A stretch of DNA of 39,728 nucleotides from contig JAQBOS010000345.1 in NCBI GenBank assembly GCA_028287925.1, forward strand, positions 1 to 39,728. Direction: 5' to 3'. This DNA comes from Mucilaginibacter sp. Lineage in GTDB: Bacteria > Bacteroidota > Bacteroidia > Sphingobacteriales > Sphingobacteriaceae. Below, in pieces: positions 1 to 39,728 of the stretch. The translations under genes were made by a program, and so were the position numbers. Every line of letters begins with the position of its first letter. The first letter of the stretch is position 1. Below the pieces are notes generated by a model that saw only the letters and a program-made list of their open reading frames with translations, was not told the DNA's origin and did not search any database.

Positions 1-420
1 AACGTGTAATAAGTGTATTCCGCAGAATACAAAAACAAAGGACCTTGATGCATTTGGATCTGTAAAGAAGATCTGCATTTTATAGGTCAATACATAGCAT
101 GCATAAATCTGTAAAATAAAAAATGCAATTCCTAAAAAAACCGTAAGCCATAAGTACAGCTGCTGCTTACCAAATTGCAACTGTTTGGCGGCTCTTGATG
201 CGATAAACATGGTCATGCTGCTTATAATTATAACTATGGTGCTGTACAAAAAAGCCTGAGGCATCTGTACATTTAGCCCATGTCCTTTTCCCCCGCTGTA
301 AACTATAAAGCCACTGCTAAAAGCCGCAAATAGCATAAAAGAAACGAATACAAAGATCCACATGGAGAATTTTTTGGCTCCCAGGTTTAATTTATCTTCT
401 TGTTGTTGCATCTGAGCCAT
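1..420 (-). CDS. ctaE: Cytochrome c oxidase subunit III, partial (C-terminus off left edge)
   Basis: My translation gives 140 codons beginning MAQMQQQEDKLNLGAKKF and remaining open to base 1, so the C-terminal part is missing. Visible are three hydrophobic segments and, at the edge, a CGIHLLHV stretch that matches the conserved His-rich helix of haem-copper oxidase subunit III. This subunit has no redox centre; it stabilises subunit I and the proton uptake path in the inner membrane. The start ATG overlaps the stop of ctaB by one base (TGATG), a sign of translational coupling. Bacteroidota operons often carry two subunit III-like genes in tandem, and this would be the first. Family assignment is firm; which of the two copies it is remains inference. 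Confidence 0.82.
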   Translation of the reverse strand, partial: MAQMQQQEDKLNLGAKKFSMWIFVFVSFMLFAAFSSGFIVYSGGKGHGLNVQMPQAFLYSTIVIIISSMTMFIASRAAKQLQFGKQQLYLWLTVFLGIAFFILQIYACYVLTYKMQIFFTDPNASRSFVFVFCGIHLLHV

Positions 421-1283
421 CATTTCACCTTTCCTATAAAATCAAATAAAAACATTAGCTGCACTATTGGCAGATAAAAAAACGACCCATACATTAAATA
501 CTTCGCTTCTTTTATCTGACGGGTGCGTAAAAGCATTAGAGCCAGATAAAAAAACAACCAGCTACATACCAATGAAACCCCGCCTACATAATAACCGCCA
601 TACCCATAATAAGTTGGTAATAAGCTAACCGGTATTAATATTGCAGTAGATGCAAAGGTAAATAATGCGCTGGTTAAATTTCTTTGCCCTGATGGCAATA
701 ATCTAAAGCCCGCAAGTTTATAATCATCATCAAGCACCCAGGCTATGGCCCAGAAATGCGGAAACTGCCATACAAACTGGATCCCGAATAATATTAAAGC
801 TATAGCATCAATTTGAGGATGTGCGGCCACATAACCAATAAGCGGTGGTAAAGCCCCCGGTATGGCGCCAACAAACACAGCAATTGGCGATTTACGCTTT
901 AAAGGTGTATACACAAATGCATACAGGATCACTGAGAATACAGAAAGATAACCAGCTGTTAAATTAAGCTTTCCAAGCAAAATGGTGCCGGCAATCCCCA
1001 TAAATAAACCCATTACCAAACCTTGTCCGGTGGTCATCCGTCCGGCAGGTATGGGCCTGTCCATGGTACGTTTCATCAGCTTGTCAAGGTCTTTCTCTAT
1101 TATTTCGTTAAAGCAGTTGGCGGCAGCGGTTACCAAAAAGCCACCGGCAATAAGCATCAGCCAGTTACTCCAGACAATTTCACCATTAACTTTACTTCCT
1201 ATTAAAAATGATATGGAAGCCGAAAACACCACCAAAAAGGTGAGTCTTAACTTTATCAGCTTTGAAAAATCGCTCCAGATCAT
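420..1283 (-). CDS. ctaB: Protoheme IX farnesyltransferase (haem O synthase)
   Basis: Integral membrane prenyltransferase of 287 residues, the usual size for CtaB/CyoE. It adds a farnesyl group to haem B to make haem O, the precursor of haem A for the aa3 oxidase encoded just upstream. The Asp-rich prenyl-diphosphate motif is clear near residue 60: NCFNEIIEKDLDKLMKRT followed by DRPIPAGRM. About eight or nine hydrophobic helices follow. Its start overlaps the end of ctaA by four bases and its stop overlaps the ctaE start by one, so the three are almost certainly cotranscribed and coupled. Confidence 0.95.
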   Translation of the reverse strand: MIWSDFSKLIKLRLTFLVVFSASISFLIGSKVNGEIVWSNWLMLIAGGFLVTAAANCFNEIIEKDLDKLMKRTMDRPIPAGRMTTGQGLVMGLFMGIAGTILLGKLNLTAGYLSVFSVILYAFVYTPLKRKSPIAVFVGAIPGALPPLIGYVAAHPQIDAIALILFGIQFVWQFPHFWAIAWVLDDDYKLAGFRLLPSGQRNLTSALFTFASTAILIPVSLLPTYYGYGGYYVGGVSLVCSWLFFYLALMLLRTRQIKEAKYLMYGSFFYLPIVQLMFLFDFIGKVK

Positions 1284-2338
1284 TGTTGAACCCCTCCTTT
1301 AACCGACTGATATAAATTTAACATCAGGTAAAATTGCGCGCTGAAAACCAATGTCGCCAGCAATACGTGCGCCGCTTGTGCAACTGGCGGTAATGCCCAG
1401 TAGGATAACAAGATCCCGGTAACAATTTGCAGCATTATCATCAAAAACACAAAGCTCATTATTTGTTGCTGTAAGGAATGACGGCTAAATGTACGACGCA
1501 TTAAAGCATACAATACAATGTTAGCTACCAATACCAATATAGCCACGTCCCTGTGCTGTGTAAAAATAGCACCGGCATTGCTTATCCAGTCATCGCGGTA
1601 ACCGCCCTGTAAATGGCCGGCAACAGCGTCAATTTTTTCTCTCACCTCACTGCCAAAAGCAATTTGTACAATGCTTATTATTAAAGCCAGTAACGTTGCA
1701 ATATGCGTTACCGGGTTAACACTAAGCTTTGGCCTGCCATAAACCCGTGCCAAATGGTAAGTAATTATGCTTAAAGCCAATATGGCCAATGCAAGCAGCA
1801 TATGTACCGTAACTATCCATGCAACCAGGTTTGTTGATACAACTATTGAGCCCAGCCATCCCTGGAAACCTACCAGTATCACATTCAAAACACTTAATAC
1901 AGGTATCAGTTTATTTTCGCTGCGGTAACTAAACGCTAAAATCGCGGTTAATAATAAAAAGATCCCCGAAACAGCCCCCAAAAGCCGGTTAATATATTCC
2001 GTCCAGGTTTTGGCCACGTTAAATTCTTCGGGAACCAATATTGATCTGTCCTGGCGGATGCGTTTTGCCAGATCACTGTAGCCAAACACATCCAATGTTT
2101 TAGCAAAACGCTGATTTTTGGCTAAACGGCCGGCAACATACTTCTGCTTATAATCTTTTGGTAACTCTGAGCTGCTTGTTGGCGGTATATATCTTCCAAA
2201 GCACTTAGGCCAATCGGGGCATCCCATTCCCGAACCAGTACTACGTACAACTCCGCCGGCAAGTATCAATATAAATAGCAGAATTATAGTAGCGAGGTTG
2301 ATTTTTTGGAATCGGATTTTCGACGTGGATGTCCTCAT
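1280..2338 (-). CDS. ctaA: Haem A synthase (COX15/CtaA family)
   Basis: Membrane protein of 352 residues that oxidises haem O to haem A. The N-terminal helix is followed by the diagnostic GSGMGCPDWPKCFG stretch with the cysteine pair C40/C46 in the first periplasmic loop. EYINRLLG and histidines in TVHML, QHRDVA and AAHVLLA supply the haem-facing residues. About eight transmembrane helices. The gene is separated from ctaD by 160 bases that hold a terminator-like hairpin and an AAAGC-type repeat reaching almost to the ATG. It overlaps ctaB by four bases. The haem-synthesis genes may therefore form a partly separate expression unit within the operon (inference). Confidence 0.93.
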   Translation of the reverse strand: MRTSTSKIRFQKINLATIILLFILILAGGVVRSTGSGMGCPDWPKCFGRYIPPTSSSELPKDYKQKYVAGRLAKNQRFAKTLDVFGYSDLAKRIRQDRSILVPEEFNVAKTWTEYINRLLGAVSGIFLLLTAILAFSYRSENKLIPVLSVLNVILVGFQGWLGSIVVSTNLVAWIVTVHMLLALAILALSIITYHLARVYGRPKLSVNPVTHIATLLALIISIVQIAFGSEVREKIDAVAGHLQGGYRDDWISNAGAIFTQHRDVAILVLVANIVLYALMRRTFSRHSLQQQIMSFVFLMIMLQIVTGILLSYWALPPVAQAAHVLLATLVFSAQFYLMLNLYQSVKGGVQQ

Positions 2339-2341
2339 GTT

Positions 2342-2380
2342 TTAAAGCTGAAAGCCAAAAGCACAAAGCAGAAAGCTGAA
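2342..2380. repeat. Degenerate AAAGC-unit repeat in the ctaA leader
   Basis: On the plus strand this reads as successive units AAAGCTG, AAAGCCA, AAAGCAC, AAAGCAG, AAAGCTG. It ends three bases from the ctaA start codon, so on the minus strand it forms the untranslated leader of ctaA. The 11-mer AAGCTGAAAGC at 2345-2355 recurs exactly at 38055-38065. Confidence 0.6.
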
Positions 2381-2427
2381 GCAGCCTCCACAACATGCCT
2401 GCTCCAGGTGTTGTATCAGTTTATTTT

Positions 2428-2478
2428 AAAAATTTAGGGTACCTGTTATGGAATTATTTCCGGTACAGATACCCTAAA
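2428..2478 (-). terminator. Intrinsic-terminator-like hairpin between ctaD and ctaA
   Basis: Arms 2433-2441 (TTTAGGGTA) and 2470-2478 (TACCCTAAA) pair perfectly over nine bases. After one mismatch, CTGT and ACAG add four inner pairs. On the minus strand the hairpin is followed at once by five T (2428-2432). It lies 20 bases after the ctaD stop and inside what is otherwise a continuous operon, so it may act as a partial terminator or as a 3' end protecting the oxidase mRNA. Confidence 0.6.
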
Positions 2479-2498
2479 AGATCAGATCGGTAATAAAA

Positions 2499-4385
2499 CT
2501 ATTTTACCGCTTCGTTAGCTTTTTGTGCATTTGTCCATTTGGTGTGTTCTTCCAAACCACCTGGATTATCTTCAAAGTCATGAGGCAGATTTGAGCTCAT
2601 GGTTTGTGAAAACGGTACGTTTTGCGGTATAAAATCTTCATCATGCCCGGGCTTGCTGTAATCATATGGCCAGCGGTATACTGTAGGGATCTCTCCTATC
2701 CAGTTACCGTGATGATGCTCAATCGGTGCTGTCCACTCCAATGTATTGGCATTCCATGGATTCTGAACGGTTTTCTTACCCCAGAAAATAGAATGAACAA
2801 AATTGTATGCGAAAGCTAATTGAGCAATACCCGCCATAATAGCCGCCCAGGTTATAAATACGTTTACTGTTAACCAGCGTTTCATTGATTCAAACTCGGT
2901 GAATGCATAGTAACGACGGGGTACACCGTCAAGCCCCATAAAGTGCATCGGGAAAAATACCAGGTAAGCGCCAATAAAGGTTAACCAAAAGTGCAGGTAA
3001 CCTAAACGCTCATCCATCATCCTCCGGTACATTTTAGGGAACCAGTGATAAACACCGGCAAGCATCCCGAATATGGCCGCAGAACCCATTACAAGGTGGA
3101 AGTGGGCAATAACGAAATAAGTATCGTGCAGGTTTATATCCAAGGCAGCGTTACCCAGGAAGATCCCGGTTAAACCACCAGAGATAAAGAATGAAACCAT
3201 CCCGATAGCAAAAAGCATAGCCGGAGTGAAACGGATATTACCACGCCACAATGTAGCCAGCCAGTTAAATGTTTTTACCGCCGAAGGCACCGCAATAATT
3301 AACGTTGTGATCATGAACACTCCACCCAGGAACGGATTCATACCCGTTACAAACATGTGGTGACCCCAAACTATAAATGATAATACGGCAATACCTATTA
3401 AAGAGTAAACCATCGCATGGTAACCGAAGATAGGCTTACGCGAGTTTACCGCCAATACTTCGGATGACAGACCCATCGCTGGCATAATAACTATATATAC
3501 CTCGGGGTGACCCAGGAACCAGAACAAGTGCTGAAACAATATCGGGCTACCACCTTCATAAGGCATAACCTTTCCGTTCAGTACAATGTCAGAAAGATAA
3601 AAGCTCGTACCAAAGCTCCGGTCGAATATCAATAATACCACACCTGCAACCAGTACAGGGAATGATAGTACACCCAATACAGCAGTAAGGAATAAAGCCC
3701 ATACAGTCAAAGGCATTTTCCATAGATCCATGCCTTTAGTACGCATGTTTAATACAGTACTGATATAGTTAATACCGCCCATTAGTTGCGAGGCAATGAA
3801 TAATACCATACTGATCAACCATAATGTCATACCCATATCTGAACCGGGCATAGATTTTGGCAATGCCGATAATGGCGGATAAATTGTCCAGCCACCGCTT
3901 GCAGGCCCTTTTTGAACAAGGAAAGATGACAGCATGATCAAACTGGCAATAAAGAAGAACCAATAAGAAAGCATGTTAACAAATGGAGATGCCATATCAC
4001 GTGCACCAACCTGAAGAGGGATCAATAAGTTTGCAAAGGTTCCGCTCAATCCGGCAGTTAATACAAAGAATACCATGATGGTACCGTGTATGGTAACCAA
4101 TGACATATAAAAATCAGGGCTGATCCTTCCGTTAGGAGCGAAACGACCTAATAATGTTTCCAGTATAGGGAATGATTTATCCGGGTAAGCAAGCTGGATC
4201 CTGAATAAGATAGATAAGGTCATTGCAATAAATGCCATAATGATCCCTGTAACCAGGAATTGTTTGGCTATATATTTATGATCCTGGCTAAATACGTATG
4301 TATTCAGAAAAGTTGCTTTATGGTGGTGTTCGTGACCTTCTTCGTGATGTACAACTCCGTGATCGTGAACTGCTAATGTTGACAT
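2499..4385 (-). CDS. ctaD: Cytochrome c oxidase subunit I (aa3 type)
   Basis: Catalytic subunit of 628 residues holding haem a, haem a3 and CuB; it reduces oxygen to water and pumps protons. The active-site motif GHPEVYIVIMPAMG carries a CuB histidine, the D-channel glutamate and the cross-linked tyrosine, which marks an A1-type enzyme. WGHHMFVTGM supplies the CuB His pair, and HDTYFVIAHFHLVMG the a3 and a ligands. Twelve helices are followed by a soluble C-terminal tail of about 100 residues. The N-terminus is rich in histidine, with eight in residues 7-22. The stop is followed by a terminator-like hairpin, and ctaC lies 16 bases upstream. Confidence 0.97.
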   Translation of the reverse strand: MSTLAVHDHGVVHHEEGHEHHHKATFLNTYVFSQDHKYIAKQFLVTGIIMAFIAMTLSILFRIQLAYPDKSFPILETLLGRFAPNGRISPDFYMSLVTIHGTIMVFFVLTAGLSGTFANLLIPLQVGARDMASPFVNMLSYWFFFIASLIMLSSFLVQKGPASGGWTIYPPLSALPKSMPGSDMGMTLWLISMVLFIASQLMGGINYISTVLNMRTKGMDLWKMPLTVWALFLTAVLGVLSFPVLVAGVVLLIFDRSFGTSFYLSDIVLNGKVMPYEGGSPILFQHLFWFLGHPEVYIVIMPAMGLSSEVLAVNSRKPIFGYHAMVYSLIGIAVLSFIVWGHHMFVTGMNPFLGGVFMITTLIIAVPSAVKTFNWLATLWRGNIRFTPAMLFAIGMVSFFISGGLTGIFLGNAALDINLHDTYFVIAHFHLVMGSAAIFGMLAGVYHWFPKMYRRMMDERLGYLHFWLTFIGAYLVFFPMHFMGLDGVPRRYYAFTEFESMKRWLTVNVFITWAAIMAGIAQLAFAYNFVHSIFWGKKTVQNPWNANTLEWTAPIEHHHGNWIGEIPTVYRWPYDYSKPGHDEDFIPQNVPFSQTMSSNLPHDFEDNPGGLEEHTKWTNAQKANEAVK

Positions 4386-4401
4386 AATCGTTACTCTTAT
4401 A

Positions 4402-5589
4402 TTAATTGTTTAACGCTAACCTGTTTGATGCTGCCTTTACCTGCACCGCTGGTGTTGCATCAGCAAAATGCAACTCTTTCTTTAACGGGTCAGATAAATA
4501 TGGTTTTTGTTTTGCTATCCAGTCTTGGTATTCCGCTTGTGTAACAACGCGCACTACTTTCTGCATGTTGTAATGGGCGCCTCCGCATATTTTGTTGCAA
4601 TAAAGCAGGTATTCAAAATTAGGGTTATCAGTTTTTCTCCGCATTTCGGCAGTGGTAATAGTTGGTACAAATTTGAAGAAAGTAGGCAAGCCCGGTACTG
4701 CGTTTTGCTGCAACCTGAAGTGCGGCATATAAACACTATGGATTACATCCTGTGCATGAATGTTTAAACGTATCGACTGATGCACAGGCAAAACTAAAGT
4801 GTCAGCCGAAATATCATCAAGACTATTTCGGTCTTTAAAATCGACACCCAGCTTATTTAAAGCTGTATATAACCTGAAATTCAGCGATCCAAGTTTTCCA
4901 TCGGCACCAGGGTAACGAAGCTCCCAGGCAAACTGATGACCGGTAACATCGATATTTAAATCGCCTTTTTGCTGACTGCTGTCCTCAACTTTTTGCCATG
5001 TAAAAAATCCAAACACAACCAATATGGTTAAAACTGCTGCCGGGATAATTGTCCAGATCTTTTCAATCAGGTTATTGTGCGGTAAAAAGTAAGCTTTACG
5101 TTTATCAGAACCACGGTAAACAAATGCGAAGCCAAACAGGCAGATCTGTGTTATTACAAATACTATCAATGTAAGTATAGTAGTTGTGGTAAACATACTG
5201 TCAATTGCAACGCCATGAGCTGATGCCGATTCAGGCAGTTTCATGCTTCCCTGCACGTCTAATGACCAAAAAGCCCCGTACATTCCTGTTATAAGGAATA
5301 AAGCACAGCAAACGCCCATAATGCCATTCCAGTTCAGGCCTTTTTTACCCTGCATTTTTTGGGTAAGGTCATAAACCCTTAATATTTTACCCAGTATGGC
5401 AACACAAAGTGAAGCTACAAAAAATAGTAACACGTAATAGCCAACCCCTGTCCACATGGCGCTCTTATCAACAGTAGCGGTATCAGCCGCCGCTGTTGCC
5501 TGCGCCATTAACTGGTTTGTGCCAAACAGCACGAACGCTGCAAAAAGCGATAGTGTTTTTTTAGAATTTATTAGTTGTTTGAATCCCAT
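4402..5589 (-). CDS. ctaC: Cytochrome c oxidase subunit II (CuA subunit, no haem)
   Basis: 395 residues: a signal peptide-like segment (10-30), four hydrophobic helices (about 46-70, 87-109, 132-158, 176-198) rather than the common two, then a periplasmic cupredoxin domain. CuA ligands are visible as H284, C331, C335, H339 and M342 in CNKICGGAHYNM. The position that is glutamate in most subunits II (CSEIC) is K333 here; that Glu normally helps bind Mg2+. There is no CXXCH, so this is an aa3 rather than a caa3 oxidase, and electrons must come from an outside haem, probably one of alternative complex III. It sits between actF and ctaD in the same operon. Confidence 0.95.
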   Translation of the reverse strand: MGFKQLINSKKTLSLFAAFVLFGTNQLMAQATAAADTATVDKSAMWTGVGYYVLLFFVASLCVAILGKILRVYDLTQKMQGKKGLNWNGIMGVCCALFLITGMYGAFWSLDVQGSMKLPESASAHGVAIDSMFTTTTILTLIVFVITQICLFGFAFVYRGSDKRKAYFLPHNNLIEKIWTIIPAAVLTILVVFGFFTWQKVEDSSQQKGDLNIDVTGHQFAWELRYPGADGKLGSLNFRLYTALNKLGVDFKDRNSLDDISADTLVLPVHQSIRLNIHAQDVIHSVYMPHFRLQQNAVPGLPTFFKFVPTITTAEMRRKTDNPNFEYLLYCNKICGGAHYNMQKVVRVVTQAEYQDWIAKQKPYLSDPLKKELHFADATPAVQVKAASNRLALNN

Positions 5590-5622
5590 TTTAATGGTTG
5601 TTTGGTATTCCTTTATTTAGTG

Positions 5623-5630
5623 CAAAAATA
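5623..5630 (-). promoter_or_regulatory. Possible internal promoter element upstream of ctaC
   Basis: On the minus strand this reads TATTTTTG, matching the Bacteroidota -7 consensus TAnnTTTG, 33 bases before the ctaC ATG. I see no well-spaced -33 TTG, so it may be chance in an AT-rich gap. Confidence 0.3.
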
Positions 5631-5637
5631 ACAATTA

Positions 5638-6906
5638 TTACAAATGATGGTGAAGGCTCTCTTCAAGCAGCGGGTGTTTTTTAGGAACCAGCGATTTAAA
5701 CTTGCTTAACGCACTTGATACCATAAATATGAACAAGCCTATAAAACCAACAAATAAACATATTTCAATCGGGCCTATCTCTACCGCCCAGCTTGATTGC
5801 GGGCCTACAGTACCTGGCATAATCATTTGCCAGTAATCAAGCCAGTGGCCACATATTAATATAATACAAGCTACTTTTAACACACTAACCTTACGTTTTG
5901 AATCGCGTGACATTAAGGTTAACAGCGGTGTAAGGAAGTTTACAATAATGTTTAACCAAAACCATGGCTTAAACTGCGGCTCCCACCTTCTGTAAAAATA
6001 AGCGGCTTCTTCAGGGATGTTTGCATACCAGGTTAACAGGAATTGTGCAAACCACAAGTAAGTCCAGAATACAGAGAAACCAAACATTAGCTGACCTAAG
6101 TTGTGCAAATGATCTTCAGTTACCCATTGCATGTAACCGGCTTCACGTAAAAGTATCAGTGTTAAAGTGATAACTGATAAACCACCAACCCAAAGAGCGG
6201 CAAAGTTATACCAGCCAAACATGGTTGAAAACCAGTGTGCCTCTAATGACATTATGGTATCAAAAGCAAATAACGGAACGGTAAAACCAAATATTAAAAG
6301 GAATATAACCGATACCTTAAAGCTTTTGTTATAATTAAACATACCGCCAAGCTCATCCTCGTTGTTTGAGTATTTTACCAATAAGCGGCCTAACCAGCTA
6401 TAGCTTCCTAAATAAATAACCAAACGGATCAAAAAGAACGGTATATTTAAATAGCCTGATTTAGCAGTAATAATAGCATCGTAATTTTCATTACCCTTTA
6501 TGGTTACGCCTTTAAGCGCCCAAAGTTTATACAGGTAAGGAATTGAGGTCATTTTACCTTCCTCATTAGGGCCGGTATGTGTAATAAATAAACCAGCGCA
6601 TATAATAGCAAGTAATATAATACCTGCGTAAGGCAATACTTTAGCAAATGCCTGCGGAACACGAAGCACTGCTGTTGACCAGCCTGCCTGTGCTACATAC
6701 TGCACAGCGCAAAAGAAAATACCGCAAATGCAAACGCATGAAAGGTAATAACCGTTAAGCAGCAAGTTTGCAAATGTGCGTTCACCCGCGCCTGATGCAA
6801 AGCCAAAGATTAATCCAACCAGACCAATAACGATCATGATCAGGCTCCAGGTTCTGGCCCTGCCTTTAAATTCAAATTGCTCGTCGAAACTATGAGAATT
6901 GTTCAT
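5638..6906 (-). CDS. actF: Alternative complex III membrane subunit ActF
   Basis: A 422-residue integral membrane protein with about ten hydrophobic helices, matching the NrfD/PsrC-related ActF subunit of alternative complex III. ActF and its paralogue ActC form the membrane core where quinol is bound and oxidised, with proposed proton-conducting half channels. No cofactor motif is expected or seen. The protein begins with a short polar segment and ends in LEESLHHHL. It follows actE by ten bases and precedes ctaC by 48. Position as the last act gene directly before the oxidase genes is the usual Bacteroidota order. Confidence 0.9.
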   Translation of the reverse strand: MNNSHSFDEQFEFKGRARTWSLIMIVIGLVGLIFGFASGAGERTFANLLLNGYYLSCVCICGIFFCAVQYVAQAGWSTAVLRVPQAFAKVLPYAGIILLAIICAGLFITHTGPNEEGKMTSIPYLYKLWALKGVTIKGNENYDAIITAKSGYLNIPFFLIRLVIYLGSYSWLGRLLVKYSNNEDELGGMFNYNKSFKVSVIFLLIFGFTVPLFAFDTIMSLEAHWFSTMFGWYNFAALWVGGLSVITLTLILLREAGYMQWVTEDHLHNLGQLMFGFSVFWTYLWFAQFLLTWYANIPEEAAYFYRRWEPQFKPWFWLNIIVNFLTPLLTLMSRDSKRKVSVLKVACIILICGHWLDYWQMIMPGTVGPQSSWAVEIGPIEICLFVGFIGLFIFMVSSALSKFKSLVPKKHPLLEESLHHHL

Positions 6907-6916
6907 TAATAATAGC

Positions 6917-7501
6917 TTATAAAGTTTGTAAATGGTGAACGTACATAATTACTTTCCAGCGTTCTTTAGGCTCAAGCTGTGAAGCGTATGAACCCATTGC
7001 GTTTACACCATAAGTAATAGTATGATAAATTTTACCGTCTGTCAGATCTTTCATTGCGCCGCCGCGTGATGATTGTCCTTTTGAATATGATGGAGGAGCC
7101 GGGAAACCGTGCGCTACCACCAAACCATCGCCCTGCCCGCTTACACCGTGGCATGGTGAGCAAAAATGCTCAAACAAGATCTTGCCATCGGCATAGTTTG
7201 CCTGCGTTTGCGGCAATGTGCTTTTTACTTCAAGGCCTGCTTTTTCGTATCCGTCCTTATTGTTCGGGTAGTCAAATCTTACAAAACCCAGCGGAGTAGT
7301 ACCTGCCGGCGGAACCTGCGCAGTTTTACCATCCTTAAAGTTGTCATTTTTCTGGTCGGGGTCGTATGCAATGTGCTCATACATATTGGGAGCGTATTCC
7401 CATCCGGTACTTCTCTTATCCTTGCAAGATGTAACTATAATCGTTGCAACGATAGCAATAACCGTTATGCCCAATATTTTAATTTTATTCATAGCTAACA
7501 T
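6917..7501 (-). CDS. actE: Alternative complex III monohaem cytochrome c subunit ActE
   Basis: Lipoprotein-type monohaem cytochrome of up to 194 residues. A hydrophobic N-terminus ends in VTSCKDK, a lipobox with C26 counted from the first Met. One CSPCH haem site (C114, C117, H118) lies in a class I cytochrome c domain. It is expected on the periplasmic face of the complex and to carry electrons outward from ActA. The first ATG gives a 17-base overlap with actD; a second ATG at 7490-7492 (MNKIKILG) would give 8 and a more normal signal peptide, so either start is possible. Confidence 0.92.
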   Translation of the reverse strand: MLAMNKIKILGITVIAIVATIIVTSCKDKRSTGWEYAPNMYEHIAYDPDQKNDNFKDGKTAQVPPAGTTPLGFVRFDYPNNKDGYEKAGLEVKSTLPQTQANYADGKILFEHFCSPCHGVSGQGDGLVVAHGFPAPPSYSKGQSSRGGAMKDLTDGKIYHTITYGVNAMGSYASQLEPKERWKVIMYVHHLQTL

Positions 7502-8021
7502 ATTTTCTATCGTTATGCTTAACTTCTACTGCGCCTGCTTCTTTTAATAAATTAGTGATGTCCTCGTGCGGGATGTTTCCCTTTGCGTCAATGGCTATAA
7601 CAAACCTGTCATCGGTAGCTCTTAAATCCATTACCCTCGGTGTACGGCCCGGAAAAAGGTGGGTTGCGTAAAAGAAGGTAAGTGTCATCCCAAATGCTGT
7701 AAATAATACAGTCCACTCAAAAGTGATTGGAATAAAATCAGGGATGGCAAAAGCAGGTTTACCGCCAATGTTCATAGGCCAATCCTGTACAAGCATGTAA
7801 TATGCCATGCTGAATATAGTTGTACCACCCAGGCAGCCAAACATAAATGCTGCATAACCCAAACGAGAATCCTTTATACCAAGCTTCCTTTCAATACCGT
7901 GGATAGGCATTGGTGTGTAAACATCGTAAATAGGAACACTGTTTTTTTGTAGTGTGTCAATCCCGTTCATCATTTCATCGGGATCTGCAAAAAGGCCTAA
8001 AATATATTTCGTGCTGCTCAT
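7485..8021 (-). CDS. actD: Alternative complex III subunit ActD (DUF3341)
   Basis: 178 residues with a soluble N-terminal part beginning MSSTKYILGLFADPDEMM and two transmembrane helices (about 65-85 and 105-130), as in DUF3341/ActD proteins. ActD has no cofactor and is a peripheral structural subunit of alternative complex III. The stop overlaps the actE start, and actC ends only two bases upstream of this ATG, so translation is likely coupled through actC-actD-actE. Assignment rests on the family pattern and on position in the act cluster. Confidence 0.9.
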   Translation of the reverse strand: MSSTKYILGLFADPDEMMNGIDTLQKNSVPIYDVYTPMPIHGIERKLGIKDSRLGYAAFMFGCLGGTTIFSMAYYMLVQDWPMNIGGKPAFAIPDFIPITFEWTVLFTAFGMTLTFFYATHLFPGRTPRVMDLRATDDRFVIAIDAKGNIPHEDITNLLKEAGAVEVKHNDRKYVSYE

Positions 8022-8023
8022 TT

Positions 8024-9496
8024 TTATCTTTTTTGGTAATCAGTAATATCAACGCTGTCAAACGATGTTAATGATTCTTTATAATACTCCACCTGTTCAG
8101 GCTCTAAATGACCGCCATCTATCAATTTCTTCTTAGCCTGCTCGCTGCTGCTCTTCAGGATCAGTTTCACTTCGGCCATTGCAATTGAAGGCAATACGCG
8201 GATGAATAACAGGAACATAGTAAAGAACAAACCTATTGAACCAACAAACACGCTTACGTCAACCCAGGTTGGATAAAACATTACCCAGCTTGACGGTATA
8301 AAATCACGGTGCAGGGAGGTAACGATAATAACAAACCGCTCAAACCACATCCCGATGTTTACCACGATAGACAATACCCATGAAATTGGAATATTTGTAC
8401 GGATCTTTTTAAACCACATTAACTGGGTCATCAGTACGTTACAGCCGTACATCATACAACCTGCCCACCAGTATGGCCCGATAAACCTGTTCAAGAAGGT
8501 GTATTGCTCATATTCGCCGCCTGAGTAGTAAGCGATAAAGAACTCGGTTAGGTAAGCCACACCTACAATTGATCCGGTTAAAAGGATGATCTTATTCATC
8601 GCTTCAATGTGGAACATGGTGATGTAGTTTTCTAAACCTAATACTTTACGGGTTACCAGCAACAGAGTTTGCACCATGGCAAAACCTGAGAAGATAGCTC
8701 CCGCAACGAAGTATGGAGGGAATATAGTGGTATGCCATCCCGGTTCAAGAGAGGTAGCAAAGTCCATTGATACAATGGTGTGTACGGATAGTACCAGCGG
8801 GGTTGAAATACCTGCCAATATTAAACATACCGTTTCAAAACGCTGCCATGTTTTTACTGAACCAGTCCAGCCGAAAGACAATACAGAATATATTTTTCTG
8901 CGGATGCCTGTAGCACGGTCGCGGATGGTTGCAAGGTCAGGCAATAAACCTGTATACCAGAATACTAATGATACGGAAAAGTAAGTTGAGATCGCAAATA
9001 CGTCCCATACCAGCGGAGAGTTAAAGTTAACCCAGATTGAACCGAACTGGTTTGGCAGTGGCAAAGGCCAGTATGCCAACCATGGGCGGCCCATGTGTGA
9101 TACTACGTATGTGGCGGCACAAATTACCGCGAAGATCGTCATCGCTTCGGCCGACCGGTTGATGGAGTTACGCCAGTTTTGACGGAACAATAATAAGATT
9201 GCCGAGATAAGCGTTCCGGCGTGACCAATACCTACCCACCATACGAAACCGGTGATATCCCAGGCCCAGCCTACTGTTTTGTTTAATCCCCATGAACCTA
9301 TACCATACCAAAATGTATAACTCACGGCAAATACCCAAAGGCATGCACCTAACGACGCTACGGAAAAACCAATCCACCACGCTTTGCCGGGCATATTTTC
9401 AACAGGGCGAAGTACATCATTTGTAATTTGGGCGTACGTGATGTTTTTTCCCGTAATTAACGGTTCCCTGATTATCGATTCACTATGAGATGCCAT
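8024..9496 (-). CDS. actC: Alternative complex III membrane subunit ActC (NrfD/PsrC family)
   Basis: 490 residues with about ten hydrophobic helices, from the NrfD/PsrC family. ActC anchors the iron-sulfur subunit ActB and provides the quinol-oxidising site. Features seen are the N-terminal leader ending PGKAWWIGFSVASLG, a GIGHAGTLISAILLL helix and HMGRPWLAYW, a stretch typical of these subunits. The soluble C-terminal tail is rich in Glu and Lys. It lies 25 bases after actB and two bases before actD. It is the longer paralogue of actF in the same operon. Confidence 0.93.
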   Translation of the reverse strand: MASHSESIIREPLITGKNITYAQITNDVLRPVENMPGKAWWIGFSVASLGACLWVFAVSYTFWYGIGSWGLNKTVGWAWDITGFVWWVGIGHAGTLISAILLLFRQNWRNSINRSAEAMTIFAVICAATYVVSHMGRPWLAYWPLPLPNQFGSIWVNFNSPLVWDVFAISTYFSVSLVFWYTGLLPDLATIRDRATGIRRKIYSVLSFGWTGSVKTWQRFETVCLILAGISTPLVLSVHTIVSMDFATSLEPGWHTTIFPPYFVAGAIFSGFAMVQTLLLVTRKVLGLENYITMFHIEAMNKIILLTGSIVGVAYLTEFFIAYYSGGEYEQYTFLNRFIGPYWWAGCMMYGCNVLMTQLMWFKKIRTNIPISWVLSIVVNIGMWFERFVIIVTSLHRDFIPSSWVMFYPTWVDVSVFVGSIGLFFTMFLLFIRVLPSIAMAEVKLILKSSSEQAKKKLIDGGHLEPEQVEYYKESLTSFDSVDITDYQKR

Positions 9497-9521
9497 ATTT
9501 TAAAATCTCTCTTGTAATTAA

Positions 9522-12500
9522 TTAAGCCTCTTGTTCAGATATATTTCTAATTTTTGTTTGGTAACCAACACCTGGTTTTACGTTTAACTCTTCTAAAACG
9601 TAGTAAGTTCTTTCGCTCTTTAAAGCTTTTGAAACTTCAGATTCGGGATCGTTAACATTACCAAACACGATAGCGTTAGCCGAGCATGTTTGCTGGCAAG
9701 CCATTTTAATATCACCGTCTTTAAGCGGGCGTTTTTCAATTTTAGCTTTAAGCTTGCCTGCCTGGATGCGTTGGATACACATTGAGCATTTTTCCATAAC
9801 CCCACGGAAACGTGTAGTAACATCAGGGTTAAGTACTAATTGTGTATGCTCGTTGTTCAGGTAGTTATCAAAACGAGAATCGTTCCAATAGTTAAACCAG
9901 TTAAAACGACGCACTTTGTACGGGCAGTTGTTAGCGCAGTAACGGGTACCCACACAACGGTTGTAAGCCATGTGGTTTAAGCCCTCAGATGAGTGAACAG
10001 TTGCTAATACCGGGCAAACAGTTTCGCATGGTGCATGCTCACAGTGCTGGCAAAGCATCGGCTGATAAACAACCTTTACGTGGTCAAGGTCTTCAAGCTT
10101 AGCAATTTCATGCTCTCTTGTAACACCGCCATCGCCATTATCATTAAAGCTGTAGTAGCGGTCAATACGGATCCAGTGCATTTCGCGGCGTCTCCTTACT
10201 TCATCCTTACCAACAACCGGAACGTTGTTCTCAGCGCTGCAGGCTACCACACAGGCACCGCAACCGGTACAAGCGTTAAGGTCAATCGCCATTACCCAAT
10301 CATAAGCAGGGCGATCATATTTTTGCCAGAACAAATCCGGTTTATCATATTCTTTATGGCCTTCACCCTTACCTGTACCCGTTGCAGGGTTCTTAAGGTA
10401 TTCGGTGAATGATGCTTCTTTTATAATACTGTTACGCCCCTCGATAGAGTGGTGTGTTTGTGTTTGTGCCAGCGGAGAATTTTCACCTGTTGGCGTCAAT
10501 GTTGCAGTAGCGCTTGTTTGTAACGTTCCGTTGCGTAAGCTATGGAAAGGGAAAGCGTTTTTACCAACATTAATACCAACCGGGCCAACAACTGTACGGC
10601 CGTAACCAACAGCTACCGATATAGTTCCTTGCGCCTGGCCTGGTTGCGATAATACAGGCAATGCTATTGAATAGCCGTTTGCATCTATTTTAACAACGTC
10701 ACCATCCTGCAAACCTTTCTTCTTCATATCCGAAGGAGACATGGCTGCAAAGTTATCCCAGGTTACTTTTGAAACCGGATCAGGTAATTCCTGCAACCAT
10801 GGGTTATTGGCACGTTTACCATCGCGAATTGCTACGGTTTGATAAAGCTGTAATTCTGTTTTATCGCCTGCAAGCAGGTTGCTGTGATCTATTATAGTTT
10901 GTGCAACTGCATTAAGGTCTTTACTGAATGTATATGAACCTGCAGTTACAGGCGCTGCTTTAACAAAGCCTGTTTGTAAAAGGGTTTCCCATCCGCTCTG
11001 GCCTGATAAACCACCTTTAGCCAACAGGTTTTTATCCCAGTTGTTCCTTACGTAAGTATAGTAATCCTTAGCAGGGATATCACTCCATTTCATCAGGCTT
11101 TGTTCAGCCTGGCGGGTGTCATAAACAGGGTTAATGGTTGGCTGCAATACAGTATAATATCCTGATAGGGCATTGTCATCACCCCATGATTCCAGGTAAT
11201 GATGATTTGGAGCTACGATATTACAAAGCGCAGAAGTTTCGTCAGCGTTTGAAGCGAAAGACACTCTTAAGCCCACTTTCTTCAATCCATCGGTAAAATC
11301 TTTGCTGCTGTAATAATCATAAGCCGGGTTAGCATTCAAAAAGAATACTGCGTCAACCTGGCCGCTTTTCATATCGCTTACCAGCTCGGCAAACTCAGCA
11401 TCGTTACCAGCATATTGTAATGATGGATTATCCAGATCAATAGTAGTTCCGTAGCTGCCCAGTAATGAGTTGATGGCGTTAACCAAAACCTGTGTAGCCA
11501 CATCGTTCGAACCTGCAACTACCAGCGCTTTGCCTTTAGCTGCAACCAATTCTTTAGCTGCTATAGTGATTGCATTTTCAGCAACTTTATTACCTATTGC
11601 TTTTGTACCTGCTAATGTTGATCCTGATATTGCGTTGTATAAAGCAACCAGCGCCAAACCTTCTTCCGACGGTTTAACAGGGATCCTTACGTCAGCATTT
11701 GAACCTGTAAGGCTCATACCAGATTCAAACTGGATATGGCGCGACATTTTTTTGCTTTCGAGCGATTTATTGTTCCTGTTTGAAACGTACTGCCTGGTAA
11801 ACTCTTCCGGAGAGATCCAGGTACCAAGGAAATCGGCGCCGAAGCTTACAATTATATCAGCCTTATCAAAGTTGTAGTGCGGCAATACTGCTTTACCAAA
11901 ACTGTTTTGATTGGCCTGGATAATACCGGTATATGATACCGCATCGTAATTAATATGTTTGGCAGCAGGGAATTGCTTTATAAAATCAGCAATAACACCC
12001 AAAGTTGAAGGGCTGCTAACTGTTAACGATACAATGCGGATCTTTTTGCCTGATGCTTTAATGTTTAGCAGTTCTCTAACTACAAAATCATCAACCTGTG
12101 CCCATCCGCTGTCGCTACCATTCTTTAGAGGGTTTTTCAAACGGTTAACGTCATACAGGTCAAGCACTGATGCCTGCGCCTGTGCGCTTGCACCACCCTT
12201 TGCTATAATGTCATTCGGGTGACCTTCAATTTTGATCGGACGGCCCTCGCGGGTTTTAACTAAAATAGCCTGTCCTTCGTAAGTTGAAGTATAGTAGTTG
12301 GGAATCCCCGGGGTAACTTCCTCCGGTTTTATTAAATAAGGTATTGATTTATGAACCGGCACTTTCTGGCAAGCAGCCAGGGTTACAGCACCAACGCCAA
12401 AGCCCAGTGCTTTCAAAAAATCGCGTCGCGGAGATTTGCCTTCCAAACCACCACCGGTTAAAACTTCTTCGATAGGAATAGGCTCCGCAAATTCGTGTTT

Positions 12501-12572
12501 ATTTAATTCAACAAATTCCGGGGTTTTGTTCAGCTCTTCTAAACCTTTCCAGTATTTTTTATTGCTATCCAT
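9522..12572 (-). CDS. actB: Alternative complex III ActB: molybdopterin-like plus iron-sulfur fusion
   Basis: 1016 residues. The N-terminus carries a twin-arginine signal (SPRRDFLKALGF, R49/R50) ending in a lipobox-like LAAC (C68), so it is probably a Tat-exported, membrane-anchored protein. Residues about 90-700 resemble the molybdopterin oxidoreductase fold, which in this complex holds no Mo cofactor. Residues 760-965 form a four-cluster ferredoxin-type domain with cysteines 768/771/774/778, 841/844/849/853, 873/879/883 and 929/932/959/963. That is 15 cysteines; T876 stands where a sixteenth would be, which fits three [4Fe-4S] and one [3Fe-4S] cluster. It carries electrons from quinol to the ActA haems. 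38 bases separate it from actA. Confidence 0.96.
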   Translation of the reverse strand: MDSNKKYWKGLEELNKTPEFVELNKHEFAEPIPIEEVLTGGGLEGKSPRRDFLKALGFGVGAVTLAACQKVPVHKSIPYLIKPEEVTPGIPNYYTSTYEGQAILVKTREGRPIKIEGHPNDIIAKGGASAQAQASVLDLYDVNRLKNPLKNGSDSGWAQVDDFVVRELLNIKASGKKIRIVSLTVSSPSTLGVIADFIKQFPAAKHINYDAVSYTGIIQANQNSFGKAVLPHYNFDKADIIVSFGADFLGTWISPEEFTRQYVSNRNNKSLESKKMSRHIQFESGMSLTGSNADVRIPVKPSEEGLALVALYNAISGSTLAGTKAIGNKVAENAITIAAKELVAAKGKALVVAGSNDVATQVLVNAINSLLGSYGTTIDLDNPSLQYAGNDAEFAELVSDMKSGQVDAVFFLNANPAYDYYSSKDFTDGLKKVGLRVSFASNADETSALCNIVAPNHHYLESWGDDNALSGYYTVLQPTINPVYDTRQAEQSLMKWSDIPAKDYYTYVRNNWDKNLLAKGGLSGQSGWETLLQTGFVKAAPVTAGSYTFSKDLNAVAQTIIDHSNLLAGDKTELQLYQTVAIRDGKRANNPWLQELPDPVSKVTWDNFAAMSPSDMKKKGLQDGDVVKIDANGYSIALPVLSQPGQAQGTISVAVGYGRTVVGPVGINVGKNAFPFHSLRNGTLQTSATATLTPTGENSPLAQTQTHHSIEGRNSIIKEASFTEYLKNPATGTGKGEGHKEYDKPDLFWQKYDRPAYDWVMAIDLNACTGCGACVVACSAENNVPVVGKDEVRRRREMHWIRIDRYYSFNDNGDGGVTREHEIAKLEDLDHVKVVYQPMLCQHCEHAPCETVCPVLATVHSSEGLNHMAYNRCVGTRYCANNCPYKVRRFNWFNYWNDSRFDNYLNNEHTQLVLNPDVTTRFRGVMEKCSMCIQRIQAGKLKAKIEKRPLKDGDIKMACQQTCSANAIVFGNVNDPESEVSKALKSERTYYVLEELNVKPGVGYQTKIRNISEQEA

Positions 12573-12610
12573 TTAAGCTATATAAACTGTAATGCTACGT
12601 TTTAATAATA

Positions 12611-13879
12611 TTAATAATGGCACTTACCGCACTCAATCCCACCCATTAATGCGGCGGTAACCTTTTTGCCGTCTTTCAGCAAATCATGCACCTGCTGCAG
12701 GTTTTCGTAATAAGCGTTACCCTTCATGTTAACATCTGTGCGTTTGTGGCACTGGATACACCATTTCATGGTAAGCGGCGAATATTGATAAACCTCTTTC
12801 ATTTCCTGGATCGGCCCATGGCAGGTCTGGCATTTTAAGCCGGCAACCTTAACGTGCTGCGAGTGGTTGAAATAAGCAAAGTCTGGCAGGTTATGAATCC
12901 GTACCCATTGCATAGGTTTTGTTTTTGTGCTGTCGTATTTTTGAGTTTGAGGATCATATCCCAACGCATCGTAGATCTTATGGATCTCAGGCGACTCGGT
13001 TTTAACAACCTTGTGGCAGTTCATACATACGTTTAATGACGGGATTGATGCATTTTTTGATTTGTATGCACCTGAGTGGCAATACTGGCAATCAATTTTC
13101 ATTGCGCCTGCATGCAGATCATGCGGGAATTTAATTGGCTGTACCGGCTGGTATCCCTGGTGAACGTTGGTTGTCCACATGGTAACCCAGGTCCAGCTGC
13201 CTAAGGCAAGTGTACCGCAAAGCAATACAAAGAAAACCAGTTTCTTATTTTTTGCAAGTTTCTTTAAGCCGGCTAAACGGTCAACAGGCTCACCTTCAAC
13301 TTCCTCTTCTTCTAAAACTATACCGTCTTTGTTTTTTTGTAACAAACGCTCAAGCGTTGCAATTACCCTGTTTAATACCAGTATAATAATAAAGGCAAGT
13401 ATAATTACACCTAATAGCGAATAGATAACTACGTCGCTGGGACCAGATTCAGTAGTAGGTTGGTTAGGGTTAGTACCTTCTTTTGGTTTTGCCTGCAAAG
13501 TTTTCCAGTCACTACGTACGTACGTAATAATGTTGGTTACATCTGCATCACTAAGTTCCGGAAAAACAGTCATGCTTTTCTGTTCAAACTTGTTGAAAAT
13601 GGCAAGAGCCTTAGGGTTTTTAGCTGTAATTAAAGCCTGGTTGTTCTGGATCCATTTGATAAGGTATTTATCATCTGTTTCTTCAGTTAACTGGGGGCCT
13701 AAAGCCGGGCCGGTCAGGATCTGATCAACCTTGTGGCACGATGTACATTTGGCCTTAAACAGGGCCTCGCCCTTAGCGGCATCCCCCTGCGCATGGGCTT
13801 GCAGACCCAAAAAAGCAAAACAGGCAATCAGTAGAACCGACCGTGAGAATTGTTTAAAAATCAATGAGAAACTCCTCAT
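12611..13879 (-). CDS. actA: Alternative complex III multihaem cytochrome ActA, six haem sites
   Basis: 422 residues with two parts. Residues 1-30 are a signal peptide; 32-125 form a monohaem class I cytochrome domain (C45-T-S-C48-H49, likely Met ligand M103). A helix (150-171) and an acidic linker lead to a second helix (213-235), then a multihaem domain with CXXCH at 264, 285, 350, 374 and 417. That makes six haem sites, one more than the pentahaem ActA described for Rhodothermus marinus. The multihaem part takes electrons from the ActB clusters; the N-terminal domain may pass them to CuA of ctaC (inference). First gene of the operon, with a promoter-like sequence about 84 bases upstream. 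Confidence 0.94.
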   Translation of the reverse strand: MRSFSLIFKQFSRSVLLIACFAFLGLQAHAQGDAAKGEALFKAKCTSCHKVDQILTGPALGPQLTEETDDKYLIKWIQNNQALITAKNPKALAIFNKFEQKSMTVFPELSDADVTNIITYVRSDWKTLQAKPKEGTNPNQPTTESGPSDVVIYSLLGVIILAFIIILVLNRVIATLERLLQKNKDGIVLEEEEVEGEPVDRLAGLKKLAKNKKLVFFVLLCGTLALGSWTWVTMWTTNVHQGYQPVQPIKFPHDLHAGAMKIDCQYCHSGAYKSKNASIPSLNVCMNCHKVVKTESPEIHKIYDALGYDPQTQKYDSTKTKPMQWVRIHNLPDFAYFNHSQHVKVAGLKCQTCHGPIQEMKEVYQYSPLTMKWCIQCHKRTDVNMKGNAYYENLQQVHDLLKDGKKVTAALMGGIECGKCHY

Positions 13880-13962
13880 AAAGCGTATTTATACTAAATA
13901 ATTTTATTGTTAATGATTGATATTCACGAAGAAATGTATGTATAACCCGAAATTTTCAGTCA

Positions 13963-13996
13963 CAAAAGTAAAATTTATTACAGTATGAGTGACAAA
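13963..13996 (-). promoter_or_regulatory. Probable promoter of the act-cta operon
   Basis: Read on the minus strand, TTTG (13993-13996) is followed after 22 bases by TACTTTTG (13963-13970). This matches the Bacteroidota housekeeping pattern TTG / TAnnTTTG with suitable spacing. Transcription would start near 13956, giving an actA leader of about 75 bases in which I see no riboswitch-like structure. Confidence 0.55.
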
Positions 13997-14338
13997 TAAA
14001 TGACACCAATATCTAATTTATAATTGTTCTAAATAAGTTTTTATTGTGCCTTAAATCGTTAAAAATCCATAATTATAGTGTCTGTTTTACAACAATGGTT
14101 AACAACTTACTACTCAAAAGCTTACACAGGTTTTGCAAAAGATAAATCTTTTTAGCAGATGTTGAAGGGATAAAAGGCTGGTGGGTTGATCATCTTTCGT
14201 TTTTATTCGTTTCCGGGAGTTTAACATAGCTTAATCTGTGGACAGACATGACCGAAGTACTTAACTCCGTAACAATAAAGAAATTGTCACGTCTAAACTG
14301 TCGGCATGATCAATTCATTTCTTGCGGCCAAAGTACAA
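13997..14338. other. Gap between actA promoter and the secreted-protein gene
   Basis: About 340 AT-rich bases with no convincing gene on either strand. The only structure I note is a weak inverted repeat, GGAGTTTAA at 14216-14224 against TTAACTCC at 14261-14268, with a 36-base loop and no T tract. An open frame from 14248 on the plus strand runs into the next gene in antisense and looks like a shadow. Confidence 0.4.
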
Positions 14339-15436
14339 TTAAAAACCCTCAATTAATTCCTTTGCGGTTTTTTGTGAAAGTCCAAAATAAAACTTCTGCC
14401 CTGCCTGGTAATTCTCCCGAAGCTCAAAATTTTCAAATGCCGGCCCGCCGGGTATATTGGTATAAGCGTTTTTATCAGGATTTTCAGCACCCCAATATTT
14501 CACCCTGCCGTTTACCCTTACTTTCAACGATGAATCATATCCGCCCGAGTCAACCCGCCAGTATTGTGTAAGCTTATAGAACGGCCGGTAGCGCCAGCCC
14601 CACTTTTTTAAATAATCTGTTTGCTGTGGCCATGAAGCAAGTTCGGTAAATGTTTCGTTTGATTCGGAGCAAACCATAAGGTCGCCTTTGCTATTGCGCA
14701 GCATCTGGTTGTGCGGGTATGGATCTTTTTCGGCAAAATCAATATCATTGTATCCCTCAAATAACTTGCGCGAGTCTATCACCTTATCTTTAAGGTATAA
14801 CAACCGCAGTCTTGAATAATTGCCCATAGTAGCTGTAAGCGCACATCGCTCCATAACCGCACTATTTGGCTGGTTATAGATCTCCAGCCCCAGCTCGCCC
14901 GGCCTGTCGCTCCGGATACTTAATTTTAAATAGGGATGGGCGCCGTTTATAAACTTCTCCGTTAATATATATATGATAAGCTGTTCCGTTGCCGGATTTT
15001 GTGCATCCGGGTGACTAATAACGCCCCTGGTATTGGAATAAGGTGTAAAACTTGTGATCTCCGGCTTATCAGCGGCCCATAAAAACTTGCCCCACTTACC
15101 ATCTACCTGTGATGGAGAAACCTCGCTAAACTCCATATCTCCATTTACTACAGGCTCAATAGCAATATAATTTATATGGTAAACCATACCCAAATATTCA
15201 TAACCGATCCGCAGTAATCCCCTTGGCCCGCCATCCGAACCCGGCCTTATCGCTTCAATTGCGGCCGGCCAAAGCCCTATGACTATTCCACCATGAATTC
15301 CCCAAACAGGCGGCGACTTTTCATTATCGGGCCTGATCCATTGAACACCCTGTGCATTGGATCTGAACACAAAAAACAGAATGCAAAGGCTGGTCAGTAA
15401 AGTAACTTTGAGTTTATTGCTGGTAGTGATGTTCAT
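14339..15436 (-). CDS. Secreted protein of unknown function
   Basis: 365 residues beginning with a Sec signal peptide (hydrophobic stretch 10-24, likely cleavage after FRSNA-Q). The mature protein is rich in Trp, Tyr, Gly and Pro and lacks transmembrane segments, which suggests a beta-rich extracytoplasmic fold. Recognisable stretches include PVWGIHGGIVIGLWPAAIEA near the start of the mature protein and RVNGRVKYWGAENPDKNA near the end. I do not recognise the family; a carbohydrate-related surface protein is possible but only a guess. It lies between the actA upstream region and nadE, all minus, and a terminator after nadE suggests independent transcription. Confidence 0.75.
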   Translation of the reverse strand: MNITTSNKLKVTLLTSLCILFFVFRSNAQGVQWIRPDNEKSPPVWGIHGGIVIGLWPAAIEAIRPGSDGGPRGLLRIGYEYLGMVYHINYIAIEPVVNGDMEFSEVSPSQVDGKWGKFLWAADKPEITSFTPYSNTRGVISHPDAQNPATEQLIIYILTEKFINGAHPYLKLSIRSDRPGELGLEIYNQPNSAVMERCALTATMGNYSRLRLLYLKDKVIDSRKLFEGYNDIDFAEKDPYPHNQMLRNSKGDLMVCSESNETFTELASWPQQTDYLKKWGWRYRPFYKLTQYWRVDSGGYDSSLKVRVNGRVKYWGAENPDKNAYTNIPGGPAFENFELRENYQAGQKFYFGLSQKTAKELIEGF

Positions 15437-15473
15437 AAATAACCCTTGTATAATTTAATGGCTATAAGTTACC

Positions 15474-15505
15474 AAAAAAATATGTTGCCGCGTTAGCACA
15501 GCGAC
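15474..15505 (-). terminator. Intrinsic terminator after nadE
   Basis: On the minus strand, 15505-15484 folds as a GC-rich hairpin (GTCGCTGTG, loop CTAA, CGCGGCAAC; one mismatch, some G-U pairs). It is followed by a run of seven T at 15480-15474. It begins eight bases past the nadE stop. Confidence 0.6.
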
Positions 15506-15512
15506 TGAATTA

Positions 15513-17162
15513 TTACGACAAATACTTCCCTACAATAGGCATCCTTCTGCCCATGCCAAAGGCTTTGGGCGATACTCTTAATATTGGCGGGGTTTGGTAA
15601 CGTTTATGCTCGGCAAGGTTAACCAGGCGAATAACACGGCGAACGGTATTTTCATCGTAACCCATTTTTATGATCTCGCCTGATGAGCAACGGTTTTCTA
15701 CGTACTCAAAAATTATCTTATCCAGTATATCATATTCAGGCAGCGAGTCGGTGTCTTTTTGATCGGGCCTTAACTCGGCTGATGGTGGTTTGATAATGGA
15801 ATTTTCCGGAATGATCTCTTCATCGCGGTTAATATGTCTTGCCAATTCAAATACCTGGGTTTTATAAACGTCACCAATAACTGAAATGCCACCACACATA
15901 TCGCCATATAAAGTACCATAGCCAACTGCCGCCTCACTTTTATTAGAGGTATTTAATAAAATATAGCCAAACTTATTGCACATGGCCATCAGTAATACCG
16001 CCCGGCTGCGCGACTGGATATTCTCTTCGGCAATATTGAATGGCAGGTTTTTAAACTGCGGGCTTAAGGTTGATTCAAAAGCTTCGGTAATGTTTCCAAT
16101 GGCAATAGTTTCACTTAAACAACCCAGGTTATTCACCAAATCCTCGGCATCTTTAATAGAATGATCGCTTGAAAAATGAGAAGGTAATAATACCGCCATA
16201 ACGTTTTTCGGTCCCAGGGCTTCAGCCGCCAATGCACATACTACGGCAGAATCTATTCCGCCTGATAAACCCAGTATGGCCTGCTTAAATCCCGATTTAT
16301 AAAAGTAATCTTTTATCCCTAAAATAATCCCTTTGTGAATTTGCTCAATATCACTCTGCCGTTCAACCTTAAGTGTTGTAGGGTGTTCAAAGGTTATAAC
16401 TCCTTTATTATCTAAAGTATAATAGGCAACGCTTTCTTCAAAGTATGGCAACTCGTCAATGAGCTTACCGGTATTATCAAAAATCAATGATCCGCCGTCA
16501 AAAATCAACTCAGTTTGTGCACCTACATGATTTACATATAACAAGGGTAATTGATACCTTTCGGCATTATCGCTCAAAATTGCTATCCGCTCCTCATCAT
16601 GGTTATAGGCAAAAGGCGAAGCTGCAATATTTATCATCACATCGGGCTTTTGCGCTATTAAAATATCCATTGGGCGGGTTACATATAACGGGTTTTCGAT
16701 GGTGTTCCACAAGTCTTCACAAATAGTTAACGCTATGCGGTGCCCTTTAAATTCAATGCAGTTAAACTCTGTTGATGGCTCAAAATAACGATACTCATCA
16801 AAAATATCATAATTGGGCAGCAGGGCCTTATTGGCAACAGCCTTCACATTACCTTCTTCAATAAAATAAGCGGAATTATTTAAATCCTTCCCTTCTGTCC
16901 GGTTATTTGGGGTAGGCAAACCTATTATACAGGCAATCCCGTAACATTCTTTGGCTATTTTTTGTGCCGATGCTTCACACAGATCAATAAACTCTTCAAA
17001 CTCCAAAAAGTCGCGGGATGGATAGCCGCAAACACACAACTCGGCAAATACCACCAGGTCGGCGCCATTGGTACGGGCCTTTTGAATATGCTCAATAATT
17101 TTAGCAGTATTTGATTCAAAGTTTCCGATATGATAATTAAGCTGGGCTAACGCGATCTTCAT
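15513..17162 (-). CDS. nadE: Glutamine-dependent NAD+ synthetase
   Basis: 549 residues with two domains. Residues 1-270 form a nitrilase-type glutaminase with the Glu-Lys-Cys triad E41 (VFAELCVCGYP), K112 (NKALLPNYDIFDEYRYF) and C148 (LTICEDLW). Residues 280-549 form the synthetase with the ATP PP-loop LGLSGGIDSAVVCALA and an NTSNKSEAAVGYGTLYGD segment. The enzyme amidates deamido-NAD+ using ammonia released from glutamine and channelled between domains, in the cytoplasm. It is divergent from gldB with a 97-base shared control region, an arrangement I know from other Bacteroidota. Confidence 0.97.
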   Translation of the reverse strand: MKIALAQLNYHIGNFESNTAKIIEHIQKARTNGADLVVFAELCVCGYPSRDFLEFEEFIDLCEASAQKIAKECYGIACIIGLPTPNNRTEGKDLNNSAYFIEEGNVKAVANKALLPNYDIFDEYRYFEPSTEFNCIEFKGHRIALTICEDLWNTIENPLYVTRPMDILIAQKPDVMINIAASPFAYNHDEERIAILSDNAERYQLPLLYVNHVGAQTELIFDGGSLIFDNTGKLIDELPYFEESVAYYTLDNKGVITFEHPTTLKVERQSDIEQIHKGIILGIKDYFYKSGFKQAILGLSGGIDSAVVCALAAEALGPKNVMAVLLPSHFSSDHSIKDAEDLVNNLGCLSETIAIGNITEAFESTLSPQFKNLPFNIAEENIQSRSRAVLLMAMCNKFGYILLNTSNKSEAAVGYGTLYGDMCGGISVIGDVYKTQVFELARHINRDEEIIPENSIIKPPSAELRPDQKDTDSLPEYDILDKIIFEYVENRCSSGEIIKMGYDENTVRRVIRLVNLAEHKRYQTPPILRVSPKAFGMGRRMPIVGKYLS

Positions 17163-17236
17163 TTATAAAATTTTCTGGTTGATAAATAACAAACGGTTTA
17201 ATTCCGTTGATTGCATATTTAAATGCAAATAAAAAT

Positions 17237-17244
17237 TATTTTTG
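17237..17244 (+). promoter_or_regulatory. Probable gldB promoter (-7 element)
   Basis: TATTTTTG matches TAnnTTTG, with a TTG at 17211-17213 placed 23 bases upstream. Transcription would start near 17250, after the TTG at 17242 and before the ATG at 17260; this supports the ATG as the gldB start. A near-palindrome TGCATATTTAAATGCA (17210-17225) lies in the spacer and could be a protein site. Confidence 0.45.
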
Positions 17245-17259
17245 CTCAAAGCCCAAACA

Positions 17260-18309
17260 ATGATTGTTTTAAACCCCAAAAAGGTATTTTATTTATTCTT
17301 TTTAGTAGCTGTAGCTGTAAGCGCATGCAAAAACCACAAACGAATTGATGTTAGCAATATACCCGTTGATGTTAAGATCGAGCGCTTCGATAAAGAATTT
17401 GACGCTATGCGTACAATGCCTATGGGCCCGCAAGTTGCTTATTTACAAAAAAAATACGGCGTATTTTATCATGATTTTATAGGCCTGATCTTGCAGGACC
17501 CTGACGTAAACACAAAGGATACAGCCTATTTTAAATTATTGAGGCAGGTTTTCGCAAACCAGGCATATAACGATCTTAAACATGACGTGGATTCTGTTTA
17601 TAATTATAAAGATGGCCTTGATAAACAAAATGAAGAGTTAACCGACGCTTTCAGGCATATTAAATATTATTTTCCAAAACAGCAGCTGCCAAAATTATAC
17701 GCCTATTATTCGGGCTTTGAGGCGCAAAAAATTATAGGTAACCGTTACCTCGGCATTGGGCTCGATCTTTTTTTAGGGAGCGATTCACGGTTCTACCCGT
17801 CGCTTACCAATGCTTACCCTCACTATTTATCAAGGTTTTTTAATAAAGAAAATATAACGCCAAGGGTTGTTGAAGTGGTTGTTAGGGAAAATATGTTCCC
17901 GGAGAGTGACAGCAGCAAAACCCTGCTTTCAAAAATGATCTATAACGGAAAGATCATGTATTTTATGGACCAGGTTATGCCTGATGTTGCGGATAGTACT
18001 AAAATAGGCTATACCAGCACACAAATAAAATGGTGCGAAGATTTTAAATCAAAGATCTGGGCTTATTTTTTAGATGAGAACTTGCTGTATGAAAGCGATT
18101 ATCCTAAAATTCAGAAATATTTCAATGAAGCTCCGTTTACTCCCGGTCTGGGCGAAAAGAATGAGTCGGCGCCAAAACTGGCAATCTGTACAGGCTGGCA
18201 AATTGTAAAACAGTACATGGATAAACATCCCGAAGTTACCCTGCCGGCGCTAATGGCTGATGCAGATCCGCAAAAGATCCTGAACGAATCAAAGTATAAG
18301 GGAAAGTAG
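17260..18309 (+). CDS. gldB: Gliding motility lipoprotein GldB-like
   Basis: 349 residues from the ATG at 17260; an upstream in-frame TTG at 17242 would add six residues but lies inside the promoter. The N-terminus MIVLNPKKVFYLFFLVAVAV ends in the lipobox SAC, so the mature protein should be lipid-anchored. The mature start (VDVKIERFDKEFDAM) and the pattern KYGVFYHDFIGLIL fit the GldB family, which is needed for gliding and type IX secretion-linked motility in Flavobacterium johnsoniae and is also kept in non-gliding Bacteroidota. The gldC gene that follows gldB in Flavobacterium is absent here. A strong inverted repeat follows the stop. Confidence 0.82.
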   Translation: MIVLNPKKVFYLFFLVAVAVSACKNHKRIDVSNIPVDVKIERFDKEFDAMRTMPMGPQVAYLQKKYGVFYHDFIGLILQDPDVNTKDTAYFKLLRQVFANQAYNDLKHDVDSVYNYKDGLDKQNEELTDAFRHIKYYFPKQQLPKLYAYYSGFEAQKIIGNRYLGIGLDLFLGSDSRFYPSLTNAYPHYLSRFFNKENITPRVVEVVVRENMFPESDSSKTLLSKMIYNGKIMYFMDQVMPDVADSTKIGYTSTQIKWCEDFKSKIWAYFLDENLLYESDYPKIQKYFNEAPFTPGLGEKNESAPKLAICTGWQIVKQYMDKHPEVTLPALMADADPQKILNESKYKGK

Positions 18310-18320
18310 TGGGGGAAGAA

Positions 18321-18382
18321 GTCTTGAGTCAATAGTCTTGAGTCAAAAAATGACTTAGGACTATTGACTAAGAACTTTTGAC
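18321..18382. repeat. AGTCTTGAGTC inverted repeat between convergent genes
   Basis: Left arm 18324-18345 (two units of TTGAGTCA with a short linker) pairs with right arm 18351-18371 with two mismatches and one indel around a loop of five A. A further related unit (ACTTTTGACTT) follows. It fills the gap between gldB and the convergent small membrane-protein gene and can serve as a terminator for both. Confidence 0.7.
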
Positions 18383-18568
18383 TTATTTAAGTATCGCGAA
18401 TACAGATTTCAATGCTAATAAAACACCAATGATCAGTATGATGTTTGAAACTATTGAAGAGTAATGAAAATCAGCGAAACGCAGGTAAACACCTACTATA
18501 CCTATCACTATTGCAACTACCATTAATTTATAGTGACCTTCTGCGTTAGCGTTTTCTGTTGAATTCAT
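18383..18568 (-). CDS. Small two-helix membrane protein, unknown
   Basis: 61 residues: a short polar N-terminus (MNSTENANAEGHYK), then two hydrophobic helices (about 15-32 and 39-59) separated by RFADFHYSS. Probably a small inner-membrane protein. I recognise no characterised family. The gene appears real because it has its own TATATTTG promoter element 24 bases upstream, fills the gap exactly up to the repeat shared with gldB, and has a plausible membrane topology. It converges on gldB. Confidence 0.65.
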   Translation of the reverse strand: MNSTENANAEGHYKLMVVAIVIGIVGVYLRFADFHYSSIVSNIILIIGVLLALKSVFAILK

Positions 18569-18591
18569 TTCGTTTTGTATTTAATTTGGCG

Positions 18592-18599
18592 CAAATATA
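18592..18599 (-). promoter_or_regulatory. -7 promoter element of the small membrane-protein gene
   Basis: TATATTTG on the minus strand fits TAnnTTTG and is followed by GC, 24 bases before the ATG at 18568. I see no clear -33 TTG. Confidence 0.4.
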
Positions 18600-18664
18600 A
18601 TTGTTTAGCTAAAAATTTGAACGCATTTTATAATTTAATTTAAAGAAGCCGATTCCTAACCATA

Positions 18665-18756
18665 AAATCTCTGTGATCTCTGTGCCTGCTTTGTGAACTT
18701 TGCGGTTGTGTTTTTACCACAGAGATGCAGAGAACCCACAGAGCTCACGGAGATTT
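18665..18756. repeat. CTCTGTG-type inverted repeat
   Basis: Arms 18665-18684 and 18737-18756 are reverse complements with two mismatches in 20. Between them the unit recurs in degenerate form (CTTTGTG, CTTTGCG, CCACAGAGATGCAGAG). The right end lies ten bases from the stop of the KTSC gene. Confidence 0.7.
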
Positions 18757-18765
18757 ATGAAAGCT

Positions 18766-18963
18766 TTACCTGATCTTTTTATACCGGTATTTACCCTTTA
18801 TCCTGTAATTTAAAAATGTCCCTTTTGAGCCTGCAATTTCCATTTCCTTAAAAACTTCAGGAGGTACGCCTATATAATCATATACCGCGCCTGATGTATA
18901 AGTTATCCGCAGCGATGATTTCGCTTCATTGTATTTCATACCTGCAACTACGGATGAAGGCAT
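18766..18963 (-). CDS. KTSC-domain protein
   Basis: 65 residues that consist of one KTSC-type domain: MPSSVVAGMKYNEAKSSL, then RITYTSGAVYDYIGVPPEVF and AGSKGTFLNYRIKGKYRY. The spacing of the small strands, the YDYIGVP turn and the terminal S-x-G-x-F-x-N...I-K-x-Y pattern are the family hallmarks. KTSC is a small domain of unclear role that occurs alone or fused to nucleic-acid enzymes such as lysyl-tRNA synthetases. It lies downstream of ligD in the same direction, but 179 bases and a palindromic repeat separate them, so cotranscription is uncertain. Confidence 0.72.
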   Translation of the reverse strand: MPSSVVAGMKYNEAKSSLRITYTSGAVYDYIGVPPEVFKEMEIAGSKGTFLNYRIKGKYRYKKIR

Positions 18964-18998
18964 AGTTTACTCTTTCTTATATAAAACATAAACCCCAA

Positions 18999-19108
18999 CG
19001 TCATGCCGAACTTCTTTCGGCACCCCATCATAAAAGCTCGCTGCAAACAAGGCAGCCTTAGCGCAGGTTACTTTGCGCGTGAGGTGCTGAAATAAATTCA
19101 GCATGACG
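18999..19108. repeat. CGTCATGCYGAA palindromic dispersed-type element
   Basis: Arms 18999-19026 and 19081-19108 are imperfect reverse complements over 28 bases (about five mismatches). Each arm is itself a small palindrome of the form TGCYGAA-N-TTYRGCA. The 54-base centre is GC-richer than the surroundings. It looks like a dispersed repeat element; on the minus strand it follows ligD. Confidence 0.7.
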
Positions 19109-19124
19109 GTTTTTTTATTTTTTA

Positions 19125-19152
19125 GCTTTCGCCTTTAACCTTTCAGCTTTCG
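19125..19152. repeat. AAAGC-unit repeat overlapping the ligD stop
   Basis: On the minus strand GGCGAAAGC-TGA-AAGG-TTAAAGGCGAAAGC runs through the ligD stop codon. The 14-mer GCTTTCGCCTTTAA at 19125-19138 recurs exactly at 38174-38187, just after the ahcY stop. Confidence 0.6.
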
Positions 19153-21872
19153 CCTCCAAAAATGGCCTGCGCTTTTTTAATGGTTTTTTCCAAATCAATA
19201 CCTTTACCTAAAACGCCGTTAAAAAGGTCGCCTGTTTCTTTAAGGCGGTCGATGGAATTAAAAATGGTAAAGTCTTTCATGGTAAGGCCGGGCCTTACTT
19301 CATCCCAATGCAGTGGCATAGATACGGTTGCCCCAACCTTTGGACGCAGGGAGTAAGGGCCTGCAATAGTAGCGCCCGGCCGGTTCTGAAAAAAATCGAG
19401 GTACATTTTTCCGTGCCGCGCCGCTACCATTCTTTCCAAAGTGGTGTAATCCGGCAATTGCTTATGTACTATGTCTACAATAATGCGGGCAAACATCTGC
19501 GTTTGGTCATAATCATATTTAGCTCCCGTCGGGATATAAATATGCATCCCCGTTGATCCCGACGTTTTACAGAACGAGGGGACATCAATAGCATCCAATA
19601 CTTTCTTAACCTCCTGCGCCGCTTCAATAACCTGGTCGAAGGTGTTTTTATCGGGATCAAGGTCTATCACGCAATAATCCGGGTTATCCGGCGATTGTAC
19701 GCGGCTAAACCAGGGGTTTATTTCAATACACCCTAATGATGCCATCCATAACAGGCTGGCCTCGTCGGTTCCTACAAGGTATTCTTTATGCTCGCCCTCG
19801 CCATTTGTGTATGGGAAGGTTTTGGCCCAATCAGGCGCTTTATCTTTCACATCCTTCTGGTAAAAGCTTGGCCCATGGATGCCGCCCGGGAAGCGATTTA
19901 AAGACATTGGCCTATCCTTTAAATAAGGCAGCATATATTCCGCAACCTGGTAATAGTAGTTAAACAGATCCCTTTTGGTTACCTTATCTTCCGGCCAGTA
20001 AACCTTGCTCAGATGAGTAAAGCTTAAATCATGCCCGCAAATTTTGCGCACCTGTGTTTCGTCTTTAGGGTTTAATAAGGTCTTTCTTTCCTTATCTTTT
20101 GGCGGTTTTATGGCACTTGCATGAGTGTCTTTCTTTTCTGCTGTTTCCATAACATCATCAATATGTGTAGCCGTTTCTCTAATAACATCTTTAGCTTTTT
20201 TATCAATCCGCATCCCCTGGAAGGACGGATGCCTGAACACGCCATCGCTGGTAACTTCACTATAAGTAACCTCGCAAACCAGTTCAGGTTTTAGCCAGGT
20301 AGCTTTCGTTTTGGGTGGGTTGGGCCTGAAACGGGAAGGTTTATTTACATCAGGGATGGTATCAAACGGACTTTTATCAGTTATCAAAGGCTTAAACTGA
20401 GCCATCATTTCCTTTTGCACCTTATCGCTGAAACCCGTGCCCACCTTGCCTGCATATTGCAAAATTCCGTTTTCATAAACGCCAAGCAACAGTGAGCTGA
20501 ACTGCTTTGAAGAATCGGCGTTTTTAGTATAACCTGCAATAATTACTTCCTGGCGCTTATGTACTTTTATTTTTAACCATTCTTTTGAACGCAGATCGGG
20601 CGAATAAATGCTGCTTGCTTTTTTAGCGATGATGCCTTCCAACCCCATACGGGTTGCGGCATTAAAAAAATCAATGCCACCGGCATCAAATACTTTGCTT
20701 ATCCGCATCCGGTCATCATCAATAGGGAGTACGGCCTTTAATATAGCCTGGCGCTGGGTTAAGGGTAAGCTCATTAAGTTTTTGCCTTCGTACCAAAGTA
20801 TATCAAATACATAATAAACCAACTCGCCGTCGACCTCACTGCGCCAGTTTTGAAGGTCGCCAAAGTTGGAGATGCCTTTTTCATTCAATACCAGGATCTC
20901 GCCATCCAAAACAGCATTGATCTCCTGTTTTTTCAGCAGGTCATAGATCGGGTAAAATTTTTCGTTAAATGTTTTGTTATTGCGCGACAGGAGCTCTACC
21001 TCACCCTTATTAATAAATGCCAGCGTCCGGTAACCATCCCACTTAACTTCGTACAGCCAATCCGGATCATCAAAAGGTTCATCAACCAAAGTTGCCAGCA
21101 TCGGTTTTATTTTTTTGGGGATGGATGATTTTGGCGCTGATTTTAAAAGCGCCTCAACATCGGCCCCAGCCACCACCGAAACATCGGGGTCTTCACCCAC
21201 CATTTCGTCAATCGGTTTCGCCGGAACTTTTTTTTTACTTTTTGGTTTAATCTTTTCTACATCTTCCTCATGCCCGTACTGCCATACCTTTTCGCTGGTT
21301 TTCTCCATGCTTTCAATGGTTTTGCCCGACAGTACAGATTTATCTTTTTTGGTGATATCCTTTGCTGATGCAAAATCATCATTATGTTTTATTAACAGCC
21401 AGGCATTATCGCCCATGCCATGGGTTTTTACCAGTGCAAATTCACCATGCAGCTTTTCACCGTACAGTTTTATTTTTAACGAGCCCGATTTTAGCTGGGT
21501 CAGTAAAGCTTTTTCCTGCGCTCTTTTGCCTTTTATTTCATCAATGGGTTCATAAGTTCCCTCATCCCAAATTATAACGGTACCGCCGCCATACGCTCCC
21601 TCGGGTATAATACCTTCAAAATTGCGGTAGTCATATGGATGATCTTCCACCATCATGGCCAGTCGTTTGGTTTTAGGGTCGGTTGATGGGCCTTTGGGTA
21701 CGGCCCAGCTTTTTAATACACCATCCATCTCCAGCCTGAAATCATAATGCAGCCGCGAAGCATCGTGCTTTTGGATCACGAATGTCAGCTTGTCCCTATC
21801 CCTGCTTTTGCCGGCTTTAGGCTCCGCAGTTTTGGTAAAGTCGCGCTTCTCTGCATATTTTTCCAGGCTCAT
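19143..21872 (-). CDS. ligD: DNA ligase D (phosphoesterase-ligase-polymerase)
   Basis: 909 residues in the order 3'-phosphoesterase, ligase, polymerase, as in Pseudomonas LigD. The phosphoesterase (about 25-190) shows H36, H42, D44 in QKHDASRLHYDFRLE and H78 in VEDHPYDY. The ligase (about 250-570) has the adenylated lysine K277 in YEVKWDGYR. The polymerase (about 615-909) shows HLSKVYWPEDK, the metal-binding CVIDLDPDK and SGSTGMHIYIP. The enzyme end-joins double-strand breaks together with Ku, but no Ku gene lies in this window. A DUF3606 gene ends ten bases upstream. The last residues (GGES) are encoded by an AAAGC-type repeat that spans the stop. Confidence 0.97.
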   Translation of the reverse strand: MSLEKYAEKRDFTKTAEPKAGKSRDRDKLTFVIQKHDASRLHYDFRLEMDGVLKSWAVPKGPSTDPKTKRLAMMVEDHPYDYRNFEGIIPEGAYGGGTVIIWDEGTYEPIDEIKGKRAQEKALLTQLKSGSLKIKLYGEKLHGEFALVKTHGMGDNAWLLIKHNDDFASAKDITKKDKSVLSGKTIESMEKTSEKVWQYGHEEDVEKIKPKSKKKVPAKPIDEMVGEDPDVSVVAGADVEALLKSAPKSSIPKKIKPMLATLVDEPFDDPDWLYEVKWDGYRTLAFINKGEVELLSRNNKTFNEKFYPIYDLLKKQEINAVLDGEILVLNEKGISNFGDLQNWRSEVDGELVYYVFDILWYEGKNLMSLPLTQRQAILKAVLPIDDDRMRISKVFDAGGIDFFNAATRMGLEGIIAKKASSIYSPDLRSKEWLKIKVHKRQEVIIAGYTKNADSSKQFSSLLLGVYENGILQYAGKVGTGFSDKVQKEMMAQFKPLITDKSPFDTIPDVNKPSRFRPNPPKTKATWLKPELVCEVTYSEVTSDGVFRHPSFQGMRIDKKAKDVIRETATHIDDVMETAEKKDTHASAIKPPKDKERKTLLNPKDETQVRKICGHDLSFTHLSKVYWPEDKVTKRDLFNYYYQVAEYMLPYLKDRPMSLNRFPGGIHGPSFYQKDVKDKAPDWAKTFPYTNGEGEHKEYLVGTDEASLLWMASLGCIEINPWFSRVQSPDNPDYCVIDLDPDKNTFDQVIEAAQEVKKVLDAIDVPSFCKTSGSTGMHIYIPTGAKYDYDQTQMFARIIVDIVHKQLPDYTTLERMVAARHGKMYLDFFQNRPGATIAGPYSLRPKVGATVSMPLHWDEVRPGLTMKDFTIFNSIDRLKETGDLFNGVLGKGIDLEKTIKKAQAIFGGES

Positions 21873-21882
21873 AACAGCAGTT

Positions 21883-22059
21883 TTATTTATTCAGATAAGC
21901 TTCCACTGCTTTTGCAGAAGAGCCCACAGCCTTAATGGCCGACTTTAATTTTTCAGGAGTGATACCAAATTTTTTAGACCAGTATTCAATTTCATAATAT
22001 TCACCCGCATTGATCAGGTCCCTGTCGGGGCTTCCTGTTTTTGTTTTATCATCCATCAT
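21883..22059 (-). CDS. DUF3606 small protein ahead of ligD
   Basis: My own translation gives 58 residues: MMDDKTKTGSPDRDLINAG, then EYYEIEYWSKKFGITPEKL, then KSAIKAVGSSAKAVEAYLNK. This is the DUF3606 pattern: a short acidic lead, YEIEYWSKKFG, then two helices with an A-x-x-x-V-G-x-x-A-x-x-V end. It resembles a small helix-turn-helix-like fold; no function is established that I know of. The stop is ten bases from the ligD ATG, so it is very probably cotranscribed with ligD and may work in the same stress or repair response. Start could be the first or second of two adjacent ATG codons. Confidence 0.8.
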   Translation of the reverse strand: MMDDKTKTGSPDRDLINAGEYYEIEYWSKKFGITPEKLKSAIKAVGSSAKAVEAYLNK

Positions 22060-22132
22060 AAATAATAATTGGTTTAACAGTTAAACGATGATGGGGCGAT
22101 ATTGGTTTTCTTAGAAGGAAATATTTTTAAAT

Positions 22133-22172
22133 AAAACGGACGAACCGCTTTCAATAGCAGTTCGCCCGTTTT
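22133..22172. terminator. Bidirectional terminator after the DUF4349 gene
   Basis: AAAACGGACGAAC (22133-22145) and GTTCGCCCGTTTT (22160-22172) pair over 13 bases with one G-U, leaving a 14-base loop. T-rich tracts flank both ends. It lies seven bases past the stop of the DUF4349 gene and separates it from the DUF3606-ligD unit. Confidence 0.75.
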
Positions 22173-22178
22173 GTTTAT

Positions 22179-23057
22179 TTAGTTTTTTGCTAAAGCAACC
22201 GGCCTTTTCTTTTTGATAGATCTCACCAGCATCCATACCCCGAAGCCCATCGGAAAGATTACCCATGCATTTGCCAGGGCAACAAGCAGCGAAACAAATA
22301 CATCCCACCCGTTTTCAAATGATATGCTTAGTTGTTTGGATACCGGCGGATTATAAGCTGATAGATCATTGTTGGCTATTATTTCGCGGGTGACAACATT
22401 GCTTTCGTAAAAACTTAAAACAACCACACTGTTTTTAACCGAATCATCAGTCCGGCGGTTATTAATTTGCTGGTCAACCATGTTATTTTTGAAGGCCAGC
22501 AGGTCATCCGGGCTTTTCGCAGCGTTAGTTTCCTTTTTATCCCGGGCTATCCGTTCATTTTGGTTTTTAAGCTTCAATTGGGTTGAAAGATACTCGAGGG
22601 ATTTATCGGAGATCTCCATATGGCTATTGTTAATATAGATCCCCATTTTTGAAACCTGCAGCATAAAGCTTTCCAGGTTTGCAGGAGGGATTTTTACAGT
22701 CATTTCGGCTGTTGTGTTAACAACGGTCACTCTCATAATCGAATCGCTGCTTCTTTTAATATCAGCGCTATTTTCAGAAGTTGAATTAATGGTGTGGTGG
22801 ATCACCATTCCGTTAAGGCTTGTAGTAAGAGCGGCAATTTGCTCGCTGGTTTGCTGCACATTTTTTACTTTAAAATGAATGTCGGCTTTTTTAACAAGTT
22901 TCGGCCCTGTTTGGAGCGTATCCTTTTTTAGGCTGACTGCTTTTTCTTTGCCTACAGCATTTTCCACTGTATCGGCAGATTCACTTTTGTTTACACCCTT
23001 ACATGCGCCCAGCAGAACAAGGCCTGCCAGCAGCGGGATTAAGATTTTTGATTTCAT
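22179..23057 (-). CDS. DUF4349 lipoprotein
   Basis: 292 residues from MKSKILIPLLAGLVLLGACK; the lipobox LGAC fixes this start, although the frame is open for 19 more codons upstream. A Ser/Glu/Lys-rich linker is followed by the DUF4349 domain (KADIHFKVKNVQQTSEQI to about residue 245), which includes a predicted helical hairpin rich in Lys, Asn and Asp. One C-terminal helix (about 262-282, VSLLVALANAWVIFPMGFGV) and a basic tail follow. Such proteins sit in the cell envelope with the domain outside the membrane; function is unknown. It is closed by a clear terminator and is divergent from the following plus-strand gene. Confidence 0.85.
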   Translation of the reverse strand: MKSKILIPLLAGLVLLGACKGVNKSESADTVENAVGKEKAVSLKKDTLQTGPKLVKKADIHFKVKNVQQTSEQIAALTTSLNGMVIHHTINSTSENSADIKRSSDSIMRVTVVNTTAEMTVKIPPANLESFMLQVSKMGIYINNSHMEISDKSLEYLSTQLKLKNQNERIARDKKETNAAKSPDDLLAFKNNMVDQQINNRRTDDSVKNSVVVLSFYESNVVTREIIANNDLSAYNPPVSKQLSISFENGWDVFVSLLVALANAWVIFPMGFGVWMLVRSIKKKRPVALAKN

Positions 23058-23267
23058 AATAATAAAATTTAATTTGTTTGTTTTTTGGTACTTATTGATA
23101 CCGGATAATGGCATAAGGTGACCCTTGTTAGCTATTTGGTTTCTAACAGGTTAGAATGGATTTGATTTGTAAAGCTAAAAGCTTAGGCAACGATTTATCA
23201 GATTTCTGTTCAATAGAATTAAAAGAAATGTGCTAATTGTTATTTTGAGTAATTTTAGCATATTAAT

Positions 23268-23714
23268 ATGTTTAAAAACCTTCAAAATCAAATCCCTAAT
23301 ATTGAGCCTGATCTACAAATTGGCCCTTTGTTATTATGGGTATCCGGATATACTTTCATAAACCAGATTGGTCAAGGTGACCTGGCATATTTACAAACGC
23401 CAATATTGTTAGACACAGAGAACATGGCTATCTTTTCAGGAATGTCGCAAACACCTGTATTTTGTATTAGGAAACTTTTAAATGAGCTTGTTATTATGTA
23501 TGAAACTATTGGCAACAAGCAGCTTGTTAAGTTTGAATCTGGCGACAGTGAGTTTAGTTTAGAATTGGAAAATAATTTTGGTCAAATTGGACTAACCATT
23601 AAATATTATTCCTGGTTGCATTCTGGTAGTTTGGAATTTGAAGACGAAATAGATCAAAGCTATCTTCCGAAAATTATTCGAGACTTAGGAAAAATTATCG
23701 AAAGGTTTGCATAA
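23268..23714 (+). CDS. WapI-like immunity-family protein (orphan)
   Basis: 148 residues, cytoplasmic, no signal or membrane segment. The C-terminal half has the layout of WapI-family immunity proteins: ELVIMYETIGNKQLVKFES, a strand pair, then LEFEDEIDQSYLPKIIRDLG and a final helix. The DQSYLP motif is what I rely on. The first 50 residues are less familiar. Members are usually encoded next to polymorphic toxins and bind them; no toxin gene adjoins here. By eye the gene is more AT-rich than its neighbours, consistent with later acquisition. The family call is from memory and moderate in certainty. Confidence 0.55.
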   Translation: MFKNLQNQIPNIEPDLQIGPLLLWVSGYTFINQIGQGDLAYLQTPILLDTENMAIFSGMSQTPVFCIRKLLNELVIMYETIGNKQLVKFESGDSEFSLELENNFGQIGLTIKYYSWLHSGSLEFEDEIDQSYLPKIIRDLGKIIERFA

Positions 23715-23777
23715 TAGTATATTATCAACTTGTGGTTGTGTTGTCGTAGCATATAGAATAACAATCATTTTTCCTAC

Positions 23778-23796
23778 CTTGTGATTCCATCACAAG
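23778..23796 (+). promoter_or_regulatory. Palindrome just upstream of the FtsX-permease start
   Basis: CTTGTGA-TTCCA-TCACAAG is a perfect 7-5-7 palindrome ending three bases before the ATG at 23800. It could fold as a hairpin that blocks initiation or be an operator. It resembles a CRP-type site but with a five-base rather than six-base spacer. Confidence 0.4.
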
Positions 23797-23799
23797 CTT

Positions 23800-26184
23800 A
23801 TGTTAAAAAACTACATCAAAACCTCATTCAGGTATTTCCTTAACCACAAGGCATTTTCATCAATCAACATTATTGGCTTAAGCACCGGCATTTGCGTTTG
23901 CTTTTTTGCGTTGCTTTACGTTCAGTTTGAGCTGAGCAGGGATAGTTATAATAAACAAGCTGATAATATCTATCGCCTGGTTACTGATATTAAAACCCCG
24001 GTTGGCATTAATTATGAAAGCACATCGGCACCAATGGCGCAGGCTATGCAATCCGCCTTTCCGGAAGTAAAAATTGCGACGAGGGTTTTTATGGATGATA
24101 TGATCCTGCAGAGCAACCCTAATAATGCTGCCAAGGAAGAAATTGCATACGTAGATGCCTCTGTATTTTCAGTTTTCAGCTGGCAGCTGCTTCGCGGCGA
24201 TGTCAAACATTTGCTGGATGCGCCCTATAATGTGGTGCTTACTGAAAGTGCTGCAATAAAATATTTTGGAAATGCAGACCCTGTAGGGCAAACAATGATG
24301 ATAAACGGGCAGCAAAAAGCTGCCGTTACCGGGATAATGAAGGATATTCCATACAACTCGCATTTGCGGGTGAGTATGATCTTTTCCATGGCAACGCTTA
24401 TTCAGCCGGGCATAGGATGGGACACCAACTGGACTCACTTTGGTTTTTACACTTACCTGCTATTGCAACCAGGTGTTGATCCGGCTAAATTCAGCGCAAA
24501 GCTTCCCGCATTTATTAACGCTAATGTTGAACAAAGCCAGTCGAAATATACCCTGTCTATCGAGCCACTAAAAAAGGTATACCTGTATGGCAAACCGCGC
24601 GGGCATCGTACCGGGAGCTCGGAGAGCGGCAGCATCGGCAATATTTATATATTTTCTATTATAGCGGCCTTTGTTTTGTTTATTGCCTGCTTTAACTTTA
24701 TCAATCTTACTACAGCTTTTTCTTTAAAACGAGCCAGGGAAATTGGCGTTCGCAAAGTGCTTGGCGCATCAAAAAGGCAGCTGGTATCACAATTTTTTAT
24801 GGATGCTGTTTTGCTTTGTTTAATAGCCTTTGTTATCGCATTGGCGCTGGCTGCTTTACTGCTCCCACTCTTTAACCAGCTAACAGGTACTATTATTGCC
24901 ACAGGTGTATTTGAAAATCTCTATTATATTGCCGGTTTATTAGCAATAGCTGTATTGGTTGGCTTATTATCGGGAATTTACCCGGCATTGTTCTTATCCG
25001 GCTTTAAACCGATAAGCAGCTTAAAAGGGCAATTTGCTTCAGGCAACGGCGGTTTAATGCTTCGCAAATCATTGGTTGTAGCGCAGTTTGCTATATCAAT
25101 CATACTTATCATATCTACCGTTGTAGTTTACAACCAGCTTGATTTTATGCAGAACCAGCAATTAGGCTTCGAAAAGGGCCATAAGCTGGTGATAGATTAC
25201 CAGTATGATCAGCGGATTACCAACCATATCGACCTGGTAAAACAACAACTGGGAGCAATAAAGGGGGTTAGCGCTGTTAGCGTATCGTCAACTGTGCCGG
25301 GTACGCCCAACAATAAATATCCAACTCAAATCGCCAACGCCGATAATCTTTTCCAGGAAGTTTTGACGGATGTTTATTATTTCGACGGTGATTTTTTAAG
25401 CCAATACGGCATAAAAGTTATTGCAGGCCGGGGTTTTAATAAGCAATTTGTTCTAGATGAAAAAGCAATGCTGATTAATGAGGCTATGGTTCAAAAAATG
25501 GGCTATAAAAACCCGGAGGAAGCAATAGGCAAAAGGTTTAAACAATTTAATACCGATGGTACTATTGTAGGCGTTGTAAAAGACTTTCACTTTCATTCGG
25601 CGCAGGAGTTAGTTCAGCCGCTTGCCATTCGCCCTAACAGTGGTTTTTTTACCGCCATTACTATTGATATCCGTTCCACCAATATGCAACAAACCATTGG
25701 CCAGGTTGAACAGCAATGGAAACAACTGGCGCCCGGCCTGCCGCTGATTTATGTTTTTGAGGACGATGCTTACAACAAGCAATACCTTACCCAGCAGCGT
25801 TTCGGCAGCCTGTTTGTTTGCTTTTCTGCATTAGCTATATTGATCTCCTGCCTTGGCCTTTTGGGCCTCTCTGCATTCAGCACAGCGCAGCGTAAAAAAG
25901 AAATAGGCATTCGTAAAGTACTGGGCGCTTCGGTTACAAGCATAGCGGCATTGCTTTCTAAAGATTTTGTAAGGCTGGTATTTATAGCGCTCATTGTTGC
26001 CTCGCCATTGGCATGGTTTGCCATGCACAGCTGGCTGCAAGGCTTTGCCTATCGCATCCAAATAAGCTGGTGGGTGTTTGTGCTTTCAGGCTCGGCAGCA
26101 CTGCTTATAGCCTTGCTGACAGTAAGCTTTCAATCCATAAAAGCAGCCTTGGTTAACCCGGTGAAAAGTTTGAAGAGTGAGTGA
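23800..26184 (+). CDS. FtsX/MacB-type ABC transporter permease
   Basis: 794 residues with two FtsX-like permease halves. An N-terminal helix (about 18-40, INIIGLSTGICVCFFALLYV) leads to a MacB-type periplasmic domain, then three helices. RAREIGVRKVLGASKRQLV precedes helix 3 and marks the first permease core. A second periplasmic domain follows, then the final core with RKKEIGIRKVLGASVTSIAA. These transporters act on lipoproteins, peptides or antibiotics by a mechanotransmission mechanism and need a LolD/MacB-like ATPase, which is not encoded nearby. Bacteroidota carry many such stand-alone permeases. A long inverted repeat follows the stop. Confidence 0.9.
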   Translation: MLKNYIKTSFRYFLNHKAFSSINIIGLSTGICVCFFALLYVQFELSRDSYNKQADNIYRLVTDIKTPVGINYESTSAPMAQAMQSAFPEVKIATRVFMDDMILQSNPNNAAKEEIAYVDASVFSVFSWQLLRGDVKHLLDAPYNVVLTESAAIKYFGNADPVGQTMMINGQQKAAVTGIMKDIPYNSHLRVSMIFSMATLIQPGIGWDTNWTHFGFYTYLLLQPGVDPAKFSAKLPAFINANVEQSQSKYTLSIEPLKKVYLYGKPRGHRTGSSESGSIGNIYIFSIIAAFVLFIACFNFINLTTAFSLKRAREIGVRKVLGASKRQLVSQFFMDAVLLCLIAFVIALALAALLLPLFNQLTGTIIATGVFENLYYIAGLLAIAVLVGLLSGIYPALFLSGFKPISSLKGQFASGNGGLMLRKSLVVAQFAISIILIISTVVVYNQLDFMQNQQLGFEKGHKLVIDYQYDQRITNHIDLVKQQLGAIKGVSAVSVSSTVPGTPNNKYPTQIANADNLFQEVLTDVYYFDGDFLSQYGIKVIAGRGFNKQFVLDEKAMLINEAMVQKMGYKNPEEAIGKRFKQFNTDGTIVGVVKDFHFHSAQELVQPLAIRPNSGFFTAITIDIRSTNMQQTIGQVEQQWKQLAPGLPLIYVFEDDAYNKQYLTQQRFGSLFVCFSALAILISCLGLLGLSAFSTAQRKKEIGIRKVLGASVTSIAALLSKDFVRLVFIALIVASPLAWFAMHSWLQGFAYRIQISWWVFVLSGSAALLIALLTVSFQSIKAALVNPVKSLKSE

Positions 26185-26190
26185 AATTTC

Positions 26191-26310
26191 CACCCTGTCA
26201 TTGCGAGGCACGAAGCAATCGCATGCTATACAGGGCGAATAGAAAGGTGTAGAATTTGCATAGCCGCTTAGCATGCGTGCGATTGCCACGCTGCGCAATG
26301 ACATAGGGTG
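26191..26310. repeat. TGTCATTGCGAGGCACGAAGCAATC inverted repeat
   Basis: The left arm 26191-26228 (CACCCTGTCATTGCGAGGCA, then CGAAGCAATCGCATGC) pairs imperfectly with the right arm 26270-26310, leaving about 40 unpaired central bases. It fills the whole gap between two convergent genes and ends two bases before the oxidoreductase stop. It looks like a dispersed intergenic repeat and can serve as a bidirectional terminator. Confidence 0.7.
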
Positions 26311-26312
26311 AA

Positions 26313-27278
26313 CTATTTTTCTCCCTTAAATCTCAACCCTATCTGTTCCCTTGCCTTATCCAGCATAGCAATCATGTGCCTCGACATTTCATGGCTGATG
26401 ATAGGGCTCTCTGTTTTACCATCATTTATTAACTGACAGAAGTGCTCAATTTCATAGTTAAGGCCACCTGCGGTAAAGGGTTCATTAATTTCAACGGTAC
26501 GGCCATCAAGATAATTGATAGTAGCGCGTTGAGGGTTCCACCAATTTTTGTGGATGGTTACATGGCCAACGGCTCCGCAGATCAAGGCATCACCCTTACC
26601 ATGCAGATCAAAACCCGCATAAAGCTGGGCGTAGCCATTTGTATGCAGGGTTTGAAAAATAGCAAACATATCAATTCCTGTTTCTCCAAAACGGCCCATG
26701 GTTTGTACCTGTTGGGTTTCGCCCAGCCAGTCGATAGCTAAAAATGCTTCATAAATACCGATCCCCATTATTGCACCGCCGGCAAGCTCGTGACTGAAAT
26801 TAGGATGATCCCGTGGAATATCAGCAACTGATGATCCAGCCCTTACATAACCAACCGACCCAATAGGATCTGTAATTAAATACTCCTTTAAACGGCGGTA
26901 CAAAGGAAAGAACGGAGGCTTCATCCCCTCCATAAAAATCAGGCCTTTTAATTTGGCTGCTTCAAGTACGGGATTTAAGATAGAAAGATTAATAGCGGCA
27001 GGCTTTTCGCAAAGCACATGTTTACCCGCGTTAAAAGCGGCAAAACAGTATTGTGCATGGCTATCGGGCAGGGTGGCAATGTAAACGGCATCAATATCGC
27101 TGGCAAGCAGCTCATCAACCGTTTTGCTGGCATAACCACCATATTGTTCAACAAAGCTGTTAACAGATTCTTCCCGCCTGGACCATAACGACACCAGTTC
27201 TGTGCCGGGCACAGCTTTAAGTCCCTGTACAAAACGGTGCGCAATGCGCCCGCAGCCTATGATCCCCCATTTTATCAT
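26313..27278 (-). CDS. Gfo/Idh/MocA-family oxidoreductase
   Basis: 321 residues with the family's two domains. The N-terminal Rossmann fold has WGIIGCGRIAHRFVQGL and a conserved HVLCEKPAAIN loop with the catalytic lysine. The C-terminal alpha/beta domain carries GGAIMGIGIYEAFLAIDWLG. It is an NAD(P)-dependent dehydrogenase; the sequence is closest in style to the dihydrodiol or xylose dehydrogenase branch, but the substrate cannot be told. The start codon is followed at once by the Rossmann strand, so the start is well placed. It converges on the FtsX permease and lies upstream of the lipoprotein gene in the same direction, separated by degenerate repeats. Confidence 0.9.
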   Translation of the reverse strand: MIKWGIIGCGRIAHRFVQGLKAVPGTELVSLWSRREESVNSFVEQYGGYASKTVDELLASDIDAVYIATLPDSHAQYCFAAFNAGKHVLCEKPAAINLSILNPVLEAAKLKGLIFMEGMKPPFFPLYRRLKEYLITDPIGSVGYVRAGSSVADIPRDHPNFSHELAGGAIMGIGIYEAFLAIDWLGETQQVQTMGRFGETGIDMFAIFQTLHTNGYAQLYAGFDLHGKGDALICGAVGHVTIHKNWWNPQRATINYLDGRTVEINEPFTAGGLNYEIEHFCQLINDGKTESPIISHEMSRHMIAMLDKAREQIGLRFKGEK

Positions 27279-27281
27279 TCT

Positions 27282-27350
27282 AGTTCATAGTTGATGGTTC
27301 ATAGATCATGGCAAAAATCTCAAACCTCACGTCTAATATCTCAAATCTAT
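27282..27350. repeat. AGTTCATAG and AATCTCAAA repeat tract
   Basis: Two degenerate repeat types abut: AGTTCATAGTTGATGGTTCATAG (27288-27310) and ATCTCAAAC, GTCTAATATCTCAAATCT (27317-27348). The second reaches the stop codon of the lipoprotein gene. The first belongs to the same family as the inverted repeat at 35981-36022. Confidence 0.5.
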
Positions 27351-28411
27351 TGATACTGTATATAAATCGGGTGCGGCTTGTAAATCTTTAGTATCTCCTC
27401 GGGCGTTAGCATGTGATGGGGCGGCGACCACGAGTCGTTTTTATAAAACAATTTGAAGCCGGTAAACTGTACCGGGTCGTGATAAATATAATCGCGGTAA
27501 GTACCTGTCTTTAAATCGGGCGGGCCGAAACCGTCCATATCCATAACGAACTGGATTTCGGGGTGAAGCTTAATGTTTTGATAATTGGTCAGCATTTTAC
27601 GGGTAAAACGGTGCACAATAAAAATTTTGGGCGGCAGGTTATATTTTTTTACCTCGTTTGCTAAGTAACCCGAAACATAGTTAACCTCAGCTGCATCATA
27701 ACTACCTATTTTTTTGCCGGGATGGATGCCATCATGCATAGCAAATTCGGGGTCGATACCGCAATGTACGTTAGGCATTCGCCAATATTTTTCCAGCTTG
27801 GGCAGTTCCGCGTGGATAGTGCTCAACGCTACCTGTATATCCAGGAAAAGTATGGCATGGGCCCTTTTAGCAAGGCGCACTGCGCTATCTATTTTTTTCT
27901 CAGGCATTCGGTTGATATACATGTTGTCCTTACCGGGAAAACCGGCGGCTACCACCGCTATATAATGCAGCGCTGGTTGAACAGGTGTTTGCGGATCGGC
28001 TTTCTCCCAACGCTTTACTTCTCCATGTAGTTTGGCCAACATTTCGTCTGGCGGCAGTTCGCCCAGGATGCCCATTTTTTTGGCGGAAAGGTTACCATAA
28101 TAGGCTATAACGCGCTTAAAGGGTAAAATAGCACCAGGCAAAGGGTAAGGCGCTTTTTTTACGGGCCATTTCCCGGTAGTATCGCCGTTGGCCAGTTTTT
28201 TCATCAACGAATCGTAGAGTTTTTTATCTATCGGCGGATAAACTACCGGAGCGGCAACAGTATCTTCCTTCGCAGCTGCGGCAACTTTTTTAGTGGTGTC
28301 TTTAGCGGCTGCGGCAGCCTTGTCCTTTGGCGTCGACTGGCTGCAACCGGAAAACAGCATTAATGAGGTTAGCACAAATGCAGCAGATAGAATAATGTTT
28401 TTCACTTTCAT
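27347..28411 (-). CDS. Lipoprotein of an uncharacterised family
   Basis: 354 residues. A signal peptide ends in the lipobox FSGC (C23) and is followed by an Ala/Lys/Thr-rich low-complexity linker to about residue 55. The remaining 300 residues form a globular domain, possibly a TIM-barrel-like fold. Marker stretches are CGIDPEFAMHDG, GSYDAAEVNYVSGYLANEV, FIVHRFTRKML and FVMDMDGFGPPDLKTGTYRD. I recall a similar order (LDPEW... DAAEVN... VVHQF... MDGQGP) in uncharacterised actinobacterial lipoproteins; this is memory and not a search. The conserved Asp, Glu and His suggest an enzymatic site, but no activity can be named. Expressed toward the oxidoreductase gene. Confidence 0.75.
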   Translation of the reverse strand: MKVKNIILSAAFVLTSLMLFSGCSQSTPKDKAAAAAKDTTKKVAAAAKEDTVAAPVVYPPIDKKLYDSLMKKLANGDTTGKWPVKKAPYPLPGAILPFKRVIAYYGNLSAKKMGILGELPPDEMLAKLHGEVKRWEKADPQTPVQPALHYIAVVAAGFPGKDNMYINRMPEKKIDSAVRLAKRAHAILFLDIQVALSTIHAELPKLEKYWRMPNVHCGIDPEFAMHDGIHPGKKIGSYDAAEVNYVSGYLANEVKKYNLPPKIFIVHRFTRKMLTNYQNIKLHPEIQFVMDMDGFGPPDLKTGTYRDYIYHDPVQFTGFKLFYKNDSWSPPHHMLTPEEILKIYKPHPIYIQYQ

Positions 28412-28566
28412 TTAACAGATTTTTGTATGTAACAGGGGTTTTGCAAAGTAACAGCTTTTTTAGAGTTGGATGGGTTAAAATTATCAACAATTTGCCAGCT
28501 AACAATTGGCATTGTGCGGTTTGCAGTTTTTGTGATTTGCTTTAACTAATCTCTGATCTCCGGACT

Positions 28567-29460
28567 CTAATCACTAAGCGAAGCTTTAAAGAATTTCCCA
28601 AATACGCCCAAAGGCAATTTTGAGCCTGCAGTGGCCTGCAGGTAAAGTTCACCGGTTTCCAGGTTTTGTACTTGCGGGTAAGCACTTTTTATCAGGTTTT
28701 CAATAATAACCGATGAAAAGCCTAATGAATAGGTGTTCAATATCAGGAAATGCTCATCGGGATCCAGCAGTTGCATTACATCGCCCATCATTTCATTAAT
28801 GTTATCTTCCAGCTTCCATTTTTCGCCATTGGGACCGTGGCCGTATGCGGGCGGATCAAGGATAATCCCGTTATATTTTTTTCCGCGTTTAAGCTCACGT
28901 TTTACAAACTTCAGCGCATCCTCAACCACCCAGCGGATGTTACTCAAGCCGGAGATTTCCTGGTTTTCATTGGCCCAGGTAACCACCTGTTTAATGGAAT
29001 CAACGTGAGTTGTATCAGCGCCTGCTGCCTGGGCTATAAGTGAAGCGCCGCCTGTATAGGCAAACAGATTGAGCACCTTAGGCTCGGGGGTTTTAAATTT
29101 TTTTATGTTTTGGGTGATATAGTCCCAGTTAACCGCCTGCTCCGGGAAGATGCCCAGGTGCTTAAATGAGGTTAAAGCCAGCCTGAATTTTATACTTGCT
29201 TCCGGATTTTTGTATTCAATATGCCAGCGGTCGGGCGTAGCCGGATTTTTCTTAAGCCATTCGCCTGATGTTGCTGAACGTCCCTTAAATTTAATATGGT
29301 GCAGGCGCTGCCACTCGGCATTGCTTAAAGCCTTGCTCCAAACCGCCTGCGGCTCAGGCCTGATCAAAATCACATTGCCAAAACGTTCCAGCTTTTCAAA
29401 GTCACCGCAATCAATCAGTTCATAGTCTTTCCAGTGGGTGGGTGTGAGGAGTTGGATCAT
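28567..29460 (-). CDS. Class I SAM-dependent methyltransferase, RlmI/RlmK-like
   Basis: 297 residues. A beta-rich N-terminal section is followed by a Rossmann methyltransferase domain: SAM motif I VLNLFAYTGGASLIAQAAGA, acidic motif II (HVDSIKQVVTWANEN), and the catalytic ILDPPAYGHG loop. This loop and the FAYTGG motif belong to the group that modifies 23S rRNA (RlmI, C-terminal part of RlmL). The protein lacks the N-terminal PUA domain of RlmI, so RNA is a likely but unproven substrate. A TAAATTTG promoter element lies 74 bases upstream, inside the loop of a large inverted repeat whose left arm forms part of the leader. Confidence 0.85.
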   Translation of the reverse strand: MIQLLTPTHWKDYELIDCGDFEKLERFGNVILIRPEPQAVWSKALSNAEWQRLHHIKFKGRSATSGEWLKKNPATPDRWHIEYKNPEASIKFRLALTSFKHLGIFPEQAVNWDYITQNIKKFKTPEPKVLNLFAYTGGASLIAQAAGADTTHVDSIKQVVTWANENQEISGLSNIRWVVEDALKFVKRELKRGKKYNGIILDPPAYGHGPNGEKWKLEDNINEMMGDVMQLLDPDEHFLILNTYSLGFSSVIIENLIKSAYPQVQNLETGELYLQATAGSKLPLGVFGKFFKASLSD

Positions 29461-29467
29461 GGTTTTG

Positions 29468-29602
29468 AGTCCGAAAGTCGGAAAGACCGAAAGTCCGGAA
29501 GATGTTTTTAGTTATTAATTTGTCCGAAAGCTGCAAATTTATATAAATCTTACCGATCTTCTATCTTTCTTTCGGACTTCCGGTCTTTCCGACTTCCGGA
29601 CT
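29468..29602. repeat. AGTCCGAAAGTCGGAAAGACC long inverted repeat
   Basis: Arms 29468-29501 and 29569-29602 are 34-base reverse complements with three mismatches. Each arm is built from GAAAGTC/GGAAGTCC-like units. The right arm begins two bases past the mlaF stop and the left arm ends seven bases before the methyltransferase ATG. An additional unit (GTCCGAAAG) stands alone in the loop at 29522-29530. Confidence 0.8.
29534..29541 (-). promoter_or_regulatory. -7 promoter element inside the inverted-repeat loop
   Basis: TAAATTTG followed by CAG on the minus strand matches TAnnTTTG. It would start transcription of the methyltransferase gene near 29528, placing the left arm of the repeat in the mRNA leader. 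No clear -33 TTG is seen. Confidence 0.35.
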
Positions 29603-29604
29603 AC

Positions 29605-30357
29605 CTACAACTTCTCTTTTGCAGCCTGCATGAACTTGCTGGCAAATACAAATGAGTTCAGTTCTTTATTATCCGTATGGGCAATTTCGTGATTTGAGCC
29701 TTCCCACCATTTCTTACCTTCGTGCAAAAACACAATATGATCGCCAATTCCCATGACCGAGTTCATATCGTGGGTAACAATAACGGTAGTTATTTCATAT
29801 TCCTCGGTAAGCTCATTGATCAATTCATCTATCAGGATGGAGGTTTTGGGGTCGAGGCCTGAGTTGGGTTCATCAACAAACAGGTATTTTGGCTGCATGG
29901 AGATTGCCCGCGCTATACCTACCCTTTTTTTCATCCCCCCCGAAAGTTCGGATGGATACAACTTATTTTTTCCTGCCAGATTAACCCTTTCCAGGCAAAA
30001 ATTAGCGCGTTCAAGTTTCTCTTCCTTTGATTGCTTTGTAAAAAGATTTAGCGGAAACATAATATTCTCTTCAACTGTCATGGAATCAAACAATGCGGAA
30101 TTTTGAAAAAGCATGCCTATTTCGGTACGGATTGGCACACGCTGCGTGAAATCCATTTCCGTAAAATTTTCATCGTTAAAAAACACCTGTCCTTTTGTAG
30201 GGTCGTGCAAACCGACAATACATTTAAGCAGGGTTGTTTTTCCTGAACCTGAACCACCAATGATGAGGTTGTTTTTGCCTGCGGTAAACTTTGCACTGAT
30301 GCCTTTCAGCACTTCGTTTTCGCCAAATGTCTTATAAATGTCCTTTACCTCGATCAT
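29605..30357 (-). CDS. mlaF: ABC transporter ATPase, MlaF-like
   Basis: 250 residues from the ATG at 30357; a longer open frame exists upstream, but this ATG overlaps the permease stop as ATGA and gives the normal start MIEVKDIYKTFGENEVLKGI. Walker A is IGGSGSGKTTLLKC, the Q-loop is at MLFQNSALFDSMTVEENI, the signature is LSGGMKKRVGIARA and Walker B is KYLFVDEPNSGLDPKTS, with the H-loop in IVTHDMNS. This matches the MlaF/Ttg2A branch that drives phospholipid movement between inner and outer membrane with an MlaE permease and an MCE protein. The permease is next door; the MCE subunit is not in the window. Confidence 0.9.
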   Translation of the reverse strand: MIEVKDIYKTFGENEVLKGISAKFTAGKNNLIIGGSGSGKTTLLKCIVGLHDPTKGQVFFNDENFTEMDFTQRVPIRTEIGMLFQNSALFDSMTVEENIMFPLNLFTKQSKEEKLERANFCLERVNLAGKNKLYPSELSGGMKKRVGIARAISMQPKYLFVDEPNSGLDPKTSILIDELINELTEEYEITTVIVTHDMNSVMGIGDHIVFLHEGKKWWEGSNHEIAHTDNKELNSFVFASKFMQAAKEKL

Positions 30358-31085
30358 AGCATTAAACGTGTTATAACCAGATCGGCAAATAAGATCATTA
30401 CGCAACTGTATACAACACCTTTAGTTGCCGATTGCCCAACTTCTAATGCACCGCCTGATGTATAAAAACCCTGGTAAGCACAAATAGAGGCTATAATAAA
30501 GCCAAAAACAACAGCTTTAACCAATGCAACCCTAACGGTAAGGCCTTCAAAGCCGCTGTGTACGCCTGATATATAATCAGCAGGGCTAACATCTCCTGAT
30601 ACTACGCAAGCAATCCAACCACCTGTAATCCCTAATGCAATGGATGCAATAACCAGCAAAGGCACCATGGTCATCCCGGCAATAATTTTGGGAGCAATAA
30701 GATAGCCAGGTGCATTAACGCCCATAATTTCAAGGGCATCAATTTGTTCGGTAACCCGCATGGTACCAATTTGCGATGCAATGCTTGAACCTACCCGGCC
30801 TGCCAAAACCAATGATGATATAGTTGGACTAAATTCAAGTATGGTTGAATCGCGGGCAATGCTGCCGGCAATACTGCGCGGCACCAGCGGACTGGATAAC
30901 TGAAAAGCAACCTGGATGGTGGTAGCTGCACCTATAAACAGGGAAATGATACTGATGATCCCCAATGAGCCAATTCCTACGGATACCATTTCGCGCATAA
31001 CCTCGGCCCAATAAACTTTGAATTTTTCGGGTTTGCGGAAACTTAAATGCAGTAAGAGTATATATTTTCCTAAGCTGTGAAACAT
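30354..31085 (-). CDS. mlaE: ABC lipid transporter permease, MlaE family
   Basis: 243 residues with five or six helices, of the MlaE/YrbE permease family. The family landmark EFSPTISSLVLAGRVGSSIASQIGTMRVTEQIDALEIMG is present (residues about 103-141; the hallmark is the acidic EQIDAL turn), as is GGWIACVVSGDVSP. It forms the inner-membrane channel of a phospholipid or MCE-type transporter. It overlaps mlaF by four bases, so the pair is coupled. The region upstream holds no further gene of this system, so the MCE component must be elsewhere or missing. Confidence 0.92.
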   Translation of the reverse strand: MFHSLGKYILLLHLSFRKPEKFKVYWAEVMREMVSVGIGSLGIISIISLFIGAATTIQVAFQLSSPLVPRSIAGSIARDSTILEFSPTISSLVLAGRVGSSIASQIGTMRVTEQIDALEIMGVNAPGYLIAPKIIAGMTMVPLLVIASIALGITGGWIACVVSGDVSPADYISGVHSGFEGLTVRVALVKAVVFGFIIASICAYQGFYTSGGALEVGQSATKGVVYSCVMILFADLVITRLML

Positions 31086-31316
31086 TTAAATATTTAAAAT
31101 TGGGCTAAAAATACGTTTTTAAGCAATACAGTGCATTAAGCATTACTTCCTTAATTAATATTATGCCTTTTTTGTGATAAAATTATTGGTTGTATAATTG
31201 TTATTACAACTAAATAACGAAGAGTTGGTTTGATGCGAGATATAATTTATTATTGAATGACAAGTAGCAAACAATTTAGGAGAAATTAGATTCTACTATT
31301 TTAGTATATTTGGGTT
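31086..31316. other. Divergent gap between mlaE and the antitoxin-like gene
   Basis: 231 AT-rich bases without a coding frame. TATTTTTA (minus, 31106-31113) is one mismatch from a -7 element for mlaE. TATATTTG at 31305-31312 (plus) matches the consensus, but stands only four bases before the ATG at 31317, so that message would be almost leaderless. Confidence 0.35.
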
Positions 31317-31529
31317 ATGATAAGGACGTTGGTTAAACCTGATAAACAAAATCCTGCAAGTGAAGATGTCTTAGCCAAAGACTGGCTTACACCCAAAGAA
31401 GACCTGGTATGGCAAAGTTTGGTTGAACCAGAACTAAACATAATGTCATTATCATATGCCGAAAAATCTTTTGCTGCTGATTGGGATCTCAATAATCAGG
31501 TAGAAAATGATTATTGGAATAGTTTGTAA
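31317..31529 (+). CDS. Short antitoxin-like protein with duplicated tail motif
   Basis: 70 residues. The start MIRTLVKPDKQN resembles small antitoxin-type proteins of Bacteroidota that continue with SIEIP and an AbrB-like strand. Here that part is missing, and the protein goes straight into LAKDWLTPKEDLVWQSL (19-35). A second, related motif follows: SFAADWDLNNQVENDYWNSL (51-70). Both follow the A-x-D-W ... E-x-x-x-W-x-S-L scheme that forms the toxin-binding C-terminal tail in such antitoxins. No toxin gene is adjacent; the next gene encodes a GtrA-like membrane protein. It may be an orphan or a decayed, rearranged antitoxin. Family identity is inferred from memory of motifs. Confidence 0.5.
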   Translation: MIRTLVKPDKQNPASEDVLAKDWLTPKEDLVWQSLVEPELNIMSLSYAEKSFAADWDLNNQVENDYWNSL

Positions 31530-31578
31530 CTAAGGTTGTAGCTAAAATAAACGACATATTACAACCATAATTCCTTAA

Positions 31579-32082
31579 ATGAAAAACATTCATCACTCCT
31601 TAAGGCAATTCATTTTATCTGCTATTGATTTCTTTTATTCGCCCTTTAAAAAAATTATTCCCTTACAAACCTTCAGGTATGCGGCAGCGGGTGGCGCCAA
31701 TACCTTGTTTGATATCAGTCTTTTTTCAATAGGCTATAACTTCGTTTTTAGAAAGCACAATTTTGATGTCGGTCATTTTACATTGAGTCCGCACATTGCG
31801 TCGCTGGTGTTTGCCTTTTGCTTTAGCCTGCCAACAGGGTTTTATCTTAATCGTTATGTGGTTTTCCAGGAATCGGGATTAAGGCGCAGAAGTCAACTGA
31901 TCAGGTACTTAATAGTCGTTTTTATCTGCATAATTTTCAATTACCTGTTTTTAAAGCTATTTGTCGATTATTTCGGCTGGTATCCTACTCCGTCAAAAAT
32001 TTTAACAACGGCTTTGGTTATTATTTTTAGTTATAGCAGTCAAACATATTTTTTCTTTAGGGCAAAGCCAAAGAATGTGTAA
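31579..32082 (+). CDS. GtrA-like membrane protein
   Basis: 167 residues with four hydrophobic helices in the GtrA pattern: FRYAAAGGANTLFDISLFS opens helix 1, GFYLNRYVVFQESG separates helices 2 and 3, and a TYFFFRAKPK end follows helix 4. GtrA proteins are small inner-membrane proteins linked to translocation of lipid-linked sugars for surface polysaccharides. No glycosyltransferase is adjacent, so the partner is not visible. It lies 49 bases after the antitoxin-like gene and 73 bases before the DinB gene, in the same direction. The start ATG is the only one that precedes helix 1 at normal distance. Confidence 0.85.
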   Translation: MKNIHHSLRQFILSAIDFFYSPFKKIIPLQTFRYAAAGGANTLFDISLFSIGYNFVFRKHNFDVGHFTLSPHIASLVFAFCFSLPTGFYLNRYVVFQESGLRRRSQLIRYLIVVFICIIFNYLFLKLFVDYFGWYPTPSKILTTALVIIFSYSSQTYFFFRAKPKNV

Positions 32083-32155
32083 ATTACTTTTCAAAATATA
32101 GGATTCTATACGCCAGATCTCTGCGAAAGCAAAAAATAATTAGTTTGATATAATA

Positions 32156-32632
32156 ATGTATATAACTTTTTTACATCAATACCAGTTAGTAATATCGTCT
32201 CGCGGCGCTTTGTTTGATTATTGCGAATTGTTAAAGCCGGAGGACCTGCTAAAACCATTGCCGTCTTTTAATAATGAAAGCATCCGCAATCTCATGATCC
32301 ATAACGCCAATACTTATCTGTCATGGCTGGTGAATTATGCTATGCATAAACAACAAAACCTTTTCAACAAGGAGCATCATAAAGACTTGAATTCGGTTCG
32401 GCAAGTATTTGAGGAGATTAACCTGGCAGTGAATGAATTCTTACATCATTTTACTGATACATTTGAGTTGCCTATTACCCAGCCTAAAAAAGAAGATAAA
32501 ATATTAACTACTACTCCCCTGCAACTATTCACTCATGTTATTACACATGAATTTCATCACAAGGGACAAATTTTAAATATGAGCAGGCAACTGGGATATA
32601 CGCCTGTAGATACAGATATTATTAGGTTTTAA
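32156..32632 (+). CDS. DinB-family protein
   Basis: 158 residues forming the four-helix DinB/YfiT-like fold. The metal-binding histidine triad is visible as H49 (NLMIHNANTYLSWL), H131 and H135 (THEFHHKGQILNMSRQLG). The family contains metal-dependent thiol transferases (for example bacillithiol-linked) and many stress-induced proteins of unknown activity. The final PVDTDIIRF is a common family ending. It stands alone between the GtrA-like gene and the SDR gene, each side with a gap, so it probably has its own promoter, although no clean TAnnTTTG is found. Confidence 0.87.
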   Translation: MYITFLHQYQLVISSRGALFDYCELLKPEDLLKPLPSFNNESIRNLMIHNANTYLSWLVNYAMHKQQNLFNKEHHKDLNSVRQVFEEINLAVNEFLHHFTDTFELPITQPKKEDKILTTTPLQLFTHVITHEFHHKGQILNMSRQLGYTPVDTDIIRF

Positions 32633-32855
32633 CCGGTTATTTCTATGTTCTTAAGCATTTAGTAAGCTTCCAGCCACTTTTTTCACCGCCCTTTTACCCC
32701 GCTTTACCGAAAATTTAACCAGCTTTACCAAAAGCAATAATCGGTATTTTGATATATAAATTAGATTTGATGTATAATAACGTTGGGATTTTTAGATATT
32801 ATTGTTTGCAGTATTAACATATAACATTTCAGCTTCAAACATTATAAAAAAACAA
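32633..32855. other. Gap upstream of the SDR gene
   Basis: 223 bases without a gene. GCTTTACC occurs twice (about 32700 and 32722). A region around 32800 contains ATTGTTTGC, a poor -7 match. No hairpin of note. Confidence 0.3.
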
Positions 32856-33560
32856 ATGAAAAACGCGCTAATAACAGCATCAACCAAAGGCATGGGCCGG
32901 GCCACAGCAATAGCTTTCGCAAAGGAAGGGATTAACCTGGCCATTTGCTCAAGGCACAGCGAGGATCTTACGGCCTTTAAAGATGAGTTATCAGCTATCA
33001 ACCCCAATATAAAGATCTTTACCGCTGTAGTAGACGTGAGCATAAAACAACAGCTGCAGGATTTTGCAAGGGCAGCCGAACAGCAATTGGGCTTTATCAG
33101 CATAATTGTAAACAACGCAGGCATTTATGAATACTCCAGCATTTTGGATGATGCAGACGACACACTTGATAAGCATGTAAATACCAACCTGATGCCTGCT
33201 TACGAATTGTACCGTTATTTTGGTAAAACCATGATAGCGGCACGCGAGGGCCACATCTTCACCATTTGCTCTGTGGCTTCGTTAAGCCCTATTGCTGAGG
33301 CAGGTACCTACAGTGTAACAAAATTTGCGCTATTAGGTCTTAACAAGGTAATGCGTGCCGAGATGCAGCAATACGGGGTAAAGGTAACCGCCATTATTCC
33401 CGGCTCAACATTAACAGACTCATGGAAAGGCATGGAGGTGGATAAAGATAAAATGGTATTACCAGAAGACATTTCATCGGCTATTGTAAATATTTATAAA
33501 ATGAGCGCCGGGGCCAATGTTGACGAAATTGTAATAAAACCGGCATTCGGTCAAATATAA
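32856..33560 (+). CDS. Short-chain dehydrogenase/reductase (FabG-like)
   Basis: 234 residues from the ATG at 32856; the longer open frame upstream would place an unrelated stretch ahead of the Rossmann strand. The nucleotide motif is ITASTKGMGRATAIAFAKEG, a TGxxxGxG variant, the structural motif NNAG follows at about residue 90, and the active site is SVAS with YSVTK about 13 residues later. It reduces a carbonyl with NAD(P)H; substrate unknown. It ends 23 bases before the PspC gene and may be cotranscribed with the envelope-stress genes downstream. Confidence 0.92.
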   Translation: MKNALITASTKGMGRATAIAFAKEGINLAICSRHSEDLTAFKDELSAINPNIKIFTAVVDVSIKQQLQDFARAAEQQLGFISIIVNNAGIYEYSSILDDADDTLDKHVNTNLMPAYELYRYFGKTMIAAREGHIFTICSVASLSPIAEAGTYSVTKFALLGLNKVMRAEMQQYGVKVTAIIPGSTLTDSWKGMEVDKDKMVLPEDISSAIVNIYKMSAGANVDEIVIKPAFGQI

Positions 33561-33583
33561 ATCAACTCTAAAAACAAAATAAA

Positions 33584-34213
33584 ATGAACAAAAAACTATA
33601 TCGTGATGAATACCACAAGGTGTTTGGTGGTGTTTGTTCAGGCCTGGCAGAATACTTTGAGATGGATGTTACTGTTATGCGCCTGCTATTTGCTTTCACC
33701 TTTTTTATAATGGGTGTTGGTTTTGGTACTTACATTATTTTATGGATAGTTTTACCAAGAAAGGGTTTCATGTATAACAATTACAATAATCCAACGGTCG
33801 ACTATACCGTTCCTCCGCAACAACCTGCCGGTCAGTTTAATAACCCGCAACAAAGTGGTAATCCTTTCGGTGGCAATCCGTTTGGCGATAATCCCTATAG
33901 CAGCAATCCATTCAGTAGTAACCCAACCGAAAATGTTGCACCAAAACAAAAATCACATGCTGGTATTATAATAGGTTTGGTACTCATTGTTATTGGGGCA
34001 GCAATCCTGGTTGATGAGTATGACCTGATCCCCGATTTTGATTTTGGCAAGTTATGGCCAATAGTATTGGTTGTAGTAGGCGGTTCGCTGATCATATCCG
34101 GCCAAAAAAGAGAAGAATGGCGCAAAAGGGACTTGAATGAAACAGCCGAAAAAGAAGATCCGGCCGTTGAAGATCCGGCAACACCAACAACCGATAACAC
34201 CCCAACTGTTTAA
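33584..34213 (+). CDS. PspC-domain envelope-stress protein
   Basis: 209 residues. Residues 1-60 are a PspC domain (KKLYRDEYHKVFGGVCSGLAEYF, helix to LWIVLPRK). A low-complexity linker with repeated NPF/NPY units (about 88-112) leads to two short helices (KSHAGIIIGLVLIVIGAAIL and LWPIVLVVVGGSLIISG), which resemble the DUF5668 hairpin of the next gene. The C-terminus is acidic. PspC proteins sense or transmit envelope damage. It stands between the SDR gene and the LiaF-like gene with short gaps (23 and 39 bases), which suggests one transcript. Confidence 0.9.
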   Translation: MNKKLYRDEYHKVFGGVCSGLAEYFEMDVTVMRLLFAFTFFIMGVGFGTYIILWIVLPRKGFMYNNYNNPTVDYTVPPQQPAGQFNNPQQSGNPFGGNPFGDNPYSSNPFSSNPTENVAPKQKSHAGIIIGLVLIVIGAAILVDEYDLIPDFDFGKLWPIVLVVVGGSLIISGQKREEWRKRDLNETAEKEDPAVEDPATPTTDNTPTV

Positions 34214-34252
34214 TTAAGCTCCCTAACGGGCTAACCTTAAAATAATATTAAG

Positions 34253-35242
34253 ATGAAAAACGATAAAATAATTCCGGGTGTTATCCTGGTACTTATAGGA
34301 GCAGCCATCCTGCTGGGTAATTTTGGATACCTGCATTTCCGTTTGTATAATATATTTCACCTGTGGCCAATATTTTTAGTTATTGCCGGTGTAAACCTTG
34401 TATTTGCCCATAACAAAACAATTTGGGCAACAATTATAAAAATAACTGTATTGGTAGTTGGTATTGGTTTGTTATTCTTTGGCAATTTTGGTGAGCGTTA
34501 TAACTTTTGGCCCCGTCATAATTTCAGTTTCCATAGCGATGATTTTGATGACAACAATAACAACAACAGCGATGATAACGATGATGATAACGACAGCGCT
34601 AAAACGGATTTTAAAATGAGCGGTAACGGGGCCTTTAATGCGCCCTTTAATGCCGGCACAAAACTTGCACGCTTAAATATAAGCGGGGGTGGAACAGCTT
34701 ATAAAATAACCGATACTACCAACCAGCTATTTAACGCCTCAACCAGGGACGATGGTGGCCGGTATGACTTTTCGACCAATAAAGATGATTCTGTTTATGT
34801 GGTTAATTTTAAAATGAAAGATCATAAAGGCTTTCATTTCGATTCGGATAAGAATGAAGCGCAAATGCGGTTAAATCAAAATCCGGTTTGGGATATAAAT
34901 GTAGAAACAGGGGCTGCCAGTGTTGATTTCGATCTTTCAAAATTTAAAGTGAGAACGCTTAAACTGCATGGCGGTGCTGCTGCATTTACCATAAAGTTAG
35001 GTGCCCCTTTGTTCCTTACAAATGTTGATATTTCAACCGGCGTTTCAGGGGTAGAGGTTAATATTCCTGAAAATGCAGCATGCAGTATTGAAACTGACTC
35101 GGGCTTGTCTGATAATCATTTTGACGGATTTAATAAAACCAGCGATAATAATTACGAAACCCCTGGTTTTGCATCAGCTAAAAACAAAATACATATCCAC
35201 ATTAGCGGAGGCCTGTCTGATTTTAAAGTTAGCAGGTATTAA
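34253..35242 (+). CDS. DUF5668/LiaF-like membrane protein
   Basis: 329 residues. Residues 1-80 form three or four short helices of the DUF5668 type (KIIPGVILVLIGAAILLGNF, LWPIFLVIAGVNLVFAH, ITVLVVGIGLLFFGNF). An acidic, Asn/Asp-only tract follows (about 97-117). The C-terminal 200 residues are a repetitive beta structure resembling LiaF/DUF4097-type domains (LARLNISGGGTAYKI, VETGAASVDFDLSKF, VDISTGVSGVEVNIPE, HISGGLSDFKV). Such proteins modulate cell-envelope stress signalling in other phyla; here the PspC neighbour supports that theme. A terminator follows the stop. Confidence 0.88.
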   Translation: MKNDKIIPGVILVLIGAAILLGNFGYLHFRLYNIFHLWPIFLVIAGVNLVFAHNKTIWATIIKITVLVVGIGLLFFGNFGERYNFWPRHNFSFHSDDFDDNNNNNSDDNDDDNDSAKTDFKMSGNGAFNAPFNAGTKLARLNISGGGTAYKITDTTNQLFNASTRDDGGRYDFSTNKDDSVYVVNFKMKDHKGFHFDSDKNEAQMRLNQNPVWDINVETGAASVDFDLSKFKVRTLKLHGGAAAFTIKLGAPLFLTNVDISTGVSGVEVNIPENAACSIETDSGLSDNHFDGFNKTSDNNYETPGFASAKNKIHIHISGGLSDFKVSRY

Positions 35243-35264
35243 ATAGCGTTGTAAAGTTAAATTG

Positions 35265-35310
35265 TTGAAAGGTTGTAATGTTGAAATAAACGTTACAGCC
35301 TTTCAATTTT
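35265..35310 (+). terminator. Terminator after the LiaF-like gene
   Basis: TTGAAAGGTTGTAA (35265-35278) pairs with TTACAGCCTTTCAA (35293-35306) across 14 bases with one G-U, followed by TTTT. The hairpin is itself made of the GTTGAAAGG repeat unit that continues into the next gene. Confidence 0.65.
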
Positions 35311-35325
35311 ATACAGGTTTTAAAC

Positions 35326-35333
35326 TAACTTTG
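35326..35333 (+). promoter_or_regulatory. -7 promoter element of the GYF_2-RDD gene
   Basis: TAACTTTG matches TAnnTTTG and stands seven bases before the ATG, so transcription would start at or very close to the start codon. No distinct -33 element is seen. Confidence 0.4.
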
Positions 35334-35340
35334 ATATGCA

Positions 35341-35979
35341 ATGGAACCTTCCAACAGTACAACATTTCAACCTTCCAACACATATACCCTCGTCATTAAT
35401 GGCAAGCCCGAAGGGCCATTCAGCATTGAGCAGTTAAAAGAACGTAAAATAAAACCGGGCGATTTTTTAAAAACCGCCGATATGGACGATTATAAGGAAG
35501 CCCATGAAATTGCCGAGCTGCGCCTGCTTTTAGGGTTTAGCAAAGAGGCGCTTGTTCCCCAGTATTTTGGCAGTTTTGATCAGCGCCTGATGGCTTCTGC
35601 GCTCGATTGGTTTTTTGTTGCAGGCATATGTATTGTATTTGCATTTATATTATCCCTGTTTGTTAAAGATCAGGCTACGCGCCTTGTAATAGTATTCAGC
35701 CTTTTTGGCGTTATACCCTTAATAAAGCTTATCTACCATGTAATTATGGAATGCTCTGCAAAGCAGGCAACTTATGGCAAGCAGATCCTAAAAATAAAAG
35801 TTGGCGATATGCAGGGCTACCGCATAAGCCCGGGCCGGGCAACCGGCAGAAACCTGGCCAAGCTATTTTCTGTGCTCACCTTTTTTATAGGCTACCTGTT
35901 CAGCTTTTTTAATAAGCAGCAGCAATGCCTTCATGATATGATCGCAGGTACTTTGGTGATGAAGGACAGATTGTTTTGA
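35341..35979 (+). CDS. GYF_2-RDD membrane protein (copy 1)
   Basis: 212 residues. After a 14-residue lead encoded by repeat DNA, a GYF_2 domain (YTLVINGKPEGPFSIEQLKE, about 15-65) precedes an RDD domain with three or four helices. The RDD hallmarks are visible as R and D in FDQRLMASALDWFF, YGKQILKIKV and QCLHDMIAGTLVM. GYF_2 is a presumed protein-binding module on the cytoplasmic side; RDD proteins are membrane proteins, some with transport roles. The gene at 36031-36657 is a convergent paralogue with the same architecture. It follows the PspC/LiaF-like genes but has its own promoter-like element. Confidence 0.88.
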   Translation: MEPSNSTTFQPSNTYTLVINGKPEGPFSIEQLKERKIKPGDFLKTADMDDYKEAHEIAELRLLLGFSKEALVPQYFGSFDQRLMASALDWFFVAGICIVFAFILSLFVKDQATRLVIVFSLFGVIPLIKLIYHVIMECSAKQATYGKQILKIKVGDMQGYRISPGRATGRNLAKLFSVLTFFIGYLFSFFNKQQQCLHDMIAGTLVMKDRLF

Positions 35980-35980
35980 G

Positions 35981-36022
35981 GAGTTCATAGCAGAAGACAC
36001 GGTGGACGTCAACTATGAACTC
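35981..36022. terminator. GAGTTCATAG inverted repeat between convergent RDD genes
   Basis: GAGTTCATAG (35981-35990) and CTATGAACTC (36013-36022) pair perfectly over ten bases with a 22-base loop. It occupies most of the 51-base gap between two convergent genes and can terminate both. The unit belongs to the same family as the tract at 27288-27310. Confidence 0.65.
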
Positions 36023-36030
36023 TTCAAAAA

Positions 36031-36657
36031 CTAAAGTTTTACTACATAGGTTTTGGCAAGCATATCATGCAATGCCTGGCGGTGCTCACTAAAAAATATG
36101 GGTAAAAAGCCTGTATAAAGTATAAGGATAGATACTGCCTTGCCCACACTCCGTAACAACGCATTTAAGTAGCTAAGCCTCATACCATCAATATCAACCA
36201 CCACTATGCGGCATAACTTTTTACCAAGGCTGCCTTTCATGGGTGATGCCTCGCAAATTGAATTATAAAGAATTAGTGTAATACTAAAGCTGAGCTGTAG
36301 TATTAATAAAACACGTGGTTCTTTTATTAAAGCTTCGTATGATTGTATAACAGGAATTACCTTTTGTAAGGCCAATACTTTCACAACAAAGCTGGTTAAA
36401 TAAGAAACAACCAGGTAATCAAAAATCCAGGCTAAAAACCTCCATCCAAATGAGGCCAGGTTATCCCCGGTAGGTAAATAGATCCCTCTCGATTCAAAAT
36501 AAGGATAAAATTCAGGCAGATCACAAGCATCCTGCCAGCTATCGGCTAATGGCGACAGGATTCTTGTATGCACATCAAGGTCCATTTCTGTCAATTCATC
36601 ATAACTAAATGGGCCGCTTTGCTCGTTATCTACTAAAATGTAATATTGATTATTCAT
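36031..36657 (-). CDS. GYF_2-RDD membrane protein (copy 2)
   Basis: 208 residues with the same layout as its convergent neighbour. The GYF_2 domain is at 1-55 (YYILVDNEQSGPFSYDELTE), then an RDD domain: FGWRFLAWIFDYLVV (R and D in helix 1), SLGKKLCRIVVVD, and RQALHDMLAKTYVV at the end. The two copies share perhaps a quarter of positions by eye, so the duplication is old or the copies were brought together later. It starts without any repeat-derived lead, which supports the view that the lead on copy 1 is an addition. The upstream side is a long divergent gap with inverted repeats. Confidence 0.88.
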   Translation of the reverse strand: MNNQYYILVDNEQSGPFSYDELTEMDLDVHTRILSPLADSWQDACDLPEFYPYFESRGIYLPTGDNLASFGWRFLAWIFDYLVVSYLTSFVVKVLALQKVIPVIQSYEALIKEPRVLLILQLSFSITLILYNSICEASPMKGSLGKKLCRIVVVDIDGMRLSYLNALLRSVGKAVSILILYTGFLPIFFSEHRQALHDMLAKTYVVKL

Positions 36658-36935
36658 GTTTAATTAAGTACCGTTCAGGGTATAAAAATAACAGGTTATT
36701 TTGTTCTTTTATTATTGTATGATAAAAGAACAGCAGTGGTTGTAAAGTTAAAATGATTAATAGCAAAGCTCTTAAATTTTACAGTTTTTTATCGTAAGAA
36801 ATATAAACAGGATCCTTTGTTCTTTAAATACCGGATGTTTCAAATCGTGCACTTGCTATAAAGTGCAATAGGCTGAAACAAATGGAAGGCTTAGTACGCT
36901 AAGTTTAAGTAAAGGCCCTTATCTTTACATAATTT
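36658..36935. other. Divergent gap with two inverted repeats
   Basis: 278 bases with no gene. One perfect inverted repeat: TGTTCTTTTAT (36702-36712) and ATAAAAGAACA (36722-36732), nine-base spacer. One nested stem-loop: GTTTCA (36836-36841) with TGAAAC (36873-36878), enclosing TGCACTT (36847-36853) with AAGTGCA (36860-36866). TATCTTTA at 36918-36925 is one mismatch from a -7 element for the plus-strand gene. The first repeat could be an operator shared by both divergent genes. Confidence 0.5.
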
Positions 36936-37988
36936 ATGGCAGCACTCCTACTCAAATCAAACCGGAATATTATCCTGATAACTGTTTTAGCCTTATTGAT
37001 ATTTTTAGGCGGAACATTCATGCTTCATACAGTTCCGATATCAGTTAAAAATAAAGTTGCCAATGGTTTGCTGGCAGATTTTGTAATTACATTTCCTGTA
37101 CTTTTCTACTTTATAATAGTACGCCCTTTAAAAGTTTCAGTAAAGCGGATGTTATTTGTGATCAGCTTATGTTGCGGCTTTGCTTATTTAGTACTTCCAC
37201 AGCATCAAAGAGAATACATCCTGCAGATCCGTAAACTTACTGCCGTAGCCGAACTCCTTTTTATTATTTATGCTGTTACTAAGTTTAATAAATTAAGGAA
37301 AGCTTATAAAGCCCATCAACTCCTGTTAACCGATCCTATTTATAATTTGCGCGCCGCAATGGCCGAAATTATGGGCGAATCAGTAGCTGTGAAAATAATA
37401 GCGTCAGAGTTAGCCGTACTCAGGTATGGTTTACTTTTTTGGAGGAAGGAAACACCGGCATTAAAAGCAAGCCGCTCTTTCAGTACCCACAAAGAGTTTG
37501 GGTATGTTGCTATCTGGTGTATTTTACTACTGGCGGTTATGGTAGAAATTACAGCGTTCCATTTTTTATTAATGAAATGGAGCCATCTAGCCGCAAATAT
37601 AGTCACCGGCCTATCGCTTTATGGCGTTATCTTTTTCGTTGCTGACCTGTCTGCAGTTATAAAAAGAAAGGTACTTATAAGTGATGAACAAATAATTTTA
37701 CGTACAGGGTTACGCTGGCGGGTTTGCACTGATTTAAACAATATTAGCGCCGTAACCAAAATCACCAATGATTATCATTCAGCCGATCCTTTTTTTAAGG
37801 GAGGTATAAGCAAAAACAGCGGCAACATGCTTATCACATTTAAAGAGCCCGTAAAGGTTGATAAGCTATATGGAGCAAGTAAAGAAGCAAATTCCATTTT
37901 AATGCATATTGATGATTTTGAATTGTTTGCCGTTACGCTGCGCTGCCGCGAGTTACGTTGCGCTAAACTCGCGGTATTGCATTGCTGA
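36936..37988 (+). CDS. Membrane protein with PH-like C-terminus, tail from repeat DNA
   Basis: 350 residues with about six hydrophobic helices (around 12-30, 45-62, 70-87, 100-115, 188-210, 217-238). A C-terminal segment resembles a small bacterial PH-like domain (VLISDEQIILRTGLRWRVCT to MHIDDFELFA). I recognise no characterised family. The last 18 residues (VTLRCRELRCAKLAVLHC) are encoded by a palindromic repeat that recurs 107 bases downstream; they look like a run-through of the original C-terminus after FELFA. The gene converges on ahcY. Confidence 0.75.
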   Translation: MAALLLKSNRNIILITVLALLIFLGGTFMLHTVPISVKNKVANGLLADFVITFPVLFYFIIVRPLKVSVKRMLFVISLCCGFAYLVLPQHQREYILQIRKLTAVAELLFIIYAVTKFNKLRKAYKAHQLLLTDPIYNLRAAMAEIMGESVAVKIIASELAVLRYGLLFWRKETPALKASRSFSTHKEFGYVAIWCILLLAVMVEITAFHFLLMKWSHLAANIVTGLSLYGVIFFVADLSAVIKRKVLISDEQIILRTGLRWRVCTDLNNISAVTKITNDYHSADPFFKGGISKNSGNMLITFKEPVKVDKLYGASKEANSILMHIDDFELFAVTLRCRELRCAKLAVLHC

Positions 37989-38110
37989 AGCTTTCAGCTT
38001 CATAGCATTAATACTATATATTCGGCACCACGGGATAATATGCTTTTGTTTTGTAAGCTGAAAGCTTACAAAATGCCGCTACCACGAGTTACGCTACGCT
38101 AAACTCGCGG
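37931..38110. repeat. Paired palindromic repeats CCGCGAGTT...AACTCGCGG with nested hairpins
   Basis: Two 29-base copies, 37946-37974 and 38082-38110, lie in the same orientation and differ at three positions. Each has nine-base arms (CCGCGAGTT / AACTCGCGG, one change in copy 2). Between them lie two further hairpins: TGAAGCT-TTC-AGCTTCA (37986-38002) and TTTTGTAAGCT-GAA-AGCTTACAAAA (38049-38073, 11-base perfect stem). A partial third copy (GTTACGCTGCGCT, 37932-37944) precedes. This looks like a REP/BIME-type composite element. Confidence 0.75.
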
Positions 38111-38123
38111 TAGCGATGCGATC

Positions 38124-38155
38124 AAAAAAAGGACATGATCCTAAAACCATGCCCT
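38124..38155 (-). terminator. Terminator of ahcY
   Basis: On the minus strand AGGGCATG pairs with CATGTCCT (one G-U) around a ten-base loop, followed by seven T (38130-38124). It lies about 45 bases after the ahcY stop, past an AAAGC-type repeat. Confidence 0.7.
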
Positions 38156-38162
38156 CGTATAT

Positions 38163-38196
38163 TTTACCTTTCGGCTTTCGCCTTTAAGCTTTTACC
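38163..38196. repeat. AAAGC-unit repeat after the ahcY stop
   Basis: On the minus strand this reads GGTAAAAGC-TTAAAGGCGAAAGC-CGAAAGG. It shares the exact 14-mer GCTTTCGCCTTTAA (38174-38187, plus strand) with the repeat at the ligD stop, 19 kb away. Confidence 0.6.
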
Positions 38197-38200
38197 TCAA

Positions 38201-39517
38201 TTAGTATCTGTAATATTCCGGTTTAAACGGACCATCAACAGTTACGCCAATGTACTCAGCCTGGTCCTGGTCTAAAACTTCCAGCTCAACGCCAATTTTG
38301 GCAAGGTGTAAGCGGGCAACTTTTTCGTCAAGGTGTTTTGGCAGGGTGTAAACTTTGTTTTCGTATTGTGCGCCATTATTCCAAAGCTCTAATTGAGCTA
38401 AAGTTTGGTTGGTGAACGAGTTACTCATTACAAAGCTTGGGTGACCTGTTGCACAACCTAAATTTACCAAACGGCCTTCCGCTAAAATAATAACATCATT
38501 TCCGTCAATGGTATACTTGTCAACCTGTGGTTTAATTTCAATTTTGGTATTGCCATAAGCGCCATTTAACCAGGCCATGTCAATCTCGTTATCAAAGTGG
38601 CCAATGTTACAAACGATAGCTTTGTCTTTCAGCGCGCGGAAATGCTCTTCGCGAACAATGTTTTTGTTACCTGTTGCAGTAACAACAATATCAGCTTCTT
38701 TTATAGCAGTGCCAAGCTTTTTAACTTCAAAGCCTTCCATTGCTGCCTGTAAAGCACAGATAGGGTCAATTTCAGTTACTATAACACGTACACCTGAATT
38801 GCGCAATGAATCGGCAGAACCTTTACCTACGTCACCATAACCGCAAACAACAGCCACTTTTCCGGCCATCATCACATCAGTTGCGCGGCGAATGGCATCA
38901 ACCAATGATTCGCGGCAACCGTATTTATTATCAAATTTCGATTTGGTAACAGAGTCGTTAACGTTAATGGCGGGCATTGGCAATGTACCGGCTTTAACAC
39001 GCTCATATAAGCGGTGTACACCTGTAGTAGTTTCTTCTGATAAACCTTTAATACCGGCAACCAGCTCGGGATATTTATCTAAAACCATATTGGTTAAATC
39101 GCCACCATCGTCCAATATCATGTTTAATGGTTTGCGGTCTTCGCCAAAGAATAAGGTTTGCTCAATACACCAGTCAAACTCTTCGGCATTCATACCTTTC
39201 CAGGCATAAACTGAAGTGCCTGCAGCAGCAATAGCAGCGGCAGCATGATCCTGGGTCGAGAAAATGTTACATGATGACCAGGTAACTTCAGCACCCAGTT
39301 CGATCAGTGTTTCGATCAATACGGCGGTTTGGATGGTCATGTGCAGGCAGCCTGCAATGCGGGCGCCCTTCAATGCTTTTGATGGGCCATACTCTTTACG
39401 TAAGGCCATTAAGCCCGGCATTTCTGCTTCGGCTAATTCAATCTCTTTCCGTCCCCATTGGGCTAATGAAAAGTCTTTTACTTTGTACTTGGTGTAAGCG
39501 GTCTCTACTGATGACAT
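38201..39517 (-). CDS. ahcY: S-adenosylhomocysteinase
   Basis: 438 residues from the ATG at 39517 ([16 protein letters not shown]); 12 more codons are open upstream but run through the promoter. The enzyme splits S-adenosylhomocysteine into adenosine and homocysteine with bound NAD+, keeping methylation going. Visible are [17 protein letters not shown], where catalytic K and D lie, the NAD fold [17 protein letters not shown], and [19 protein letters not shown]. The C-terminal KPEYYRY carries the conserved K and Y that reach the neighbouring subunit's NAD. No SAH riboswitch is possible in the roughly 20-base leader. A terminator follows. Confidence 0.97.
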
Positions 39518-39541
39518 AGCGTTTTGTTTTTTTTTGAAATG

Positions 39542-39549
39542 CAAAAATA
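39542..39549 (-). promoter_or_regulatory. -7 promoter element of ahcY
   Basis: TATTTTTG followed by CA on the minus strand matches TAnnTTTG, 24 bases before the ahcY ATG. The same TTATTTTTGC string precedes gldB and ctaC. A -33 TTG is not evident. Confidence 0.45.
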
Positions 39550-39627
39550 ACACATTCTATTGTTAAAGTGAAATGCTAAAGCATTCGGAATGCGATTATT
39601 GCAAGGTCATTGGTGGTTATTGGCGTT

Positions 39628-39728
39628 TCCCTTTTGGGTCAGGCTTTCCGCTCATACTGCGCAGGGCCTTAGGCACGGCCTGCACTGAGGCCCTCGAAGT
39701 GGCTGGTATCCGCTTCAATCCTTAACGT
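39628..39728. repeat. GC-rich structured element at the right edge
   Basis: Two related stretches, GGCTTTCCGCTCA (39642-39654) and GGCTGGTATCCGCTTCA (39701-39717), flank a hairpin: GGGCCT (39664-39669) with AGGCCC (39688-39693), enclosing AGGC (39671-39674) with GCCT (39678-39681). It is GC-richer than anything nearby and holds no open frame of note. It may continue past the window. The minus-strand end AACGTTAAGG-type start plus AAGCGGATACC reminds me of a dispersed Bacteroidota intergenic element (memory, unchecked). Confidence 0.55.

Follow-up and report, generated by a model that had tools for sequence, protein, structure and literature searches.

REPINs have been described as REP doublets that form hairpins (PMC3116915), and in the Bacteroidetes the TnpA_REP subclass 2.6 was reported to have 'atypical secondary structures' beside the gene, with copies elsewhere (PMC6006769). 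In the literature consulted, the RAYT transposases of this phylum are presented only with such atypical flanking structures. The ends of REP sequences often provide stop codons and sit at the ends of open reading frames (ORFs), as stated in PMC3733652, whose main text mentions neither Mucilaginibacter nor Pedobacter. In Erwinia carotovora, the element RU-1 was found fused to the ECA3499 amidase, whose stop codon was removed and whose C-terminus gained 35 residues (PMC2759123), and the palindromic elements of Rickettsia are translated within host proteins, often in frame inside genes (PMC10969869, PMC3733652). C-termini encoded by REP and RU sequences have already been published, and the locus presented here is a well-documented further instance; within the collection of papers searched, nothing turned up on these repeats in Mucilaginibacter.

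The window, that is, the whole stretch of 39,728 nucleotides that was analysed, lies on contig C545 of a Mucilaginibacter sp. assembly (G000; 6.2 Mb, 675 contigs, 86% complete). Where two genes converge, it very probably contains a non-autonomous REPIN-like element, the insertion of which rewrote the end of a membrane protein. The element resembles the REPINs of PMC3116915 in its two REP-type palindromes (mostly inverted within the family), its spacer, its occurrence as a dispersed unit and its link to RAYTs. It departs from that description in the second, inner hairpin at its ends, the lack of a conserved GTAG, the few copies and the flipped core of its first palindrome, and it is also unlike the REP families treated in PMC3733652, which are tagged with GTAG or CGTC. 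With subclass 2.6, as outlined in PMC6006769, the family shares the RAYT motifs and the structures that flank the gene and have copies elsewhere, the assignment to this subclass being a matching of motifs by eye alone. The RU-1 case (PMC2759123) is alike in that a small mobile element led to the loss of a stop codon and the extension of a C-terminus; however, RU-1 was described as MITE-like and has no RAYT link in that account. Compared with the Rickettsia palindromic elements (PMC10969869, PMC3733652), the present case concerns a single 3' end and is rare in the sample analysed. It offers a clean natural comparison, with and without the insertion, of a REP-type element rewriting a protein end.

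The convergent junction and its empty counterpart

The first of the two genes (36936-37988, + strand) encodes a putative membrane protein of 350 residues, the last 18 of which are element-derived. Its designation rests on hydrophobic stretches in the sequence and on low-confidence predicted helices. The Pfam scan of this protein returned no family above the cut-off, and its AlphaFold model (pLDDT 42) was unusable and left aside; hence, the "PH-like domain" placed before the tail by the first-pass annotation was unsupported. The gene was detected in 43 of 149 genomes of the genus, its own included. It converges with the gene of an S-adenosylhomocysteine hydrolase (SAHH; 38201-39520, − strand; Pfam AdoHcyase and AdoHcyase_NAD), for which a presumed terminator hairpin, with its T run on the − strand, was read by eye at 38131-38154.

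The closest relative found was Mucilaginibacter sp. OK098 (G157), in which the two genes are adjacent, the membrane protein being 90% and SAHH 99% identical to those of the window. The OK098 junction reads TTTGC-GCAA-GCGATCAAAAAAAGG, whereas the window has TTTGC, 187 bp and GCGATCAAAAAAAGG, so that 4 bp in the one stand against 187 bp in the other. Measured against this site, the inserted DNA spans 37931-38117, between TTTGC (ending at 37930) and GCGATC (starting at 38118), and no clean target duplication was visible by eye. The OK098 protein ends in FELFAQAIKKRA, with FELFA followed by QAIKKRA, and the terminator hairpin of SAHH holds its stop codon; in the window, the protein continues from FELFA into VTLRCRELRCAKLAVLHC. 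If the empty state of OK098 is the older one, the insertion would have hit the alanine codon just ahead of the final seven codons of the membrane-protein gene. In the window, the frame passes through the first palindrome and comes to its stop at the left inner hairpin, and 18 element-encoded residues take the place of the original seven.

It had been proposed that the first palindrome copy, together with a partial third copy before it, lies within the reading frame and encodes its last 18 residues. This was confirmed, as the ORF 36936-37988 ends in VTLRCRELRCAKLAVLHC (37932-37985, + strand), followed by the stop codon TGA (37986-37988) at the start of the left inner hairpin, and all 18 codons and the stop sit inside the inserted DNA. 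The accompanying proposal, that the insertion took the old stop and lengthened the protein, also held, with the amendment that seven old codons were displaced too and the net gain was 11 residues. Element-free orthologues ended near FELFA, as anticipated: in an alignment of 30 orthologues (at least 39% identity, the window's included, from the 43 genomes with the gene), the 29 others stop 3 to 15 residues past this motif. None of the residues past FELFA is conserved over the 30 sequences. The tail was shared neither by the 29 others nor by three distant homologues (G023, G033 and G031; 24-28% identity), which end 12, 19 and 16 residues past FELFA, respectively, with different residues; since they extend this far, the length past FELFA is uninformative at such identities.

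Some minor features were noted around the junction. A short GGCGAAAGCCGAAAGG-type stretch 3' of SAHH (− strand; about 38165-38190 of the window) was also seen by eye in several relatives and was missing in OK098. The genes at 35341-35979 (+ strand) and 36031-36657 (− strand) converge and appeared alike by eye only; the protein of the latter matched GYF_2 and RDD in Pfam.

Element anatomy, repeat family and RAYT transposases

The inserted DNA opens with a 13-nt partial palindrome core, GTTACGCTGCGCT (37932-37944, + strand), whose letters match the core of many copies in the genus. It is followed by the left outer palindrome A (37942-37976), the core of which is flipped relative to other copies, the left inner hairpin B, GAAGCTTTCAGCTTC (37987-38001), the right inner hairpin B, TTTTGTAAGCTGAAAGCTTACAAAA (38049-38073), and the right outer palindrome A (38078-38114). 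The two repeat copies (37941-37976 and 38077-38112) align over 36 nt without gaps at 89% identity. The two 29-base copies, three changes apart, that had been noted previously were recovered, but their direct orientation proved to be secondary, since the core of the first is flipped with respect to six other aligned copies of the element. Folded as single-stranded DNA, a stretch of 195 nt reached −47.7 kcal/mol, against −28.5 ± 2.9 kcal/mol for shuffles (z −6.7; 0/200 as good). Taken alone, the right palindrome (z −3.3 on one strand, −4.4 on the other) clearly beat its shuffles, and the left one (z −1.8 and −2.6) was weakly better than them. Both inner hairpins had been called strong in the first-pass annotation; this applied to the right one (z −5.5) but not to the left one, which was weak alone (z −1.0). 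The Rfam scan gave a single match, under its gathering score. The favoured reading is a REP doublet that carries two additional hairpins on the inside and belongs to a Mucilaginibacter family with cognate RAYTs in some relatives.

Further copies of the repeat, which had been predicted for this genome, were found at one more place, on contig C537 (two mismatches in a 23-mer). This sole additional site holds half a unit, made up of a palindrome and an inner hairpin. With at most one mismatch, the palindrome pattern was present in 59 of the 149 genus genomes (own included), and the backward pattern used as a control gave 0 in every row. The copy number was low, with 3 palindromes in the window's genome and, at no more than one mismatch, up to 23 in G074. 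When the best five candidates at most were scored per genome, full-length relatives of the interior were obtained at the same site in G142 (MAG RYN_310; 79% identity) and at other places in G093 (75% on contig C12 and 70% on C5) and G157 (72% on C10), and therefore the element was considered a dispersed non-autonomous unit. Clusters with several palindromes showed the −+ order in 17 of 26 cases; the window is ++ by way of its flipped core. A tandem array of four palindromes with a 109-bp period was also observed in G097 (contig C6, L044, 1174-1523).

The hairpin was compared in 153 copies (140 distinct 39-mers), chosen at no more than three substitutions from the pattern, and its ten-pair stem was mostly kept. 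Compensatory changes were clearest at the two outermost stem pairs. In the 140 distinct sequences, and in counts that ignore kinship, pair 4/34 was G-T in 54, G-C in 28, C-G in 24 and A-T in 17, pair 5/33 was C-G in 112 and T-A in 16, and pair 10/28 was A-T in 129 and G-C in 5. Since the pattern-based selection fixes the inner pairs, the evidence for covariation comes mainly from the outer ones. Also conserved in the stem are a G-T wobble (125/140) and a 2x2 mismatch. In 22 of the 140 sequences, pair 12/26 is broken, which counts against the favoured explanation. GTAG was absent directly beside the hairpin, where the outer end, read by eye, was mostly GCTGCCG, or else GCTACCG, GCTGTCG or GCTCCCG.

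Among the matches listed, at least 13 genomes carried palindromes in inverted −/+ pairs about 650-750 bp apart. Among the loci read, such pairs enclose a full-length RAYT ORF at six (L029, L031, L033, L038, L047 and L049); the ORF is shortened in L046, only RAYT pieces were found in L045 and L050, and L034 likewise has an inverted pair at this distance. The two RAYT proteins scanned, those of L047 and L029, passed NCBIfam NF047646 (REP-associated tyrosine transposase) with 101.8 and 99.2 bits, respectively (cut-off 80), and both matched Pfam Y1_Tnp. The motifs NHVH, FWQQ, YIHNNP and SSARDY of the L047 ORF fit those of subclass 2.6, NH[LIV]H, WQ, YIH[QN]NP and SS. At these loci, the RAYT gene is framed on both sides by hairpin B and, further out, by palindrome A, and the window element has the same ends around a short, gene-free spacer.

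The RAYT-type gene that had been predicted to go with the repeat was encountered in relatives, flanked by the repeat, but not as an intact cognate in the window's own assembly. In the 86%-complete G000, the best candidate had 53% identity and was cut by a contig end, and the palindrome was missing from the flanks read. Five RAYT relatives, 38-53% identical and one with internal stops, as well as a short fragment, were found in this genome, where the incomplete assembly may hide the cognate gene. Searches for an intact cognate RAYT were also negative in G157 (listed as 99% complete; best 49%) and in G142 (best 30%, with a further piece of 40 residues at 65%), and positive in G093 (81%) and G080 (83%). 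Since the search of its own genome gave no intact cognate RAYT, the element was labelled 'REPIN-like' and the strict REPIN claim was lowered. Judging from related loci and from what is known of the family's biology, mobilisation would take place in trans, by a RAYT acting on the single-stranded hairpins. With the sequences of the covarying hairpin, the cognate RAYT and the empty and filled sites at hand, it becomes directly testable how RAYTs of the Bacteroidetes choose targets, excise elements and recognise hairpins.

The five RAYT relatives of the window's genome are L019, L020, L021, L022 and L057, and three of them (L020, L021 and L022) adjoin a different hairpin, of the TTCAAGC...GCTTGAA type, when read by eye. 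The genome thus seems to hold several families of REPs side by side.

Recurrence at the junction and alternative histories

Elements were also found after SAHH in other genomes. In G142, SAHH is followed by a doublet, a 230-aa ORF and then a single palindrome that ends the membrane protein, which terminates in AALPRV with its TAG inside this palindrome; the position of the 230-aa ORF looks as though the elements had carried or trapped it. In G111, a doublet separates SAHH from a 56-codon remnant of the membrane gene (C58:2181-2285, in L052), the end of which is GRCREFSEA. In G093, a diverged doublet was seen by eye after SAHH and the neighbouring membrane gene is absent, and G080 has a RAYT-bearing element after SAHH. 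Thirty SAHH loci were read out of 144 genomes with a match (G106 being covered over only 720 nt), and a palindrome lay within 1.5 kb downstream of SAHH in three of them, G000, G142 and G111; G093 was added by eye. Two minor observations were made at these loci: the 230-aa ORF of G142 (L199, contig C93, 1681-2373, − strand), located between REP-type palindromes, had no Pfam family above the cut-off, and in G093 (L098) the SAHH terminator was apparently duplicated, with a copy on either side of the doublet (by eye).

In the SAHH tree, G000 grouped with G157 (support 1.000) and G142 came next (0.866); the membrane-gene tree alone does not settle the branching (support 0.222). Since the occupied G142 branches outside the pair formed by G000 and the empty G157, the distribution implies that an element was either gained twice or gained once and then lost in G157. 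The second history is a possible, if tentative, alternative. The element would predate the split of G000, G157 and G142, and G157 would have lost it by nearly precise excision, restoring the older C-terminus; the window would represent the retained state, with no fresh insertion, a history compatible with the REPIN-like identity. The branching of G142 speaks in its favour, as does the G142 interior at the same junction, the closest of those found at 79% (full-length copies at other places, 70-75%), and in P. fluorescens, sequencing reads are reported to show REP doublets being excised (PMC3116915). Nevertheless, over the whole element the likeness to G142 (73.3%) is hardly above that to the G093 copy on contig C12 (72.1%), which leaves common descent unproven. 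G142 also differs from the window in its junction bases, and the G093 copy that follows SAHH without the neighbouring gene makes repeated insertion plausible.

Protein ends hit by REPIN-like insertions, the event favoured here for the window, were counted in 125 clusters (107/108 loci) picked among the matches listed, the window and the C537 copy being excluded. For a single palindrome, the element tested comprised the palindrome itself and 7 nt to its left and right, and the two ends of a RAYT-bearing element counted as two clusters. A long ORF, of 120 aa or more with 100 of these residues lying outside the element, ended inside the element in 1 of the 125 clusters, the G142 copy at the same membrane gene; the idea that the family often donates C-termini was thus unsupported. 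A test that required an overlap of 10 nt or more with a core returned 2/125, L049 and L189, both with ORFs that start at the element; this test misses the G142 case, where the overlap is 9 nt.

The elements could instead target intrinsic terminators, the C-terminus being hit because its stop codon overlaps the SAHH terminator. In G000, G142, G111 and G093 (diverged, by eye), an element does follow immediately on the SAHH terminator, and the RAYT-bearing element of G080 follows SAHH. Among 151 outer flanks, however, a five-T run was present within 25 nt in 22 and a five-A run in 24, in a crude test confined to T and A runs. No general preference was visible in these counts, and this explanation was considered unlikely.

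The flipped core and the element-encoded tail

The first palindrome of six other aligned copies has GAGTTTA (or GAGTTTG, GAGGTTA) on the left and CTCGT on the right, and that of the window has GAGTTACG on the left and TAAACTCGCGG on the right, resembling a right-hand palindrome. In the frame of the window, the usual orientation of the core hits a TAA within the palindrome, as in G111, where it produces the end GRCREFSEA. The window frame reaches the TGA at hairpin B because the flipped core avoids this earlier stop. The flipped core presumably arose by inversion.

Most likely, the 18-residue tail is a tolerated by-product of the REPIN-like insertion, without a function of its own. Selection on its Cys, Arg and Leu residues, for instance as a membrane- or metal-contacting end, would fit a frame kept open through a flipped core that was seen in 0/6 other aligned copies, but it is very improbable given that the tail was found in one genome only, that the other insertions at the junction give different and shorter ends (AALPRV in G142; GRCREFSEA in G111) and that nothing past FELFA is conserved across the 30 orthologues.

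Additionally, the junction might be a recurrent and reversible site for RAYT-linked REP doublets, at which inversion of the core shifts the in-frame stop and a single family writes alternative C-termini, although this was judged unlikely. If it were true, the alternative ends would be QAIKKRA (no element), AALPRV (G142) and the 18-residue tail (window). In another doublet, L137, the first core was apparently flipped too, when read by eye.
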